A stretch of 64,000 bases of DNA, taken from NCBI RefSeq assembly GCF_026341775.1, contig NZ_JAPEOB010000001.1, forward strand, positions 3,658,001 to 3,722,000. Direction: 5' to 3'. The DNA comes from Streptomyces sp. NBC_00654 (lineage in GTDB: Bacteria > Actinomycetota > Actinomycetes > Streptomycetales > Streptomycetaceae). A program made the translations under genes and the position numbers. The notes below the pieces were generated by a model. That model was not told the origin of the DNA, made no database searches, and saw only the letters and a program-made list of their open reading frames with translations. Shown here piece by piece: positions 1 through 64,000 of the stretch. How positions within the stretch are numbered: position 1 is the stretch's first letter; every line of letters starts with the position of its first letter.

Positions 1-1
1 C

Positions 2-178
2 GGGGTGTTCCGGAACGATCCGGCACAGGTGGCGGGCGCCTTCCACACGCTGCTCCGCGACGGCGGCCGGTTCGGCGGCCACTTCGAGCAGATCGTCTTC
101 GGCATCCTGGAACGCGGCCCGGAGTCCGCCGTCCGCACGGCTTTCGCCGGTACGTTCGCCGACCGGCTCCAGGACTGA
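2..178 (+). CDS. C-terminus of TIGR02452/PARG-like protein (partial)
   Basis: The last 58 codons of a gene that enters from the left edge, open in frame 2 and ending at TGA 176-178. The tail contains VFRNDPAQVAGAF and GRFGGHFEQIVFGIL, which I recognise as the C-terminal signature of the TIGR02452 / microbial poly(ADP-ribose) glycohydrolase family (macrodomain-type hydrolases of ADP-ribose). The catalytic part lies outside the window, so the family call rests on this tail only. It converges on the minus-strand PemK-like gene with 12 bases between stops. Confidence 0.6.
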   Translation, partial: GVFRNDPAQVAGAFHTLLRDGGRFGGHFEQIVFGILERGPESAVRTAFAGTFADRLQD

Positions 179-190
179 AGGGCCCTCCGG

Positions 191-658
191 TCAGCTCCAG
201 CCGTACAGTTCCCGCAGCCGCCCGGCGACCAGCTCGAACCGCTCCCGGTCCAGCGCGCAGGCCTCCCGCCGCATCCCGTCCTCGTGCACCCGCAGCACCC
301 GGTCCAGATCGGCCCAGGACGGCCGGCCCGAGCTGTCCCAGGGGCCCGCCCCCAGCGCCACCCACTCGCGGTCCGGATCGTGCTGCTTGCTGGAGAGCTG
401 GACGGCGAGCAGGGTGCCCGCCTCCTCGCGGGCCACGACGAGAACCGGCCGGTCCTTGCCGCGCCCGTCGTTCTCCTCGAACGGCACCCAGGTCCAGACG
501 ATCTCGCCCGGATCGGGATCGCCGTCGCGGTCGGGGGCGTACAGGGTGCGGACCGGGCCCACATCGCGCGGATCGGCCTGGACGGTCGCGGCCGGTCCGC
601 CGCGGCCGGGGGAGCCGGACGAACTGTCGGTGCTGTATGTGCCGTGGTGGAACGTCAT
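191..658 (-). CDS. PemK/MazF-like type II toxin family protein
   Basis: 155 codons from ATG 658. After a roughly 50-residue disordered N-terminus comes a PemK/MazF-like core: GEIVWTWVPFEE, then RPVLVVA, then an LSSK segment and an RPSWADLDRVLRV stretch, the order seen in PemK-like beta-barrel endoribonucleases. Family members cleave mRNA and are usually paired with an antitoxin. No antitoxin-like gene lies next to it, so it may be a solitary or housekeeping member, which is common in Streptomyces. Function is inferred from the fold only. Confidence 0.7.
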   Translation of the reverse strand: MTFHHGTYSTDSSSGSPGRGGPAATVQADPRDVGPVRTLYAPDRDGDPDPGEIVWTWVPFEENDGRGKDRPVLVVAREEAGTLLAVQLSSKQHDPDREWVALGAGPWDSSGRPSWADLDRVLRVHEDGMRREACALDRERFELVAGRLRELYGWS

Positions 659-729
659 CGCATCACCGTAGGACCTGGACGGCCCATTCCGTGGAGCGGG
701 GCCGTCGAACCGGCCGCAGGCTCGGCCTC

Positions 730-1283
730 ATGGCCCACACCGTCACCATCACGCTGTCCCGGATCGTCACCGCCGCCGCACTCCTCGCGGCAACCCTGCT
801 CCCGGCGGCTCCTGCCGGAGCGTCGGATCCGCCGCGTCCCGGAGGACAGGAATCCGCACCCGCACCCGCACCCGCACCCTCAACCGTAGGGTCAGACTCC
901 GGTACGGGCGGAGGCGGCCCGAGGGCCCTCCCGCGCACGGTGCCGGCCTGGCTGCCCCACCGGGACCAGGAGGGCGCGTACCAGGACGCACTGCGGCCCG
1001 TCGGCCAGCTGCACACTGTCAGCCCCTTCTGGTACGAGGCGATCTCGGCCGGCCGGATCGACGTACACCCCGGCGCCGGAGAACGCCGCATCATCGACGG
1101 ACCGCACCGGGCGGGCACCGAGGTGGTGCCCACCGTCATGGAGACGATGAAGTCCGGAGCCCTGGCGGCGATCCCCACCAGCCCCGCCCGGCGGTGCTGC
1201 GCCGCCACGGCGTACGCGACACGGCCCTGTGGGCCCTGAACTTCGAGGACCCCGCACTGTGGCCGGAGCCGGCCTGCGGCTGA
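730..1283 (+). pseudogene. Secreted GH18-like glycoside hydrolase, internally deleted
   Basis: An ATG at 730 opens a frame with a signal peptide (SRIVTAAALLAATLLPAAPAGA), a Pro-rich linker and a domain start with PAWLPHRDQEGAYQDAL, LHTVSPFWYEA and VVPTVMETM, typical of the N-terminal part of spore-germination/GH18-type hydrolases. At about 1175-1190 the frame changes and only the extreme C-terminus remains in another frame (LRRHGVRDTALWALNFEDPA, stop 1281-1283). The central catalytic region, including the expected DGxDxDxE strand, is missing. I read this as a gene with a large internal deletion. The original frame itself runs to a stop at 1237-1239. Confidence 0.65.
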
Positions 1284-1408
1284 GCCACGGGCTCGCGCGG
1301 GCCGCCGTCACCGGGGGCGCCGGCGCACCGTTTCCGGCGCTCCGGCTCCGCGCTACGGGCCCCCGGACCGTTCCCCGGACCGCCCGGTCTGGAAGACTGC
1401 CCGACGCC

Positions 1409-2431
1409 ATGAGCCAGTTACCCAAACAGCCCGCCGCAGTCTCCGTTCCGACCAGCGCCGACGTGGCGCGACTCGCAGGAGTCTCCCGGGCCACCGTGTC
1501 GTACGTACTGAACAACAACGCCACCGTGCGGATCAGCGAACCCACCCGGCGAAGAGTCAGGGAAGCCGCGGCCCATCTCGGCTATGTGCCGCACGCGGCC
1601 GCCCGGAGCCTGCGCGCCGGACATACCCGGATGGTGCTGCTGCCCGACGGGAACACGCCCGCGGGGCCTCTGCACCAGCACTTCATCGAAGAACTCCAGT
1701 CCGGGCTGCGCCGCCTCGACTACACCGTCGTCCAGTACGGCAGCGGCGGCCTCGGGGCCGACGAGGCCGCCAGGGCGTGGGCGGAACTGCGGCCCGTCGC
1801 CGTCGTCGCCCCCGCCGGGGTCGCCCTCACACCGCACGGCATAGCCGTGCTCACCCGGTCCGGTGCCAAGGCGGTGATCACCCTGGGCCCGGAGCCGGTG
1901 GACGGCGCGCACGCCCTGGTCATCGACCAGCGGGAGATCGGCGGCTGCGCCGTCGGGCATCTGCTGTCGCGCGGACGCCGCCGGATCGGGGTGGTCATGC
2001 CCCAGGAGCCGGCCCTCGCCCCGTTCGCCGAACCGCGGCTGGCCGGCGCACTGCGCGCGGCGGAACCGGCGGGTGCCCGCATCCAGCCGCTGCCGCTGCA
2101 CTACGAGGAGGACTCGGCAGCCGCTCTCGCCGCCCGCTGGCGCACCCTCGGCCTGGACGCCGTCTTCGCCTACAACGACGAGTACGCCATGCTGCTGACG
2201 AGAGCCCTCCAGGACGCCGGCATCGCGGTGCCCGGGGAGACAGCCGTGATCGGCGCGGACGACCTGATGCTGGGCAGACTGCTGCGGCCCAGGCTGAGCA
2301 CCGTACGGATGGAACTGGCGACACGGCAGCCGCCGGCCGAGATGGTCGACCGGCTGCTGCAGCACCCCGCCGGAAGACCGGAGCGGCACGACCTGCTGCG
2401 GGCACGGGCCGTCCCGCGCGAATCCAGCTGA
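1409..2431 (+). CDS. LacI-family transcriptional regulator
   Basis: 340 residues from ATG 1409. The N-terminal helix-turn-helix and hinge are clear (SADVARLAGVSRATVSYVLN near residues 13-32, then RRVREAAAHLGYVPHAAARS), followed by a periplasmic-binding-protein-like ligand domain with IGVVMP, DAVFAYNDEYA and VIGADD. The longer in-frame extension upstream is Arg/Pro rich and was rejected as the start because the HTH normally begins within about 10-20 residues of the N-terminus. It probably represses a sugar-utilisation gene in response to a sugar ligand. No operon partner is evident. It lies 125 bases after the broken GH18 gene, whose former regulator it could be. Confidence 0.9.
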   Translation: MSQLPKQPAAVSVPTSADVARLAGVSRATVSYVLNNNATVRISEPTRRRVREAAAHLGYVPHAAARSLRAGHTRMVLLPDGNTPAGPLHQHFIEELQSGLRRLDYTVVQYGSGGLGADEAARAWAELRPVAVVAPAGVALTPHGIAVLTRSGAKAVITLGPEPVDGAHALVIDQREIGGCAVGHLLSRGRRRIGVVMPQEPALAPFAEPRLAGALRAAEPAGARIQPLPLHYEEDSAAALAARWRTLGLDAVFAYNDEYAMLLTRALQDAGIAVPGETAVIGADDLMLGRLLRPRLSTVRMELATRQPPAEMVDRLLQHPAGRPERHDLLRARAVPRESS

Positions 2432-2495
2432 CCGGACCCCGCCGCCGGCGGAGCGACGACATGCGCGGGGAACGGCGGATGTCTAGCGTCGGAGC

Positions 2496-2873
2496 ATGAG
2501 CCATCCGCAGAGCTACGAGATCCTGCTGGTCCCCGAGTTCAAGAAGTCCGGCACCGACGCCCCCCGGCCCGGCCGTGCCATCCGCTCGGCGGTCGTGGCC
2601 GCCACAGGGGAGACGGGGGCGTCGGGCTACCCCCGCTACGAGGGCGAGGGAGTGGTGGCGGACATCGACCCGGCGACCCGCACCGTGGAGGCGCTGCTGG
2701 TCGACGGCGCGGAGCTGGACTACGGGCTCTCGGTCCGGATCTCGGAGAAGAGCGTGGAGAGCGGCGCGGGCAGGCGCACGGGGGAGTCCGCGGCCGGGGG
2801 GACGCCGAAGCCCGGGGACAGCCGCGCGGAGCAGCCGGACGGCGAACCCGCGGACGAGGACACCGGGACCTGA
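2496..2873 (+). CDS. Hypothetical protein, acidic tail
   Basis: 125 codons from ATG 2496. The first 85 residues are ordered, with a short beta-rich pattern (EGVVADIDPATRTVEALLVDG) that might wrap a small barrel. The last 40 residues are Gly/Glu/Pro rich and probably disordered. I do not recognise the family. It converges on the thioredoxin gene across a strong hairpin, so it is probably monocistronic. Codon bias matches the neighbours. Confidence 0.6.
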   Translation: MSHPQSYEILLVPEFKKSGTDAPRPGRAIRSAVVAATGETGASGYPRYEGEGVVADIDPATRTVEALLVDGAELDYGLSVRISEKSVESGAGRRTGESAAGGTPKPGDSRAEQPDGEPADEDTGT

Positions 2874-2896
2874 TCCCCTCGGCGCACAGCAGCGAA

Positions 2897-2927
2897 GAGG
2901 GGCCCGGTCCTGACGGACGGGCCCCTC
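2897..2927. terminator. Bidirectional hairpin terminator
   Basis: Perfect inverted repeat GAGGGGCCCG / CGGGCCCCTC (arms 2897-2906 and 2918-2927) between convergent genes, placed to end transcripts from both sides. Confidence 0.7.
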
Positions 2928-2965
2928 ACCTCACGCGCCGCGCGGAGAAAGCCGCTGCCGCGCCG

Positions 2966-3346
2966 CTACTGCTGCTCCGGCTGCCCCTGCTTCTGGGCCT
3001 CGACGGACTTGCGCACCTCGTCCATGTCCAGGTTGCGGGCCTGTCCGATGACGTCCTCCAGAGCCGCCTCGGGAAGCGCGCCGGGCTGGGCGAACACCGC
3101 CACGTTGTCCCGGACGATCATCAGCGTGGGAATGGACCGGATCTCGAACGCGGCCGCCAGCTCCTGCTGCGCCTCCGTGTCGACCTTGGCGAAGACCAGA
3201 TCGGGGTGGCGCTCGGACGCCGAGTCGTAGACCGGCGCGAACTGCCGGCACGGGCCGCACCAGGAAGCCCAGAAGTCGATCAGTACGAAGTCGTTGTCGC
3301 TGACGACCTGATCGAAGTTTTCCTTGGTGAGCTCTACGGTGCTCAT
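2966..3346 (-). CDS. trxA: Thioredoxin
   Basis: 126 residues from ATG 3346. The thioredoxin active site WCGPC sits at residues 29-33 after VLIDFWAS, and the cis-proline loop SIPTLMI follows, so this is a complete cytosolic thioredoxin for protein disulfide reduction. The C-terminal 20 residues are a Gln-rich tail longer than in E. coli TrxA. It is divergent from an FAD disulfide oxidoreductase across 115 bases, and the two may share a promoter region. This is probably one of several Streptomyces thioredoxins rather than the one linked to trxB. Confidence 0.93.
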   Translation of the reverse strand: MSTVELTKENFDQVVSDNDFVLIDFWASWCGPCRQFAPVYDSASERHPDLVFAKVDTEAQQELAAAFEIRSIPTLMIVRDNVAVFAQPGALPEAALEDVIGQARNLDMDEVRKSVEAQKQGQPEQQ

Positions 3347-3461
3347 GCTCAAATACCTCTTCCTCTGCCCGTTCGGACGTGTCCCGCACAACGGTGACCG
3401 CTCCTGCGCTATTCCGCCTGCCCATGTGGCCGCGGCGCACACCCACGATCAGACTGTTCGC

Positions 3462-4925
3462 ATGACCGACACAGCGGAGGGCGCAGTGGAGAGCATCGAG
3501 TACGACGTCGTGGTGATCGGCGCGGGTCCGGTGGGGGAGAACGTGGCCGACCGGGCCCGCGCGGCCGGGCTCAGCACGGCCGTCGTGGAGTCCGAGCTGA
3601 TCGGCGGCGAATGCTCGTACTGGGCGTGCATGCCGAGCAAGGCCCTGCTGCGCCCGGTCGTCGCACGCGCGGATGCCCGTCACCTCCCGGGCCTGAGCGC
3701 CGCCGTGCGGGGGCCCCTGGATGTCGCGGAGGTCCTGGCCCGCCGCGACGCGTTCGCCTCGCACTGGAAGGACGACGGCCAGGCCGCCTGGCTGGACGGC
3801 ATCGGCGCGGTGGTCCACCGGGGCACGGGCCGGCTCACCGGAGTCAGGACGGTCTCCGTCACCGCCCCCGACGGCAGGGAACAGCGGCTCACCGCCCGGC
3901 ACGCCGTGGCCGTCTGCACCGGCAGCCGGGCCGTCGTCCCCGGCCTTCCCGGGCTCGCCGGCGCCCGGCCCTGGACCAGCCGCGAGGCGACCAGCGCCAA
4001 GGAGGTGCCCGGCCGGCTGGTCGTCGTCGGCGGGGGAGTCGTCGGCGTCGAGATGGCGACCGTCTGGCAGGCTCTCGGCGCCGAGGTGACGATGCTGATC
4101 CGGGGCAGCGGCCTGTTGCCGAGGATGGAGCCGTTCGCGGGCGAACTGGTCGCCGAGGCGCTCACCGGGGCCGGCGCGAGGATCCGCACCGGCGTGTCCG
4201 CCACCGCCGTGCACCGGGCCGGGCAGGACGGACCGGTCACCGTGGACCTGGACAACGGCGAGCGGATCGAGGCCGACGAGATCCTCTTCGCCACCGGCCG
4301 GGCGCCGCGCACCGATGACCTGGGCCTGGAGACCGTGGACCTGGAACCCGGCTCCTGGCTCACCGTCGACGACAGCTGCCGCGTCGAGGGCACCACCTGG
4401 CTGTACGCGGTCGGCGACGTCAACCACCGGGCGCTGCTCACCCACCAGGGCAAGTACCAGGCCCGTATCGCGGGCGCGGCCATCGCCGCCCGCGCCCAGG
4501 GCATCCCCCTGCCGGAGACCGACCGCTGGGGAGCGTACGCGGCCACCGCCGACCACGCGGCCGTCCCCCAGGTCGTCTTCACCGAACCGGAGGCCGCCTC
4601 GGTCGGCCTCACCCTCGCCGAGGCGGAGAGAGCCGGGCACCGGGTCCGCGCGGTCGACTACGACCTGGCCTCGGTGGCGGGCTCCGGCCTGTACGCCGAC
4701 GGGTACCGGGGCCGGGCCCGGATGGTCGTCGACCTGGACCGGGAGACCGTGCTGGGCGTCACCTTCGTCGGCCCCGGCATCGGCGAGCTGCTGCACTCGG
4801 CGACGGTCGCGGTCGCGGGCGAGGTGCCCATCGAGCGCCTCTGGCACGCGGTCCCCGCCTATCCGACCATCAGCGAGGTGTGGCTGAGGCTGCTGGAGAC
4901 GTACCGGGACGGCGGCCGGGGCTGA
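3462..4925 (+). CDS. Pyridine nucleotide-disulfide oxidoreductase (Lpd/MerA-like)
   Basis: 487 residues from ATG 3462 (an in-frame GTG at 3486 is an alternative). The N-terminal FAD Rossmann motif VVIGAGPVGENVADRA is followed by the redox-active CxxxxC in GGECSYWACMPSKALLRP. Later come a second NAD(P) Rossmann motif (VVVGGGVVGVEMA), an FAD-binding YAVGDVN, and a dimerisation domain with HAVPAYPTISEVW. This is the family of dihydrolipoamide dehydrogenase, mercuric and soluble transhydrogenase enzymes. The spacing CSYWAC differs from the CxNxGC of typical Lpd, so the substrate is uncertain. It is divergent from thioredoxin. Confidence 0.85.
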   Translation: MTDTAEGAVESIEYDVVVIGAGPVGENVADRARAAGLSTAVVESELIGGECSYWACMPSKALLRPVVARADARHLPGLSAAVRGPLDVAEVLARRDAFASHWKDDGQAAWLDGIGAVVHRGTGRLTGVRTVSVTAPDGREQRLTARHAVAVCTGSRAVVPGLPGLAGARPWTSREATSAKEVPGRLVVVGGGVVGVEMATVWQALGAEVTMLIRGSGLLPRMEPFAGELVAEALTGAGARIRTGVSATAVHRAGQDGPVTVDLDNGERIEADEILFATGRAPRTDDLGLETVDLEPGSWLTVDDSCRVEGTTWLYAVGDVNHRALLTHQGKYQARIAGAAIAARAQGIPLPETDRWGAYAATADHAAVPQVVFTEPEAASVGLTLAEAERAGHRVRAVDYDLASVAGSGLYADGYRGRARMVVDLDRETVLGVTFVGPGIGELLHSATVAVAGEVPIERLWHAVPAYPTISEVWLRLLETYRDGGRG

Positions 4926-4960
4926 CCCGCTTCCCGGGCTTCCCGCCGGAACCTCAATCA

Positions 4961-4990
4961 ATGCCCCGTTTTTCGTGTTATTGGGGGCAT
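4961..4990. terminator. Hairpin after the oxidoreductase gene
   Basis: Inverted repeat ATGCCCC (4961-4967) / GGGGCAT (4984-4990) with a T-rich loop, 36 bases after the oxidoreductase stop. It could be a weak terminator. Confidence 0.4.
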
Positions 4991-5163
4991 ATTCCGACAT
5001 TCGCCCCTTAAGTTGTGGGAGGACTCCACTCGGGTGGCGTCGCGCATCACGTGGATACCGCAACGAACGGGCGACACCGATGTGCGCGGACGGATGCGCC
5101 GGATGAACCGCGGAACCGGAGCGCCGATCGCCGCACGGGCACGTGTCGGGAAAGGCAGGGCAG

Positions 5164-6297
5164 GTGAACGTGGTGGGGATCATCACTTCCGGTGCGGTCG
5201 CGCTGTTCATCACGGCGTTACTCACCGCAGGCATCCGCAGGGCGGTACTCCGGCGCGGAGCGGTGGCACGCCCGGACGGCCGCCCGCCGCGCGTCCGCCC
5301 GGCGTACCTGGGCGGACCGGCGGCCGTCCTGAGCGTCACCGCCGTCACCTGGGCCGGAACCGGGCTGGGCCTCGCGGAACCGGGCACGTCCGTCCTGCCC
5401 CTGCTCGCCGCGTCCGGCGCCGTCGCCGCGGTCGGGCTCGTCCATGATCTGCGACCGCTCGGCAGCTGGCCGCGACTGGCCGCGCAGACGGCCGCCGCGG
5501 TCGCGGTGGTGTCCTTCTCCGGGCTGTCACCGGCCGCGGGTGTGCTCGGCATGGTCTGGATCGTGTTCCTCACCAACGCCTTCAGCATGCTGGACAACTC
5601 CGACGGCGCGCTGGGCACCGTCTGTGCCGTCACGGCGGCCGGCCTGCTCGTCTGCGCCGCCGCCGACGGCCGGTCCGGCGTGGTCCTTCTGCTGACCGCC
5701 CTCATCGCCGCCCTCATCGCCCTGCTGGCCCACGGCCAGCACCCCGCGCGGCTCTTCCCCGGAGCGTGCGGCTCCCAGTTCACCGGCTTCGTCCTGGCCG
5801 GCTGTGCGGTGCTCGTCCACGCGTCGGCACCGCCGGAGCGCGCCGCGTGGACGGCACTGCCGGTGCTGACCCTGGTGGCCGTCACCGACACGGTGCTCGT
5901 GCTGGTTTCACGCCGGCGGGCCTCCCGGCCGATGCTTCCTGACCGCACTGATCACATCGCCCACCGGCTGCGCCGCGTACGCCTCACCAAGCCGGGCGTG
6001 GCGGTCGTCCTGGGGCTCGGCGCGGTTGCCGCGACGCTCACCGCCACCCTCGTGTACACGGGGCAGTTGCCCCCGTGGGCCGGGCTCCTGCCGACGGCGG
6101 GTGCGCTGCTCGCCGTTGTGGCACTGCTCAGGATCCCGGCGTACGCGAACGGGATCCCGCGCCCGCCGCGGAGCCCGCGCCCCGCGAAGGTCCCCCCGGC
6201 GCCCGCTTCCCCCGCCGCCGTACCCGGTGCCCGCCCGACCACGCCGCCCGCGACCGGCGGCCGGCCCGCCGCCGAACTCGCGGGAGACAGAAGGTGA
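5164..6297 (+). CDS. MraY/WecA-like glycosyl-1-phosphate transferase
   Basis: 377 residues from GTG 5164, chosen because of AAAGGCAGGG just upstream; GTG 5143 is in frame. About ten hydrophobic segments and MraY/WecA-family motifs are present: GLVHDLRPLG after the third helix, NAFSMLDNSDGALG (equivalent of the NxxNxxDGxDGL loop), HPARLFPGACGS and DRTDHIAHRL. The family moves a sugar-1-phosphate from a UDP-sugar to undecaprenyl phosphate at the membrane. Unusually, the normally invariant Asp of the GDxGS loop is Ala/Cys here (GACGS), so activity may be altered. The C-terminal 60 residues are Pro/Ala rich. No cell-wall operon surrounds it. Confidence 0.75.
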   Translation: MNVVGIITSGAVALFITALLTAGIRRAVLRRGAVARPDGRPPRVRPAYLGGPAAVLSVTAVTWAGTGLGLAEPGTSVLPLLAASGAVAAVGLVHDLRPLGSWPRLAAQTAAAVAVVSFSGLSPAAGVLGMVWIVFLTNAFSMLDNSDGALGTVCAVTAAGLLVCAAADGRSGVVLLLTALIAALIALLAHGQHPARLFPGACGSQFTGFVLAGCAVLVHASAPPERAAWTALPVLTLVAVTDTVLVLVSRRRASRPMLPDRTDHIAHRLRRVRLTKPGVAVVLGLGAVAATLTATLVYTGQLPPWAGLLPTAGALLAVVALLRIPAYANGIPRPPRSPRPAKVPPAPASPAAVPGARPTTPPATGGRPAAELAGDRR

Positions 6298-6534
6298 GAT
6301 GAGGGACCCGGCCCTCGTGTCCGGGGCTGGGGCGTGTGTCGAGAGTTCCGCCCGGCTCGCGACGCCCTCTCGGCAGCGGGCCGGTCGGGTCGGTCGCCCG
6401 CCGCGAGCCATGTGCGGTGTTTCGGACGAAGATTCCGTCCAGGACACCGCACGCGTGCGAGACGGTAGATTTTCCCTGACCCCGCACCGTGCGAGCGGAG
6501 CCGTACGCCGACCGACAGATCGGGAATCCCTCTC

Positions 6535-7485
6535 ATGACCTCTCCCGCTTCTCCGACCGACGCCGCCGCGCACCCCCCGTACGCGGGCGGCAGCCTTCTC
6601 GCGGTGAGCGATCTGCACGCGGGGGTCTCCGACAACCGGGCCATCGTCGAGTCGCTGCGCCCGGAGTCGGACAAGGACTGGCTGATTGTCGCGGGCGATG
6701 TGGCGGAGCAGCCGCACGACATCCGGTGGGCGCTCGGACTCCTCGCGGAGCGCTTCGCCCATGTCGTGTGGACCCCCGGCAACCACGAGTTGTGGACCGT
6801 GGACAAGGACCCCGTACGGCTGCGCGGGCAGGCCCGCTACGAGCACCTCGTCGAGATCTGCCGGGACCTCGGGGTGACGACGCCCGAAGACCCGTTCCCC
6901 CTGTGGCCCGGCCCGGACAGCCCGGTGGCGGTGGCCCCGCTCTTCCTCCTGTACGACTACACCTTCCGTGCCCCCGGCGCCCGCACGATGGAGGAATCGC
7001 TGGCGATCGCGCACAAGGCGGGCATCGTCTGCAGCGACGAGTACCTCCTGCACCCCGACCCCCATGCCGGCCGGGAGGACTGGTGCCGGGCGCGGGTCGC
7101 CGAGACGGAGAGAAGACTGGCCGCCCACGACCCGGACATCCCGCTGGTGCTCGCCGGACACTGGCCCCTCGTCCGGGAACCCACCTCGGTGATGTGGTAC
7201 CCGGAGTTCGCCCAGTGGTGCGGTACCGAGCTCACCGCCGACTGGCACCGCCGGTTCAACGTCGCGGCCGTCGTCTACGGACACCTCCACATCCCCCGTA
7301 CGACGTGGTACGACGAGGTGCGCTTCGAGGAGGTCTCGATCGGCTATCCCCGGGAGTGGCGCAAGCGCGGCCACCCACGTGGCCTGCTGAGACAGATCCT
7401 CCCGTACGAGGAACGCCCCGCGGCCCCGGACGGCACCCCCGCCGGCGGACACACACCGCACCCCTACCCCGAAGGTGCCTCGTGA
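6535..7485 (+). CDS. Metallophosphoesterase
   Basis: 316 residues from ATG 6535. All calcineurin-like motifs are present in order: SDLHAG (D26, H28), VAGDVAEQ, TPGNHE, LAGHWP and YGHLHIP, giving a two-metal phosphohydrolase. Its last codon overlaps the GTG start of the phosphopantetheinyl transferase (GTGA at 7482-7485), so the two are translated as a unit. This pair recurs in Streptomyces, where the esterase could act on a phosphopantetheine-related or nucleotide substrate. The substrate is not visible from the sequence. Confidence 0.9.
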   Translation: MTSPASPTDAAAHPPYAGGSLLAVSDLHAGVSDNRAIVESLRPESDKDWLIVAGDVAEQPHDIRWALGLLAERFAHVVWTPGNHELWTVDKDPVRLRGQARYEHLVEICRDLGVTTPEDPFPLWPGPDSPVAVAPLFLLYDYTFRAPGARTMEESLAIAHKAGIVCSDEYLLHPDPHAGREDWCRARVAETERRLAAHDPDIPLVLAGHWPLVREPTSVMWYPEFAQWCGTELTADWHRRFNVAAVVYGHLHIPRTTWYDEVRFEEVSIGYPREWRKRGHPRGLLRQILPYEERPAAPDGTPAGGHTPHPYPEGAS

Positions 7486-8156
7486 TCGACCGGCTGCTCC
7501 CCGGGTACGTCTCCTGCGCCGCCACCCGCCGGGAAACGGTGCCGGACGGAATCCTCTTCCCCGAGGAGGAGGAACTGGTGGCCAGGAGCGTGCCCAAGCG
7601 CGTCAACGACTTCACGACCGCCCGCGCCTGCGCCCGCCGGGCCATGGCGGGCCTCGGCCTGCCGCCCGTGGCGGTACTGCGCGGCCGGCGCGGGGCCCCG
7701 CTGTGGCCCGCGGGGATCATCGGCAGTCTCACGCACTGCGAGGGCTACCGGGCGGCGGCGCTGGCACGGGCCACGGACGCCCTGAGCCTGGGCATCGACG
7801 CCGAGCCGAACGCCCCCCTGCCCGCCGGAGTGGCGGACATGATCTCGCTGCCTTCGGAGCGTCGCTGGAACGCGCCGCCGCCCGCCCCGGGCGACGACGG
7901 CGCCGTGCACTGGGACCGGCTGCTCTTCAGCGCCAAGGAGAGTGTCTTCAAGGCGTGGTACCCGGTCACCGGGACCGAACTCGACTTCGACGAGGCGGAG
8001 ATCACCTTCGACCGGGCCGCCGGCGGCCGGGCCATGGAGGGCACGTTCGCGGCGCGCCTGCTGCGAACCGACCCGGCTCTGCCGCTGACGCTGGACGGCA
8101 GATGGCGGGTCGAGGACGGCATCGCCGCCACGGCCGTCCTGGTGCCGCACGGCTGA
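7482..8156 (+). CDS. 4'-phosphopantetheinyl transferase (EntD/PPTase type)
   Basis: 224 residues from GTG 7482, overlapping the previous stop. It has the EntD-type PPTase N-terminal segment, SLTHCEGYRA, the Mg-binding GIDAEP (D106, E108) and FSAKESVFKAW (E153), as in enzymes that transfer phosphopantetheine from CoA to a serine of carrier proteins (polyketide, peptide or siderophore synthases). Length matches the family. It is translationally coupled to the metallophosphoesterase. No biosynthetic cluster lies in the window, so it is probably a general PPTase. Confidence 0.92.
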   Translation: MIDRLLPGYVSCAATRRETVPDGILFPEEEELVARSVPKRVNDFTTARACARRAMAGLGLPPVAVLRGRRGAPLWPAGIIGSLTHCEGYRAAALARATDALSLGIDAEPNAPLPAGVADMISLPSERRWNAPPPAPGDDGAVHWDRLLFSAKESVFKAWYPVTGTELDFDEAEITFDRAAGGRAMEGTFAARLLRTDPALPLTLDGRWRVEDGIAATAVLVPHG

Positions 8157-8236
8157 CGGAGACCGGGTGCGTTCGGCGGCATGTGCACGGCCGGGTGGGT
8201 CACGGGGGCGTGTACGGGGGCGGGTACGGGGCCGGT

Positions 8237-8821
8237 TCAGCGTTCCCCCGCACTCCTCAACGGGCGTCCCAGCCGCACGTTCCACCGTCCGGACCGGCCG
8301 CTCAGCTCGGTGAGCGCCAGCGGAACGACATCGAGCCGCCAGAACGCCACCACCGGCAGGGCCAGGCCATGGACCACCGCCGCCCGCACCACCGAGGGTC
8401 CGGCCACGGCCAGCACGCTTCCGTCGGCCCCGTCCGAGGTCGCGTCCAGCCAGCCACCGACCCGGGCGGTCAGATCACGCAGGGACTCACCGCCGTGCGG
8501 GGCCGCCGCGGGATCGCCGAGCCACGCCGCCACCGCCTCCGGCTCCCGGGCGGTGACCTCGTCCAGCCGCTCGCCGCGCCAGCGCCCCAAGTCCCAGTCG
8601 GCCAGGGCGGCTTCGGTCCGCGTGGTGAGTCCGAGCGCCTCGGCCGTCCGCAGACACCGCTGCGAGGGTCCGCTCATGTACCGGCCGGCCGCGGGCACCG
8701 ATCCGGCTGCGGCGCGGGCGCTCCGCTCACCGGCGCGGTCCAGGGCGGCTTCATCCTCGAAGCGCGCCTCCCGCAACGCCGCGTTCATCGCAGGTGAGAT
8801 CAACAACACCCGTACCGTCAC
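8237..8821 (-). CDS. Histidine-phosphatase-fold protein lacking catalytic His
   Basis: 194 residues from ATG 8821. The fold of the phosphoglycerate mutase/CobC superfamily is recognisable (MSGPSQRCLRTAEALGL, DWDLGRWRGERLDEV, HGGESLRDLTARV, then the AVAGPSVVRAAVVHG strand). The catalytic RHG at the N-terminus is replaced (LLISPAMNAALREARF) and the second catalytic His is replaced by Gly/Pro. I recall this degenerate form accompanying CbtAB genes in Streptomyces. It is divergent from the B12-riboswitch cbtBA operon, so a role in cobalamin or cobalt homeostasis, perhaps non-enzymatic, is likely. Confidence 0.75.
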   Translation of the reverse strand: MTVRVLLISPAMNAALREARFEDEAALDRAGERSARAAAGSVPAAGRYMSGPSQRCLRTAEALGLTTRTEAALADWDLGRWRGERLDEVTAREPEAVAAWLGDPAAAPHGGESLRDLTARVGGWLDATSDGADGSVLAVAGPSVVRAAVVHGLALPVVAFWRLDVVPLALTELSGRSGRWNVRLGRPLRSAGER

Positions 8822-8892
8822 GATCGTCCTCCAGTCTCCTCAACCGCTGTTCCGGTGGCGCAGGTTCTCATGGTTCCGGAGGCCGGTGACCG

Positions 8893-9075
8893 CACCGGTC
8901 GCACCATGGCGGTGCCTGCGTACAGGCGGTATGGTCACGTCGACCATGACGACGGTGTGACGGAAGTCCGGTGAGAATCCGGCACGGTCGCGCCACTGTG
9001 TACCCGCTCTCCGGCGCGGGAAGTCAGACCCGGCACCTTCGTCTGAGGCACCACGACAGGGACGCGTGTTCCCAC
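8893..9075 (+). ncRNA. Cobalamin (B12) riboswitch upstream of cbtBA
   Basis: The leader of cbtB contains the conserved cobalamin aptamer blocks: GGAAGTCCGGTGAGAATCCG (8962-8981), GCCACTGT (B12 box, 8992-8999) and GGGAAGTCAGAC (8018 bases into the region at 9018-9029), closing near CACCACGACAGGGA just before the Shine-Dalgarno sequence. The order and spacing match the adenosylcobalamin riboswitch class. Binding of cobalamin should shut off translation or transcription of the cobalt transporter. The outer boundaries are approximate. Confidence 0.88.
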
Positions 9076-9088
9076 AGGAGGTTCTGCC

Positions 9089-9304
9089 ATGGCACAGTCC
9101 GCTGCCCCCGCGAGCGGGGCAACTGCCCTCACCCCGATCTCGGCGAAGGCCATCGCGCCCTGGGCCGTCTTCTTCGGCGTTCTCATGCTCGTCCTGCTGT
9201 ACTTCGTCGGCGCCGAGCAGGGTGCCACCGCGGTCATCTCCGGCGAAGGTGTCCACGAATGGGTTCACGACGGCCGTCACCTGCTCGGCTTCCCCTGCCA
9301 CTGA
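9089..9304 (+). CDS. cbtB: CbtB-type cobalt transporter subunit
   Basis: 71 residues from ATG 9089, preceded by AGGAGG. A single transmembrane helix (PWAVFFGVLMLVLLYFVGAE) is followed by a conserved His-rich tail, HEWVHDGRHLLGFPCH, the metal-binding signature of CbtB. With CbtA it forms a predicted B12-regulated cobalt importer. It lies directly under the riboswitch and 19 bases before cbtA. Confidence 0.92.
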   Translation: MAQSAAPASGATALTPISAKAIAPWAVFFGVLMLVLLYFVGAEQGATAVISGEGVHEWVHDGRHLLGFPCH

Positions 9305-9323
9305 GAAAACAGGGGAAACTCTC

Positions 9324-10097
9324 GTGAACTCCATATCTGTCAGAGCTCTGCTCGTGCGCGGCATGCTGGCCGGCCTGATCGCGGGCGCGGTGGCTCTCGT
9401 CGTCGCCTACTTCCTCGGCGAGTCCCAAGTGGACGCCGCCATCGCGCTGGAGGAGGCCCACAGCCATGATCACGGCGGCGGCGAGGAACTCGTCAGCCGC
9501 ACCACGCAGGCCACCGGCGGACTCGCCACCGGCATCCTGGTCTTCGGTGTGGCGATCGGAGGGATCGCCGCTCTCGTCTTCTGCTACGCCCTCGGCCGTA
9601 TCGGCCGTTTCGGCCCCAGGGCCACGGCCACACTGATCGCGGGCGCAGCCCTGCTGACGGTGTACGTCGTACCGTTCCTGAAGTATCCGGCGAACCCGCC
9701 GGCCGTCGGGAATCCCGACACCATCGGGAAGCGCACCACCCTGTTCTTCCTGATGCTCGCCCTCAGTGTGCTGCTGGCCGTCGCCGCCGTGATCCTCGGC
9801 AGACGGCTCGCCCCCCGCCTGGGCAACTGGAACGCGGCCGTCACCGCCGCCGCCGGGTTCGTCCTGCTGATCGGACTCGCCTACGCGTTCCTGCCCTCGT
9901 TCAACGAGGTCGGCAAGGACTTCCCGGCCTCGTTGCTGTGGGAGTTCAGGCTCTCCACGCTGGCCATTCAGACCACCCTGTGGACCGTCTTCGGCCTGAC
10001 CTTCGGCCATCTGACCGAACGGCTGCTGGCACCCGGTACGGGGGGCGCGGCGACGGGCGGCGTCGCGGAGCGGCGCACGGCCGGTGCGGTGAACTGA
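9324..10097 (+). CDS. cbtA: CbtA-type cobalt transporter membrane subunit
   Basis: 257 residues from GTG 9324 with AGGGGAAA upstream. The protein has an N-terminal helix (ALLVRGMLAGLIAGAVALVV), an exposed His-rich loop (HSHDHGGG) likely to bind metal, and four more helices with the family motif PFLKYPANPPAVGNPDTIG. Co-transcribed with cbtB under cobalamin control, it should import cobalt for B12 synthesis. A long hairpin terminator follows. Confidence 0.92.
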   Translation: MNSISVRALLVRGMLAGLIAGAVALVVAYFLGESQVDAAIALEEAHSHDHGGGEELVSRTTQATGGLATGILVFGVAIGGIAALVFCYALGRIGRFGPRATATLIAGAALLTVYVVPFLKYPANPPAVGNPDTIGKRTTLFFLMLALSVLLAVAAVILGRRLAPRLGNWNAAVTAAAGFVLLIGLAYAFLPSFNEVGKDFPASLLWEFRLSTLAIQTTLWTVFGLTFGHLTERLLAPGTGGAATGGVAERRTAGAVN

Positions 10098-10163
10098 CGG
10101 TTCCCGTACGAGGACCGGCACTCACGAGGACCGGTACTCACGAGCACCAGCGCTGACGACGCA

Positions 10164-10214
10164 CGCATACGACGGAACCCGCCGGGGCAGTCCCGGCGGG
10201 TTCCGCCGTATGCG
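10164..10214 (+). terminator. Long hairpin terminator of cbtBA
   Basis: A nearly perfect inverted repeat of about 23 bp per arm: CGCATACGACGGAACCCGCC... pairs with the arm ending ...GTTCCGCCGTATGCG, with a 5-base loop near 10187-10191. It ends the cbtBA transcript. Confidence 0.85.
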
Positions 10215-10261
10215 GTGGCGGTTAACGGCGTTACGGGTGCCGCCCCGACAACAGTAGCGTT

Positions 10262-10281
10262 GCTAACGTATTGGTGTTAGC
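10262..10281. promoter_or_regulatory. Palindromic operator for the SDR-TetR unit
   Basis: Palindrome GCTAAC-8-GTTAGC (10262-10267 / 10276-10281), extended as CGTTGCTAAC...GTTAGCGTTG, in the promoter region 58 bases before the SDR start. The sites TTAACG and GTTACG nearby (about 10222-10236) resemble half-sites. It is a candidate site for the TetR-family regulator encoded two genes downstream. Confidence 0.55.
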
Positions 10282-10338
10282 GTTGATTCATCGGGGTCGA
10301 TGGGACCGGCGGCCCGCTGTGTCGACGGGAGCGAGATC

Positions 10339-11091
10339 ATGACTGAGCACACCACCACGGCCACCGGCCGTCGCGTCGCCCTGGTGACCGGGGGTTCCAG
10401 GGGGATCGGCCGGGAGAGCGCCGAACGGCTCGCGGCCGACGGCTTCGCCGTCGTCGTCAACTACGCGGGCAATCAGGCCGAGGCCGAGGCCGCCGTCGGG
10501 GCGATCGCCGCCGCCGGCGGACAGGCCGTCGCGCACCGTGCGGACGTTGCCGACGAGGTCGCCGTGGCAGCGCTCTTCGATGCCGCCGAGGAGGCGTTCG
10601 GGGGAGTCGACGTGGTCGTGCACGCCGCGGGCGTGATGACGCTCGCGCCGCTGATCGACACCGACCTCGACGCGCTGGACCGGATGCACCGCACCAACAT
10701 CCGCGGCACGTTCGTCGTCGATCAGCAGGCCGCACGCCGCCTGCGCGGGGGCGGGGCCATCATCAACTTCTCCAGCTCCGTCCTGGCCCTGTCCCTTCCC
10801 GGGTACAGCGGCTACGCCGCCACCAAGGGGGCGGTCGAGGCCATGACCCTGATCCTCGCCCGCGAACTGCGCGGCCGGGACATCACGGTCAACGCGGTGG
10901 CCCCGGGGCCGACCGCCACCGCCCTGTTCCTGGACGGCAAGGACGAGGAGACCGTCGCGGGAATGGCCGCTCAGGCTCCTCTGGAGCGGCTGGGCGCCCC
11001 GCAGGACATCGCGGAGGTCGTCTCCTTCCTCGCGGGTCCCGCGCGCTGGATCAACGGCCAGGTCGTACGCGCCAACGGCGGCATCGTGTGA
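10339..11091 (+). CDS. Short-chain dehydrogenase/reductase
   Basis: 250 residues from ATG 10339. This is a classical SDR with the NAD(P)-binding TGGSRGIG (residues 17-24), HAAGVM (equivalent of NNAG), NFSSSV (catalytic Ser), YSGYAATKGA (Tyr/Lys), and the C-terminal WINGQVVRANGG. It is closest in pattern to 3-oxoacyl-ACP reductase-like oxidoreductases of about 250 residues. It precedes a TetR regulator by 43 bases, so the regulator probably controls this enzyme in response to its substrate. Confidence 0.92.
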   Translation: MTEHTTTATGRRVALVTGGSRGIGRESAERLAADGFAVVVNYAGNQAEAEAAVGAIAAAGGQAVAHRADVADEVAVAALFDAAEEAFGGVDVVVHAAGVMTLAPLIDTDLDALDRMHRTNIRGTFVVDQQAARRLRGGGAIINFSSSVLALSLPGYSGYAATKGAVEAMTLILARELRGRDITVNAVAPGPTATALFLDGKDEETVAGMAAQAPLERLGAPQDIAEVVSFLAGPARWINGQVVRANGGIV

Positions 11092-11134
11092 CGGCCGCGT
11101 ACCTCGCCGTGTGCCGCTTGATACCGTCCGTTCG

Positions 11135-11866
11135 ATGAGCACGCGAACGCGCATTCTGGAAGTCGCGGCCGACCTGGTCAGGGAGTCGCCCGACGGGGAC
11201 ATCTCCACGCGTGCGGTCTGTGAGGCGGCGCAGGTCGGAGCCCCGGCCCTCTACCGGCACTTCGGTGACAAGGAGGGACTGCTGTCGGCGGTCGTCGATC
11301 ATGGCTTCGACACGTATCTGGCGGCCAAACGGGAGCGCGACGACACGACGGACCCCGTCGAGGACCTGCGCAACGGCTGGGACGGCCATGTGGAGTTCGC
11401 CCTCCGCAACCCGAACCTCTACCGGCTGATGAACTCACCCGCGATGCGCACACCACCGGAGGCGGCACTCGAGGCGCACCGGATCCTCACCGGGGACCTG
11501 GAGCGGGCCGCCGCCGCCGGAAGGCTGCGCGTCGCCCCCACGCTCGCGGCACAGATGATCATGTCGGCGAACACCGGTGTGGCGCTCATGCTGGTGGCCC
11601 GCCCGGCGACCTTCTCCGACGGCACCATGTCCCGGCGGGTGCGCGACGCCGTGCACGCCGCCGTCCTCACCCCGGACGCGGTCCCCGGTGAACCGGCTGC
11701 CTCCGGTGAACCGGCGGAGGCCGGTGTCCCCTCCACGGCTGCCAGGCTGAGTGCTCTGCTGCGCCACTCGCACGAAGCGGGACTCAGTACCGCCGAGGCC
11801 GCCTTGATGACGGAATGGCTGGACCGGGTGGCGAATTCCCTTCCGGCGGACGGTGCCGGGGCCTGA
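11135..11866 (+). CDS. TetR-family transcriptional regulator
   Basis: 243 residues from ATG 11135. The N-terminal HTH is typical (TRILEVAADLVRES, then ISTRAVCEAAQVGAPALYRH, FGDKEGLL at about residues 5-55), followed by an all-helical ligand domain. A repeated linker (GEPAASGEPAEAG) occurs near residue 190. It is downstream of, and probably co-transcribed with, the SDR, and the palindrome upstream of the SDR is a plausible operator. A terminator follows. Confidence 0.92.
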   Translation: MSTRTRILEVAADLVRESPDGDISTRAVCEAAQVGAPALYRHFGDKEGLLSAVVDHGFDTYLAAKRERDDTTDPVEDLRNGWDGHVEFALRNPNLYRLMNSPAMRTPPEAALEAHRILTGDLERAAAAGRLRVAPTLAAQMIMSANTGVALMLVARPATFSDGTMSRRVRDAVHAAVLTPDAVPGEPAASGEPAEAGVPSTAARLSALLRHSHEAGLSTAEAALMTEWLDRVANSLPADGAGA

Positions 11867-11890
11867 ATCCCGCGGCCCCACGCCGGAGAC

Positions 11891-11925
11891 CGGCCGGGGC
11901 GCACCGTGTTGGTGCACCCCCGGCC
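11891..11925 (+). terminator. Hairpin terminator after the TetR gene
   Basis: Inverted repeat CGGCCGGGGCGCAC / GTGCACCCCCGGCCG with a 7-base loop, 25 bases after the TetR stop. It may also serve the minus-strand TPR gene. Confidence 0.7.
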
Positions 11926-12002
11926 GGGACCGGTTTTCCGCCAGGCGGTCCGCGCCGTCCCGGATCTCCCGGAACAGGACGCCGCGGACCGGCAGGTCCG
12001 GA

Positions 12003-12356
12003 TCAGGCCGTCCCGGAACCGGAATCCCCGGTCAGCGCGGCCGCCATCCGCAGATGCGGCGCGGCCTCCGCGTGCCGCCCCTGGCGTTCCAGGGTGCGCC
12101 CCAGCATGAGGTGCGCGTAGTCCTCCACCGGGTCGCGCTCCAGCACGGCACGCAGTTCGGTCTCGGCCCTGCCGAGCCGGGCGGAGTGGTAGTAGGCGCG
12201 CGCGAGCAGCAGCCGGGGGGCGACCTGGTGCGGCGCCTCCTCGACCAGTCCGCCCAGGATCCGGGCCGCCGTCAGGTATTCCCTGGCCTCGAAGAACATC
12301 TGCGCCCGGTCCCACCGTTCAGCGGCCGTGCCGAACTCGTAGTAGGTCTCGCTCAT
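12003..12356 (-). CDS. Small tetratricopeptide-repeat protein
   Basis: 117 residues from ATG 12356, with GGAGGA upstream on the minus strand. It holds about two and a half TPR units: RAQMFFEAREYLTAARILGG, LLARAYYHSARLGRAETELR, HLMLGRTLERQGRHAEAAPH. These proteins mediate protein-protein contacts, and I cannot name the partner. It is divergent from the pirin gene across a 156-base promoter region. This pair of a small TPR protein and a pirin recurs in Streptomyces. Confidence 0.85.
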   Translation of the reverse strand: MSETYYEFGTAAERWDRAQMFFEAREYLTAARILGGLVEEAPHQVAPRLLLARAYYHSARLGRAETELRAVLERDPVEDYAHLMLGRTLERQGRHAEAAPHLRMAAALTGDSGSGTA

Positions 12357-12512
12357 GTGTCCTCCTCCTGCGTGTCTTCCGGCGTGGGCTGCCCGGTGGT
12401 TCGTGCCGCCGGGCGCCCAGGGGTGACAACACCACATGATGGTTTAACATTCCACTACATTCTCGGCGTGGGGACCGGCTCTCCGTGCCTGTACGGGAAT
12501 AGGTTGTGGGCC

Positions 12513-13478
12513 ATGAGCAATCTCGATCGCCAGGCCGCACTCTCCGTCTGTGGAGGGCGTGGCTTCGTCGTCGCCGAACCGGTACGTGAACTACTCAGCC
12601 CGCGCCGCGTCCAGCTGGGCGAGTCCACCGAGGTGCGCCGGCTGCTGCCCAATCTGGGCCGCCGCATGGTCGGCGCCTGGGCCTTCGTGGACCACTACGG
12701 CCCCGATGACATCGCCGACGAGCCCGGCATGCAGGTGGCGCCCCATCCTCATATGGGGCTGCAGACCGTCAGCTGGCTCCACGAGGGCGAGGTTCTGCAC
12801 CGCGACAGCCTGGGCAGTCTGCAGACGGTACGGCCCCGGGAGCTGGGCCTGATGACCTCCGGCCGGGCCATCAGCCACTCCGAGGAGAGCCCGAAGCCGC
12901 ACGCGCGGCTTCTGCACGGTGCCCAGCTCTGGGTCGCACTCCCCGACGCCCACCGGGGCGTCGAACCGCATTTCCAGCACCACGCGGACCTGTCCAGCGT
13001 CACCGCGCCCGGCCTCACCGCCACCGTCATCCTCGGTGAACTCGACGGTGCCGTCTCACCGGGCACCGCCTACACCCCGATCGTGGGCGCGGACCTGGCG
13101 CTGACGCAGGGCGCCGAGGCCCGGCTGCCGCTGGATCCGGACTTCGAGTACGCGGTCCTGTCCATGTCCGGCGAGGCCGAGGTCGACGGCGTACCCGTAC
13201 TGCCGGGCTCGATGCTGTACCTCGGCTGCGGCCGCACCGAGCTGCCGTTGCGTGCCCTCTCCGACGCGGGACTGATGCTTCTGGGGGGTGAGCCGTTCGA
13301 GGAGGAGATCGTCATGTTCTGGAACTGGATCGGACGGTCCCAGGAGGACATCGCACAGGCCCGCGAGGACTGGATGAACGGGACCCGCTTCGGTGAGGTG
13401 AAGGGCTACGACGGCCCTCCGATTCCAGCTCCGGAGCTGCCTGTGGTGCCGCTGAAGGCGCGGGGGAGGGTGCGCTGA
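12513..13478 (+). CDS. Pirin-family protein
   Basis: 321 residues from ATG 12513. The bicupin has metal ligands in HPHMGLQTVSWLHEGEVLHR and the GRAISHSE motif, then the pirin C-terminal cupin ending GGEPFEEEIVMFWNWIGR. Pirins bind iron or other metals. Some have quercetinase activity and others are redox-sensing cofactors. It is the last clearly core gene before the IS-rich accessory region. Confidence 0.92.
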   Translation: MSNLDRQAALSVCGGRGFVVAEPVRELLSPRRVQLGESTEVRRLLPNLGRRMVGAWAFVDHYGPDDIADEPGMQVAPHPHMGLQTVSWLHEGEVLHRDSLGSLQTVRPRELGLMTSGRAISHSEESPKPHARLLHGAQLWVALPDAHRGVEPHFQHHADLSSVTAPGLTATVILGELDGAVSPGTAYTPIVGADLALTQGAEARLPLDPDFEYAVLSMSGEAEVDGVPVLPGSMLYLGCGRTELPLRALSDAGLMLLGGEPFEEEIVMFWNWIGRSQEDIAQAREDWMNGTRFGEVKGYDGPPIPAPELPVVPLKARGRVR

Positions 13479-13490
13479 GCTGGGGTATTC

Positions 13491-13524
13491 GCCCGAACTG
13501 GCCTCAGGCTGGCTGGCTTCGGGC
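13491..13524 (+). terminator. Possible terminator after the pirin gene
   Basis: Short inverted repeat GCCCGAA / TTCGGGC enclosing a GGCCTCAGGCTGGCTGG loop that can itself pair, starting 13 bases after the pirin stop. Confidence 0.4.
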
Positions 13525-14195
13525 AAATTCCGTTTCCGGTCCGCTCGTAGCTGCTCACTTGGCCCTTGGTGTGCGCTGCGGATCTTGGATGCGACTCCCA
13601 TGTAGAGCAGGGTGTGGTGACGTTTGATGGTACGAATGCTGACTCAATGCTGACTCAATGCTGACTTTACTGACGAGTAGTCAGCTATCTGGTGGTGGTC
13701 CACGCCATGCCGTCGCGACAGGAGTGCGCGGGGTCGAGGCTCCGCCCGCAAGGCGGTCCCGTGCGTGGATCAGGGTCGTGGCGTGTGTTGCGTCGCGCGT
13801 GATGGGCAACGGTCGACTCCGCGCCTACGCTGATTCAGCGAATTGTGGGCAGTCGACAAAGAAAGCCTTCTCGGCTTCCCGTTCGTGACGGGACCGCGTC
13901 TGCGTGCGGGATCATGATGCGAGTCGCCGAGTTCGCGAGGATGCCGTCGGAGAAGCTGCATTGGTCGGCCTCATCGTGTCACCCGTCTGAGCGGTTGATC
14001 GCGGGCTGCCGCAGAGCTGGGTTTGTGGGACGGATCGCTGCTGTGCCAGCTGGTTCCACCGTCTGCATGGAACGCGATGCGGCGCATAATGGCGCACTCT
14101 GCCGGTGGGGTGATTCGCCCGCGCGGCGACAACCAGAGACCTTTGTCATGAAGTTGTCTACCTGGTGGCGCTGACCTGCGGATTTGTGATCCTAT
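13525..14195. other. Gene-poor transition into accessory DNA
   Basis: No convincing gene in 670 bases: open frames here have poor codon bias and no start signals. The stretch has lower G+C than its neighbours and carries one short tandem repeat. It is the boundary between the core-like left part and the IS-rich right part, where an attachment site or old insertion scar would be expected, but I see no tRNA or integrase. Confidence 0.5.
13635..13666 (+). repeat. 11-bp tandem repeat, three units
   Basis: AATGCTGACTC repeated: 13635-13645, 13646-13656 and a 10-base third unit 13657-13666. It sits 160 bases after the pirin gene in non-coding DNA at the start of the accessory region. Confidence 0.85.
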
Positions 14196-14298
14196 GAGCT
14201 CGTAACACGATCTTGTTGAAGTGGGGCCCTGACCCCGGAGTTTGGACACCGGAGAGACTTGGATCTTGATGGTCCAGGAGAACGGAGTCCCTGTGGGG

Positions 14299-14604
14299 AT
14301 GAAGCACTATCCCACCGAGTTCAAGGCGGACGCGGTGGCGCTCTACCAGTCGCGTCCGGGAGCGACGATCAAGTCGGTTGCCACCGATCTCGGGGTGAAC
14401 ACCGAGACGCTGCGGAACTGGATCCGGGCCGCCGACGGACGCCGTGCCGGTGCCCACTCCGCGCCTGCGGCTGCGCCGCAGCCTGGCGGCGAGCTGGTTC
14501 AGGCGGAGCTGGCCGCCGCGCGCAAGAGGATCCGCGAGCTGGAGGAAGAACGCGACATCCTCCGCAAGGCGGCCCGGTATTTCGCGACGGAGACGCGCTG
14601 GTGA
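14299..14604 (+). CDS. IS3-family transposase orfA (HTH subunit)
   Basis: 101 residues if started at ATG 14299 (MKHYPTEFKADAVALY); an ATG at 14269 would add ten. It has the classical HTH of IS3 OrfA (GATIKSVATDLGVNTETLRN) and a C-terminal leucine-zipper-like coiled coil (AAARKRIRELEEERDILRKA). Its stop overlaps the GTG of orfB (GTGA at 14601-14604). An OrfAB fusion by frameshifting near the AAG/GAAG-rich end is normal for this family. Confidence 0.9.
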   Translation: MKHYPTEFKADAVALYQSRPGATIKSVATDLGVNTETLRNWIRAADGRRAGAHSAPAAAPQPGGELVQAELAAARKRIRELEEERDILRKAARYFATETRW

Positions 14605-15503
14605 CCCGCTGCCAGTTCGTTGAAGATCATCAGCGCCGGTTCGGCGTCAAGCGGCTCTGTGACATTCTCGGGATCTCCCGCTCGAGCTTCTACTACTGGC
14701 GCCGGACCGCCCCTGCCAGGGTGGCCCGGCAGGCCGCTGACGCCCAGCTCGCCGCCCGGATACGCAAGGTCCACGAGGACTCCGACGGCACCTACGGCGC
14801 CCCGAGAATCACCGCTGAGCTCCGCGACGACGGCGGCCAGGCGGTCAACCACAAGCGGGTTGCGAGGATCATGCGGACGATCGGGCTCGAGGGCGTCCGG
14901 CTGCGGCGCCGGCAGCGCACCACCGTCGCGGACCCGGCCGCGCCGAAGGCGCCGGACCTGATCGGGCGTGACTTCACCGCCACGGCCCCGAACACGAAGT
15001 ACGTCGGCGACATCACCTACCTGAGGATCGGTGGCGGGAAGTTCTGCTATCTCGCGACCGTCATCGACCTCTGCTCGAGACGCCTGGCGGGGTGGGCAGT
15101 CGCCGATCACATGCGGACCGAACTCGTTACCGACGCCCTGGCCGCCGCCGAGCGGACCCGCGGGAGCCTGGCCGGGGCGGTGATGCACACCGACCACGGC
15201 TCGCAATACACGAGCCGAGAATTCGCCGAAGCCTGCAGGTCAGCAGGGGTCCGTCAGAGCATGAGCGCGGTCGGGTCCAGCGCGGACAACGCACTGGCGG
15301 AGTCGTTCAACGCGACCTTCAAAAGAGAGACGCTGAAGGGGCAAAGGGGCTGGCCAAGCGAGCGTGAGGCCCGGCTCGACGCCTTCCGATGGCTGACCCG
15401 ATACAACACCCGACGCCGGCATTCCCACCTCGGACAACGCTCCCCGATCGCCTACGAGACCACCTTCCACCCACTATCAACTACCCTGACCCGAGCCGCA
15501 TAG
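14601..15503 (+). CDS. IS3-family transposase orfB (DDE integrase domain)
   Basis: 300 residues from GTG 14601. An HTH_21 region (YGAPRITAELRDDG, VARIMRTIGLEG) is followed by the rve-type DDE core with D in VGDITYL, D in MHTDHGSQYTS and E in NALAESFNATFKRE. All three acidic residues are intact, so it is potentially active. Confidence 0.93.
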   Translation: MTRCQFVEDHQRRFGVKRLCDILGISRSSFYYWRRTAPARVARQAADAQLAARIRKVHEDSDGTYGAPRITAELRDDGGQAVNHKRVARIMRTIGLEGVRLRRRQRTTVADPAAPKAPDLIGRDFTATAPNTKYVGDITYLRIGGGKFCYLATVIDLCSRRLAGWAVADHMRTELVTDALAAAERTRGSLAGAVMHTDHGSQYTSREFAEACRSAGVRQSMSAVGSSADNALAESFNATFKRETLKGQRGWPSEREARLDAFRWLTRYNTRRRHSHLGQRSPIAYETTFHPLSTTLTRAA

Positions 15504-15533
15504 ATGTGTTCAAGCTCCGGGGTCAAGGCCCGT

Positions 15534-16390
15534 GTGCTGGTGGGGCGTAACCGGTGTGACGATTCGGCCGTTCGTGAGGGTGTGGGTACTCGACCGTGGA
15601 TCGTGGACGATGATTTGTGGGCGCTGATCGAGCCGTTGTTGCCGCCTTGGCCGGAACGAGCCCCGGGGCCAAGGCCGGTGTCGGACCGGCTCTGCCTCCA
15701 GGGCATTCTGTTCGTCCTCTACAACGACATAGCCTGGCAACTCCTGCCCCTGGAGCTGGGGTTCGGCTCGGGCCAGACGTGCTGGCGTCGCTTGGAGCGG
15801 TGGCAGAGGGCAGGGGTGTTCGACCGGTTGCACCAGGTCCTGCTCGCCGAGCTGAACGCGGCCGGCGAACTCGACTGGTCACGGGCGTGCGTGGACGGCT
15901 CCCACATCCGCGCGAAATAGAGGGCGCCGACACCGGTCCGTCGCCGGTCGGCCAGCGGAAAACGGGCAGCAAACACCACCTGATCTGCGACGGACGCGGC
16001 ACCCCGCTCAAAGTCATCACCACCTCGGCCAACGTCAACGACGTCACCCAGACTCTCGCCCTGGTCGACGGCATCCCACCCGTCGCCGGCCGCCCCGGCC
16101 GGCCTCGCCGCAGGCCCGAAGCCCTGCTCGGCGACAAGGGCTACGACTCCAACGCCCACCGCGACGAGCTGCGTCGCCGACGGATCCTGCCCGTCATCTC
16201 CCGCAAGGGATCACCCAACATCAAGGGCATCGGCAAGCTCCGCTATGTCGTCGAGCAAACCTTCGCCCTGCTTCACCACTTCAAACGCCTCGCCGTCCGT
16301 TGGGAGCGCCGCACCGAACTCCACGACGCCTTCGTCTCCCTCGCCTGCAGCCTCATCTGCTGGAGACGCCTCAAGAGATCCCGCTCATGA
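15534..16390 (+). pseudogene. IS5-family transposase, frame broken at 15918
   Basis: A frame from GTG 15534 encodes the N-terminal half (DLWALIEPLLPPWPERAPGP, then QLLPLELGFGSGQTCWRRL and ACVDGSHIRAK) and stops at TAG 15918-15920. The C-terminal half continues one frame back (GADTGPSP, KHHLICDGRGTPL, LLGDKGYDS, VVEQTFALLHHFKR) to 16390. The frames differ by one base at about 15915-15920. Either this is a programmed -1 frameshift, as in some IS5-family members, or an inactivating indel. Only three A residues are at the site, so a classical slippery heptamer is not evident and I favour decay. The natural start region was split from its left end by the nested IS3. Confidence 0.8.
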
Positions 16391-16472
16391 TCGTGTTACG
16401 AGCTCTATGGGCCCCTGGCCTGCGTGGATGTGTCTTTCACTGTCTTTCAGTTTCGCGCTGCGTTATGTAGCC

Positions 16473-16528
16473 GATTCTCCCCACGCGCTCCCCAAGCCTT
16501 CGAATACTCCCCAGATTCTCCCCAGAGG
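16473..16528 (+). repeat. Cluster of four CTCCCCA repeats
   Basis: ATTCTCCCCA, CGCTCCCCA, ATACTCCCCA and ATTCTCCCCA occur within 56 bases just outside the right end of the IS5-family element, in non-coding DNA. Their spacing is irregular. They may be protein-binding sites (integrase arm sites look like this) or chance. Confidence 0.5.
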
Positions 16529-16828
16529 TGCTAATGCCGCGAGCGCCGTGCCTGGGGCGGGCGGGTGCTCGTTTGGCTGTATAGCCAGCACGCTGAGTGA
16601 TCACTGCGCGTCGTGCCTGCCCCCGTCAGCGGCTGACGGAGTTGAGTCTGCGAGGCAGGAGTTGGCGGTTTCCGGTCCCACATGGCACAGGTTGTGGATG
16701 GCGTCCTGTGGTGTCCAGGCTGGTCCAGGTGAGATGCAAGAGGCCAGGTCAGCCGATTCTGTTCAGGCGCTTCGACCCTGTTGGTGAGATGCGTGTGAGA
16801 GGAAACGCTCTCTCGCGTGAGACGGGAC

Positions 16829-16860
16829 GAACCCCCGTCGGCCTCAGCCGGCGGGGGTTC
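16829..16860 (-). terminator. Hairpin terminator of the tandem paralogue pair
   Basis: GAACCCCCGTCGG / CCGGCGGGGGTTC, about 13 bp arms with a short loop, 28 bases beyond the stop of the minus-strand gene at 16889. The preceding 400 bases (16409-16828) hold no convincing gene. Confidence 0.75.
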
Positions 16861-16888
16861 TCAGTGCGGTGGTGGGCCCCCCGGGGAA

Positions 16889-17935
16889 TCAGCGTTCGGG
16901 CACCGGCAGGAGGCTCTCAGGCAGGCGTTGGTAGAGGCTTCGCCGGGCCGCGTAGTCGTTGCGGTCTGCCGTGTAGTGCGCCAGCCGCCTGCCCAGGCGT
17001 CGAGAGAAGCGAACCTGGATTTCTCCAGGGCTGCCGGTCGGGCTGCATGCGTAGAGTCTGCATGCGTAGCCGGCGTCGGCGCGTTGCTGACAGGTGCAGT
17101 CGAAATCCGTTACGACTAGGGGGATTCCGCACTCGGGATCTGTTAGTAGGTTCTGGAATCCCCGGTGGTGCAGGGGGGCCTCGGCGAGTGGCTCATGGAT
17201 GTACTCGATGATCCATTCCCGGCCGCCATCTCTGGATGGGTTCGTCCAGGCCGTCGTGCTGAGTGGAACACCAATCGTCCTTAGCAAGGGTGCACGGCGA
17301 AGAATTCCGCTAGCCAGCCATGACGAAGCGATAATTCTGCGATGGTGCTGGGCGTACATGTCTTGTGCGGCAGGGGTGCGGGTAGCGATCTCGCTGCTAT
17401 GCCATCGGTCGGGCGCCTGCTGGTGACAGAGGAAGGTGTCAGCGGATTCAGCATCGCGAGTCACGGTGTCAATGGCCATCAACCATTCGTCGGTGTCGAC
17501 ACCGGCCAGAGTTACGGTGCCCGCAAGGCCAATCCGGTACAGGCGGATCGACTCGTCTTCCACGGTGAAGCGAAGTCCGGGGATGCCGCATAGCTCTCCT
17601 TCTTCGGAGATCCGCGGTAGGCAGGCGCGGACCAGTTCTCTCGCCATGGACTCGCCGGATACTTCCCGGTTGACGTCTTCGTCCTCGACAGTGAGGAGCA
17701 GTGCGTCCCGGCGTGAATCGGCAGAGCGAATTCCCCACGGGTTGCGTGTGTCAATCCCCGGCCAGGCCATGCGGTAGAGGAAGTAGCACTCCAGCTCGGC
17801 CTGAGCCTCGTCCGCTGGGGGAATCAGTGGGTCTGCGGCTGCGAGACTCTTGACCCTGCTGAGAGATGTGCTCCAGGACAGACCTGTGGCGATCTGTAGC
17901 TTCTGGGCGCGGCGTTCGATACGAGTGTTCTTCAC
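16889..17935 (-). CDS. Unknown protein, paralogue of its upstream neighbour
   Basis: 348 residues from GTG 17935. A frame extension to ATG 18205 is open but Arg/Cys-rich and unlike the paralogue, so I prefer the shorter start. A short N-terminal helix pair (RAQKLQIATGLSWSTSLSRV) is of the kind found at the front of several Streptomyces plasmid proteins. The body aligns by eye with the next gene: SEEGELCGIPGLRFTVE versus SEGELHGVPGLRIVKR, WLASGILRRAPLLRTI versus WLGSGLLRRTALLHTV, DPECGIPLVVTDF versus DPVFGLPMHLTRF. I do not recognise the family. It is Cys-rich near the C-terminus (DCTCQQRADAGYACRLYAC), unlike its sister. Confidence 0.65.
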   Translation of the reverse strand: MKNTRIERRAQKLQIATGLSWSTSLSRVKSLAAADPLIPPADEAQAELECYFLYRMAWPGIDTRNPWGIRSADSRRDALLLTVEDEDVNREVSGESMARELVRACLPRISEEGELCGIPGLRFTVEDESIRLYRIGLAGTVTLAGVDTDEWLMAIDTVTRDAESADTFLCHQQAPDRWHSSEIATRTPAAQDMYAQHHRRIIASSWLASGILRRAPLLRTIGVPLSTTAWTNPSRDGGREWIIEYIHEPLAEAPLHHRGFQNLLTDPECGIPLVVTDFDCTCQQRADAGYACRLYACSPTGSPGEIQVRFSRRLGRRLAHYTADRNDYAARRSLYQRLPESLLPVPER

Positions 17936-18284
17936 GCGGGAGGCTTTCCGCCGCAGTTTCCTGTCCCGACCCAGGCCACACGGCGATTCTCCGCTGCGCA
18001 CAAGGGATACTCGAAGCTGCGACGCCAGCCGAGTTGGCTTGTCAGGCAACGTTCGTCGGGGGAACGCTGCGCAATTCGGGCCCCGCTGTGCCCTACGACG
18101 GCACCTTAGTTGAAGGGCGTCACGCAGGCCCGCATTTGCGCGCGGCTTGGCGTGGGTGCAAGCCAACCTCACCCCCGCGCCGAAGGGATTATCCGACGTA
18201 AGCATCGGTGAGAAGTGTCCAACTTGGTTCCCTGGGTCCCATCGACCAAGAAGCGCTGGACGCCCGCGAGAAGTGTGAGCGCGG

Positions 18285-19313
18285 CTATGACGCGTCTGCT
18301 CCGCACAGCCCGGCGAGGAAGGCGGGGGAGAGGTTGCTGGGGAAGCCTTCGTGTGGGAGGCGCCGCAGGATGCTCTGCCAGAGTTCGGGTGAGAGGCGGG
18401 ATGGGGGGCGTTCGAAAGAGGCTCGCAGGTCGAGCAGCGCCGTCTTGGCGGGGTCGGTGAGGATGAAGTGCTGGTCGCTGCCGTACTTCTGGTCGGTGTC
18501 GCCTCGAAACCGCGTGAGATGCATCGGCAGACCGAAGACCGGGTCCAGGAGGGCTGCGGCGATGTGGTGCGGCCCTGGTCCTTGGTCGCGCACATGCGAG
18601 GACCGCACGACGATCCGTGTGTGGCCAAACGCCGTTCCGCGGTAGCCGTCTGCGAGGTAGGTGTTGGCCACGGTGTGAAGGAGGGCTGTGCGGCGCAGTA
18701 GCCCGCTGCCCAGCCAGGCTCCGCGATGCTGGACCTGGACGAAAGGATCGTTGTCGTTCTCCCACTGGGAGAAGTGCTCACGCTCACCGGCGATCCATGT
18801 TGACCGAGAGGTGCGCCAGCAGAGCTGCATGGTATCCGGGTCGATCCACTTGTTGAGCATGTTCTGCTCCGCCTCGCGCCACAGCGAGTGGGGCAGACCA
18901 CTCAGCCGTAGCCGCGTGGGCTGGCCCAGTACGCGGAGTTCGATCGCTGTGCGGAAGCGTTTGACGATGCGCAAGCCGGGCACGCCGTGCAGTTCCCCTT
19001 CCGAAGGGAGGGTGGGGAGGAGCCCGAACAGGATCTCTGCAGCACGGTCCACGCTTTCTACCTGGAGTGTGAGCAGATTCGAACCGGGCTGGACTGAGAC
19101 GATGCCGAGGGGGAAGCGCGTGCATGCGTTGCGGTTCTCCAGGAGGCCGAGGAACACGCGTGCCTCCAGGCGCATTTGGGCCGCGTGTGCTGGAGCGGGG
19201 ATTGGAGCTGCTGTGGTTTCAGGCAGCAAGTCCAGGGCCCGTCGGGCCTGCTGGATACTTTCACCCGTGTACTTGACGCGGTTCAGCGCGACGGATTGGT
19301 CGTAGGCACACAT
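18285..19313 (-). CDS. Unknown protein, paralogue of the downstream gene
   Basis: 342 residues from ATG 19313. It begins YDQSVALNRVKYTGESIQQA, the same short helical N-terminal element as its neighbour, and shares the motifs listed there. No enzyme motif, signal peptide or membrane helix is visible. The two genes are about 350 bases apart, which is too far for tight coupling, but they point the same way and the pair ends at the hairpin at 16829-16860. Placement between IS elements and a defence operon suggests an accessory, possibly defensive or plasmid-related role, but nothing in the sequence proves it. Confidence 0.7.
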   Translation of the reverse strand: MCAYDQSVALNRVKYTGESIQQARRALDLLPETTAAPIPAPAHAAQMRLEARVFLGLLENRNACTRFPLGIVSVQPGSNLLTLQVESVDRAAEILFGLLPTLPSEGELHGVPGLRIVKRFRTAIELRVLGQPTRLRLSGLPHSLWREAEQNMLNKWIDPDTMQLCWRTSRSTWIAGEREHFSQWENDNDPFVQVQHRGAWLGSGLLRRTALLHTVANTYLADGYRGTAFGHTRIVVRSSHVRDQGPGPHHIAAALLDPVFGLPMHLTRFRGDTDQKYGSDQHFILTDPAKTALLDLRASFERPPSRLSPELWQSILRRLPHEGFPSNLSPAFLAGLCGADAS

Positions 19314-19527
19314 GACTCTCCTGAGCACCTCGGCCCTGGGTGCTGGGAAGTAAGACTCGTGTGCGACAGCGCGTCGTCCTGAGTGATCAGTGACCGGTTC
19401 ACCCGCGCGTGGAGGAATGGGCCGAAGCGTCTCCAGGGAGCGGTGGTCAAGCCGCAACTGCACCTTAAAGCACACGATGTCGGTTGTGACGAGCCACTCG
19501 CGGTGGCTGGTGGCAATTCACTCGTAC

Positions 19528-19547
19528 GAGCTCGTAACACGATCTTG
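19528..19547 (+). repeat. Isolated IS5-family terminal repeat
   Basis: GAGCTCGTAACACGATCTTG is identical over 20 bases to the left end of the IS5-family element at 14196, but no transposase follows. It is a solo end, the trace of a deleted second copy or of an adjacent deletion. Confidence 0.8.
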
Positions 19548-19640
19548 GTGGCGTGGGCGATGATCTCGGCGGTGATGGAGACGGCGGTCTCCTCGGGCGT
19601 ACGGGCTCCCAGGTCACGGGGCCAGCGGCCTGCCGCTGTC
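19544..19640 (-). pseudogene. xdhC-type gene, C-terminal remnant
   Basis: On the minus strand, DLGARTPEETAVSITAEII is the C-terminal signature of XdhC-family molybdenum-cofactor insertion proteins (usually GLDLGARTPEE...). Upstream the frame is lost within about 30 bases, and downstream it runs directly into the solo IS end. It is a short remnant of a gene destroyed by IS-associated deletion. Confidence 0.6.
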
Positions 19641-19806
19641 CCTGCGCACCGGCCCCATCCACCGTCCCGCTCCCGCCGGCCGCAAGCACCTTGATCGGAT
19701 GATTCCGCCCCACGTACGCTGACGGCCGTTACTGTGGGTGGCGCAGGGGGGGACAGACCGCTGAATACGGTTCGGTCGGGGTGCCTGCGGGATACGGGGG
19801 TGCGGG

Positions 19807-20781
19807 TTGAACAGCTCCATGCCGGTGGCAGCCGGGGTTCCGCCCATCAATTTCCGCGTGCACGAGCTGCGGACCGGAAGCGCGGACGGGGCGCGGGCCG
19901 ACTTCGAGCAGATGCTCGCGCAGCTCGCCGGTGCGACCAATCCGAATGTCCGGATGATCGCCGCGAATCCGGGCGACTGGGGAATCGACGCCTTCGCCGG
20001 TGACCTCGGGGGCGCCATCACGGTCTGGCAGTCCAAGTACTTCATGCCGCAGACCACCACCAGCCAGTCCCAGCAGATTCGCGACTCCCTGAAGAACGCG
20101 CTGAAAGCCGCTGCGGCCAACGGTCACACCATCACGCTCTGGATCCTGTGCATCCCCTCCAGCATGGACGGGCCGGCAGCCAAATGGTGGGACGGCTGGA
20201 AGAAGCGGAAGGAAAAGGATCATGGCCTCGTCATCGAGCTGTGGGACGGGACCACGCTCGTGAAGAAGCTGCAGAGCCCCGAAGGCGACCACGTACGGCG
20301 CGCCTACTACGAACCCTTCACAGCCCCCGCCGCCCCCGCCCAGGGGCAGACGCGCCTCGTGCTGGACGTGGAGGAGGACAAGGCGACCGCGCTCGACTCT
20401 GCCCTGTTCGTGCGGCAGATGACCGAGGCCGGCCACGTCGAACTGGACTCGGCCAAACGGCAGTTCTTCAACGCCGACCTGGTGGCTCGCGAAGTCGCAC
20501 ACAAGGGCGTGCCGAGCGAGGTCGCCGCGCTGAGTTCTGCCGACGCCACGCTGCACGGCGTGTGGGAGATGCAGTTCAACGAGTGCTCGGCCGAGGGTAC
20601 CCTCCCCGCTCTGCACGGCCGGGTCTGGCGCGAGGTGCGCTCCGAGCACGACAAACTGCCCACGGTGCTGCGTCTGGAGGTAACGCACAGCTGGGGCCTG
20701 GTCCACCGGCTGGTCGACAACCGCCGGGCAGGATGGGTCACGCACTGGCGGCAGATCGCGAGCGGTCACGCCGACGACTGA
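19807..20781 (+). CDS. ABC-3C/Lamassu-like nuclease effector
   Basis: 324 residues from TTG 19807 (ATG 19819 is the alternative; the G-rich stretch before 19807 favours TTG). The N-terminal half has a restriction-endonuclease-like core: FEQMLAQL helix, GDWGIDAF (D61), then ITVWQSKYF (Q75, K77), the D...QxK pattern of Mrr/Cap4-type nucleases. The C-terminal half (from about residue 185: RLVLDVEEDKATALDSALFV, HGVWEMQFNECS) is probably the part contacting the partner proteins. It is the first gene of a three-gene operon with a middle component and a zinc-hook ATPase, the arrangement of ABC-three-component and Lamassu anti-phage systems, in which the nuclease is unleashed when the ATPase senses foreign DNA. 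Confidence 0.7.
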   Translation: MNSSMPVAAGVPPINFRVHELRTGSADGARADFEQMLAQLAGATNPNVRMIAANPGDWGIDAFAGDLGGAITVWQSKYFMPQTTTSQSQQIRDSLKNALKAAAANGHTITLWILCIPSSMDGPAAKWWDGWKKRKEKDHGLVIELWDGTTLVKKLQSPEGDHVRRAYYEPFTAPAAPAQGQTRLVLDVEEDKATALDSALFVRQMTEAGHVELDSAKRQFFNADLVAREVAHKGVPSEVAALSSADATLHGVWEMQFNECSAEGTLPALHGRVWREVRSEHDKLPTVLRLEVTHSWGLVHRLVDNRRAGWVTHWRQIASGHADD

Positions 20782-20828
20782 GACACCCCGACCGCCCGCA
20801 CCGCCCGACCACTGATGAGGAGCATGCC

Positions 20829-21395
20829 GTGCACGCAGACCGGCCGGTCGTGATGCCCGAGGACGAGGTGCCCTTCCGCCTTGCTCAACTGCTGCTGCTC
20901 CTGGACGCCGTCGCCGCGCAGGACGCGAACGGGGCGACACTGGAACGCATCGGGTACTACGACTTCCTGTCCGCGAACCCCTTCCTCGTCGTTCCCCCCG
21001 AGGGCCGGGACGCCAGCCTCCTGCGGCTGGCCGGATTCGACCCGCAGGTCCTCGCCTACGCCTCCTCCTCACAGCGGTTCACGAGCCGACGCGAACGGAT
21101 CCAGCACGACCTGGCGCTCCTGGTGGCCTACGGGTGCTGCCGCATCCGGAACCGCGAGGGCTCCCTCACCTACTCGATCACCGAGGCCGGTCAGGATCTC
21201 GGTGGCCGTTTCACCGCCACCTACGCCACCTCCTTCACCACCGCCGCCGGCATCGTCGTCCGCCAGCTCCGCAAACTCACTGACAAGAGGCTGCGCGAGC
21301 AGACCGCACGGTGGCTGAGGCCGGACGGACCCGCTGCTGCCCTCATGAGCGTCCTGGGCCCGGGGCCCGTGCTGGAAACATCCTGGGAGGGATGA
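20829..21395 (+). CDS. ABC-3C middle component
   Basis: 188 residues from GTG 20829, with GATGAGGAG six bases upstream. It begins with FRLAQLLLLLDA, then RIGYYDFLSANPFLV, and contains an HTH-like region (RERIQHDLALLVAYGCCRI). This matches my memory of the 'middle component' of ABC-3C systems (LmuC-like), which bridges effector and ATPase. The stop overlaps the ATPase start (ATGA, 21392-21395), so the two are translationally coupled. Confidence 0.7.
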   Translation: MHADRPVVMPEDEVPFRLAQLLLLLDAVAAQDANGATLERIGYYDFLSANPFLVVPPEGRDASLLRLAGFDPQVLAYASSSQRFTSRRERIQHDLALLVAYGCCRIRNREGSLTYSITEAGQDLGGRFTATYATSFTTAAGIVVRQLRKLTDKRLREQTARWLRPDGPAAALMSVLGPGPVLETSWEG

Positions 21396-23416
21396 TCACC
21401 ATGGAGCCGCTTCCCGGTATCCGCATCCGCCGCTTGCGCTTGGTCGGCATGGAGCGGTCCTACGACGTCGACTTCACCGCCGACCAGAGGGTGCGGAACC
21501 TCTCCGTCGTCGCCGGAGCGTTCAGCTCCGGCAAAACAGCGGTACTGGAGTTCATCGCCTACGGGCTCGGCGCGAAACGGCACCCCCGCCACCAGGAGGT
21601 GCTGCGCAAGGTCCGTTCATGCCTTCTGGAAGTCGAGCTGTCCGGCGAGCCGCACGTGATCGAGCGGTCGGTCGGCGAACCCTCGAAGGTCGCCTTCGTC
21701 CGCCGCGGAACGCTCGACAGCATGCCCGCATCCAGGGCCGAGAGCAGGCTCATCGACCCGCCCGGAGCACCGGAGAGTCTGTCTTCCCTCCTGCTCAGGC
21801 ACTGCAAGCTCGAAGGGGTCCAGCTCCGCGAAGCACCTACCAACAGCGAATCGCGCACGGACCCGCTCAGCTTCCGCGATCTGATGTGGCTCGCCTTCCT
21901 TCCCAACGAACGCGTCGCGGACAAGAACTTCCTGTTCGAGAACGACTACATGCGCAAGCACAAGCTGCGGCAGGTCCTCGACGTCGCCTTCGGAGTCCAC
22001 GACGACCGCGCCGTCGAACTCGGCCAGCGCATCCAGGAACTCGGCGGCCGGCTCAACCGCGCCAAGGCCGAACTGGCAGCAGCCCGCGCCTTCGTGGTGG
22101 AGCAGGATCCCACCGCGCTGAACGGCGAACCCACACCCGCCGTCCACGAAGGGGAGCTGGCCGACATCACCAGCCAGCTGGAGGAGTTGGACCGCAGGGC
22201 GCAGGCGGGGACGCAGTTCGCGGCCCAGCTGCGCCACCAGCACAAAGAGGCGGCCGGGAACTCCCGCCGGGCGGCGGCGGTCCTGCGGGACTGCGAAACG
22301 CAGCTCCAACGCCTGATGCCTCTGCGGGCACAGTACGCGGACGATCTCCTCAAGCTCGGCATGCTAGGCGAAGCACAGCAGCTCTTCGACCCCCTGAGTG
22401 TCACCACCTGCCCCGCCTGCCTGAACCGGCTCTCGGTTCCCCCCACCGCCGACAACGGGCGCTGCAGCATGTGCCGTCACGAACTGACCGCACAGGAAGG
22501 GACATTGACCCTGGGGGCTGCCGACACCGGCAGCCTGCCCGGGGACGGCCGGGTGGACGTCAAGGCGGAGACCCGGTCCACCCAGGCCCGCCTTAGAGAA
22601 ATCACCAGCTACATCGATGAACTCGGAGACTCGCTCGCCGCACTCAAACTCCAGGCCGAAGACGCGGCCCTGAGGGAAGAGGAAGCCGCCGCCGCGCTGG
22701 ACGCCGCGACGTCCCCCTCCGTCTCACCGTTCCTCGCCGCCCGCGACGACCTCCACCGAAGGCGCGAACAGGTCCTGCGCCAAAGCGAACAGGCTGAGAA
22801 CGCGGTCAAGCTCCGCGAAGGACTCACCAAACGGGCCGACGTCGTCGAGCGCCACGAAACCGACATCGCCCGTCTCCGGGAGGAACTGGCACGGCTCGGA
22901 GACGCCTCCCACGACCGCGACCGTGTCATCGCCAAGATCAGCAGCCGATACGGCGACCTCCTCCGGGCCTGGCGCTACCCCAAGGTCAGCACGCCCTTCA
23001 TCAAGACCGACCTCACCCCCTTCGTCCGCGGTGAGCCATACCAGGAAGCCTCGTCCGGGGCCCGCACTCTGCTGACCCTGGCCTGGCAGCTTGCCGTCTT
23101 CGAGATCGCCGTCGAAGAAGGGGCCGCACACCCTGGATTCCTCATGATCGACAGCCCCCAGAAGAACCTGGGCCACGGCGGCACCCTCGATGCCGTGATC
23201 GCGGACGCCGTGGCGATCGGCGACTTCTACCAGCACCTCTCTCGCTGGCTCGCGGACCGCGGCAGCCGAGCACAGCTCATCGTCGCCGACAACAGCCCGC
23301 CGCCGCTGGTGGAGAACGATGTGGTGGTGCGCTACAGCCGCAACGAAGACCGTCCGCCGTACGGGCTGATCGAAGACGAAACGAGTACGGACGAAGAGGC
23401 GGAGGCCGACCTCTGA
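21392..23416 (+). CDS. SMC/Rad50-like ATPase of an ABC-3C (Lamassu-like) system
   Basis: 674 residues from ATG 21392 (ATG 21401 also possible). Walker A is GAFSSGKT (residues 42-49). Long coiled coils flank a zinc hook with two CxxC pairs, TTCPAC and GRCSMC, near residues 340-361. The signature motif appears as EASSGARTLLTLAWQL (near 550) and Walker B as FLMIDSPQ (near 582), where Ser replaces the usual catalytic Glu. The layout matches LmuB/ABC-3C ATPases, which sense DNA ends or replication intermediates and switch on the effector. The gene ends the operon. Confidence 0.85.
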   Translation: MITMEPLPGIRIRRLRLVGMERSYDVDFTADQRVRNLSVVAGAFSSGKTAVLEFIAYGLGAKRHPRHQEVLRKVRSCLLEVELSGEPHVIERSVGEPSKVAFVRRGTLDSMPASRAESRLIDPPGAPESLSSLLLRHCKLEGVQLREAPTNSESRTDPLSFRDLMWLAFLPNERVADKNFLFENDYMRKHKLRQVLDVAFGVHDDRAVELGQRIQELGGRLNRAKAELAAARAFVVEQDPTALNGEPTPAVHEGELADITSQLEELDRRAQAGTQFAAQLRHQHKEAAGNSRRAAAVLRDCETQLQRLMPLRAQYADDLLKLGMLGEAQQLFDPLSVTTCPACLNRLSVPPTADNGRCSMCRHELTAQEGTLTLGAADTGSLPGDGRVDVKAETRSTQARLREITSYIDELGDSLAALKLQAEDAALREEEAAAALDAATSPSVSPFLAARDDLHRRREQVLRQSEQAENAVKLREGLTKRADVVERHETDIARLREELARLGDASHDRDRVIAKISSRYGDLLRAWRYPKVSTPFIKTDLTPFVRGEPYQEASSGARTLLTLAWQLAVFEIAVEEGAAHPGFLMIDSPQKNLGHGGTLDAVIADAVAIGDFYQHLSRWLADRGSRAQLIVADNSPPPLVENDVVVRYSRNEDRPPYGLIEDETSTDEEAEADL

Positions 23417-24173
23417 CACCCGTCGCTGGCCAAAGGCTCGGTGTTGGTGCGAGGCCATAGGGCGAGCCGAAACGGAGCAGCTGGCTTCTGTCTTCGACCA
23501 ACAGTCCTGTGGGGGCCGCCACCCCCGGCCGTACCCAATCAGTTTAGCCCTCTGACCTGCACGTTTGTCGTCTAGGTTCCGGTTCCTGGCTTCCGGCTGC
23601 CTCGGCCTAATTCCAGGTGTTTCTGTCTGTTCCTGGGCGCTGTTGGTCACGCGTTGGCCATGGCGCCCCCTGAGGCAGGTTCTACCGGTGGTTGGCCGGA
23701 CACGTCGATCAATGTGCGGCCAGCCCCATCCAACGGCCTGACAAGTTGCGCAGCCCCGGAGAGGTTTCTCCGGGGCTGCGGCGTGTTCGCAGAGTGTCGA
23801 GCGGTCGGTGCCGTCGGCGCGAGGATGAGGGGAGTTCCGCCTTCGGACCGGTAGAGCTCTCCGATGGCGGGTCGAATTCTGGGGGATTGGTGCCCGTCAG
23901 GCTCTCCTTGATGCCCGGCGTGGAGCATGCCCTCCACACCGGCGCCGGTTCAAAGCGGACGCCGGGCACCCGGAATTGAAGGTATATGTGCTGAGTACCG
24001 CGGTGCTTGCCTCCCCTCGGCGGAAGGGGGCATTGCGCGTCGTCTGGCCGACGAGCCGCGGAGATACCCCAGTTGGGCAGATATACAAGCCTCACCTCCG
24101 CGCATCTGTGTGATCTCCCGGAAATAGATCGACACCTCTCTGGCGTTGACGGAGCCTTGGCCGAGGAGGGAAG
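23417..24173. other. Gene-free stretch after the defence operon
   Basis: About 750 bases with no gene I can support. Codon bias is weak in all frames. A strong hairpin lies at 23749-23780. The last 100 bases serve as promoter and leader for the nuclease gene at 24174. Confidence 0.5.
23749..23780. terminator. Strong hairpin terminator
   Basis: CGCAGCCCCGGAG / CTCCGGGGCTGCG, 13 bp perfect arms around AGGTTT. It is 330 bases past the ATPase stop and could also end an untranslated RNA. Confidence 0.65.
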
Positions 24174-25058
24174 GTGTCAGGTCTGAGGCTGTTCCGCACG
24201 GACACAAGGGATAGCGGCATGACCGAGGTCATGCCACGCCTTGCTGAGATCGAGGCCGATGTGCAGGGCCTCGTCGAGGCACACATGGAGACGCTGCTGG
24301 GCGTCCGGTTCCTGGCAAGCGAGTACGGCACCGGGTCGGTGCACGGAGGCCGGATCGACTCGCTCGGGCTGGACGAGAACGGTAGCCCAGTCATCGTCGA
24401 GTACAAGCGCGGCACTGACGCCGGCGTGATCAACCAGGGTCTGTTCTACCTGGCGTGGCTGATGGATCACCGCGCCGAGTTCGAGCGCCTGGTCCGCGAC
24501 CGCCTCGGGGTGACGGCCGCGTCCCAGGTCCTGTGGAGCGGACCGCGCCTGATCTGCGTCGCTGGCGACTTCACCCGCTACGACGTGCACGCTGTGCGCG
24601 AGCACCGGCGCTCGATCGACCTGGTCCGCTACCGACTCTTCGGCAGCGACCTGCTCGGTCTTGAGACCGTGGCGTCCGTGAGCGGTGGCATGAAAGTAGC
24701 CCGCCGGGCGCGCAGGCAGGCGGTAGTCGGCGTCGAGGGCGCGTCGATGGTGGAGCTGGCGAGCGCGGTCGACGAAGCGCTGCTCGGGATCGGGGACGGT
24801 GTGAACCGTGTGGAGCGGAAGACCTACCGGGCGTATCAGCGGCTGCGGAACTTTGCCTGCCTCTGCCCGCCGCAGCGCAGCAAGCTGCTGGTCTACCTGA
24901 AGGTGGACCCGGCGGCCGTGGACCTCATTCCGGGCTTCACCCGGGATGTGTCCGGGCTCGGTCATCACGGGACCGGTGATCTGGAGGTGCAGCTGCGTAC
25001 GCCGAGGGACGTGGAGCGGGCGCAAGAACTGTTCCGGGCGAGCTACGCGGCGGTGTGA
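24174..25058 (+). CDS. DUF91/NucS-like nuclease with DUF5655-type C-terminus
   Basis: 294 residues from GTG 24174, with GAGGAGGGAA upstream. The N-terminal domain has a PD-(D/E)xK-type core: GRIDSLGL (D62) then PVIVEYKRG (E76, K78) and NQGLFYLAWL, as in NucS/DUF91 nucleases. The C-terminal 90 residues (RNFACLCPPQRSKLLVYLKV to VERAQELFRASY) match the DUF5655 domain. Such proteins are common in defence islands and the gene follows a defence operon, but a repair function is equally possible. It is followed after 214 bases by a DNA ligase. Confidence 0.75.
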   Translation: MSGLRLFRTDTRDSGMTEVMPRLAEIEADVQGLVEAHMETLLGVRFLASEYGTGSVHGGRIDSLGLDENGSPVIVEYKRGTDAGVINQGLFYLAWLMDHRAEFERLVRDRLGVTAASQVLWSGPRLICVAGDFTRYDVHAVREHRRSIDLVRYRLFGSDLLGLETVASVSGGMKVARRARRQAVVGVEGASMVELASAVDEALLGIGDGVNRVERKTYRAYQRLRNFACLCPPQRSKLLVYLKVDPAAVDLIPGFTRDVSGLGHHGTGDLEVQLRTPRDVERAQELFRASYAAV

Positions 25059-25272
25059 CCCTCTGCGGGCTCCGTTGCCGGGCTTGCTTCGTGGCTGCTC
25101 TGTGGTCGTGGGGTGGTGCCTTTCGACGTACGGGCAGGGGAGTGGCGGTGGACTACCAATGGTGCTGAATATCGCCGGTTTGGCTAACCGGCGATCTCGC
25201 GTTATGTTCCGCCCGGCGGGAAGGGCGTCCCTTCGGGTGGCACACGCCCGGTTGGAGCGGTAGACCCGAAGG

Positions 25273-26280
25273 ATGAGCCCGGATCGCCTCCGCCCGCCAG
25301 TGGAGCCCATGCTTGCCCAGGCCCGCGACACCATCCCGAGCCCGGGGGCACTGCGCGGCGGGCTGGCCATGGACCTCAAGTGGGACGGGTACCGGGCGAT
25401 TGCCTTCAGCCCTGCCCGACCAGACGGTCCCTTCCTGCTCCAGACCCGGCGGGGTTCGCTGATCCAGGACCGGTTTCCAGACCTGGCCGCAGCTGCCGTT
25501 CAGCTGCCGCCGGGCCTGGTGCTGGATGGTGAGCTGCTGGTTCTGAACAGTGCGGGGACCATGGATTTCGAGGTTCTCCAGCGGCGGGCCGTGACCACCA
25601 CTCCCCGGGCGGTGCAGACGCTCGCCAGAGCGCACCCCGCCTACTTTGTGGCGTTCGACATCCTCCAGCTCGGCGGGCAGCCGATAGTCGCCGAGCCGTA
25701 CGAGCAGCGTCGTAGCCGGCTGGAGGCGCTGTTCGCAGGCCATGCGCTGTCCCCGCCGTGGACCTTGTGCCCGTCGACGAAGGACCCGGCGGTGGCCCGG
25801 GAGTGGCTGGAGACGTGGACACGGACGCCCGGGGTTGAGGGCGTGGTCTGCAAGGGCCTCCTCCAGCCGTACCGCCCCGGGGCCATAGGCTGGCTGAAAG
25901 TGAGAGCGAGACAGACGACCGAGGCTGTGGTCGGCGCGATTACCGGCACCCTGTCCCGGCCCCGCATGCTGGTTTTGGGGCGCTTCGACGGCGAGGGCCG
26001 GTTGCGCTACGTCGGGAAGACAACTCAGATCTCCACCACGGCTGCCCAGCAGCTCGTCGGCTGGCTCACCGCCGCCAGCGTGGGAACGCACCCGTGGGAA
26101 GACGCTCGGTTCTCCACCGCGTGGGGCAACCGCGACGTCCTCGACACGACGCTGGTCGCTCCGGACCGGGTGGCGGAGGTCAGCGTCGACACGGCCCAGG
26201 ATCGCGGTGTCTGGCGGCACCCTGTCCGCCTGGCCCGTCTCCGCCTGGATATGCCGGTGAATGACGTACCGACCGTCTGA
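25273..26280 (+). CDS. ATP-dependent DNA ligase (LigC-like)
   Basis: 335 residues from ATG 25273. Motif I is LKWDGYRAIA (adenylated Lys36), with motif III LDGELLVL and FVAFDIL, motif IV GVEGVVCKG and motif V GWLKVRARQT. An OB-fold follows (GRFDGEGRLRYVGKT). It resembles the short LigC-type ligases of actinobacteria, which join nicks in repair, often with NHEJ factors. No Ku or polymerase gene is adjacent. The neighbouring nuclease suggests a repair or defence setting. Confidence 0.9.
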   Translation: MSPDRLRPPVEPMLAQARDTIPSPGALRGGLAMDLKWDGYRAIAFSPARPDGPFLLQTRRGSLIQDRFPDLAAAAVQLPPGLVLDGELLVLNSAGTMDFEVLQRRAVTTTPRAVQTLARAHPAYFVAFDILQLGGQPIVAEPYEQRRSRLEALFAGHALSPPWTLCPSTKDPAVAREWLETWTRTPGVEGVVCKGLLQPYRPGAIGWLKVRARQTTEAVVGAITGTLSRPRMLVLGRFDGEGRLRYVGKTTQISTTAAQQLVGWLTAASVGTHPWEDARFSTAWGNRDVLDTTLVAPDRVAEVSVDTAQDRGVWRHPVRLARLRLDMPVNDVPTV

Positions 26281-26323
26281 GGACTGCACACTCAGCGTGT
26301 CCAATTCGGAGGGGTGAGGGGAG

Positions 26324-26422
26324 TTGACGTTGGCCGAGAGCGATGTTCCGACGGTCTTTCTGCTGGTGGGGCTCACTGGCTCGGGGAAGACCACCTATGC
26401 CCAGCGGGTGCTTGAGCCCCGG
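26324..26422 (+). pseudogene. P-loop kinase/AAA protein, N-terminal fragment
   Basis: A TTG start at 26324 after GAGGGGAG begins a P-loop protein (VFLLVGLTGSGKTTYAQRVL, Walker A GLTGSGKT) typical of zeta-toxin-like or nucleotide kinases. After LEPRG, at about 26422, the frame runs into the antisense of a nucleotidyltransferase gene and stops at 26515. Only about 33 codons of the original remain. Confidence 0.7.
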
Positions 26423-26424
26423 GG

Positions 26425-26754
26425 GAACGCATGGACGAACGGCTGGCCTGCGGTCCATGTCTCGGCGGCGAGGATGGGGGCGCCGGGGCCGGCGCCGTCG
26501 TCCTGGACGCGGTAGGAGAAGTCCATGCCGTACGCGGCGCCGCTGCCGAAGTAGGCCGGGGTCTGCGGCTTGCGTGAGGAGATCACGAACAGGACATCCG
26601 TGATCTGGGCCGCCTGCAGTTCATGGACGAGGTGCTCCAGGATCGGCTTCCCTCCGGCGGGCAGCATCTCCTTGGGCAGGATGCGAGTGATCGGGGACAT
26701 CTTGGTCCCGGCTCCGCCGGTGGCCACGACCGCCCTGGTGATCGTGTGCGACAT
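26425..26754 (-). pseudogene. Sugar-phosphate nucleotidyltransferase, N-terminal fragment
   Basis: Starting at ATG 26754, the first 110 residues match the GalU/RmlA-like nucleotidyltransferase family: VVATGGAGTKMSPITRILPK (the usual AAGxGTR becomes ATGGAGTK), EMLPAGGKPILEHLVHEL, and RVQDDGAGPG. At TAGQPFV the homology ends against the P-loop fragment reading the other way. About two thirds of the enzyme, including its catalytic centre, is missing. It is the last gene of the minus-strand sugar operon. Confidence 0.75.
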
Positions 26755-26766
26755 GAGGCACTCCCC

Positions 26767-27831
26767 TCAGGCGCTCGGCCGGGCGGGCGGATTGGCCAGC
26801 CACTCAAGCCAGGTGCCGTAGACGTCGCAGTGGGCCACGACGTCGGAGCGGCTGACGCCGCCGTCGTGACTGGCCATGATCACGCGGGGGGTGTCGTGGC
26901 CGAAGTGGCCGATGGAGATTTCGTGCAGCGGGCGGCGCCGGCTCAGCTCGGCGAAGGTGTCGACGAGACGCTCCCGGCCGCCAGGCGAGCCGAAGATCTG
27001 GTAGATCGACCAGGAGAAGACGAAGAGGAGGTGCTGGTCGGCCGGGGTCTCGTCGACGATGCCAACGAGGTGCTCCTGGGCTGTGCCGGCCAGGATCGTC
27101 GGCGGCGTACGGGCGGCCAGCGCCAGGGCGGAGTTCAGGGTGCGCATCCGCTTGGTCTGCTCGGGCCAGGTGAGGCTGATCAGCCACTCGATGGCCTCGG
27201 GGTCCGTGACGTCCACCGGGTTCGGTTCGATCCCGACCGGGTGGACGAACCGCGTGACATCGAGAGTCAAAGGTGGGGTTCCGCCCCTGACCGCGCAGTG
27301 CACGACAGTGTCCCGGTTGCTGTCCGGCAGGGTGAGCCGGTGACCGTTGTACTCGTAGGTGTAGCGGTCCCAGAGCAGGGTCAGCCCGGCGCTGGCGCCC
27401 ACGTCCACGATCCTGATCGGTCGTCCGTCGTCGAGCTGCTGCTGGAGCGCGGCGAAGGCGGGCAGAAGGACCGAACAGCGGTTGACCTCGTTGGTCTGGA
27501 CGGACCGGGCCCCGATGATCCGCCGGATCTGTCCGGCGTGCTGGCGGCAGAAGTCCGCCAGCAGGTCGATGGCACGGTCGTCTGCCAGGTCCTCGTGGCC
27601 GGTGAAGTAGGAGGCGAGCGGGTGCTGGACACCGCGGCGGAGGACGTGGTGGACGGCCCCGAGCAACATGTTCGGAGCGGGCTGTCCCGGCTGGGTGCAG
27701 GCCGCGAGGGCGAGTAACTCGGGGGTGCGGGCGACCGCGCGGGACAGGGTGGCGTACAGGGGAGACAGGCCCGTCGCCTGCTGGTCGGCGAATTGCCGGA
27801 AGGTCGCGGCGAGTTGGGTGTGGTCGGTCAT
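26767..27831 (-). CDS. DUF2332-family protein
   Basis: 354 residues from ATG 27831 with GGGGTCC upstream; ATG 27843 overlapping the previous stop (TGATG) is an alternative. The length and pattern fit DUF2332: FRQFADQQATGLSPLYATL, then NEVNRCSVLLPAF, IRIVDVGASAGLTLLWDRY (SAM-methyltransferase-like glycine loop), and VDVTDPEAIEWLISLTWPEQ. No biochemical function is known to me. It sits between the RraA-like gene and the nucleotidyltransferase in one operon. Confidence 0.85.
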   Translation of the reverse strand: MTDHTQLAATFRQFADQQATGLSPLYATLSRAVARTPELLALAACTQPGQPAPNMLLGAVHHVLRRGVQHPLASYFTGHEDLADDRAIDLLADFCRQHAGQIRRIIGARSVQTNEVNRCSVLLPAFAALQQQLDDGRPIRIVDVGASAGLTLLWDRYTYEYNGHRLTLPDSNRDTVVHCAVRGGTPPLTLDVTRFVHPVGIEPNPVDVTDPEAIEWLISLTWPEQTKRMRTLNSALALAARTPPTILAGTAQEHLVGIVDETPADQHLLFVFSWSIYQIFGSPGGRERLVDTFAELSRRRPLHEISIGHFGHDTPRVIMASHDGGVSRSDVVAHCDVYGTWLEWLANPPARPSA

Positions 27832-27842
27832 CGGGGACCCCA

Positions 27843-28508
27843 TCAGATGATCTTGTAGCCGGAGTTGGCGAGTTGCTGCACGGCGCCGAGGCTCTGGCCG
27901 CGACGAGCCCACCACTTCTCTGCCTCGGCGCTCATGGACGCATGGGCAGTGGCGATGACGGCCGCGACCTGGTCGCGGGGGACGATCACCGTTCCGTCCT
28001 CGTCCCCGACCACTACGTCCCCGGGGGTAATGCGGACGTTGTCGATGTCCACGGGGACGTTGACCCCGCCGGCCTCTCGGCCGGCGGGGTAGTCGTAGTT
28101 GAGGGGGGTGGTGCCACGGGCGACAGTGGGGAAGGCGATGTGGCGCAACTCGGCGACGTCCCGGACCATGCCATCGACGAGGACTCCGGCGATGCCCCGG
28201 CTCTGCATGTGTGCTGCGGTCACGCCGCCGAAGCACGAGCGTTCCTTGTTCCCGCCGGCCGCGACCACGACGACGTCGCCGGGCAGCGCCAGGTCGATGG
28301 CCGCGCGCCGCACGGTCACGTCCGGGCCCAGCGCGGTGACGGCGCTGCCGCACAGAACCTGGCCCGGGGTCTGAAGGCGCAGGCAGTAGCTGAGTGCGCC
28401 GGTTTTGCCGAGGGCATCCACGATCGAGGCGACCGGGATGCGCGCCAGGGCGGCGATCTCGCTGCGGGCGGCGCGGACGATGTCGGTGCGGATCTCACGT
28501 ACGGACAT
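27843..28508 (-). CDS. RraA-like (dimethylmenaquinone methyltransferase-fold) protein
   Basis: 221 residues from ATG 28508, with GAAAGGTCCC upstream. It has the RraA fold signature: DALGKTGAL, DVVVVAAGGNKERSCFGG and GVLVDGMVRDVAEL, with the Arg-Asp pair used by HMG/CHA aldolases and related enzymes. A large part of the family consists of aldolases or decarboxylases of oxaloacetate-like acids. In this operon, with a SIS sugar isomerase and a nucleotidyltransferase, it may act on a keto-sugar acid. This is inference. Confidence 0.85.
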   Translation of the reverse strand: MSVREIRTDIVRAARSEIAALARIPVASIVDALGKTGALSYCLRLQTPGQVLCGSAVTALGPDVTVRRAAIDLALPGDVVVVAAGGNKERSCFGGVTAAHMQSRGIAGVLVDGMVRDVAELRHIAFPTVARGTTPLNYDYPAGREAGGVNVPVDIDNVRITPGDVVVGDEDGTVIVPRDQVAAVIATAHASMSAEAEKWWARRGQSLGAVQQLANSGYKII

Positions 28509-28523
28509 GGTGGGACCTTTCGT

Positions 28524-29740
28524 TCAGTGGAACGGGGTGTCGGAAAGTTCGCGGAGCGGTGCCAGGTCCTGCGCCATGAGGTCGTCGGACGACAGTGCAG
28601 CGCCAGGGCCGGTTCGGTCCGTGCCAGGACGGCGCGGGTGGTTCGGCACAGCAGATGGGCGACCGACTGCACCAGGGCCGCGAGCGCGAAGTCGTCGACA
28701 CGCGGCAGCCGGAAGTGACGCGCCCCAACGCCGGAATGGCGGGGGCCGTCCCGGTGAAGGAGGAGCGGTCGGGTTCCTGCCACGGTGGCGGCGTTGACGG
28801 CCTCGTGGGTCGTCCTGCTGGCGGAGTCATAGGCCAGGAGGAACACCACGTCGTCGGGATCCGTGCTGCTCAGCTGGTAGCAGACGCCGTGCGCGGGGTC
28901 GGGGTGGTCGTTGTGCATCGCGCTCAGGTCGGCCAGCGAGGGATCGCTGACGACGAGCGGGGGTTGTACCCCCTCGACGCCGAGCGGCGCGTCCCAGGCC
29001 AAGTTGTGTGCGAAATGCTCGCCGACGAGGGCGAGGGGCCCGCCGTCCGGGCACAGCACGTAGATCCGGCGCCGGTATCGGATCGCGTCCGCGACGGCTT
29101 CAGTCGCCTCCCGCAGGAATGCCCCCAGCACCTCGGTATCCACTGCGCCCAGGGCGCGCAGGTGCTGCTCCGCTCGGGCCGACAGGGGCTCCGCGGAGGG
29201 GGCGACCGCGGCGGCGGCCAGGGTCAGCACAGTCAGCATGGCGTCTTCGCTGATCTGCTGATCCGTGGTGCCGGTCGCCCAGACCATCCCGTCGGCCGAC
29301 TCCATCTGGGAACCGTCGCCGCCCACCAGAGCCAACACTGGCACGCGGCGTTCGGCGCAGAGCCGGGCGGCCTCGACAATGTTCGCCGACCGGCCGCTGA
29401 CGCTGGCGACAACGACCAGGTCGACCCGGCTGATGCCGTCGGCGAGCGACCGAGCGAAGGCCGTGCGGTAGTCCTGCTGCTGCGCGCTGTAGGCCAGGGT
29501 CGCCGGGCTCATCATCGCGTCGTTCACCGGTACTCCGGCCTGGGCGTGGAGCTGGAGCAGAGCCGAGCGGACGATCGCAGAGGAGCCGCCGTTGCCGAAG
29601 GCGCGGACTTCGCCGCCACTGGCGGTGGCCTTGGCCAGCAGATCAACAGCAGTACCGCCACGGGTGAGCATGCGGCGGACCGTGTCGCCCACCCCGGTCA
29701 CATACGCATGGGCGAAGTCCTCGTACAGGAGCGCGGTCAT
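28524..29740 (-). pseudogene. SIS-domain sugar isomerase-like protein, frameshifted near the end
   Basis: From ATG 29740 the protein has a SIS domain (VRAFGNGGSSAIVRSALLQL, then VVASVSGRSANIVEAARL, VPVLALVGG) and a second SIS-like half (YVLCPDGGPLALVGEHF). Near 28600 the frame shifts by one base: the open frame continues with Arg/Thr-rich nonsense into the RraA gene, whereas the other frame reads LSSDDLMAQDLAPLRELSD and stops at 28524-28526, just before the RraA ribosome-binding site. I take that as the true end. Only about the last 22 residues are affected, so the protein may still work. A sequencing error is possible. It probably interconverts phosphorylated sugars. Confidence 0.7.
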
Positions 29741-30371
29741 GATGGTTCCTTCCTTCGTCCGGGAACGAGTCCGGCAGGGATAAGCCAGGGCTCGACCACG
29801 GGTGGGAACTCGATGTCGAACAGGCGACGGACCGGGTTAAGGGCCCCGTGCAGATCAAGGGAGTCGAGGCGGCAGTCGACCGGCCGGTCTCCGGGCGCCG
29901 CGTCCGCGACCCCGCCGCGCACGTGATCGACGGGCAGGCCAAACCTGCGCGCGATCAGGAGAGCCATCCGGTACTTGGTCAGCCCGTGCTCCGCACTCCA
30001 GTGGGCAACCGATCCCAGGCCCTTCCCTTCCAACAGGGAACGGGCGAGCTGGCTGCACACCTCGGCGGCCTCGTCCACGTGCGTGGGGTAGCGAACACAC
30101 ACGTCGTCCAGCTCAACCGGTGTGCCGGTCCCTACCTGGCGGGCAATCACGGTCAGATTTGTCTCGGCTGCGAATTGGACCGGTCCGTAGAGCACGGGCA
30201 GCCGCAGGATCGCCGCGTCCGGGCAGGCGGCACGCACGGCTTGCTCGGCGAGGAGCTTCCAGCGGCCGTAGGCGTTCAGCGGATTCGGGAGGCTGTCAGG
30301 CCGGTAGGGCGGCGCAGTTCCGTCAAAGACATAGTCGCTGGAGATGTGCACCAGCCGGGCTCCGCATTGAG
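29737..30371 (-). pseudogene. RmlD-like sugar-nucleotide reductase, N-terminus removed by IS
   Basis: About 210 C-terminal residues of an extended SDR of the dTDP-4-dehydrorhamnose reductase type: LVHISSDYVFDG, then NAYGRWKLLAEQAV (catalytic YxxxK), ILRLPVLYGP, and the substrate domain to the stop overlapping the SIS gene start (ATGA, 29737-29740). The Rossmann NAD-binding half is missing, cut at 30371 by the IS. The operon therefore lost its first gene, and perhaps its promoter, to the insertion. Confidence 0.8.
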
Positions 30372-30470
30372 CACTGTGCATCGTGAAGTTGCAGGTCACG
30401 GGTCTGGTGTGCGCGGGGTTCGGGATGCTCGTGCTGGTCGTGGGCGGATGGCTTCGGCGAAGATCGTCGG

Positions 30471-31310
30471 TCACCGGGAGACTTCGCGGTTCGTCAGGAC
30501 CAGCAGAGCCCTCACCAGCGCGGTCGCCCACTTCGGATCCGTGCGGACCTTGCCGAGGACGCGCCAGTTCTTCAGGTGGGCGAAGCCGTGCTCGACCGGC
30601 GCCCGTACTGCGGCAAGGGCCTTGTTCGACAGCTTCTGCCCTCGCGTGAGCGGCCGGTTCCGGGCGGCCTTGTAGCCGGTGATCACCGCTGGGTCGGCAT
30701 CGGGACCGCTGTCATCGAGCCCGACGAATCCCAGGTCGGCGATCGCTCCGAGCCGGGCCGCCCGCAACTTCTGCGTGAGCTTGGCGTGACGGCAGGCGGT
30801 GATCTCCGAGGTCCGCCCCGGCCGGGCCGCCGAGACCCAGAGCAGTCGGCCCTTGTCGTCGGTGAGCGCGATCACGAGCAGACCATGGTGCTTGTGCTTG
30901 CCCGAGTAGTTCTTCCGGTTTTCCGTCCCGGTGCGCCGCCGGGTGCGGATCAGCGAGCCATCCAGCAGGACCACCCCGCCACCCGTTCGGGCGATTCTCT
31001 TCAGGGCGCGGTCCAGGCGCGGGGCGCGGGCGGCCAGCAGGCCGACGACTTCCCTGACCCACCGTGTCACGGTGGTGCGGTGTATCCCGTTGCCGCCGGC
31101 CAGGTCGCCCGGCCGCTGGTCACAGCGCAGCACCGCCAGCACGATCCCCGCGATCCTTCCCGCGGGCAGCGCCCGCCACCGCGAGCCGATCTTCTTGCAG
31201 TGGCCGCGTATCAGGGTGGCGAGATAGTTCAAAGTGGCGCTCGACAGCGGCAGGCGGGCAGTGTAGACAAGGTCGTCAGGGCCCTCGACGGACCCGTTGT
31301 TTTTCTTCAC
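30471..31310 (-). CDS. IS5-family DDE transposase (copy 1)
   Basis: 279 residues from GTG 31310. An N-terminal HTH region (RTTVTRWVREVVGLLAARAP) is followed by the DDE_Tnp domain: VVLLDGSLIRTRRR (first Asp), AIADLGFVGLDD (second Asp) and VEHGFAHLKNWRV (Glu). The protein is identical to the copy at 39158-39997, so both moved recently or were duplicated together. All catalytic residues are present. Confidence 0.92.
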   Translation of the reverse strand: MKKNNGSVEGPDDLVYTARLPLSSATLNYLATLIRGHCKKIGSRWRALPAGRIAGIVLAVLRCDQRPGDLAGGNGIHRTTVTRWVREVVGLLAARAPRLDRALKRIARTGGGVVLLDGSLIRTRRRTGTENRKNYSGKHKHHGLLVIALTDDKGRLLWVSAARPGRTSEITACRHAKLTQKLRAARLGAIADLGFVGLDDSGPDADPAVITGYKAARNRPLTRGQKLSNKALAAVRAPVEHGFAHLKNWRVLGKVRTDPKWATALVRALLVLTNREVSR

Positions 31311-31373
31311 ACCGAACTCAACTGCCGCCGGGGTTTCGCTGGTTACGGCCTGCCGGGTTTTCTTCCGGCACGG

Positions 31374-31820
31374 TCACCGACGTGCGGTGAACCGCCCGTC
31401 GGGACGTTTGTGCAGCCAGCCGCGATCAGCGAGCTTGGTCATCTTCGCCCGCAGCGGCTCCAGCTTCCCACGCACCGCAACGTCAAGGCCCAGCTCCTCA
31501 CCCACCGCCCTGACCTGGACCGGGCCGTCGGCGGCCTGCACGATCGCCAGGATCATGCGGTAGTCGTCCAGCAGGGCGGTCTCATCGGGATTCTCGCCGC
31601 GGTGCGGGATCAGCAGGACAGCCCGCCCCGCCACCCGGCCGGGAACCGGGGCGGCGGCACCGGCCGCGGCCCGGTCCTGCTCGGCCAGCCGGTTCAGGAC
31701 CCGCTCGGCAATCACCAGCTCCTCCCGCTCGGCCTGGACCTCGGCAAGCTGCTTGGCCAGTTTCTCGGTGAGCACGTCCAGTTCACCCCGTCGAGCCGTG
31801 ATCCGCTCCAGCTCCTGCAT
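31374..31820 (-). CDS. IS accessory protein with coiled coil
   Basis: 148 residues from ATG 31820, with GGGAGG upstream. The N-terminal half is a coiled coil (LTEKLAKQLAEVQAEREELV) and the C-terminal half is a winged-helix-like region (VQVRAVGEELGLDVAVRGKL). It precedes the transposase in the same orientation, and its C-terminal half recurs in copy 2. Its role in transposition is unknown; regulation or target choice is plausible. Confidence 0.75.
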   Translation of the reverse strand: MQELERITARRGELDVLTEKLAKQLAEVQAEREELVIAERVLNRLAEQDRAAAGAAAPVPGRVAGRAVLLIPHRGENPDETALLDDYRMILAIVQAADGPVQVRAVGEELGLDVAVRGKLEPLRAKMTKLADRGWLHKRPDGRFTARR

Positions 31821-32122
31821 CCCCACGCCCTCCCGCGTTCTCCCGGCGTACCGGCCCGGTGACGGATCGTAAGGGCGGCACGGCGGCCGACGCGGCAAAA
31901 CCCGACAACGCCTCCAGCCGGCAGGTCAGACGATCTTCATCGTGGACACCGACCTACAGTCGGCCCCCGCGAAAGGAGGGCCGGGTCGTCGGACGTCGTC
32001 GGTCGCGTGTTCCGGCTCGTCGTCTCGGGGATCGCAGCTTCGCCGAGGGTGGACGTCACGGGCGTGTCACCGTCCGTGTGAGCAAGGGGACGTGGTCGGG
32101 GATGGGGGTGGACGATAGAGGG

Positions 32123-32563
32123 ATGACAGCCAAGATGCGGGCGTGGGTGGGTGGTGTGGTGGCGGGTGCGGCGCTGGTGGGGTTGGCGGTGTATCTCGCG
32201 GCGGTGGGGTTGGACGCGGCGGACAAGTCGGCGAGCGTGGCGGGCCTGTTCGTGGCGATCGCGGGGTTGGTGGTGGCGGTGACCGGGCCACGACGCGAAC
32301 ACTCCCCGCAGGGCGGACAGTCGCTCGCGAACAGTGAGGTGAACGGCGGTGCCGCGCAGGTATCCAACATCGGCGGCAACGTGCGCATCACCCGCCGCGG
32401 CCGCCCCGCGGCGTCCCTGCCTCCGGTGGCGCCGGTACCGCCTCCGTCAGGCGGCGCACCAACGGGGGGCGACGGGCAACGGGTACGCGACAGCACGATC
32501 GTGGGTCCGGTCGACCAGGTGCGGGACACCACCGGGGACGTCGACATCGAGGAGGGTCCGTGA
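32123..32563 (+). CDS. Two-helix membrane protein with amyloid-like motifs (NLR partner A)
   Basis: 146 residues from ATG 32123; ATG 32102 is also in frame. Two hydrophobic helices (VGGVVAGAALVGLAVYLAAV and ASVAGLFVAIAGLVVAVTG) lie in the first 55 residues. A soluble tail then carries two similar motifs: AAQVSNIGGNVRI and, at the very C-terminus, STIVGPVDQVRDTTGDVDI. Its last codons overlap the start of the giant STAND/TPR gene (GTGA, 32560-32563). The same motif occurs at the N-terminus of that protein. I infer a membrane effector or anchor recruited through homotypic motif contacts, like bacterial NLR-associated amyloid motifs. A paralogue lies at 37764-38243. Confidence 0.7.
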   Translation: MTAKMRAWVGGVVAGAALVGLAVYLAAVGLDAADKSASVAGLFVAIAGLVVAVTGPRREHSPQGGQSLANSEVNGGAAQVSNIGGNVRITRRGRPAASLPPVAPVPPPSGGAPTGGDGQRVRDSTIVGPVDQVRDTTGDVDIEEGP

Positions 32564-35500
32564 CCGGCGCCGGCCGCAAGTCCCGTTGGTGGCCCCGCCC
32601 GGGCACCCCGACTGGTTCCGGGGAGGGTTCGGCACGGGAAGACGCCGCGGCGACGCCGACCCACGGGGCGCGGCCGGGCCAGCGGGTGGCGGATTCGGTG
32701 ATATACGGGCCGGTGATCCAGGTCTCCGACACCGTGGGTCCCGTGCACATCGCCACGGGCACGGAGCACCCGTTGTACCGCGTCGGCGCCTTCCCGCGCG
32801 AGCACTCGGCCCCGTCGGTGGGGGCGGCGCGCACGCAGCCGGCACGTCTGTTGCATTCGCGCTACGCGCTGGTCGGCTTCACCGGTCGGGCCGAGGAGCT
32901 GGGGCGGTTGGCGGCGTGGCGGGACGGTTCGGAAGCGGTGTCGGTGAAGCTGCTGCACGGGGCGGGCGGGCAGGGCAAGACGCGGTTGGCCGCCCGTTTC
33001 GCCGCCGACTCGCATGCCGACGGTTGGGAGGTGTTGCAGGCCCGACACGCCGGCGACCCCGCCCCGGCGAACTCCTCGGCGGGCGAGGGCGACGCTCCGG
33101 GTCGGGCCGGCGTGGGGAATCCGCGGGCGGGGGTGTTGTTGGTGGTGGACTACGCGGAGCGGTGGCCGGCCGCGGATCTGTTGGCCATGCTCGCGCACGC
33201 CCCCGCGCAGGGGATACGGGTGCGCGTGTTGTTGGTGTCCCGTCCGGCCGGGTTGTGGTGGCAGACCCTGACCAATCGCCTGGACCGCATGGACCTGGAC
33301 ACCGACGCCCTGTGCCTGCCCCCGCTGACGGACGACCCCGGCACCGACCCGGCAGCCCTTTTCGCCGCCGCCCGTGATCGTTTCGCGCTAGCGTTGGACG
33401 TTCCCGACCCGCACCGGATCCCGGTACCCGCGACATTGGGCGACCGGGAGCGATTCGGGCAGGTGCTGGCGGTGCACATGGCCGCTTTGGTCGCCGTCGA
33501 CGCCCACCGCACCGGCACCCCCACCGTGGACCTGGACGCCCCGGGCCGCATCTCCGGATACCTGCTGGGCCGCGAACGCGACCACTGGCAGAGCCTGCAC
33601 GACAACCGGCGCGTCACTGTCACCGCCGAAACCCTGGCCCACACCGCGTACACCGCCGCCCTCACAGGGACTCTGACCCACGACGACGCCAAGGCAGCCC
33701 TGGCCGCGATCGGCGCGTGCCCCGACCACAGCACCGACCACGCCCTGACCGACCACGCCGTCCCCTACCCCCCGGCCGACCCCCACGCCGGCACCGTCCT
33801 GGAACCGCTCCACCCCGACCGCCTGGCCGAGGACTTCCTCGCCCTCACCACCCCCGGCCACCACCTGACCCACTCCGACCCTGACCCCTGGACCGCCACC
33901 GCCCCCCAACGCCTCCTCCGTCCGCCACCCGACACTCGCACAGGTACCGGGAACAACGGCACCATCGAGGGGCGGGGCCCATGGGCCCGATCCGCCCTCA
34001 CGGTCCTGATCGCGGCCGCCGCCCGCTGGCCCCACGTCACCACCACACAACTCGTCCCCCTGCTCACCACCCGCCCGAACCTCGCGCTCCATGCCGGCGG
34101 CGCCGCCCTGGCCGCCCTCGCCGCCCTGGATGACGTGCCCGTGGAGGTCCTGGAGGCTGTCGACGCCCACCTGCCCGAAGGTCGCCACAGCGACCTCGAC
34201 GCCGGCATTGCCGCCGTCACCGCCCGCCTCACCCCCCACCGCCTCGCCGTCACCACGGACCCGGCCCACCAGGCCGATCTACACGCCGCCCTCGCCAAGC
34301 GCTACGGCAACGCCGGCCTCTACCAACAGGCCCTGGCCGCCGAGGACCAGGCATTGGGCATCCGACGCCGCCTCGCGCAAGAGAACCCCGCCGCGCACGA
34401 ACCCGATCTCGCTAAATCGTTGAACAACCTGTCGATCTGGCTGGGTGAGGTGGGGCGCCGGGCCGAGGGCCTGGCCATGAACGAGGAGGCCGTCGAGATC
34501 CAACGCCGTCTGGCGGGGGCGGATCCCGCCGCGCACGAGCCCACCCTCGCCAAGTCGTTGAACAATCTGTCGGTCCGGTACGGGGACGTGGGGCGACGGG
34601 CCGAGGCACTGGCCGCAATCGAGGAAGCAGTCACGGTCCATCGCCGCCTGACGGATCCCGCCGCGCACGAATCCGACCTCGCCGGCGCGTTGAACACCCT
34701 GTCGATCCGGTACGGCGAGGTGGGGCGGTGGGCCGAGGCACTGGCCGCGATCGAGGAGGCCGTCGAGATCCAACGCCGTCTGGCGGGGGCGGATCCCGCC
34801 GTGCATGAGCACGACCTCGCCAGGTCGTTGAACACTCTGTCGGTCCGGTTCGGGGACGTGGGGCGGCGAGCCGAGGGGCTGGCCGCGATCGAGGAAGCCG
34901 TCACCATCCGACGCCGCCTCGCACACGCCAACCCCGCCGCGCACGAACCCGACCTCGCCAACGCGTTGAACAACCTGTCGTTCCGGCTGGGCGCGGTGGG
35001 GCGGCGGGCCGAGGGGCTGGCCGCGATCGAGGAAGCCGTCACCATCCGACGCCGCCTCGCACACGCCAACCCCGCCGCGCACGAACCCGACCTCGCCAAC
35101 GCGTTGAACACCCAGGCGATCCGATACGGGGCGATGGGGCGACCGGCCGAGGGCCTGGCCGCGATCGAGGAGGCCGTCGCGGTCCATCGCCGCCTGGCGG
35201 GGGCGGATCCCGCCGTGTACGAGCCCGACCTCGCGAACGCGTTGAACACCCAGTCGATCCGATACTGGGCGGTGGGGCGGCGGGCCGAGGGGCTGGCCGC
35301 GATCGAGGAAGCCGTCACCATCCGACGCCGCCTCGCGCAGGCAAACCCCGCCGGGTACGAACCTGACCTCGCGAACGCGTTGAACATCCTGTCGATCTGG
35401 TTCGGGGACCTGGGGCGGCAGGACGAGGGGCTGGCCGCGATTGAGGAAGCCGTCGCGGTCCATCGCCGCCTGGCGGGGGCGGATCCCGCCGTGTACGAGC

Positions 35501-37506
35501 CCGACCTCGCGAACGCGTTGAACACCCAGTCGATCCGATACGGGGCGATGGGGCGGCAGGCCGAGGCACTGACCGCAATCGACGAAGCCGTCACCATCCG
35601 ACGCCGCCTCGCGCAGGCAAACCCCGCCGGGTACGAACCCGACCTCGCGAACGCGTTGAACACCCAGTCGATCTGGCTCGGGGCGATGGGGCGGCAGGCC
35701 GAGGCACTGACCGCAATCGAGGAAGCCGTCACCATCCGACGCCGCCTCGCGCAGGCAAACCCCGCCGGGTACGAACCCGACCTCGCGAACGCGTTGAACA
35801 CCCAGTCGATCTGGCTCGGGGCGATGGGGCGGCAGGCCGAGGCACTGACCGCAATCGGCGAAGCCGTCACCATCCGATGCCGCCTCGCACAGCTGGATTT
35901 CAGCCTCAAGGCCTGCAGCGTGTCCGAAGAGGAGGAGACGGACGAGGAGCTGCTCGCGATCGAGGAAGCCGTCGCGGTCCATCGCCGTCTGGCGGGGGCG
36001 GATCCCGCAGCGTACGAGCCCGACCTCGCCAACACGCTCAGCTCCCTGTCGAACCGATACTGGGAGGCAGGGCAGGGGCTTGAGGCTCTGCTCGCGATCG
36101 AGAAGGCTGTCGGGATCTATCGCCGTCTGGCGGGGGCGGATCCCGCAGTGTACGAGCCTGATCTCGCCAACGCGCTGAGTACCCAATCGAACCGGTACTG
36201 GGGATCGAGGGGCAGGAACAGAAACACGGATACGATGATCGAGGAAGTCGTCGAGATCTATCGCCGTCTGGCGGGGGCGGATCCTGCAGCGTACGAGCCT
36301 GATCTCGCCAACGCGTTGAACATCCTGTCGGTCCGGCTGGGCGAGGTGGGGCGGCGGGCCGAGGCACTGATCGTGATCGAGGAAGCCGTCGCGGTCCATC
36401 GCCGTCTGGTGGGGGCGGATACCGCAGCGTACGAGCCTGATCTCGCCAGGTCATTGAACAACCTGTCGGTCCGGCTGGGCGAGGTGGGGCGGCGGGCCGA
36501 GGCACTGGCCGCGATCGAGGAAGCCGTCACCATCCGACGCCGCCTGGTGGGGGGGAACTCCGCCGCATACGAACCCGACCTCGCCAACGCGTTGAACACC
36601 CTGTCGGTCCGGCTGGGCGAGGTGGGGCGGCGGGCCGAGGCACTGGCCGCGATCGAGGAAGCCGTCACCATCCGACGCCGCCTGGTGGGGGGGAACTCCG
36701 CCGCATACGAACCCGACCTCGCCAACGCGTTGAACACCCTGTCGGTCCGGCTGGGCGAGGTGGGGCGGCGGGCCGAGGCACTGGCCGTAACCGAGGAAGC
36801 CGTCGAGGCTCAGCGCCCTCTGGCGGGGGCGGATCCGGCCGCATACGAACCCGACCTCGCCAGGTCATTGAAGAACCTGTCGAGCCAGTACTGGGCAGTG
36901 GGGCGGCGGGTCAAGGGGCTGGCCGCGATCGAGGAAGCCGTCGAGGTACACCGCCGCCTGACGGATCGCGTCGCATACGGGCCCGACCTCAGCAAGGTGT
37001 TGAACCAGTTTTCAATCTGGCGGGGGTTGCTGGGAAGGCGGGCCGAGGAGCCAGCCGTCGAGGAAGCTGGCGAGGTCTACCGCCGGCGGGCGGATCCAGT
37101 CTGCTATGAACCCGATCTCGCCCACTCGTTGACCATCCTGGCGATCCGGTACGGGGCGGTGGGGCGACTGGTCGAGGCGCTGGTCGCGATCGAGGAGGTC
37201 GTCACCATCCGACGCCGCTTCGCCGAGGAGAACTCCTCCGTGTACGAGCCCGACCTCGCCAAGTCGCTGTGGACGATGGCGAGGCTGCGAGTCGGTGGGG
37301 AACCGGGCCTTCTTCCCGGGGCGTTGACGGCGGTGGCGGAGGCCGTGGAGATTTACCGCCGATTGGCCGCGGAGACACCGGCTGTGTTCGCCGGGCTTCT
37401 ACGGGACGTGCAGGAGACACAGGCGGACGTACTCGACGGGCTCGGCCGTACCGGCGAGGCGAAGGTGATTCGCCGCAGGCTCACCGACGAGGCCCCGGAG
37501 AGCTGA
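32560..37506 (+). CDS. STAND NTPase with more than 20 TPR-like repeats (NLR-like)
   Basis: 1648 residues from GTG 32560, translationally coupled to the membrane protein. Residues 42-66 carry the shared motif DSVIYGPVIQVSDTVGPVHI. The NTPase domain has Walker A GAGGQGKT (134-141), Walker B GVLLVVDYAERW (192-202) and sensor-like VRVLLVSRP. From about residue 575 to 1640 come tandem repeats of 45-46 residues with the consensus YEPDLANALNTLSVRLGEVG followed by RRAEALAAIEEAVTIRRRL, TPR-like helical hairpins; one unit near residues 1108-1130 is degenerate. This is the NLR plan: signalling motif, NTP switch, repeat sensor. Known bacterial NLR-like proteins bind phage proteins and trigger cell death. 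The target here is unknown. Confidence 0.85.
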   Translation: MTGAGRKSRWWPRPGTPTGSGEGSAREDAAATPTHGARPGQRVADSVIYGPVIQVSDTVGPVHIATGTEHPLYRVGAFPREHSAPSVGAARTQPARLLHSRYALVGFTGRAEELGRLAAWRDGSEAVSVKLLHGAGGQGKTRLAARFAADSHADGWEVLQARHAGDPAPANSSAGEGDAPGRAGVGNPRAGVLLVVDYAERWPAADLLAMLAHAPAQGIRVRVLLVSRPAGLWWQTLTNRLDRMDLDTDALCLPPLTDDPGTDPAALFAAARDRFALALDVPDPHRIPVPATLGDRERFGQVLAVHMAALVAVDAHRTGTPTVDLDAPGRISGYLLGRERDHWQSLHDNRRVTVTAETLAHTAYTAALTGTLTHDDAKAALAAIGACPDHSTDHALTDHAVPYPPADPHAGTVLEPLHPDRLAEDFLALTTPGHHLTHSDPDPWTATAPQRLLRPPPDTRTGTGNNGTIEGRGPWARSALTVLIAAAARWPHVTTTQLVPLLTTRPNLALHAGGAALAALAALDDVPVEVLEAVDAHLPEGRHSDLDAGIAAVTARLTPHRLAVTTDPAHQADLHAALAKRYGNAGLYQQALAAEDQALGIRRRLAQENPAAHEPDLAKSLNNLSIWLGEVGRRAEGLAMNEEAVEIQRRLAGADPAAHEPTLAKSLNNLSVRYGDVGRRAEALAAIEEAVTVHRRLTDPAAHESDLAGALNTLSIRYGEVGRWAEALAAIEEAVEIQRRLAGADPAVHEHDLARSLNTLSVRFGDVGRRAEGLAAIEEAVTIRRRLAHANPAAHEPDLANALNNLSFRLGAVGRRAEGLAAIEEAVTIRRRLAHANPAAHEPDLANALNTQAIRYGAMGRPAEGLAAIEEAVAVHRRLAGADPAVYEPDLANALNTQSIRYWAVGRRAEGLAAIEEAVTIRRRLAQANPAGYEPDLANALNILSIWFGDLGRQDEGLAAIEEAVAVHRRLAGADPAVYEPDLANALNTQSIRYGAMGRQAEALTAIDEAVTIRRRLAQANPAGYEPDLANALNTQSIWLGAMGRQAEALTAIEEAVTIRRRLAQANPAGYEPDLANALNTQSIWLGAMGRQAEALTAIGEAVTIRCRLAQLDFSLKACSVSEEEETDEELLAIEEAVAVHRRLAGADPAAYEPDLANTLSSLSNRYWEAGQGLEALLAIEKAVGIYRRLAGADPAVYEPDLANALSTQSNRYWGSRGRNRNTDTMIEEVVEIYRRLAGADPAAYEPDLANALNILSVRLGEVGRRAEALIVIEEAVAVHRRLVGADTAAYEPDLARSLNNLSVRLGEVGRRAEALAAIEEAVTIRRRLVGGNSAAYEPDLANALNTLSVRLGEVGRRAEALAAIEEAVTIRRRLVGGNSAAYEPDLANALNTLSVRLGEVGRRAEALAVTEEAVEAQRPLAGADPAAYEPDLARSLKNLSSQYWAVGRRVKGLAAIEEAVEVHRRLTDRVAYGPDLSKVLNQFSIWRGLLGRRAEEPAVEEAGEVYRRRADPVCYEPDLAHSLTILAIRYGAVGRLVEALVAIEEVVTIRRRFAEENSSVYEPDLAKSLWTMARLRVGGEPGLLPGALTAVAEAVEIYRRLAAETPAVFAGLLRDVQETQADVLDGLGRTGEAKVIRRRLTDEAPES

Positions 37507-37619
37507 CGCGGCATGGGTCGGTGTCGGGCGCGGCCATCCGCAGTACGAATCGCTGGAAGAACCCGGAGGACGACCTGCCGCCCGACTTCGAGGACAACCG
37601 GGACGTGACATGTCGCCGT

Positions 37620-37767
37620 TGCCCTCGTGCTGAAGGGTGACGGCGCCACCACCGCTGTCGACCTGGTAGAGGCTGCCCCACACGGTCGATCGGCTCACGG
37701 ACTGTGAGGTGGCCCTGCGGCGGCGTCCCCACTTTCCCCAGGCGTCAGGCAAGTTCGGCAGCCTCAC
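37620..37767 (-). pseudogene. Remnant N-terminus of a second STAND/NLR gene
   Basis: On the minus strand a GTG at 37767 overlaps the TGA of the membrane gene B (GTGA), exactly as in the intact plus-strand pair. The frame reads WGKWGRRRRATSQSVS and then the motif STVWGSLYQVDSGGGAVTL followed by QHEGNGDM. Beyond about 37620 it becomes the antisense of the intact gene's 3' flank and ends without an NTPase domain. I read it as the start of a deleted homologue of the 1648-residue protein. Confidence 0.6.
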
Positions 37768-38243
37768 TCCACCTCAATGTCCGTGCCACCGTCGACCTGG
37801 TGGACCGGTCCGGAGATCGAACCGAAGACCGTCTGATCACCGCGGGGCACGGCTCGCGGAGGTTGCGGTGCCCCTGCCGGTGGCGTCGGGGGCGGAGTGG
37901 GCGTCGAAGAACTGCTTTTGATCTTGACTGAGCCAGTTGCCCCACGCACCTGGTACACGCCTCCGCCGACGTTCGCCGCCACGTGCTGTCCGCCTCCACT
38001 GGGGCGGTACTGGAGCACCAACCCCCAAATGGTCACGACGAGACTGGCGATGGCGACGAACAAACCCGCCACCCCGGCCAGCGAGGTCGCCTTTTCCAGC
38101 CCCACGCGGTTGAAGTACCAGATGAGACCGCCCGAAGTCACAGCCGTCACGATTCCGCCAGACCACGCCAGAGCTTTCCCCGTCATGACAGCATCATCGA
38201 GGATGCGCAGGCGTCGCACAGCGAAATTGCGCCACTGCGCCAT
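37764..38243 (-). CDS. Two-helix membrane protein with amyloid-like motifs (NLR partner B)
   Basis: 159 residues if started at ATG 38243; the homologous region begins at ATG 38186 and a GTG at 38336 is also open. Two helices (ALAWSGGIVTAVTSGGLIWYF and LAGVAGLFVAIASLVVTIWG) precede a tail with VGGGVYQVRGATGSVKI, a Pro/Thr linker, and the C-terminal motif TVFGSISGPVHQVDGG. The second helix (SLAGVAGLFVAIASLVV) closely matches SASVAGLFVAIAGLVV of partner A, so the two are paralogues pointing at each other across the STAND gene. It looks intact although its own NTPase partner is lost. Confidence 0.7.
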   Translation of the reverse strand: MAQWRNFAVRRLRILDDAVMTGKALAWSGGIVTAVTSGGLIWYFNRVGLEKATSLAGVAGLFVAIASLVVTIWGLVLQYRPSGGGQHVAANVGGGVYQVRGATGSVKIKSSSSTPTPPPTPPAGAPQPPRAVPRGDQTVFGSISGPVHQVDGGTDIEVE

Positions 38244-38414
38244 GATTCTGGTACGTGGGGATGATGGCACCGCGCCCTCGCCGCGCGGACTGACCCCGCG
38301 GCGGTCTCTGACCTGGGTGATTTCTCGCTCAGCCACTCAGGCGGCCTGACTGAAGCCACCTGCGGCCCGGTCCTCGTCGCGCAGCGGGGTGAAGTCGACA
38401 TTGAGGCTTCCCCT

Positions 38415-38828
38415 TGATCATGGACACCTGGAGACTGGGACCCTGAGGTTCCAGAGGAAGTAGCACCAGGTGGGAAGCAAGTACACAAAGCGGTACTCGG
38501 ACGAGTACAAGTGTGACGCGATCGAGCTCGTACGGTCGTCGGGCCGGACGGTGACTGATGTCGCCCTCGGGGTCAGTTCGGAAAGCCTGCGTGCGTGGGT
38601 GAAGAAGGCCCGGGCCGCGGAGGCCGCGCCGGTGGCGGCATCCCTGTCGCCGGGCGCGGGCGAACGGGATGAGGAGCTGAAGCGGCTGCGGAAGCTCACC
38701 GTAGAGCAGGCGAAGACGATTGAAATCCTAAAAAAGCGACAGCTTTTTTCGCGAAGGAGAGCGATCGGTGAGCGATGTCTGCCGATTCATCCACGCGGAA
38801 AAAGCCAACTACACGATCGTCCTGCTGT
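38415..38828 (+). pseudogene. IS3-family element fragment (orfA and start of orfB)
   Basis: From the probable left end TGATCATGGACACC (38415) comes orfA from GTG 38470 (KYTKRYSDEYKCDAIELV, an HTH, then EELKRLRKLTVEQAKTIEIL). A run of six A at 38730-38735 marks the usual frameshift site: the open frame goes wrong after ILKK, whereas a -1 step would give KKATAFFAKESDR and a stop overlapping the orfB GTG at 38768. orfB reads DVCRFIHAEKANYTIVLLCR and is cut at 38828 by the inverted IS copy. About 70 percent of the element is missing. Confidence 0.8.
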
Positions 38829-39094
38829 GCCGGGTGGCGGGGCGGGCTGTCCTGCTGATCCCGCACCGCGGCGAGAATCCCGATGAGACCGCCCTGCTGG
38901 ACGACTACCGCATGATCCTGGCGATCGTGCAGGCCGCCGACGGCCCGGTCCAGGTCAGGGCGGTGGGTGAGGAGCTGGGCCTTGACGTTGCGGTGCGTGG
39001 GAAGCTGGAGCCGCTGCGGGCGAAGATGACCAAGCTCGCTGATCGCGGCTGGCTGCACAAACGTCCCGACGGGCGGTTCACCGCACGTCGGTGA
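38829..39094 (+). pseudogene. IS accessory protein, C-terminal fragment
   Basis: Reads VAGRAVLLIPHRGENPDETA through VGEELGLDVAVRGKLEPLRA to the stop at 39094, matching the C-terminal 88 residues of the protein at 31374-31820. It is fused in frame to the first residues of an IS3 orfB starting at 38768, so a 108-residue chimera could be made. Confidence 0.8.
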
Positions 39095-39157
39095 CCGTGC
39101 CGGAAGAAAACCCGGCAGGCCGTAACCAGCGAAACCCCGGCGGCAGTTGAGTTCGGT

Positions 39158-39997
39158 GTGAAGAAAAACAACGGGTCCGTCGAGGGCCCTGACGACCTTG
39201 TCTACACTGCCCGCCTGCCGCTGTCGAGCGCCACTTTGAACTATCTCGCCACCCTGATACGCGGCCACTGCAAGAAGATCGGCTCGCGGTGGCGGGCGCT
39301 GCCCGCGGGAAGGATCGCGGGGATCGTGCTGGCGGTGCTGCGCTGTGACCAGCGGCCGGGCGACCTGGCCGGCGGCAACGGGATACACCGCACCACCGTG
39401 ACACGGTGGGTCAGGGAAGTCGTCGGCCTGCTGGCCGCCCGCGCCCCGCGCCTGGACCGCGCCCTGAAGAGAATCGCCCGAACGGGTGGCGGGGTGGTCC
39501 TGCTGGATGGCTCGCTGATCCGCACCCGGCGGCGCACCGGGACGGAAAACCGGAAGAACTACTCGGGCAAGCACAAGCACCATGGTCTGCTCGTGATCGC
39601 GCTCACCGACGACAAGGGCCGACTGCTCTGGGTCTCGGCGGCCCGGCCGGGGCGGACCTCGGAGATCACCGCCTGCCGTCACGCCAAGCTCACGCAGAAG
39701 TTGCGGGCGGCCCGGCTCGGAGCGATCGCCGACCTGGGATTCGTCGGGCTCGATGACAGCGGTCCCGATGCCGACCCAGCGGTGATCACCGGCTACAAGG
39801 CCGCCCGGAACCGGCCGCTCACGCGAGGGCAGAAGCTGTCGAACAAGGCCCTTGCCGCAGTACGGGCGCCGGTCGAGCACGGCTTCGCCCACCTGAAGAA
39901 CTGGCGCGTCCTCGGCAAGGTCCGCACGGATCCGAAGTGGGCGACCGCGCTGGTGAGGGCTCTGCTGGTCCTGACGAACCGCGAAGTCTCCCGGTGA
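39158..39997 (+). CDS. IS5-family DDE transposase (copy 2)
   Basis: 279 residues from GTG 39158, identical in sequence to copy 1, with DDE residues in VVLLDGSLIRT, AIADLGFVGLDD and VEHGFAHLKNW. It could in principle still act on elements with matching ends, including copy 1. Confidence 0.92.
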   Translation: MKKNNGSVEGPDDLVYTARLPLSSATLNYLATLIRGHCKKIGSRWRALPAGRIAGIVLAVLRCDQRPGDLAGGNGIHRTTVTRWVREVVGLLAARAPRLDRALKRIARTGGGVVLLDGSLIRTRRRTGTENRKNYSGKHKHHGLLVIALTDDKGRLLWVSAARPGRTSEITACRHAKLTQKLRAARLGAIADLGFVGLDDSGPDADPAVITGYKAARNRPLTRGQKLSNKALAAVRAPVEHGFAHLKNWRVLGKVRTDPKWATALVRALLVLTNREVSR

Positions 39998-40096
39998 CCG
40001 ACGATCTTCGCCGAAGCCATCCGCCCACGACCAGCACGAGCATCCCGAACCCCGCGCACACCAGACCCGTGACCTGCAACTTCACGATGCACAGTG

Positions 40097-40662
40097 TTCA
40101 TTGGCTCGGATGGCGGATGAGGGCCCCGTGCAGCCAAGGTCATCGGTGCGCAGGTTCACTCGCGAGGAACGGTTCCGGTATCCGGACTCGACGATGAGGA
40201 GGACGGCGGGGAAGGGTGAATACGCACAGGCCGTGCCTGCTGTCATGGGCACTCTGTCGCCTTGCAAGGTACGGCTCGCTCAGCGCTGCGACAATGCGAA
40301 GAACGGCTGCGCAGAGCCAGGATGAACCCCCAGGGCACGCATGTCCGACGAGCGCGTGGCCTCCGTTGGAGTGCCGATCCGTGTCTTCCTGCCGGGCGGA
40401 CGACGTCAGCTTGAGGCTTGTGCGACCGTCCCACACAGACACGACTTCCGCGATCAGCTTCGTCCGCATGGTGTCCGTCTCGGCTAGGGCCCCCACGTCA
40501 CGCGACACCTCGCAGGTCTGTGGCCGAAGTCCTCAGCTTCCAGTGACGGCTCGGTGAGTCGCGCTCCTGCTCACCAACACGTGAATGCACTACGGCGCCC
40601 CACGTGCGTCGCACGGGTCAGGGCAGGGTGCCGTCACACCAAAGCGGGCGTATTGTCACGGT
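40097..40662. other. Gene-free flank of IS copy 2
   Basis: No supported gene in 566 bases. G+C drops in places and short open frames lack start signals or codon bias. The last 50 bases form the leader of the gene at 40663. Confidence 0.5.
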
Positions 40663-41085
40663 ATGGGTGACGTGCGGTGCGACTGGTGTGGTGCGTGGCT
40701 GCCGGGGTCGGCGGCACGTGGGCGCCGGTATTGCCGGCCGGCGCATCGACAGGCGGCCTGGAGGACACGGCGCCGGTGGCGGGAGGCTGCGCCCGCGCGG
40801 GAAGGGGTGACCGCAGCAGGAACGGTACCGCTGCTGCACGTCAAGAAGGTCGCGCATCCTCCTCTGAAACCGCCCCCGCCGGGTTCACCTTTGAGGTGGC
40901 AGTGCGCTGCGGTGGCCGGGGTTCCTGACCTGGCCGGGCAGCTGGTCCGGGCGGCGGTGCTGGCGGACCGGCGGGCCGGGGCGAGCTGGGAGCAGATCGG
41001 CGCGGGACTGGGCGTCAGCGCCGAGGCGGCCCGCAGTCGCTTCGGGCGTACGCGCAGCGTTGCGCGGGCCGGCCGGAGTGGATGA
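40663..41085 (+). CDS. Small zinc-binding/HTH protein
   Basis: 140 residues from ATG 40663. The N-terminus has a putative zinc knuckle CDWCGAWLPGSAARGRRYC followed by basic residues, and the C-terminus has a helix-turn-helix (AGASWEQIGAGLGVSAEAAR, SRFGRT). The CxxC...CxxH arrangement plus HTH suggests a DNA-binding accessory protein. Its stop overlaps the start of the phosphatase gene (ATGA, 41082-41085), so the pair is coupled. Confidence 0.7.
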   Translation: MGDVRCDWCGAWLPGSAARGRRYCRPAHRQAAWRTRRRWREAAPAREGVTAAGTVPLLHVKKVAHPPLKPPPPGSPLRWQCAAVAGVPDLAGQLVRAAVLADRRAGASWEQIGAGLGVSAEAARSRFGRTRSVARAGRSG

Positions 41086-43214
41086 TGTCCATGGGGTGTC
41101 CCGTTGCCCCTGGCCCCGGTGCGGAACTTCCGGATTCTGTTCTGGCCGAGGTGGTGCGGGGCACCGGCGCGTCGGTGGGCCTGGTGTACGTGCTTCCGCC
41201 GGGGGAACGGGTGCTGCGCCTGGTGCTGGTCTCCGGTCTGTCCCGGCAGATCGCGGCTCCGTGGGCCCGCATCCCTATGGACGCCTCCATCCCAGTGGTG
41301 GATGCCATGCGCGAGAGGCGCCTGGTCTGGCTGGGCAGCCAGGAGGACGTCGCACGGCGCTATCCCCAGCTCGGGATCGTCCTGCCGTACGAGTTCATGC
41401 TTGCCGCAGTCCCGATCACCAGCGGCACCACGGTGTGGGGAGGGTTCGTGCTGCTATGGCCTGTTTGGCATTCGCCGCAGCTCAGTGCGGCCGAGCGGAA
41501 GACGATCAATGGCTGCTGCCTGCGTACGGCAGCCATTCTGCAACAGGCCGCCGACAGCGGCCGCCCACTTCAGCCCGCCGACGAACCGCGCCTGCTCACG
41601 GCGCCGCACCCCCGTGAAGCGGACCCGGGCCAGGCCATGGCCGCGCTGGGTTTCGCCGAACGTCTGCCCGTGGGCTGCTGTTCCCTCGACCTGGAGGGCC
41701 GGCTCACCTTCATCAACGCCGCCGGCGCCGAGCTGGTGGGTGCTGGGGCGGCCTCCTTGGTGGGCAACAGGCCGTGGGAGGTGCTCCTGTGGCTGCACGA
41801 TCCGGTGTTCGAGGACGCGTACCGGGCAGCGGTCGTCAGCCGCCAGCCCTCCTCCTTTACAGCCAGGCATCCACCCGATACCTGGCTGTTCTTCCAGCTC
41901 TACCCCGATGACAGCGGCATCAGCGTCCACATCACCCCCGCCGTAGGGCAACCGGATGCCACCGAACCGGGCCCACCGCCACCGTCCCCGGCCGAGCCGG
42001 TGGGCGTGACGGCGCTGTACCACCTGACGCACCTTGCCGCCGTCCTCGCCCAGGCCGCCGGTGTTCATGACGTGGTGGAGCTGGCTGCCGACCAGATCGT
42101 GCCGGCCTTCGGCCCCAAGGCCATGGCGCTGTCGACGGTGGAAGAAGGACGGCTGCGGATCATCGGCTACCGGGGCTACAGCCCCGACCTGATGGACCGC
42201 TTCGACGCGATTCCCCTGACTTCCGACGCCCCAGTTGTGCGTGCCATCACCACAGGAGTGGCCGGCTTCTTCCCCACTTTCGCCGACCTCAAGAGGGCCT
42301 ACCCTCAGGCACGACATCAGGACGAGATGGCCGCCTGGGCCTTCCTACCGCTGACCGTTTCGGGCCGCCCTGTCGGCTCCCTCGTCCTCGCCTACAACCG
42401 TCCGCGCCCATTCCCGCCCGCCGAGCGGGCCCTCCTCACCTCGCTGGCCGGACTGATCGCCCAGGCTCTGGACCGCGCCCACCTCTACGACGCCAAGCAC
42501 GCTCTCGCCCGCACCCTGCAGACCGGCCTGCTGCCCCGCGTCCTGCCGCACATCCCCGGCCTGGATGTGGCCGCCCGCTACCGGCCCGCCGGCCACGGCA
42601 TGGACATCGGCGGCGACTTCTACGACCTCATCCCTTGCACCGGAGCGACAGCCGCCGTGGTGATCGGCGACGTCCAGGGCCACGACCCCGCCGCCGCCGC
42701 GCTCATGGGACAAGTTCGCACCGCCGTCCGCGCCCACGCCACCGACGGCTCCTCTCCCGGCGACGTCCTCGCCCGCACCAACCGCCTTCTGACAGATCTC
42801 GACCCCGGCCTGTTCACCAGCTGCCTCATCGCCCACCTCGACCTGACCAACCACCGCGTCCGGCTGGCCACAGCCGGCCATCCCCCACCCCTGCTCCGCC
42901 ACCCCGACGGCCGCACCGAAACCCTTCACCTGCCTCCCGGACTGCTGCTGGGCATCGAACCCGACGCCGACTACCCCACCACCGAAATCCCCCTCCCGCC
43001 CGGCGCCGTCCTCGCCCTCTACACCGACGGACTCGTAGAAACCCCCGGCACCGACATCGACCACGCGACCACCGCCCTCGCCAACCAACTTGCACAAGCA
43101 CAAAGTGAGAACCTGGACGCTCTGGCTGACACGCTCATCGACCACGCCGAACAATCCGCGCCCCGAAATGACGACATCGCCCTGCTCCTCATCCGCCCAT
43201 ACGACGAACCGTGA
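41082..43214 (+). CDS. GAF-PAS-GAF-SpoIIE (PP2C-type) protein phosphatase
   Basis: 710 residues from ATG 41082. In order: a GAF domain (about 12-160), a PAS domain (LPVGCCSLDLEGRLTFINAA, about 195-290), a second GAF (about 315-465), and a SpoIIE/RsbU-type phosphatase from about 485 (LQTGLLPRVLPHIPGLDVAA, GGDFYDLIP, VIGDVQGHDPAAAALM, LATAGHPPPLL, LYTDGLVE, RNDDIALLLI). Metal-binding Asp residues are present. Such proteins dephosphorylate anti-sigma-factor antagonists or other Ser/Thr phosphoproteins in response to small molecules or redox/light cues sensed by GAF and PAS. There is no kinase domain. It is coupled to the upstream HTH protein. Confidence 0.9.
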   Translation: MMSMGCPVAPGPGAELPDSVLAEVVRGTGASVGLVYVLPPGERVLRLVLVSGLSRQIAAPWARIPMDASIPVVDAMRERRLVWLGSQEDVARRYPQLGIVLPYEFMLAAVPITSGTTVWGGFVLLWPVWHSPQLSAAERKTINGCCLRTAAILQQAADSGRPLQPADEPRLLTAPHPREADPGQAMAALGFAERLPVGCCSLDLEGRLTFINAAGAELVGAGAASLVGNRPWEVLLWLHDPVFEDAYRAAVVSRQPSSFTARHPPDTWLFFQLYPDDSGISVHITPAVGQPDATEPGPPPPSPAEPVGVTALYHLTHLAAVLAQAAGVHDVVELAADQIVPAFGPKAMALSTVEEGRLRIIGYRGYSPDLMDRFDAIPLTSDAPVVRAITTGVAGFFPTFADLKRAYPQARHQDEMAAWAFLPLTVSGRPVGSLVLAYNRPRPFPPAERALLTSLAGLIAQALDRAHLYDAKHALARTLQTGLLPRVLPHIPGLDVAARYRPAGHGMDIGGDFYDLIPCTGATAAVVIGDVQGHDPAAAALMGQVRTAVRAHATDGSSPGDVLARTNRLLTDLDPGLFTSCLIAHLDLTNHRVRLATAGHPPPLLRHPDGRTETLHLPPGLLLGIEPDADYPTTEIPLPPGAVLALYTDGLVETPGTDIDHATTALANQLAQAQSENLDALADTLIDHAEQSAPRNDDIALLLIRPYDEP

Positions 43215-43321
43215 CCACCCAGCCCGCACCCGCAGGCCGGGCAACCCGTCCTCTCGCAGATGATCAGATGTGCGAGTCCGAGAGGGTGTTCAGCGTGGGC
43301 GAATTACCCTTTGCGCTCTAG

Positions 43322-44998
43322 CCTCGCCGTTTCGGTTGGGGTGATGAGTCGTCGCTGATCGTTAGCCGCCGGGTGGGCGAGGTGATTTGGCTGTTTAGGC
43401 ATGGCGGAGGCCCGGCGCGGTGGTCGGGTTCTCCAGGGTCCTTCGGGTCGTGGGCGGGCAGGGGTTGTCGGTCAGCCGGCTGGTCGGGGCAGTGCGGCAA
43501 GGCGATGGAAAGCGTCGGCGAGTTCGTTTCTCCATGGCCAGGTCGCCGATATCCGCAGGCGGAGGCGTCGGCCGCCTCGGGTGAGGCGGGCGGCGACGTG
43601 CAGCAGTCGGTAGCGGAGCTTTTTCGGTTCGGCAGTGGCCAGTTCGCCGTTCAGCAGCAGGACGCGGGTCCAGGCCAGCAGGTCGGTCGCCGCGAGGCTG
43701 AGTTCGAGCCAGACGGCGTTGATGGCGAAGTCCCGGGAGGGGAAGCGGCCGAAGCCGGTGGTCTTGCCGCATCGGATGTGGTCCTCGACGGTGGCATGCC
43801 CGCGGTGACGGGCCTCCAGGAACTGGGCGGGACCGCCACCGCAGGACGGGGTGTCGGTGAGGAAGACCTGATGGCGCAGGCCCTCGTCCTGATCGAACAG
43901 GGAGAGCTGGGCTCCGGGGTGCGGGCGCTCCCGGCGCACGATGATGCGGGTGTCGGCCGGGTAGCCGGTCAGGTCGACCATGCCGGTGAGCTCGGCGACC
44001 TCGGCGCCGTCACGCAGAGTTCCGTTCTGGTCCAGGGCGGGGTGCCAGCAAGCGTCGGGTATGGCTCGGACAGCACGGCGGACCGGCTCGGTGACCGCGC
44101 ATCCGACCGAGAACCGCAGGTTGAGGCCGTGCTCACGCAGAGCCCGGATGTGGGCGAGGAAGGCTTTCGCGGATCCGGCACTGCCGGTGCGGACAAGAAT
44201 GTCGGTGCCGTGCCGGTGGACGTCGGGAATCTGTGCGAGAGCGTCGTCCAGCACAGTGATGTGATCGGCGGCGGTGTTGGCACCGGCGTTCCCGGGCCGG
44301 AGCCGGCCGGACAGTGCTTCGCCGGTGTTGGCCAGGAAGCACAACAGCGGGTGGAAGCCGAAGCCGCCCTTGTAGGTGGGTGCGGCCGCTTCTTTCTCGG
44401 AGTGGCAGGTGATCAGCGTGGCATCGAGGTCCAGGACCAGGCCGGGAAGTTCTCGTCCGCCGGCCCGGACGGCGGGTATGCCCTGGCCGGTCTCGGCGGC
44501 CTGCATCCAGGCGACTTCCCGGGCCGAGGCGCGGGCCGCTCGCAGCGAAGCAAGCACTGCCCCGTCGATGTCGGCGAGCAACCGCCAGGCGGTGGGCGTG
44601 GAGGCGACCGGTCCGAATACCTCGCCCTGGTCCCGCAGCACGGCCAGATCCGCTATCGCCTCACCGCCGTCGGCGAGCATCACCGCGAGATCGGTGGCGG
44701 TCCGACCCGGATCGTGCCCGGTGCCACGCGGTCGTAGCGGCCCGAGCGCAGCGGAGTACGCGCCTGTCAGGCCGGTGGCCTCGGCGAGATCCGCCAGCAA
44801 CCGTGCGCCCGCGTGCCCCACCACCCCCGAACCGTCAGTGGAGACGTGGAGCTTGGCACGAGAACCGATACCCTGCACGCAGAAAGTGCCTTCCGCTTGG
44901 ACCGACAGAACCCCTCGACAAGGTTCATCGTCCCAGCTCAGAAGGCACTTTCGTATTTTCTTCCCGCTTCCGGCCTCATCTCAACCGAAACGGCGAGG
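43322..44998 (-). mobile_element. IS1380-family element
   Basis: Inverted repeats CCTCGCCGTTTCGGTTG (43322-43338) and CAACCGAAACGGCGAGG (44982-44998) with CTAG on both sides (43318-43321, 44999-45002), a 4-bp target duplication. A single full-length transposase lies on the minus strand. It looks intact. Confidence 0.88.
43472..44878 (-). CDS. IS1380-family transposase
   Basis: 468 residues from ATG 44878. DDE_Tnp_1-type core: LVLDLDATLITCHSEKEAAA (first Asp, IS1380 signature), PTYKGGFGFHPLLCF, DILVRTGSAGSAKAFL (second acidic region), and HATVEDHIRCGKTTGFGRFP with the catalytic Glu, then WLELSLAATDLLAWTR. The length is normal for the family. Confidence 0.93.
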   Translation of the reverse strand: MQGIGSRAKLHVSTDGSGVVGHAGARLLADLAEATGLTGAYSAALGPLRPRGTGHDPGRTATDLAVMLADGGEAIADLAVLRDQGEVFGPVASTPTAWRLLADIDGAVLASLRAARASAREVAWMQAAETGQGIPAVRAGGRELPGLVLDLDATLITCHSEKEAAAPTYKGGFGFHPLLCFLANTGEALSGRLRPGNAGANTAADHITVLDDALAQIPDVHRHGTDILVRTGSAGSAKAFLAHIRALREHGLNLRFSVGCAVTEPVRRAVRAIPDACWHPALDQNGTLRDGAEVAELTGMVDLTGYPADTRIIVRRERPHPGAQLSLFDQDEGLRHQVFLTDTPSCGGGPAQFLEARHRGHATVEDHIRCGKTTGFGRFPSRDFAINAVWLELSLAATDLLAWTRVLLLNGELATAEPKKLRYRLLHVAARLTRGGRRLRLRISATWPWRNELADAFHRLAALPRPAG

Positions 44999-45002
44999 CT
45001 AG

Positions 45003-45344
45003 CGGGATCGAAAAATGAGAGTCAGAATTCGCTCAGCACGTGCCCTGACCTGCGGTTCGGGGTGTGACAGTGCCACAGATATCAGCACCCCCAATGTGAC
45101 GGTCAGTGGTCCGGTTAACGTTGTGAGATTCGCAGCAACTTCCATGCGTTCAAAGATATCAGCGGGCTCTGCACTCGCTAATTTACTCTTATGGGGTCGG
45201 GGTGTTAAGTTATACGCGTCAAATTATGAATACATGCTGATCGGGGGTGTAGGGCTATCTCGTTTTGATCTGCGGACGGGTGGAGTGCTTCGGGAGAAGT
45301 GTGGCGGGTGTCACTTTTCGAACTTCGATTGGGGCCTTGTCCGC
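45003..45344. other. AT-richer gap after the IS1380 element
   Basis: 340 bases with no gene. Around 45080-45250 the base composition is clearly AT-richer than elsewhere (for example TCAAATTATGAATACATGC), which suggests foreign or regulatory DNA. Several TTATACGCG- and GATATCAG-like words occur, but no clear palindrome was found. Confidence 0.5.
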
Positions 45345-46658
45345 TCAGTGCCGGTCGGGCCAGAGACGCGACATCGGGAGCCGGACGGAGGGCAGCCGTA
45401 CTGCCTGGATCGGTCCGAGCGCGGCTGCTGCAGCGCGAAGAACTTCGTCGTAGGAGCCGAAGCCGAGGAGTTCGGCGGAACAGGCGGAGCAGTCGCCGGG
45501 GCAGCGGGTGTGACCGGCGCTGCGATCCGTGGAGCCTCGGACGTGCGTGAAGGCGTCGTCCGGGAAGTCGGCGCGCACGGCATGCCAGATCCCGGCGCGT
45601 TCCTCTTCGGGCAGTCCGGCTGCTACCGCCGGCCGCATCGGCGGGAGGAGGCGTTGGTGGTCCTGGACGAGGAACACCCGGTCGGTGAAGTCGACGGTGT
45701 CCCCCTCGGGGCGCTCTCGTTCCAGCCAGGCTCGGGCCTCCTCTCGGGTGCCCGGCCCCCACAGGTAGTCCGTCGGGAACCGTGTGGTCTCGTACCGGGT
45801 GTCGAACTCGGCCCAGTGAGCGTCATCCCATCGGCTGCCCGGTACGAAGGGGATGGACCGCACCACTACGTGCTGGTATGCCTCGTCCCTCTGGTCTTCC
45901 TTGGGGTCGGAAAGGATGAACGCGCCGGCGGGCTCCATTCGCGTACGGCCGGAATCGTTCCAGCTCAGCAGGGCGATCTCCCGGTGCAGCGGGGCCGGGT
46001 AGAGGCGCCCATCGGTAGTGGCCTGCCCCCACAGTTGGTTGATCAGTTCCGCCAGATCCCGCACCGTTCGGGCTGCCTCGACGGGGGTGTCGACATGGTG
46101 GCCGGATGGATGGGCCACGTGGTTGCGCAGCTTGGCGAGCGCGTCCTCGACCGTGCGGCTGCGGCGCCCTCGGAGCAGACCTGAGGCCCGGGCCCAGAGG
46201 CGGAGTCCGTGCAGCATTCCGTTGAACTCGACGGCGTGGGCAGTTACGACCAGCTTCGACCGCTCGCGCGTCATCTTGCCTGCGAGTTTCTTCACGTCGT
46301 CGTACGACGTAACGGTCAGGGAGACGTCCGGGCCGTTAGGGCGGCGGAACGTGATGGTGCCGGCGCACCATTCCATGAAGCGGTCGCGCAGTGCCTGCTC
46401 GTAGATGAGGAGCGCTTGATCGCCGACCAGGGTGTACACGTCGTAGCACAGCACGCCATAGGCGAAGACGGTGCGCAGCCGCTCGAAAGAGTCGCGTGTT
46501 CCAGCCGCGACGCCGTCCGCCAGGTCGCAGTCCGCGATCTGGTGCTGCTGGAATTCCGCAGCGTCCTCGGGTTCCAGACGGCCGCCGAGCCCATAGGGGT
46601 TGAACGCCAGAGACAGATTGTCCGCGGCGCGCAATTCTGCAAGTGGACGGATCTCCAT
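45345..46658 (-). CDS. Unknown protein with HEPN-like RxxxxH motif
   Basis: 437 residues from ATG 46658, chosen for the GAGGAG six bases upstream. The N-terminal half is helical and contains DALAKLRNHVAHPSGHHVDT (R-N-H-V-A-H near residue 176), the RxxxxH arrangement seen in HEPN domains, many of which are ribonucleases in toxin and defence systems. The C-terminal half has a possible zinc site (HTRCPGDCSACSAELLG). I do not recognise the full-length family. It is monocistronic and divergent from small DUF317-type genes. Function is inferred weakly. Confidence 0.6.
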   Translation of the reverse strand: MEIRPLAELRAADNLSLAFNPYGLGGRLEPEDAAEFQQHQIADCDLADGVAAGTRDSFERLRTVFAYGVLCYDVYTLVGDQALLIYEQALRDRFMEWCAGTITFRRPNGPDVSLTVTSYDDVKKLAGKMTRERSKLVVTAHAVEFNGMLHGLRLWARASGLLRGRRSRTVEDALAKLRNHVAHPSGHHVDTPVEAARTVRDLAELINQLWGQATTDGRLYPAPLHREIALLSWNDSGRTRMEPAGAFILSDPKEDQRDEAYQHVVVRSIPFVPGSRWDDAHWAEFDTRYETTRFPTDYLWGPGTREEARAWLERERPEGDTVDFTDRVFLVQDHQRLLPPMRPAVAAGLPEEERAGIWHAVRADFPDDAFTHVRGSTDRSAGHTRCPGDCSACSAELLGFGSYDEVLRAAAAALGPIQAVRLPSVRLPMSRLWPDRH

Positions 46659-46882
46659 GTACTTCTCCTCGCAGTGGGAAACGGGCAAGCATGCACCCGG
46701 AGGCGCTTCGTCGGCCACTTCTTTCCCTTCGGGTGGCTCCGTGGTTTCGCCGCGAAATGGTGTGCGTCAGTAGTTCGCCCGGGGCAGACAGGAAAGATCG
46801 CGGAAAGACTGGCCAAGGTGCGTTGATGCATGTCAACGTAGACGACCTTGCAAGAAATGCCAGGTCAGAGAGGTGATTGCCT

Positions 46883-47236
46883 GTGACCGTAGCTCCTGCC
46901 GGCCCTGGTTTCTCTACCACCATCGAAGCCCTGCGTCTGCGCGAGCGGCAGCTTGGCCGCGGCCGACCCTCGCTCGTGACAGATCAGTTTTCCGCTGACG
47001 ACTTCCACCTGATCGTGGATGACCGGGCGGACGTGCACATCAGCTCGAAGGACGGTCGCTTCTGCCTCGGCTGGTTTCCCAGTGGCCGTCCGGGCACGGA
47101 TGGTGAGGGGTGGACGATCGCCGTCACCAGTACGGCCGAGGTGCCCGGCTATTGCATGTCGTTCGACACCGAGACACCGGCCGACATGGTCGCCGCAGTG
47201 GTGGAGTGCGTGCTGGCGACCTCACGTCGCGTATGA
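46883..47236 (+). CDS. DUF317-like protein
   Basis: 117 residues from GTG 46883, with GAGAGGTGA upstream. It shows the DUF317 pattern: FHLIVDDRADVHISSKDGRF, LGWFPSGRPG, WTIAVTS, and MSFDTETPADMVAAVVECVL. DUF317 proteins are abundant on Streptomyces plasmids and conjugative elements, and their function is unknown. It starts a group of three small plus-strand genes. Confidence 0.75.
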   Translation: MTVAPAGPGFSTTIEALRLRERQLGRGRPSLVTDQFSADDFHLIVDDRADVHISSKDGRFCLGWFPSGRPGTDGEGWTIAVTSTAEVPGYCMSFDTETPADMVAAVVECVLATSRRV

Positions 47237-47335
47237 CCGCGGCGACTTCTGCCGTCAACGCTCACCGGCCCTGATGTCTCGCTGGCGGCCGGATCCGTAT
47301 TTCTGCTCCCCGTTTTCCCACCCTGGAGGCTGTTC

Positions 47336-47626
47336 GTGACGTCCTCGGAGATGACAGTCGGCGGTCTCATTGATCTGCTGTCCGCCCGTGACCGGAGTGC
47401 TCCGGTCCGCCTGGCCATGAACCCGTTCTTCCCGATGGCGCACCGCATCGAGCGGGTGTTGGCGTCCGTGGACGAGACCGGTCGGGCCGTCGTCTATCTC
47501 GCCGAAGGACGGGACGAGGGCACCCAGCTCGGCCATCTGCCGACCGATGTCGCTGTCGCCCTGACGTGGCAGGGCCCCGTCCAGGCGCCCCCGCGCCGCA
47601 CCCGCCGTTGCGCCGGCGGCAACTGA
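47336..47626 (+). CDS. Small hypothetical protein
   Basis: 96 residues from GTG 47336, with CTGGAGG upstream. The sequence (TVGGLIDLLSARDRSAPVRL, RIERVLASVDETGRAVVYLA, EGRDEGTQLGHLP) resembles small proteins that accompany DUF317 genes. No motif identifies a function. It is 15 bases before the next gene. Confidence 0.65.
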   Translation: MTSSEMTVGGLIDLLSARDRSAPVRLAMNPFFPMAHRIERVLASVDETGRAVVYLAEGRDEGTQLGHLPTDVAVALTWQGPVQAPPRRTRRCAGGN

Positions 47627-47641
47627 ATCCACACCGAGCCA

Positions 47642-48463
47642 TTGGAGGCGCCCCTGTACCCCGAATTTCCGACCGACTCCTCCGCCGCCGGTGGCGGCCC
47701 GCCCGCATTCTGGGTCGGCCCTCGGCACCTTGCCGGTGACGACGGGCGCCTCTACGACGTCGTCGCCGACACGCTGTCCGGCCTGGGCTGGACGAGCCTG
47801 ACCGTTGTCCGCGGACGGCACGAGCCGGATGAGGCACCGGAGGACCGCCAGGTCGTGCGCAGCACCGTCCTACATATCAGCCCCGATGCCCTTCGCTGGG
47901 CCCAATGGGCGCTGCCGGACGAGCCGTTCCTCCTGGGAGAACTGCCGGTCGCCTGGCAGATCTCCGCCCGAGCCGAGTCGAGCAGCCCGCTCGCCCAGTG
48001 GTCGGCCTACTTCACCCGCGACGTTCCCGGCGAGGCGGTGGTCGACTTCCTTGTCGCGCTGGACGCGAGCGAACAGCCGACCGAGCCGCTCACCGGACCC
48101 GAGCTGGTCCTTGACGCTGTTGCCGCTCATGGATGGTTCCGCGACCTCGACCAGCCGGAAGTGGGAGCGGCGGACCCGACGTTCACCTCGCAGATCAGCC
48201 TCGGCGAGGTTCCGCCGCTCATCCAGGACTCCGACCCGCGCGTTCTCGTGGCCGAGTACGACGAGGCGGGACTGGCTGGGTGGCAGGCGTGGGCCGAGCC
48301 CTCGCTCGGCGCACCGTGGTTGTGGGCCGCATCGTTCGCCGCAGGGGTCCCGCACGATCTCGTCGCAGCCTTCGCCGCCGCTCTCAGCTCAACCGCACCG
48401 GTCCTGCGTCGGGTGCTGCCCGCTGCTACACAGGAGCGGCTGTTGCGGGCCCCGGCCAGTTAG
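47642..48463 (+). CDS. DUF317 domain-containing protein
   Basis: 273 residues from TTG 47642. A GGAGG at 47643-47647 lies just inside this start and could instead serve CTG 47654. Two DUF317-like units are visible: FWVGPRHLAGDDGRLYDVVA with WQISARAESSSPLAQWSAYF and FTRDVPGEAVVDFLVALDA, then a second one ending WLWAASFAAGVPHDLVAAFA. The domain duplication and neighbourhood mark plasmid-type accessory DNA. The role is unknown. Confidence 0.8.
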   Translation: MEAPLYPEFPTDSSAAGGGPPAFWVGPRHLAGDDGRLYDVVADTLSGLGWTSLTVVRGRHEPDEAPEDRQVVRSTVLHISPDALRWAQWALPDEPFLLGELPVAWQISARAESSSPLAQWSAYFTRDVPGEAVVDFLVALDASEQPTEPLTGPELVLDAVAAHGWFRDLDQPEVGAADPTFTSQISLGEVPPLIQDSDPRVLVAEYDEAGLAGWQAWAEPSLGAPWLWAASFAAGVPHDLVAAFAAALSSTAPVLRRVLPAATQERLLRAPAS

Positions 48464-48535
48464 TGGTTGTCCGGCGGATCTCCTGACCGAGGAATGGCCG
48501 TGTGGACCGCGGTACATCCTGCTAACGTCTGGGGC

Positions 48536-48586
48536 ATGAAGCGCGCTGCTATGACGACGACGCCGGAGAGTGTCCCGGCGCGCTGA
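48536..48586 (+). CDS. Threonine-rich leader peptide
   Basis: ATG 48536 to TGA 48584-48586 encodes MKRAAMTTTPESVPAR, with three consecutive ACG threonine codons at positions 7-9. It sits between a promoter-like region and a strong hairpin ahead of a threonyl-tRNA synthetase gene. This is the layout of a ribosome-mediated attenuator: when charged tRNA-Thr is scarce the ribosome would stall at the Thr codons and allow read-through. A consensus ribosome-binding site is not obvious, but translation may be leaderless since CTGGGGC precedes the ATG closely. Confidence 0.7.
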   Translation: MKRAAMTTTPESVPAR

Positions 48587-48600
48587 CAGACGATCTGATC

Positions 48601-48632
48601 CGAAGCCCCGGGGCAAGTGCCCCGGGGCTTCG
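48601..48632 (+). terminator. Attenuator hairpin before the ThrRS gene
   Basis: CGAAGCCCCGGGGCA / TGCCCCGGGGCTTCG, 14-15 bp perfect arms with a 3-base loop, 15 bases after the leader peptide stop and 45 bases before the synthetase start. There is no U-run, as is common for Streptomyces terminators. Confidence 0.75.
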
Positions 48633-48676
48633 TCGTAGGCCCGGTCACTTGCTCCGCACCCAGCAGGGAGACCGCG

Positions 48677-49912
48677 ATGACCACCGTGCACGATCACCGC
48701 AAGCTCGGCCGTGAACTGGGTCTGTTCGACACCGATCCGCTGATCGGCGCCGGCCTGCCGTACTGGCTGCCCGACGGGGCGGCCGTGAGGCACACCCTGG
48801 AGGAGTACATCCGTGCCGCCGAGCGGCGGGCGGGCTACCAGCACGTGTACTCGCCGGTCCTCGGCAAGCGGGAGCTGTACGAGATCTCGGGGCACTGGGC
48901 GCACTACAGCGACGACATGTTCCCTCCGATGGACCTCGGCGGGGAGCAGGTCGTCCTGCGGCCGAGCCTGTGCCCTCATCACGCGGTGATCTACCGATCC
49001 CGTTCCCACAGCTACCGCGAACTGCCTCTGCGGATGGCGGAACTGGGCGGCATGTACCGCTCCGAGCTCTCGGGCGTGCTCGGTGGACTGACCCGGGTGC
49101 GGGCCATCCAGCTCAATGACGCACACATCTTCTGCACCCTGGACCAGGTCGCCGAGGAGGCGCAGGCGGCGCTGGAGATGATCCGCCGGGCGTACGAGGC
49201 GCTCGGCATCACCCCCACTCGTTACCGGCTCTCCCTCCCGGGCCCCGGCGGCAAGTACGTTGCCGCACCCGAGAAGTGGCAACGCTCGACCGCGCTGCTG
49301 ACCGATGTCCTCGACCGCTCCGGTCTGCCCTACGAGGCGTCCGAGGGAGAGGCCGCGTTCTACGGTCCCAAGATCGATGTCCAGGTCACCGACGGCGCCG
49401 GCCGGGAGTCCACCCTGTCCACCGTCCAGGTCGATTTCCACCAGCCCGAACAGTTCGACCTGCACTACATCGGCGCGGACGGCGCCAAACACCGTCCGGT
49501 CATGGTCCACCGCAGCATCATCGGCAGCGTGGAGCGAGCCGTCGCCCATCTCATCGAACAGCACGGCGGCGCTTTCCCCGCCTGGCTCGCCCCCACTCAG
49601 CTGGTGATCCTCCCGATCTCCGACACCGAACTGCCGAACGCCGCAGCCCTCGCCCAACGCTGCACCCGTCTCGGGCTGCGTGCCCAGATGGCGGGACCGG
49701 ACCGCGGCAGCCTGGGCGCCCGAATCCGAGAGGCCCGCCTGGTTCCCTACCAAGCCGTCATCGGCGCCAAGGAGGCCGCTGACGATCACGTCGCCCTGCG
49801 CTTGCGAGACGGACGCCGACTCGACCCGCAGCCGGTCAGTGACGCACTCACCCGCATCAGCGCTCTCATCAGGGCGCACAGCACCGAACTCTGGGCCGAC
49901 CCCGCCTCGTAG
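48677..49912 (+). CDS. Threonyl-tRNA synthetase paralogue lacking N-terminal domains
   Basis: 411 residues from ATG 48677. The catalytic domain begins almost at once (LGRELGLFDTDPLIGAGLPY, motif 1 region), with LRPSLCPHHAVIYRSRSHSY (zinc-ligand Cys), LRMAELGGMYRSELSG (motif 2), LNDAHIFCT, and the motif 3 region MVHRSIIGSVERAVAHLIEQ. A C-terminal anticodon-binding domain follows (TQLVILPISDTELPNAAALA). The TGS and editing domains of full-length ThrRS (about 640 residues) are absent. Truncated extra synthetases often protect against inhibitors such as borrelidin, or supply charged tRNA to special pathways. Control by the Thr-codon leader supports real aminoacylation of tRNA-Thr. Confidence 0.88.
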   Translation: MTTVHDHRKLGRELGLFDTDPLIGAGLPYWLPDGAAVRHTLEEYIRAAERRAGYQHVYSPVLGKRELYEISGHWAHYSDDMFPPMDLGGEQVVLRPSLCPHHAVIYRSRSHSYRELPLRMAELGGMYRSELSGVLGGLTRVRAIQLNDAHIFCTLDQVAEEAQAALEMIRRAYEALGITPTRYRLSLPGPGGKYVAAPEKWQRSTALLTDVLDRSGLPYEASEGEAAFYGPKIDVQVTDGAGRESTLSTVQVDFHQPEQFDLHYIGADGAKHRPVMVHRSIIGSVERAVAHLIEQHGGAFPAWLAPTQLVILPISDTELPNAAALAQRCTRLGLRAQMAGPDRGSLGARIREARLVPYQAVIGAKEAADDHVALRLRDGRRLDPQPVSDALTRISALIRAHSTELWADPAS

Positions 49913-50014
49913 CATGCGTCGAGATCAGCGCCTGCTGTCAGGATGACGCCCCGGCACCACCGCCCCGACGTGGGAATGGCGCCCACGGTCCCGTCCGCCT
50001 CGCCGGACACCAAC

Positions 50015-50050
50015 GAAGCCCGGCCTCCCCGTACGGGGAGGCCGGGCTTC
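50015..50050. terminator. Hairpin terminator after the ThrRS gene
   Basis: GAAGCCCGGCCTCCCCG / CGGGGAGGCCGGGCTTC, 16-17 bp arms. It lies between the convergent synthetase and lipoprotein genes, so it may serve both strands. Confidence 0.85.
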
Positions 50051-50162
50051 ACGCATGCGCCGGGCATGGCGACTCGACGGCCCCGCAGCCTTCACGGGCT
50101 GCGGTATCGACCCGCGCAGGGCGTCGCTCGCGCTGAACGACGCCCCGGCGGGCAATTCCGCC

Positions 50163-50849
50163 TCAACTCCTTGTCGTGGCCTTGTCGAGAGCCTTGTCGA
50201 GGTGGCGGTCGACGAGGGCCGGGGAGCCGGAGACGACCAGCAGCAGGCTGCCCGCGCGGATCGCGGTCTGCTTGACCACGGTGCTCCGTCCTGCGGTGGA
50301 GGCCGTCAGGAGCTGGCTCCACTGCTCGTCACCGAGACTGCGGGGCGGGGACAGCTTCTGGGAGGCCATGTTGATAGAGGTGCCACCCGCGACGACCTGA
50401 TAGGTCGGGCACCCGGTCATGGCCTCGAAAATCCGGCCGATGCCGTCGGACAACGTGTCCTCCCGGCCGCTGTACAGCTCCTCTGAGACCTCCGAGGAGC
50501 CGCCGCCATAGGCGAAGGACACCTTCGCCTTGCGCGGGAAGGAGAGGCTGCCGCCGATCGCGGCGTCGCCGCCCAGCTCGGTCAGGGCCGGGCAGCCGAT
50601 GACGGTGACGTCGTCGTGCTGGGCGGGACGCTCCGGCTTGCGCAGATAGCCGCTGCCGAGATCGCTCTCGTCGAGCAGGCGCGTCTCCAGCGCGGCCGAC
50701 GAGAGGACGGTTTTGCCGCTGCTGGACTTTCCGGTACGGGGGGACGGTGCTGCGATGGGCTGGCTGTCGACGGAGTCGGTGGAGCAGGCGGGTACGGCGA
50801 GGAGGGTGGCGGTGATGCCGAGGATGGTGGTGGCGACGCGAACGTGCAT
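50163..50849 (-). CDS. Putative secreted lipoprotein
   Basis: 228 residues from ATG 50849. The type II signal peptide has lipobox LAVPAC with Cys22, then a Ser-rich linker (APSPRTGKSSSGK) and a globular domain with two further Cys (VIGCPALTEL, AMTGCPTYQVV) that may pair. It is similar in style to actinobacterial PknH-sensor or LpqN-like extracytoplasmic domains, but I cannot assign a function. It is monocistronic. Confidence 0.8.
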   Translation of the reverse strand: MHVRVATTILGITATLLAVPACSTDSVDSQPIAAPSPRTGKSSSGKTVLSSAALETRLLDESDLGSGYLRKPERPAQHDDVTVIGCPALTELGGDAAIGGSLSFPRKAKVSFAYGGGSSEVSEELYSGREDTLSDGIGRIFEAMTGCPTYQVVAGGTSINMASQKLSPPRSLGDEQWSQLLTASTAGRSTVVKQTAIRAGSLLLVVSGSPALVDRHLDKALDKATTRS

Positions 50850-50928
50850 GACGGAACTGACCCCTTGGTGCTAGGTGACGGGTGGTCAGTACGGGCCCGC
50901 AGGCCCGGTGGGTTCGTCGAAGTGGTGG

Positions 50929-51372
50929 TCAGTGCCCGAGGTGGCGCAGGCAGTCCTCAAACGTGGCGTGCGTCGCGTCCGCCGGCCCCGCGTGTCGGTT
51001 GTACCACGCGGTGTCGAGGCGCGTCTCCTGCTGCTGGTGACCCGCCCGGCAGCGCAGCCAGATCTCGTCGCGCGTGGAGAGGATGAGCCAGTCCCGGTAC
51101 TCGCCGCACTCGGTGCAGGCGACCATTTCACCGTCGAGGACGAGGGGCTGCTTCCACGGCATCATCCTGCCGTCGAGCTGGTCGTGGCTCGGCACCCGCA
51201 GCTCCGGCGGAAGGAAGTCGTCCACTACGCCGGCCGGCTCGGGCTGCCTCGGCTCCGCCGTCGGCTCGCCGAAGCCCTGCGGGACCTGGTTCTGCATCCG
51301 CGCATGCCACTCGGCGACCTGGCGCTCCGCCTCGCTCGATCCCTTGGCCCTGCGGCGTATTCGGTGAAACAC
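50929..51372 (-). CDS. Hypothetical protein with zinc-ribbon-like motif
   Basis: 147 residues from ATG 51372. After a charged N-terminal segment (RRAKGSSEAERQVAEWHARM) comes a zinc-binding pattern CTECGEYRDW ... LRCRAGHQQQ (CxxC then CxxxH) in the second half. It is probably a small nucleic-acid-binding protein of the mobile backbone. No family is recognised. Confidence 0.65.
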   Translation of the reverse strand: MFHRIRRRAKGSSEAERQVAEWHARMQNQVPQGFGEPTAEPRQPEPAGVVDDFLPPELRVPSHDQLDGRMMPWKQPLVLDGEMVACTECGEYRDWLILSTRDEIWLRCRAGHQQQETRLDTAWYNRHAGPADATHATFEDCLRHLGH

Positions 51373-51626
51373 CCTGGCGTCCTCCCTTGCCTCGTCCGAC
51401 TCGCTTCACGATCGTGCCCTATGCCCTCGGCTGGTTCAATTCACAAAGTCCACAGTTACCTTCGGGCAGCTCATGACGGGTTTCCCGCCCTTTCGGCCGG
51501 GAAGGCGGGCCGGTCCACCGCCGAGAGCGGGAGTGGCGGGTGGACCATGCTGTGGATCGCGGGCGCGGTGGCGCTGGCCCTGCTCTCCGCGATGCGCTGA
51601 CGCTGCGCATCAGCGCTCGCAGGAGG
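51373..51626. other. Intergenic gap between backbone genes
   Basis: No supported gene in 254 bases. A 17-codon plus-strand frame (51547-51600, MLWIAGAVALALLSAMR) could encode a tiny hydrophobic peptide but lacks supporting evidence. Confidence 0.4.
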
Positions 51627-53354
51627 TCACCGGGACTTGCCCGGTGTCTCCTTTCCGCTGCGCTGCCTTCCGGGTGAGGAAGGTCGGTTCGCTGGCCTAC
51701 GTGCTGCGGTCCGGTCGCCTGCTGTGCCCGTCTCGGGCAGGTTGGCGGCGTCGGCGGGAAGGTCTGCCGTTCGCCGCAGCCGCCACACGAGCACATCGCT
51801 GACTGAGACCGCGGTGCCGAGTTCCCGGCGCTCGACGGCGTCGGACAGAAGGGCTGCCGGGTCGTGGCCGGCGGCCTCGGCTTCCGCGATGGTCGCGGCC
51901 AGGGCGTACCAGCCGGGCTCGGCGAGGATTTGCTCGGCCAGCTCCGGCAGCGCCTCGCGCAGCGCCACCGTCTGCCGCTGGATCACCGGTCGGCTCAGGC
52001 GTCGACCGCGCTGGTAAAGCACGCCGAGAGGCTGGGCGGCGGCGGGCCGATAGGCGGCGCGCAGGTGCTCGGCGGCCCGGGCGGCGGCTTCGGCCTGCTG
52101 AGCGTGCCCCTTCCGGGCGTGCCAGTGCGCGGCGGCGGTGATGAGGAAGAACAGCATGTCGATTGCCATCGCGGTGCTCGCGCCGTCCTCACCCCGGCCA
52201 AGGGCCCGACCGCCGTGGACGAGGTCGCGTGCCGCCTGGCGTAGAGCCCGGTCATGTCCGCGTACGGCGCGCACGTGGGAGCGCGAGGCGCGCTCGAAGG
52301 CCGTTGCGGCGTCGCGGAGTTCGCGCCGGGTGTGGGCGGCGGACGTCGTTGCGAGGGCGTCCAGGACCTCGCCGGCGGCGGCGATGTGGGCGGCGACGGT
52401 CGGGTCGTCGCCGTGCTCGACGACGAGTACGGCCCGCCATGCGACCGATGCCGTTGCACGTCGGGCGGCGGCTGGAGTGCTGGGCCTCGTACGGACCGTG
52501 TCCTCTTGTCGGGGAGCCGGTTCGCTGGACCAGCGCTCCCGGGTGCGGGGCAGCGACAGATCGGGGGCCAGCCGCGCGCCGGGGTAGAACACCGGCTCAC
52601 CATCCTTGTTCAGGTCGTCGTGCAGGGCGACCTTGTATCCCAGGAGGTCTCCGGAGGGCGCGGCGCGTTTGCGGATCAGGAGGCCAGCGGCGGCGAGCCG
52701 TGCGAAGAACTCCTCATCGCTTGTAGCGCCGGTCACCGCGCGCCGCACCGTTTCTCGCAGTGTCTCGCGGGCGGTGCGCTCGCGGCCCTGACGTTGGGCC
52801 TTGTGCCGCTCGGCGCTGGTGGGGCGCCGTGCGGCGGTGCCGTCGCCGGGGGCGACCTGGTGGAGTCCGAGTTCCTTCTCGATGAGTCGGGCTTCGGCCT
52901 GGGCCCGTTTTCCGGATCGGTGGTGGTCGGGGCGTCGGCCGTCTTCGCGCACGAGGGTTGCGACGATGTGGATGTGGTCGTCGGCGTGCCGTACGGCGGC
53001 CCAGCGGCAGCCCGCGCCGTCGTTCGGGTCGATTCCGGTGGCGGCGACGATGCGGCGCGCGATGTCCGCCCACTGTTCGTCACCCAGGATCGGGTCGTCG
53101 GGCGCGGCACGCACCGAGCAGTGCCAGACGTGCTTGTCGGGGCGCTGGTCCGCAGCGAGGAGATGGAGGGGCTGGTCGAGGAGCTGCGCGAGGTCCTTCT
53201 TGGTGACTGTCGCGTCGCGGCCGGGGTCGGGCGACATGCCGTCGAAGGAGGCGACGAGGTGTGGGTCGATGTGTTCTTCGTGGGTTCCCTTGCCGTAGAG
53301 GTAGTACAGCAGGCCCGGGGTGTGGCTGCCCTGCTTGTGAATCTGTGGAATCAA
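51627..53354 (-). CDS. MobP-type relaxase
   Basis: 575 residues from TTG 53354, whose start overlaps the mobC stop (TTGA). The N-terminal relaxase domain has an early tyrosine cluster (GLLYYLYGKG, residues 14-23) for DNA nicking and the metal-binding triad in RHADDHIHIVATLV (H123, H127, H129). KHVWHCSVRA resembles motif II. The C-terminal 300 residues are helical and Arg/Ala rich. It should nick at an origin of transfer and lead a single strand into a recipient. It needs a type IV channel in trans or outside the window. Confidence 0.88.
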   Translation of the reverse strand: MIPQIHKQGSHTPGLLYYLYGKGTHEEHIDPHLVASFDGMSPDPGRDATVTKKDLAQLLDQPLHLLAADQRPDKHVWHCSVRAAPDDPILGDEQWADIARRIVAATGIDPNDGAGCRWAAVRHADDHIHIVATLVREDGRRPDHHRSGKRAQAEARLIEKELGLHQVAPGDGTAARRPTSAERHKAQRQGRERTARETLRETVRRAVTGATSDEEFFARLAAAGLLIRKRAAPSGDLLGYKVALHDDLNKDGEPVFYPGARLAPDLSLPRTRERWSSEPAPRQEDTVRTRPSTPAAARRATASVAWRAVLVVEHGDDPTVAAHIAAAGEVLDALATTSAAHTRRELRDAATAFERASRSHVRAVRGHDRALRQAARDLVHGGRALGRGEDGASTAMAIDMLFFLITAAAHWHARKGHAQQAEAAARAAEHLRAAYRPAAAQPLGVLYQRGRRLSRPVIQRQTVALREALPELAEQILAEPGWYALAATIAEAEAAGHDPAALLSDAVERRELGTAVSVSDVLVWRLRRTADLPADAANLPETGTAGDRTAARRPANRPSSPGRQRSGKETPGKSR

Positions 53355-53968
53355 GGTGCCTCGTCTGACTGTCGGTTTGCCACCTTGTCGGCAGCCGCCC
53401 TCACCGCGTCGGCCGCCCGGTGGACATCGGCCACCACGTGGGCCAGGCGGGGAACGTCGCCGCCGGAGTTGAGGATCTTGGCTGCTTGGTTGAGGTTGCT
53501 GCCGGCCCAGCCGAGCTGCCTCCGCATCGCGAAGAGCTCCGTGAGCACGTCTTGTTCAGTGGCGATGGCGACGGCAGTACGGGACCGGTTACGGGCCATG
53601 GCCAGCCCGGCGTAGGCGAGGAAACCCGCCACGCTCATACCGGCGGCGTCTGCTCCGCCCTGGATGAGAGCGAGTTCGGACGGGTTGAGGCGGACGCTGT
53701 GCGCGCGACGCTGCTTCTTGTCGCGCGGACGCGCTCGCCCCCTCGACCGCCCTGTTCGGGCGGTTTCTGGCTGCGATCCGCCCCCGGTCGCAGCATTCCC
53801 GACCGGTGCCCCCTGGTGCCGGTCGGGCCCCGCCACCTCAGGGGCAGGGGCTGGTTCGGACGCTGCCCCATCGGGGGAGTGTCCGAACCTCCATCTTGCT
53901 CGCCCTGACACCGAGTTGATGTCGGGACCAGGTTCCGGGGTGGTGTCGTTCTGGGGTGCGTGCGTCAT
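53351..53968 (-). CDS. mobC: MobC-like relaxosome protein
   Basis: 205 residues from ATG 53968. The disordered N-terminal half is Pro/Gly rich. The C-terminal half is the MobC domain: RRAHSVRLNPSELALIQGGA (ribbon-helix-helix-like), GMSVAGFLAYAGLAM, LFAMRRQLGWAGSNLNQAAK. It binds near oriT and helps the relaxase open the nick site. It is coupled at both ends: ATGA overlap with the upstream small gene and TTGA overlap with the relaxase. Confidence 0.88.
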   Translation of the reverse strand: MTHAPQNDTTPEPGPDINSVSGRARWRFGHSPDGAASEPAPAPEVAGPDRHQGAPVGNAATGGGSQPETARTGRSRGRARPRDKKQRRAHSVRLNPSELALIQGGADAAGMSVAGFLAYAGLAMARNRSRTAVAIATEQDVLTELFAMRRQLGWAGSNLNQAAKILNSGGDVPRLAHVVADVHRAADAVRAAADKVANRQSDEAP

Positions 53969-54249
53969 CGCAGTTCGGGCCTCGCGGATCGGGTGTGGTG
54001 CTGGATGGTCGCGGTCAGCGCGATCACGTCGGCCGGGTCCGTAGGGGCGCGGAGCGGCCCGCCGGGACGGCCCTGGACGATCCACTGGCCGGTTGGCGCG
54101 AGGACACGGCGTGCAGGGAGCCGTCGGCGCACCAGGACGTGTGCCCAGGCGCCTGGCTCGGCGAAGGCGGGCTCGGATGACCGATGGGAACGCGGGATCA
54201 CGGCATTACCTCCCAAGCGGGACGGTGGCCCGGCACGGAGCCGGACCAC
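53965..54249 (-). CDS. Small basic protein upstream of mobC
   Basis: 94 residues from GTG 54249. No recognised domain, but the stop overlaps the mobC start (ATGA), the composition is sensible (WAHVLVRRRLPARRVLAPTG, then QWIVQGRPGGP), and it fits the chain of overlapping genes. The start is uncertain because no good ribosome-binding site is visible. It may assist mobilisation. Confidence 0.5.
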   Translation of the reverse strand: MVRLRAGPPSRLGGNAVIPRSHRSSEPAFAEPGAWAHVLVRRRLPARRVLAPTGQWIVQGRPGGPLRAPTDPADVIALTATIQHHTRSARPELR

Positions 54250-54288
54250 CTGTTGTGAATAGGGCCATTGAGCCGAGGTTTTGCCAGG

Positions 54289-54480
54289 TCAGCCGCACTC
54301 AGGGCAGCGCCCGACGTGGGTGGAGAGCGCGCGGGCCATCTGCTGTTTCGTGGAGGTGGCCCGCTTCGCGCTGGACTTCGCTGCGGGCCTCCCCTCGTAC
54401 CGCTGGGAGTGGGCCAGCATGAAGCTGATCTCCCGCTCGAACTCCGCGCGGACGGTGCTGAACCGGCGGCAGGTCTTCAT
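54289..54480 (-). CDS. Small hypothetical protein with C-terminal CxxC
   Basis: 63 residues from ATG 54480, with GAGGAG seven bases upstream and an ATGA overlap with the stop of the DUF2637 gene. It is rich in basic and Ala residues and ends RCPECG, half of a zinc knuckle. It is part of the overlapping backbone operon. Function unknown. Confidence 0.6.
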   Translation of the reverse strand: MKTCRRFSTVRAEFEREISFMLAHSQRYEGRPAAKSSAKRATSTKQQMARALSTHVGRCPECG

Positions 54481-55820
54481 CGCGATCTCCTCGTGTCTCG
54501 GGGCAGGTGCGCGAGCCCAGGATCTGCGTACAGCTGAGCCTGGAGCTTGCGGAAGCCCTCGTTGCTGATGGTGATGTTGTTGCGCCGAAGGTGCGGTCGT
54601 ATGACCCGGCGCGTCATACGACCCGACGCCAGAGCCGCCTCGCGGGCCACCTCGACCTTCACCTCCCACGGGACCTCGTCGTTCTGGTCCGCAGACGTGG
54701 TCCGCGGCGCGTGCGAGGTTTCGTGGTCCGTGGTCGGAGCGCCCTGCGGTCCAGTTGAGGAATCGTCCTCTTCCTGGTCCGCCGGACCGTCCGCCTCCTG
54801 GTCCGCGAGGTTCGGGGCGTCCTGGTCCGTGGCGGCGGGCTCGGCGGGCTGGTCCGTGGTCCGAGGGTGCTCGCGGTCCGGCATCCGGTCTGCCGGGGCA
54901 ACCTGGTCCGTGCCCGCCGGGTCAAGATCCTGGGCCGGTCCACGCCCATGGTCCGCTCGGTCGTGCTCCACCGGACCATGGGAGCTATCAGCGGATTGAC
55001 CTGGGGTTTTCCCGGTCCGCCCGTAGTTTTTGATGCCGTGCGGACCATCACCGGTCTGCTGGTCCGCAGCCGCCGCGTCCTGGCTGTCCTCCTGCTCCGA
55101 GGCCGAGTCGCGCCGGCGGTCCGCAGCCGGATCCTCGTGGTCCGTCGGGACGGACCCAGTGCCATGGTCCGTGGTCCGCAGAGGGCCCTGACCGTGCGGG
55201 TCGAGGTGGTCCACGCTCGCTGGACCAGCCTCCGATACTGGTCCGCGCCCGTGGTCCGCGCCGCCTCCAGGACGGTCCGCAGGGCGGGTCCAGTCCGCTG
55301 CTGGGGCGGAGGCGGGCCCTTGGTCCGTGTTCTGCTCCCCGGATCCCGCCGCTGTAGTACCCCCCGCGTATCCGGCACCCGGGTGGTGGCGGGTGATGAG
55401 GATGTACAGGTGGACCGCGCCGGCCAGGGCGAGCGGGGCCAGGGTAGACAGGATGGCTACGACTGTGTCGCCCAGGCGCAGGCCGGTGGAGTGAGCGGTC
55501 TGCTGGTTGAGGCGGACCGCGTGCAACGAGTTGGCCCAGATGCTTGCTGCGGTGGCCGTACCGAAGAGCATCCAGACATAGAGCCGGGCACGCAGCGGAG
55601 CCTCGGAGAGGACCAGCAGGGCGCGTACCCCGTAGGCGATGAAGCCATCGACCACGAGAGGGAAGAGATAGGTCAACAATCCGCGGATGTGGATCGCGAC
55701 GGCCATCTGCTGGAGCGCGTCGTAGCTCAGGGCGCATCCGGCGAGGCCGAGGACCACGATGGCGAGCCGGTCCCACAACCCGATGGGCGCGACGGCGGGG
55801 CGTGCAGAGGGGGAGGTCAT
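54477..55820 (-). CDS. DUF2637 membrane protein
   Basis: 447 residues from ATG 55820. Four transmembrane helices fill the first 140 residues (LAIVVLGLAGCALSYDAL, GLLTYLFPLVVDGFIAYGV, RLYVWMLFGTATAASIWANS, VVAILSTLAPLALAGAVHLY), the DUF2637 domain of Streptomyces plasmid spread-type proteins. A 230-residue disordered acidic stretch follows, made of short TDH/ADH/DQ-containing repeats, and then a small C-terminal helical domain (RPHLRRNNITISNEGFRKLQ) that looks DNA-binding. It probably acts in intramycelial spread or transfer. It overlaps whiB-like gene upstream (ATGA). Confidence 0.8.
   Translation of the reverse strand: MTSPSARPAVAPIGLWDRLAIVVLGLAGCALSYDALQQMAVAIHIRGLLTYLFPLVVDGFIAYGVRALLVLSEAPLRARLYVWMLFGTATAASIWANSLHAVRLNQQTAHSTGLRLGDTVVAILSTLAPLALAGAVHLYILITRHHPGAGYAGGTTAAGSGEQNTDQGPASAPAADWTRPADRPGGGADHGRGPVSEAGPASVDHLDPHGQGPLRTTDHGTGSVPTDHEDPAADRRRDSASEQEDSQDAAAADQQTGDGPHGIKNYGRTGKTPGQSADSSHGPVEHDRADHGRGPAQDLDPAGTDQVAPADRMPDREHPRTTDQPAEPAATDQDAPNLADQEADGPADQEEDDSSTGPQGAPTTDHETSHAPRTTSADQNDEVPWEVKVEVAREAALASGRMTRRVIRPHLRRNNITISNEGFRKLQAQLYADPGLAHLPRDTRRSR
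54690..55330 (+). repeat. Dense cluster of GGTCCG hexamers within the DUF2637 gene
   Basis: About twenty copies of GGTCCG (mostly TGGTCCG or CGGTCCG; CGGACC on the coding strand) occur in roughly 640 bases at irregular spacing. They encode the disordered repeat region of the protein. Because the words are conserved at all three codon positions in variable peptide contexts, they could double as a DNA-binding array. Confidence 0.65.
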
Positions 55821-56533
55821 GCGGCCTTTCCGAGAGGGGCGGACACCGAGGCCACCGGCGCCGCAGGACGAGTGCCGAGCTTGATGGGCGCGGGCGCAAC
55901 CGTGGCCGGAGCGATCTTCTTGCGCTTCTTCTTGGGCTTTGGCACGCCGTAGGTGCGGTCGCGGTCGAGGACCTTGTTGGCCGCCTGCCGGAGCAGGTCA
56001 CGGGCGTGGGTGCGGCTGATCTGCAGGGCGATGGAGAGCCGTTCGGGCCGCCAGCCGCGTACGTAGGCGTGATCGATGACGATCTGCCGCTCGGCCTCGG
56101 TCAGGTGCACATCGCGTCCCTGGAAGAAGGCGACTACGCGCCGGTAATCGCGCCTCTTGTGCAGGTTCTTGTGCAGAGGGGCACGCTCGGCTTTGGTGAG
56201 GCCGCCCCAGATGCCCTCCTTGAGGCCGTTCTCCAGGGCGAAGTCGAGGCAGTCACGTCGTACTGGGCACCAGCCGCACAATTCCTTCGCCTCCGCGATG
56301 TCCTCGTGGTCCCGGGGGCCGGGGAAGAACACCGCTTCGGCGTCCTCGACGTCCATGCCGTGGCACGCTCCGCGGACGTGCCAGTTGGTGTCTCCTATGC
56401 CGCGCAGGCCGGTGGCCGGGGCGTCGTGGGTGGTGATGTGGCGCAAAGGGGTCTCCGATGTGCTGCCGCGCCGGCCACTGCGGGCCTTTGCGGGCCGACG
56501 CGGCGTCGGGTACCGGCTGCGGCGCGAGAGCAT
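55817..56533 (-). CDS. WhiB-family iron-sulfur regulator
   Basis: 238 residues from ATG 56533. The four cluster-binding Cys are present: GACHG (C57), LCGWCPVRRDC (C86, C89, C95), and the GIWGGL turn follows. The C-terminal extension has a sigma-factor-like HTH (RPERLSIALQISRTHARDLL) and a very basic KPKKKRKK tail, longer than in chromosomal WhiB proteins. Such Wbl proteins on mobile elements probably regulate backbone genes in response to redox state or NO. The start region before residue 45 may be over-long. Confidence 0.9.
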   Translation of the reverse strand: MLSRRSRYPTPRRPAKARSGRRGSTSETPLRHITTHDAPATGLRGIGDTNWHVRGACHGMDVEDAEAVFFPGPRDHEDIAEAKELCGWCPVRRDCLDFALENGLKEGIWGGLTKAERAPLHKNLHKRRDYRRVVAFFQGRDVHLTEAERQIVIDHAYVRGWRPERLSIALQISRTHARDLLRQAANKVLDRDRTYGVPKPKKKRKKIAPATVAPAPIKLGTRPAAPVASVSAPLGKAA

Positions 56534-56608
56534 GCGTCGCAGCCGGGACGGGATGGTGGTGTGGAGGAGGCGGTGAACCGGACGGGGTGCACCGGCCTTG
56601 CGCGCAGG

Positions 56609-57313
56609 TCAGGCTGCGGTGGGCTGCTGGACCTGCTCAGGCTGCCGGGCGGCGGCGACGTCGAGGCGGCTGGGGTGAGTTGCGCACGGGGCGGTCCCGC
56701 GAGCCCCGCCGTCGGGGCTGATCCTCCGGCGGCGGCACGGTTCGCCGGGCTGGGCCAGGCACCACGCGCACCGGACACTCAGAGCGTCGGGCAGACCCTG
56801 CGCGACGGCTGCCTCGCGTGCCGCTCGGGCGGGCCGGTAGGGCGCGAGGGCGGCTCGGGCGGCGGGCGGTATGCAGGAGCCGATCTCCCGCAGTCTCGTC
56901 TCCAGCCTGGGGTCGACCCCGTCGCGGCAGGTCGTGATTGCTCGGGCCTGTGCGGGTTGCGCGGTGCCGGTGGCGACAGCGCGCCGGGTACCGACCAGCT
57001 CGGCGGTCCAGGCGGCCTGGTCGTCCGGGTCGACGGACGGCGTCGGATCGGAGTGCCTGGCCAGGCGGTCGCGCCGGTAGCTCTCCCAGGGGCGGGCAAT
57101 GTCCGCAGGCAGGATCTGGTACGGCGAGGTGCGGACGTGCTGGCGGGCGGTGACGCGGACGTCCCAGCCGTGCGGGGTGGCCAGCGGCACGTCGCCGAGC
57201 AGCTCGTGCCATTGAGCGAGCTGGTCGCGCGCTTCGCCCTGGTCGGTGCGGATGGTGCGGGGGTCGAGGCGGCCGAGGTAGGCCAGCAGGGCGGCGATTT
57301 CGCGGCGGTCCAC
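56609..57313 (-). CDS. Plasmid-type zinc-finger protein
   Basis: 234 residues from GTG 57313, with a perfect GGAGGG upstream. The C-terminus has a Streptomyces plasmid zinc finger: VRCAWCLAQPGEPCRRRR with a His/Arg half further on (CATHPSRLDVAAAR). The N-terminal 150 residues are helical with no recognised domain. It lies 3 bases after the HTH gene and so belongs to the same operon. Possibly involved in replication or copy-number control. Confidence 0.75.
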   Translation of the reverse strand: MDRREIAALLAYLGRLDPRTIRTDQGEARDQLAQWHELLGDVPLATPHGWDVRVTARQHVRTSPYQILPADIARPWESYRRDRLARHSDPTPSVDPDDQAAWTAELVGTRRAVATGTAQPAQARAITTCRDGVDPRLETRLREIGSCIPPAARAALAPYRPARAAREAAVAQGLPDALSVRCAWCLAQPGEPCRRRRISPDGGARGTAPCATHPSRLDVAAARQPEQVQQPTAA

Positions 57314-57315
57314 GG

Positions 57316-58209
57316 TCAGCCCTCCGTTCCGGTCGGCTCGTCGAGTGCGGCGAGAAGAGCGGCGGTGTGGGCCTCGGCCCGCGTCATTCCGCCAGGCGTG
57401 GCGCCGTTCTTGCCGGGCACGGCGTGGAGGTTCGGTCGGCCAGGAGCATGCTCTCGGGCGACCCAGGACTTCCAGTCGGCAGCCCAGGCGTCCGCCGGCC
57501 TCGGTTTGAAGTCGGCGCGGTGGGCACGCCACTTCGCGTCGGCTGCTTGCAGGCCCTGCTCGCCGAGGCGGTCGATGTGTCCCTGCTGGCGGAGCCAGGC
57601 TTGGGTGGCCGGGTCGACCTGCCACTCGGCAGCCGAGAGGACGGCAGCACTCTTGCTGTACCTCCGGTTCAAATCAGGTTCACTACGGTTCTGTGTGCCG
57701 ATGGCCGGTACATCGCTGTGCCGGTGGCCGATACGCCGGGGTGCCGGTTTCCGTCGCGATCTGCCGGTTTCCGGTACTGCCGGTTTCCGGACCCTCGCGG
57801 CGGATTCCGGTACCTCACGAGGGCGGATCCCGTACCGCCGCAGAGCCGAGAGCCGGAGCTTCGCCGGAGCGTCGGGCTCGTCGGACACCGCCGGGTCGCC
57901 GTCCTCCTCCCGCTGCTCTTGCCGGGCCTGTACGACGGCCTCGGCGGCGAGGGGCAGACGGTAGACCGTGCTGCGCTGCGGGCCGACGAGGTCGTCGAGC
58001 TGTTCCAGCTCGCCTGCGAGGAGCAGGCGCTCGATGGCTTCGCGCACCGTGGAGACCGAGGCGCGCGTGCGCTTGGCCAGGCTGGACAGCGAGGCCCAGG
58101 AGATGCACTGCTCGTCGGCCACCCGGTCGGCGATCGACAGCAGGACCAGGCGCGCGGCCCCTCGGCTGGCGCTGTGCTCCCAGACCCACTCGCGGGCGTC
58201 GCTGCTCAT
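57316..58209 (-). CDS. HTH replication-initiator-like protein
   Basis: 297 residues from ATG 58209. The N-terminal winged helix (CISWASLSSLAKRTRASVST, VREAIERLLLAGELEQL) is of the HTH_36 type found in plasmid and phage replication initiators. The C-terminus has a replisome-organiser-like segment (DAWAADWKSWVARE). The middle (about residues 120-190) is disordered. The coding DNA near 57690-57830 repeats GCCGGTTTCC, which might be iteron-like. A plain transcription regulator is the alternative. Confidence 0.65.
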   Translation of the reverse strand: MSSDAREWVWEHSASRGAARLVLLSIADRVADEQCISWASLSSLAKRTRASVSTVREAIERLLLAGELEQLDDLVGPQRSTVYRLPLAAEAVVQARQEQREEDGDPAVSDEPDAPAKLRLSALRRYGIRPREVPESAARVRKPAVPETGRSRRKPAPRRIGHRHSDVPAIGTQNRSEPDLNRRYSKSAAVLSAAEWQVDPATQAWLRQQGHIDRLGEQGLQAADAKWRAHRADFKPRPADAWAADWKSWVAREHAPGRPNLHAVPGKNGATPGGMTRAEAHTAALLAALDEPTGTEG

Positions 58210-59008
58210 CGGCCGCTCCCGGTGGGGCGGGCCGGGATGGAGTACTCCGGCTCGGGGCGCCGAGGCGCCGGCGCGGAGGTGGCTGCCGCGCAGGCCGTAC
58301 GGAACGGCCTTTTACGCAGGGCAGGAGGCATGCGATACTCCCCTTTGCAGTGTTGCCACGTTGATGCGCCCCTCGGAAGGACTCAGCGTGGTGATGGTGG
58401 GCAATCTCGCCCTTGCCGGGGCGGGTATGCCGTTTATGCGTTCGGCGTCCGGGAGTTCGCGCTCTCGGGCGCCGCCGCTATATGCGGACCTACGCGGTCT
58501 GGGCGGTGCCTGCCGCGCTCTTCATGTTCGTAGTGCCGGGCGGTGTGCCCGGGGGACGACGAACATCGCACGGACCCGTGTCAAGATCCAGAGTTGGTTC
58601 TCAAACTCTGTACTAGTTGCAGAGAGTCATGAGGCGGGTCGGTCGCGCAGTTGCCTGCGGGCGCCTCGTTGCTGGCGTTCCTCATGCGCTGACCGGTGGC
58701 TGCTGAGGCAGCGCATCGCGCCAGCCCCGCCCGCCGAACGGCGTGCGCTCCTTGGGTGCCGCAAGCTCTGGTGCGGGCGCCGGGGTGTTCACTCACCGGC
58801 AGTCGCTGCGAACACGGCCATGAACAGGCTGCCGGTCAGAATGCCGGTCGCCCCTGGAACGGTAACTGGTTCGCTGGCATGGGTGAGGTCCTGCCTGGTC
58901 GTGGCGGCGCGCACTGTCGCTCGCACGGTCTGGAAAAGTGGGGGGATGAGGTGGTCGCAGAGAGGTCACCCTCCGGCCCCACAACGAAAACCTACGTGAT
59001 GTAAAGTG
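58210..59008. other. Intergenic region, candidate control or replication region
   Basis: About 800 bases between the divergent HTH gene and XRE gene with no gene I can support. A small hydrophobic frame (58479-58616) lacks a ribosome-binding site. The region contains a palindrome (58589-58610) and direct repeats next to the XRE start. Divergent promoters are expected here. Confidence 0.5.
58589..58610. promoter_or_regulatory. Palindrome in the divergent intergenic region
   Basis: CAGAGTT-8-AACTCTG (arms 58589-58595 and 58604-58610), a 7-bp perfect dyad with the spacing of a dimeric HTH operator. It is about 400 bases from either flanking start. Confidence 0.45.
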
Positions 59009-59938
59009 ATGTTGCAAGGGGTTGTTTTGACGCAGCCTCCGACCCTCTCACCAGCACATTCAGGAGCACAGGTGCCACCACGCCGCTTCGACGGCCGCCG
59101 CCTGCGGGAGGTGCGCCGCGCCGCTGACATGCATCAGCGAGTCTTGGCCCAGGGGCTGGGCCTGGGCTCGCACGCGCCCGTGGCCACGTGGGAGAACGGA
59201 CGGGCGTTTCCCCCGGCGGAGAAGCTGCCCAAGATCGCACAGCTGCTCGGCCAGGACCTTGACGTCCTGTTCCCCCGGGACGGCGATCCCGACCTGGTGG
59301 ACCTGCGCTGCGATGCCGGCTACTCCCAGGGCGCCGCCGCGGACACGGCGGGGGTGCTGAGCCGCTTCCTGCTGGGGAGCGCTGAGCGCGGGGTGCGTCG
59401 GCTCGACGCCGGCGCAGTGGCCATGCTGGCGGAGCTGTACGGAGTGACCAGCGACGAGCTGCGGGCTGCTGAGGCCAGATCTTTCGGTGAGTCCGTACCT
59501 TCACACCGGTTTGCTCCCGGGAAGACGCCGACCGGAGGGTTCGAAGCTCTTCTCCAGGCGGCGTTCCCCGGCGCCGACGTGTCCGACAGCGACGTTGCCT
59601 CAGCCGTCAACGCCAAGCTGGGCAGCGCCCTCGTCCAGCCTGCGCAGATCGCGGCCCTGCGCGCCGGTACGGCCGCGACCGACGTGTTCAGCGGCATCGC
59701 CCGGAGAATCGCATTCGAAGGGCTCGGCGCGGTGCTCGGCGTCTCCCCGATCGTCTTCGAGGACGGGGCCTCGGTCGAGCGGCGCGTACTGGAGGACATC
59801 CGGTACCTCGCGGAGCAACGCGACATCGCCCTCGCCGCGCGTGGCGGCGAGGGCGGGGTTTCCCCGGCGATGCTCAGCGTGCTCAATGAACTGCTGGCAG
59901 CCGAGAACGCTCACGAGCAGGACGGCGGTTCGCGGTAG
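59009..59938 (+). CDS. XRE-family regulator with tandem HTH-like domains
   Basis: 309 residues from ATG 59009; TTG 59027, preceded by AAGGGG, is a good alternative. The first HTH_XRE covers about residues 28-85 (LREVRRAADMHQRVLAQGLG, VATWENGRAFPPAEKL) and a second related unit follows (LVDLRCDAGYSQGAAADTAG to AMLAELYGVTSDEL). The C-terminal third has no recognised domain. GTGATGT direct repeats (58996-59002, 59006-59012) span its start and could be an autoregulatory site. It converges on a membrane protein and protease gene pair with which such regulators often occur. Confidence 0.85.
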   Translation: MLQGVVLTQPPTLSPAHSGAQVPPRRFDGRRLREVRRAADMHQRVLAQGLGLGSHAPVATWENGRAFPPAEKLPKIAQLLGQDLDVLFPRDGDPDLVDLRCDAGYSQGAAADTAGVLSRFLLGSAERGVRRLDAGAVAMLAELYGVTSDELRAAEARSFGESVPSHRFAPGKTPTGGFEALLQAAFPGADVSDSDVASAVNAKLGSALVQPAQIAALRAGTAATDVFSGIARRIAFEGLGAVLGVSPIVFEDGASVERRVLEDIRYLAEQRDIALAARGGEGGVSPAMLSVLNELLAAENAHEQDGGSR

Positions 59939-59956
59939 GTCCGATGCGGCAACTGG

Positions 59957-61201
59957 TTACGCCGCACGCGCTTGGCCTTCCGGGTGTGGGCTGCCGCTCG
60001 CAGGCGCCCCTGCCTCCTGTAGCAGCTGACGCACCTGCTCCGGCGCCATGGCGGTGTAGGCGCGGGTGACCCGCGCCAGCCAGAACCCCTCCGCCTGGGC
60101 ATCACTCAAAGGCTTACTTGGCAGGCCCCGTACCGGGAGCGCAGCTCGCTGTCCCGCGCTCGCGCTGTGCAGGGCGGCCCGGATCCAGTAAGCCTCGGCT
60201 GCCGGTTCCGGATCGGGAAGGCATTCGGCCGCAGCCTGAGCACAGGGCATCAGGTCCTCGGTCGCGTGATGACGCAGCTGCTCCACCGCGTCGCCGATCT
60301 CCTGCGTCCAGCGGTCCAGGCGCACGTCCAGCGGGGGCGACAGGCGAGTCAACTCCCTGGCGGCCGACCCGGGCGGCTGGAAGGCGAGGTGGGGGAAGGC
60401 ACGCATCAGATCCCGCCACAGAGGGTAAAGAGCGCGCAGTGCACGCCGGGACGTCCAGCGTGCCGCGACCGCCGTCGTGGACGGGATGCTCGCGCCGGCG
60501 GCCCACAAACCCGCTACCACCAGATTGACGGAGTCGGCGATGGTGCGCATCGTGACCGAGCTGGCATCCGTGGGGAACCAGACCGTGAAGATGCGCAGTG
60601 CGGGGTAAACGGTGTAGATGACCATGGCAGCGGCCATGAGGGTCAGCCCGATGCGCAGCGACCGGGTGTCCGCGCGCCGGCTCGCGCGGCTCCACTGGTA
60701 GCAGCAGGTTGACGCGGCAGCCGCGAGGTACGTGTACACGATCGTCAGGAAGAGCCCCGCACCCCACTGCCCGGCGTGATCGGCGGCGAAGTCAACGCTC
60801 GGCCGGCTGCGGTCCACCACGGTGAAGAAGAGGACGACCATGGCGGCCAGGGCCCCCAGGGCGCTCGCATTGGCGACGCGGCTCACTCGCCGCGAAATGG
60901 TGATGTGCCGTGGCGGGACTCCGGAGATAGGCCGTGCGTAGATTGCCGTGATGTAGTTGAGGATTGCGAGGATCGCACCCATGGACGTCAGGTACTTTCC
61001 CAGCGCGGAGAGGTCCGTCACGGGGGAGTGGTCCAAGGCATGCTTCACCTGCGGCACCCGGCACCAGATCGTCCCACTGAACGCCAAAGTGCAAAACCAC
61101 AGAGACCGCCGAAGACGATCACCGTGGCGAAGGGCAGGCAGGCGCCACAGAGCCACTGCCGTCATAGCGATGGCCGCCGCCCAGATAAGGCCGCTCAGCA
61201 C
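59957..61201 (-). CDS. MAB_1171c-family membrane protein
   Basis: 414 residues from ATG 61201. About seven transmembrane helices fill the first 240 residues (IWAAAIAMTAVALWRLPAL, ITAIYARPI region, ALAAMVVLFFTVVDRSRP, FLTIVYTYLAAAASTCCYQW), then a cytosolic domain with RALRALYPLWRDLMRAFPHL, typical of the MAB_1171c 'putative transporter' family. It overlaps the ImmA/IrrE-like gene by 7 bases, and this pairing is common in actinobacteria. I infer a membrane sensor whose signal is passed to the protease. Confidence 0.85.
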   Translation of the reverse strand: MLSGLIWAAAIAMTAVALWRLPALRHGDRLRRSLWFCTLAFSGTIWCRVPQVKHALDHSPVTDLSALGKYLTSMGAILAILNYITAIYARPISGVPPRHITISRRVSRVANASALGALAAMVVLFFTVVDRSRPSVDFAADHAGQWGAGLFLTIVYTYLAAAASTCCYQWSRASRRADTRSLRIGLTLMAAAMVIYTVYPALRIFTVWFPTDASSVTMRTIADSVNLVVAGLWAAGASIPSTTAVAARWTSRRALRALYPLWRDLMRAFPHLAFQPPGSAARELTRLSPPLDVRLDRWTQEIGDAVEQLRHHATEDLMPCAQAAAECLPDPEPAAEAYWIRAALHSASAGQRAALPVRGLPSKPLSDAQAEGFWLARVTRAYTAMAPEQVRQLLQEAGAPASGSPHPEGQARAA

Positions 61202-61788
61202 ATTCGCTCCGCATTCTGACCCGTCGCCCCGCGCGGTGCGGCCACCGGGTGGGAGAGGCTCGATTCCAACTGACTGACCAGGTCGTCACCCGGCGGTGTC
61301 GCCTGATGGACCTGCCGCTTGATCACGGAGGCGCCCAGCTCCGCGATCTGTTCCTCTGCAGTGTTGTAGCGCGTTCGCGCCTGGACGAGGGCGCCCGGCC
61401 CCAGTTCGTCCAGCAGTTTCCCCCGCACTCCGGACGGAAGTCTGTCCAGCACATCCAGCAGCGGAATGCTCGTGCCGTGGTCCACCCACTCGTGCACGAG
61501 TTCGTGCAGGATCGTGTGCTCGGTCTGGTTCGGTGTGGGCCGACGCCGGAAGAGTATGTACGTCGTTGACAGCCCCTTCACCCGCAGACCGCACGCGGTG
61601 CGCAGATCCGCGTCCGGATCATCGACCGGCAGCAGGTGAATGGTCCGGCGCAGCGCCACTTCCATGCTTGTCACAAGCCGTTGCACGGTGAACGGGTGCG
61701 GGATCGGCAGGCCAGACAGCCGGTCCTCGCACTCGCGACGCAGCCGACGCATCTCGCCGCCCAATTTCAGCGCCCGCAACGCACTCAT
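61195..61788 (-). CDS. ImmA/IrrE-like metallopeptidase
   Basis: 197 residues from ATG 61788. The zinc-protease motif HELVHEWVDH (HExxH at 95-99) sits in the usual context TPNQTEHTILHELVHE. ImmA/IrrE proteases cleave XRE-type repressors; an XRE gene lies 1.3 kb away, which makes that regulator a candidate substrate. It overlaps the MAB_1171c gene start by 7 bases. Confidence 0.85.
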   Translation of the reverse strand: MSALRALKLGGEMRRLRRECEDRLSGLPIPHPFTVQRLVTSMEVALRRTIHLLPVDDPDADLRTACGLRVKGLSTTYILFRRRPTPNQTEHTILHELVHEWVDHGTSIPLLDVLDRLPSGVRGKLLDELGPGALVQARTRYNTAEEQIAELGASVIKRQVHQATPPGDDLVSQLESSLSHPVAAPRGATGQNAERMC

Positions 61789-62368
61789 TCTTGACTCTCC
61801 CGAGCATTCGCCGGAACCGTCCAGTAGGACGGCCCCGAGATTCCTACTTCCGAGGAGCCTGGGGCAGGCTCGGAAGCGGCCTGATCGTCAGACCTTATGC
61901 CTGCCGCTTCGAAGCGAAAATCACCAGGGTGTACGGAATTCCGGTTCGCCTGAATTTGCGAAGAGGATTCACCTTGACCGCTGGGCAAGATCATTTCTTT
62001 CGGGCGGGTGATTCCGTGACGCGGAAGAAGGGGAGTGTGTCTTCGTTGTAGCTGGTGTCGCGATTCCCTCCGTCGCTTGACCTGGACATGTTCGAGTCTT
62101 CGGGACCTCCTGTTGCGTGGGAGCTCGACTGCCCAGAACGGGGCTGTGCGTCTCTGGATGTGCTGGCAATTCCTTTGCCGGGTATCCGCGGTGACGCCTC
62201 TTCAGGACCCCTGGTCCTGCAAAATGCCTGAAGGGGCGCCTGCTTGTTGCCAGCTAGGACCCAGGAATGGCAATCGGTCGCACGTCAGGAGAATTCCCAC
62301 GCCTGACTGGCGCTCAAGTCTGCACGCGCAAAGTCAATTTCCATTGAACCGCGTTCGGTTCCACGTGT
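61789..62368. other. Gene-free stretch
   Basis: 580 bases with no supported gene; the bias is weak and there are many short frames. The upstream promoter of the protease gene should be in the first 100 bases. Nothing else is evident. Confidence 0.5.
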
Positions 62369-63214
62369 TCAGTCCTCGGGCGCGATGCCAAGCCCTGGCA
62401 GCATCAGTTGCCCGTTGTCCCCGCAGTTCACGTCGGTCACCCCGAGGTCGCCGGGCATTCGCGCACCGCGTGCGCGTACCTCCTTCACCACGAGCTTCGC
62501 CGCTGCCTCCGCTCCGTCCGCATCGGCGGCAAAATATGCGTCCCACCACTGGAGAAGCGGCACTCGGCTGTCCCAGCCGCGATGCCTCATGGTGACGGCG
62601 TGATCGCCGCTGCCCGAGCCGTCGCGGTCGTCGATATAGATGGTCAGGCCATCGTCTGCTCCGTAGAGCACGGCCAGGACTCGACCGCCGTCCGCGTGGT
62701 TTACGACGTTGTATCCCGCCCAGTCGTTCACCTGCGGCGTCAGTTGGGTCGCCCAGGCGTGACATAGCGACCGTATCGACTCCTCCAGCCGGTCCCAGTC
62801 CGGAGCGAGGGGAGGGGCCGGGAAGCTCGGCGGGAGAGTGCCGATGCCGTTGCGGGCCACCTGCCAGAGATACGGCAGGTCGCTGTAGCGGGGAACCTGC
62901 CCCTTGTCGTCACCGACCCCGCGGCCGAACGCGTCGCGCTCCGCCGTCTCCAGAACCTCTGTGGTGTGGCAGGAGAGAATCAGGCCCACATCACCCGGAT
63001 GGAGCAGCACTGTGTGTTGCGGCAGCCGCCAGCGGATGTTCGGACCGGCCGCACCACCCCCATACAAGGTGGGTATGCCTATCCGATCCACGATGGCGCT
63101 CAGGGCCTCTCTCCAGTCGTGCACCGGAAGTGGGGGCGGCTCCTCGGTGTCGACTGGGGGGTGAAGGAGCAGCTGCTCGGCAGCATCGACGATTTCGGAT
63201 ATTTTTGGCCGCAT
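62369..63214 (-). CDS. Hypothetical protein
   Basis: 281 residues from ATG 63214. The upstream in-frame extension to 63484 is Arg-rich and was rejected. It opens with PKISEIVDAAEQLLLHPP, is mixed alpha/beta, and ends PGDLGVTDVNCGDNGQLML. Motif-like parts include VVNHADGGRVLAVLYGADDG and WWDAYFAADADG. I do not recognise a family. It appears complete and well biased, and monocistronic. Confidence 0.65.
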   Translation of the reverse strand: MRPKISEIVDAAEQLLLHPPVDTEEPPPLPVHDWREALSAIVDRIGIPTLYGGGAAGPNIRWRLPQHTVLLHPGDVGLILSCHTTEVLETAERDAFGRGVGDDKGQVPRYSDLPYLWQVARNGIGTLPPSFPAPPLAPDWDRLEESIRSLCHAWATQLTPQVNDWAGYNVVNHADGGRVLAVLYGADDGLTIYIDDRDGSGSGDHAVTMRHRGWDSRVPLLQWWDAYFAADADGAEAAAKLVVKEVRARGARMPGDLGVTDVNCGDNGQLMLPGLGIAPED

Positions 63215-63725
63215 ATGGGAACTCTGCGCCCAATAGGTAAAACCTGCGATTCGGAACAGTCCGGTGGCTCTGCGGCGACGCGGCGGCAGCTCAGCCCGGA
63301 AGACGCCAGCAGTCGGACGCTCCTGACCTAGGCGGCCCGCGAGCCTGCGCATGAGAGCCTCCAGGAGCCCTTCCCCGCCCGCAAGGCCGCCTCGCGGGCG
63401 GGGGTGGAGGGCACACTCACGCGGCCGTATACGCGGGCGCGAACGTTCGCGACGAGGTCGTGTCGTGTGCAGGCGTACTGCCACAGAAGACTGCCTGGTG
63501 GTGCCAGCGTGTAGGTGGCTGTTGGCGGTGCAGCGCGTGGAGATGCGGGCGGCGAATCCCGGAGATCAGGTGACGCGTACGGCCCCGCGTACGCACCCAG
63601 TGCATGGGCATGGATGAACCCGTCGAGGGATACGATCTCTGCGTGCAGGCAGTTCCCGAGGGCGTTTTCGGCTCCCGGGACACTCGTGATGATCTTGCTA
63701 CAGGGCGGCGCGCGCTCCTGCTCAC
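63215..63725. other. Intergenic region near the right edge
   Basis: 510 bases without a convincing gene. Short frames here have no start signals. The first 100 bases upstream of 63214 are AT-richer and probably contain that gene's promoter. Confidence 0.45.
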
Positions 63726-64000
63726 TCAGCTGCCGAGGTCTGTCATGGGTTGCGTGCTGGTGACGACATCGACGCGGTGGGCCTGGGCGTAGGAAGCCAG
63801 CGACAGGGACAGCTTCGGCTCGCTGTTCGTCTTGCGTGAGGTGGCGGCTAGGTGGCGCAGGAGGCCGGGTGTAGCCCGCATCCGCCCTTGGAGGAGTTTA
63901 AGGCGGGCGGTGCCGTGTTCCGCCTCCAGTCGCAGCGCGTGTTCACGGTCGGGTTTCTCGATCAGCTGCACCAACCTCTGGACCGGCTCCCTGCCCGCGC
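63726..64000 (-). CDS. Hypothetical protein, C-terminal part (runs off the right edge)
   Basis: The frame is open from the right edge to the stop at 63726. The visible 90 residues are mostly helical (PVQRLVQLIEKPDREHALRL, RLKLLQGRMRATPGLLRHLA) with a final SLASYAQAHRVDVVTSTQP. The beginning lies outside the window. No family is recognised. Confidence 0.6.
   Translation of the reverse strand, partial: AGREPVQRLVQLIEKPDREHALRLEAEHGTARLKLLQGRMRATPGLLRHLAATSRKTNSEPKLSLSLASYAQAHRVDVVTSTQPMTDLGS

Follow-up and report, generated by a model that had tools for sequence, protein, structure and literature searches.

The window, by which we mean the whole 64,000-nucleotide stretch of Streptomyces DNA analyzed here, contains a pair of overlapping genes that we consider, with a probability of roughly 60%, to encode a receptor and its effector, together forming an amyloid signalosome of the bacterial NLR type, with a membrane hairpin as effector in place of a Bell domain (Table 1). 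A motif of about 25 residues is common to the 146-aa protein encoded by the first gene and the 1648-aa NTPase encoded by the second. The first-pass annotation had described a small two-helix protein and a giant STAND/TPR NTPase with a common motif, encoded by genes overlapping by GTGA, and we found the reading frames, the quoted motifs, and the overlap in place: the TGA stop of the small gene (32561-32563) sits in the GTG start of the next (32560-32562). Relatives of the small protein likewise open with MTAK, in keeping with the ATG at 32123 as its start. We failed to find any promoter or terminator in a scan of 31.8-32.7 kb or any Rfam match over 30-40.5 kb. Six proteins gave no NCBIfam match over the cut-off, five proteins matched 0 families of PADLOC-DB 2.0.0 at E<=0.01 and no known defense model, and searches of viral contigs and phages returned no relatives.

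Table 1. Positions of the features of the gene pair and its surroundings in the window
Feature	Position	Strand	Basis
Left copy, inverted 1275-nt IS-like element	30365..31639	-	DDE_Tnp_4 transposase 30471-31310
Small two-helix membrane protein, proposed effector, 146 aa	32123..32563	+	ORF; homologues
Two-helix membrane hairpin, residues 3-54	32129..32284	+	AF2 helices; hydrophobicity; sequence
Motif copy R1, residues 66-91, QSLANSEVNGGAAQVSNIGGNVRITR	32318..32395	+	Conserved columns; internal repeat; AF2 strands
Motif copy R2, residues 119-144, QRVRDSTIVGPVDQVRDTTGDVDIEE	32477..32554	+	Conservation; cognate match; AF2 strands
STAND-like NTPase with TPR array, proposed receptor, 1648 aa	32560..37506	+	ORF; Pfam; model
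Receptor-side motif, residues 41-65, QRVADSVIYGPVIQVSDTVGPVHIA	32680..32754	+	Cognate match; low-confidence, probably disordered N-terminus
Walker A GAGGQGKT, residues 134-141	32959..32982	+	Sequence; alignment
Walker-B-like LLVVDYAE (D197)	33136..33159	+	Sequence; D197 identical in all 50 rows of the alignment
TPR array, bounds approximate	34261..37470	+	Pfam; repeat units
Truncated second STAND gene, first ~52 codons	37610..37767	-	97% DNA identity of surrounding segment to L028
Second small two-helix protein (paralogue)	37764..38186	-	42% identity to first small protein
Right copy, same 1275-nt IS-like element	38829..40103	+	Transposase 39158-39997

The small protein: two hydrophobic helices and a doubled motif

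Only about 55 residues precede the first motif of the small protein, and they form two hydrophobic helices. The hydrophobic segments span residues 12-30 and 37-55, AF2 places helices with low confidence at 3-28 and 30-54, and two TM segments were predicted in 42 of 48 aligned small proteins. K4/R6 before the hairpin and R57/R58 after it suggest that both of its ends are cytoplasmic. Behind the helices, the AF2 model, which is weak overall (pLDDT 62, pTM 0.28), shows an identical four-strand pattern twice with low confidence, at 67-91 and 120-144. The small protein has a second motif copy, R1, which the first-pass annotation did not mention and which a Pro-rich linker parts from R2.

A profile built from the first relatives retrieved 80 homologues at E<=0.01, the closest being from Embleya, Streptomyces, and Kitasatospora; 48 of the 81 sequences (query plus 80 matches) were aligned, with partial, near-identical, and the most divergent ones omitted by hand. 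Conservation across these 48 members extends over the helices and the two motif copies (in R1, columns Q66, Q79, G85, and V87) but not over the linker, and in 45 of them R1 and R2 are more alike than shuffled sequences (p<0.05). The first-pass annotation had held that a motif not conserved among homologues would refute its proposal, and it is in these same 48 proteins that the conservation was found. Neither Foldseek with the model nor a sequence search of the PDB with the profile (E<=1) gave a PDB match. Membership of an ordinary Pfam family was rejected, as the 48 members gave weak matches only; among these was Phage_holin_3_6 in 10 of the 48 (best E 0.0018), which we do not take as evidence. 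SLATT, for which Pfam includes models, is absent from the 22 families matched by the 48 members at E<=0.1.

The proposed receptor: a STAND-like NTPase with a long TPR array

The NTPase has an alpha/beta architecture and carries both a P-loop, the GAGGQGKT that had been quoted for it, and a Walker-B-like segment; the alignment behind Table 1 consisted of the window fragment and 49 of the 120 listed STANDs (667 found). Pfam nSTAND_NTPase5 reaches 20.6 bits on the receptor (cut-off 34), and matches to the same family are precomputed for at least 30 of the 120 listed relatives, counted by eye. A model of residues 1-600 (pLDDT 85.5) has a low-confidence N-terminus with one copy of the motif, followed by the NTPase and helical parts. 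Its top Foldseek match was Avs5, and in a second look Avs5, Avs4, NLRC4, and plant NRC proteins ranked high, with ORC and other AAA proteins matching equally well; a STAND assignment therefore cannot be drawn from the fold by itself.

The C-terminal superstructure-forming repeats of STAND-type proteins are also present, as Pfam TPR_10 matches 15 stretches of the receptor (E 3.4e-76). The earlier count of more than 20 TPR-like repeats is about right, given 20 PDLA-type anchors and 13 exact 46-aa units. DNA identity among these 46-aa units is up to 86% over 300-nt stretches, and none of the 120 relatives listed reaches the length of the receptor (median 1034, maximum 1439; the candidate set started at about 906 aa). 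Such near-identical units together with the unusual length indicate that the array has probably expanded recently. We also considered positive selection in the units, but the crude pN/pS across the 13 units, 0.67, gave no evidence for it.

The gene pair recurs and its motifs change jointly

A downstream ORF starts within -15 to +20 nt of the small gene in 41 of 57 small-protein frames from related loci. Sixteen frames were dropped, either as frames of >200 aa, fusions, or frameshifts (L038, L040, L045, L048, L056, and L084) or for a missing or distant downstream ORF (L031, L041, L060, L064, L069, L071, L082, L085, L086, and the minus strand of the window), and 9 more as redundant. The remaining 32 non-redundant pairs, 26 of them with an exact 4-nt overlap, settle in favor of the first-pass annotation a point on which it had said beforehand that the proposal could fail, namely recurrence of the pair. 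The two-helix/STAND-like pair is a recurrent overlapping unit of actinobacteria. Its distribution is patchy: the small protein occurs, own genome included, in 13/101 genomes of the family, 13/394 of the class, and 12/199 of the genus, rough counts obtained with one protein per search and few candidates scored, some weak matches being unconfirmed on reading. Two plasmid records also carry the system.

In the window pair, the cognate local score is 87 (z 8.1 against composition-preserving shuffles), R2 scores 81 with the receptor motif alone, and the two proteins are mutual best among the 32 partners in both directions. Over all pairs, effector tails score 57.8 with the N-terminus of their own receptor and 37.5 with those of other receptors, a difference reached in 0/100,000 permutations, whereas the helix part, used as a control, does not favor the own receptor (p 0.57). 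All 32 pairs exceed shuffles at p<0.05 and 25/32 at p<0.01; the former is a soft bar, since it is also cleared by L039 (p 0.04), which is paired with a protein other than an NTPase. Because relatedness alone could produce matching of tails and N-termini, we ran a partial Mantel test on the 31 pairs other than L039, and tail and N-terminus similarity remained correlated with helix and NTPase similarity held constant (r 0.62, p 2e-4). Ranking of all partners puts the cognate one first in no more than 8/32 rows and 9/32 columns, as expected if class members are interchangeable, so these scores do not show specificity within motif classes. The motif classes change jointly in both partners, and the pairing of receptor and effector by a common short motif, as first proposed, is borne out by conservation and covariation on both sides.

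Motifs and effectors are exchanged among receptors

Inspection by eye divides the two-helix proteins into at least four classes of motif. Their partners include nSTAND-like/TPR, NACHT, and NACHT-HEAT proteins and a TPR receptor whose NB-ARC match is sub-threshold; in one case (L038), hairpin and NACHT domain belong to a single fused protein. Beyond the first three classes, hairpin kinship consists of weak hydrophobic matches of about 42-69 bits, and the likeness there could be convergence.

A receptor matching P0114 was found in 21/150 genomes of the genus of the window, own included. Of 20 loci of related receptors besides that of the window, most of which have other motifs, 15 have an upstream partner with no hairpin; 12 of these 15 genes lie at -4, and the predicted TM segments number none (11) or one (4). 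The end of the hairpin-less partner matches the receptor N-terminus in 8/15 (z 5.8-12.9) and gives z<1 in 7/15. These partners may be Bell proteins; Pfam searches with five of them gave no match over the cut-off. One of them, L102, has a QAGRD motif that also occurs in four two-helix pairs, with which it groups in the NTPase tree at 99% SH-aLRT. On this tree, effector type changes at least 4 times, with 2 changes forced by well-supported branches, where "helical" labels (0 or 1 predicted TM) and motif classes were assigned by eye. The tree comprises 29/32 pairs (L039, L057, and L066 left out) and 15/20 of the loci L100-L119 (L104, L105, L112, L118, and L119 left out, L105 being a 2TM pair already counted as L074), and four of its rows are long-branched; the motif patterns are handmade, and 26/112 N-termini fit no class. 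Together, the data support motif swapping among effectors and receptors.

A second, broken unit between IS-like copies

Two further observations on the locus were absent from the first-pass annotation: a paralogue of the small protein beside a broken receptor remnant, and IS-like copies flanking both units. The second small gene and the truncated STAND gene overlap by 4 nt, and the segment 37610-38292 shares 97% identity with S. himalayensis L028, which has an intact pair whose second gene encodes 712 aa with a NACHT domain. For the second small protein of the window, the match to its own remnant scores 31 and that to the first receptor 29. The IS-like copies are 100% identical, inverted, and 7.2 kb apart, and no further full copy was found in the genome (9.6 Mb, 15 contigs). 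The segment between them looks mobile, which fits the patchy distribution of the pair.

Comparison with known systems

For filamentous bacteria, BASS/Bell-NLR amyloid signalosomes were reportedly described by Dyrka et al. (2020, J Mol Biol). No two-helix effector of this kind was found in the portions of the literature that were compared, a set without that paper. According to the available excerpts, BASS motifs occur next to NLRs on Bell proteins and, in fewer cases, on CHAT or TIR proteins (PMC7889193, PMC8086366), so the earlier statement that no described system with this exact pair was known was too strong. As far as these partial sources go, the pair resembles BASS/Bell-NLR systems in its adjoining or overlapping genes, its occurrence in actinobacteria, and its NLR-like receptor with repeats (PMC7889193, PMC8086366, PMC9815663), as well as in the position of the motif at the effector C-terminus and the receptor N-terminus. 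It differs in that the effector is a hairpin of ~55 residues, apparently not a helical-bundle Bell domain although a remote link to one is conceivable, and in that the motif is regularly doubled, though BASS4 is said to be often repeated as well (PMC8086366).

The first-pass annotation had linked the motif to RHIM/BASS types. The BASS-type layout of the pairing holds, but the likeness to BASS3, for which one peptide stood in for the families BASS1-10, is weak: effector tails reach a mean z of 1.09 (21% >2, n 48; helix control -0.86), and receptor N-termini 0.62 (15%, n 39) vs 0.26 (3%). An RHIM/BASS3 identity of the motif was thus not adopted. We rate the two-helix effector domain and the regularly doubled motif as new, the BASS-type signalosome itself being known.

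By architecture, not sequence, the pair also resembles the fungal HET-S/NWD2 and HELLP/PNT1 systems as excerpted, in which a receptor with one motif adjoins a membrane-acting effector with a C-terminal motif; HET-s has two repeats, as here, and PNT1 ends in TPRs, like our receptor (PMC7885112, PMC7889193). HeLo-type domains, however, are described in part of PMC9815663 as four-helix bundles expelling a helix, whereas the hairpin looks membrane-resident from the start. The receptor fold (Foldseek) and repeat sensor recall the Avs (AVAST) anti-phage STANDs, but characterized Avs proteins have a fused N-terminal effector in the excerpt of PMC10907252, whereas here the effector is a separate, motif-coupled gene without a PADLOC match. 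SLATT effectors, as presented in the accessible part of PMC7159879, are likewise small, two-TM proteins, proposed to form pores in conflict systems.

Discussion

From the architecture and the fungal and bacterial parallels (PMC7885112, PMC7889193, PMC8086366, PMC9815663, each in part), we infer amyloid templating, membrane damage, and an anti-phage function for the unit. The TPR array would bind an invader-derived or stress ligand, and ATP-driven oligomerization of the NTPase would then gather the N-terminal motifs into a beta-arch seed. On the cytoplasmic side, the seed may recruit and template the doubled motif of the hairpin tails, and clustering of the hairpins would permeabilize or disturb the membrane and halt the infected hyphal compartment. 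The outcome of bacterial amyloid signaling is said, in the part of PMC7889193 available, to be still to be explored.

It is rather unlikely that the motif binds without polymerizing, through a beta-solenoid or strand-addition contact of fixed stoichiometry, leaving an ordinary NLR oligomer as the sole assembly. Such binding would suit the pairing data, which show matching and not amyloid, and the amyloid reading draws on analogy and low-confidence AF2 strands; however, the motifs are self-similar on both partners, the effector has two copies, and a BASS3 peptide stains with Congo red in the excerpt of PMC8086366.

We also think it unlikely that the hairpin serves membrane docking rather than killing, anchoring the NTPase through the motif as a beta docking tag for some other output, e.g., gene regulation or envelope sensing. 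The L038 fusion, which sets a 2TM hairpin directly on a NACHT NTPase, is anchor-like, the hairpin has no catalytic part, and a separate output gene may exist among third genes at the loci. Nevertheless, an anchor would have no need for two copies of the motif and should not be swapped for hairpin-less proteins on related receptors.

A toxin-antitoxin-like pair on a mobile element, with a membrane toxin checked by the large protein and the motif holding an inactive complex, is improbable. The overlapping genes, the patchy distribution (13/101 family genomes, own included), the two plasmid records, and the IS-like copies on both sides would suit it, but the window retains its second small gene, apparently open, although the partner is incomplete, a situation that a free toxin should forbid. 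The STAND/TPR architecture, typical of ligand-gated switches, also argues against it. Least credible of all is that the motif match reflects composition bias, low complexity, or gene fission/common ancestry. The Pro/Gly-rich tails and some local alignments that run into linkers would suit this, but composition-preserving shuffles, the helix control, the partial Mantel r of 0.62, and conserved motif columns split by a variable linker already disfavor it.

Returning to the receptor-effector unit with a hairpin effector, we tentatively extend it, at somewhat less than even odds, to a broader proposal in which the two-helix protein would be a general membrane-killing cartridge of actinobacteria, plugged by interchangeable amyloid motifs, serving as insulated zip codes, into nSTAND, NACHT, and NB-ARC-like receptors. 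It would be a membrane-resident counterpart of HET-S with a two-rung solenoid tail, swapped for Bell-like soluble effectors on related receptors. One plasmid carries two neighboring pairs of different motif class, and about thirty natural pairs provide material for specificity tests. The parallel change of motifs and the swaps of effectors and receptors make motif specificity and insulation directly testable, and the 146-aa protein would offer a minimal, experimentally tractable effector for bacterial amyloid immune signaling.

A possible mobile-element setting for the NLR unit

The whole NLR unit, together with the broken second unit, is bracketed by two IS-like copies 7.2 kb apart, each comprising a DDE_Tnp_4 transposase and part of an upstream open reading frame. 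They were the only full copies found in the genome. The bracketed segment resembles a composite transposon in its arrangement, and no target duplication was established in the sequence flanking the copies. The near identity of the second-pair remnant to an intact pair in Streptomyces himalayensis suggests a recent transfer, after which most of the receptor gene would have been lost.

Features in and around the NLR unit (window positions) and in related loci (positions in the named locus)
Feature	Position	Description
IS-like copy 1	30365-31639	inverted relative to copy 2; 100% identical
IS-like copy 2	38829-40103	inverted relative to copy 1; 100% identical
TPR array of receptor	34261-37470	high DNA similarity between units
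Remnant of second pair	37610-38292	97% identical to intact pair in Streptomyces himalayensis (L028)
L038 fusion	7977-10745	two-helix domain and NACHT NTPase, single frame
L039 two-helix gene and partner	8001-9364	more distant protein; overlaps gene of 354-aa partner
L089 pairs (plasmid NZ_CP108601.1)	5893-12307	two adjacent 2TM-receptor pairs

Receptor variation and partner coupling

Within the 46-aa TPR unit, most of the variation falls on roughly twelve positions, a pattern resembling that in the repeats of fungal NLRs, which are thought to diversify through recombination.

On the plasmid, the two pairs differ in motif class, and each protein matches its own partner better than that of the neighboring pair. 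The two-helix domain also shares a frame with an NTPase protein carrying FGGLGKT in L084; no motif was seen between domain and NTPase in this or the L038 fusion. The L039 partner has neither a Pfam match nor a P-loop. Among the listed TPR-STAND relatives (P0083-P0202), seven N-terminal motif types, defined by hand, precede the same conserved block (86 of 112 N-termini), which suggests that the family has several more effector couplings.
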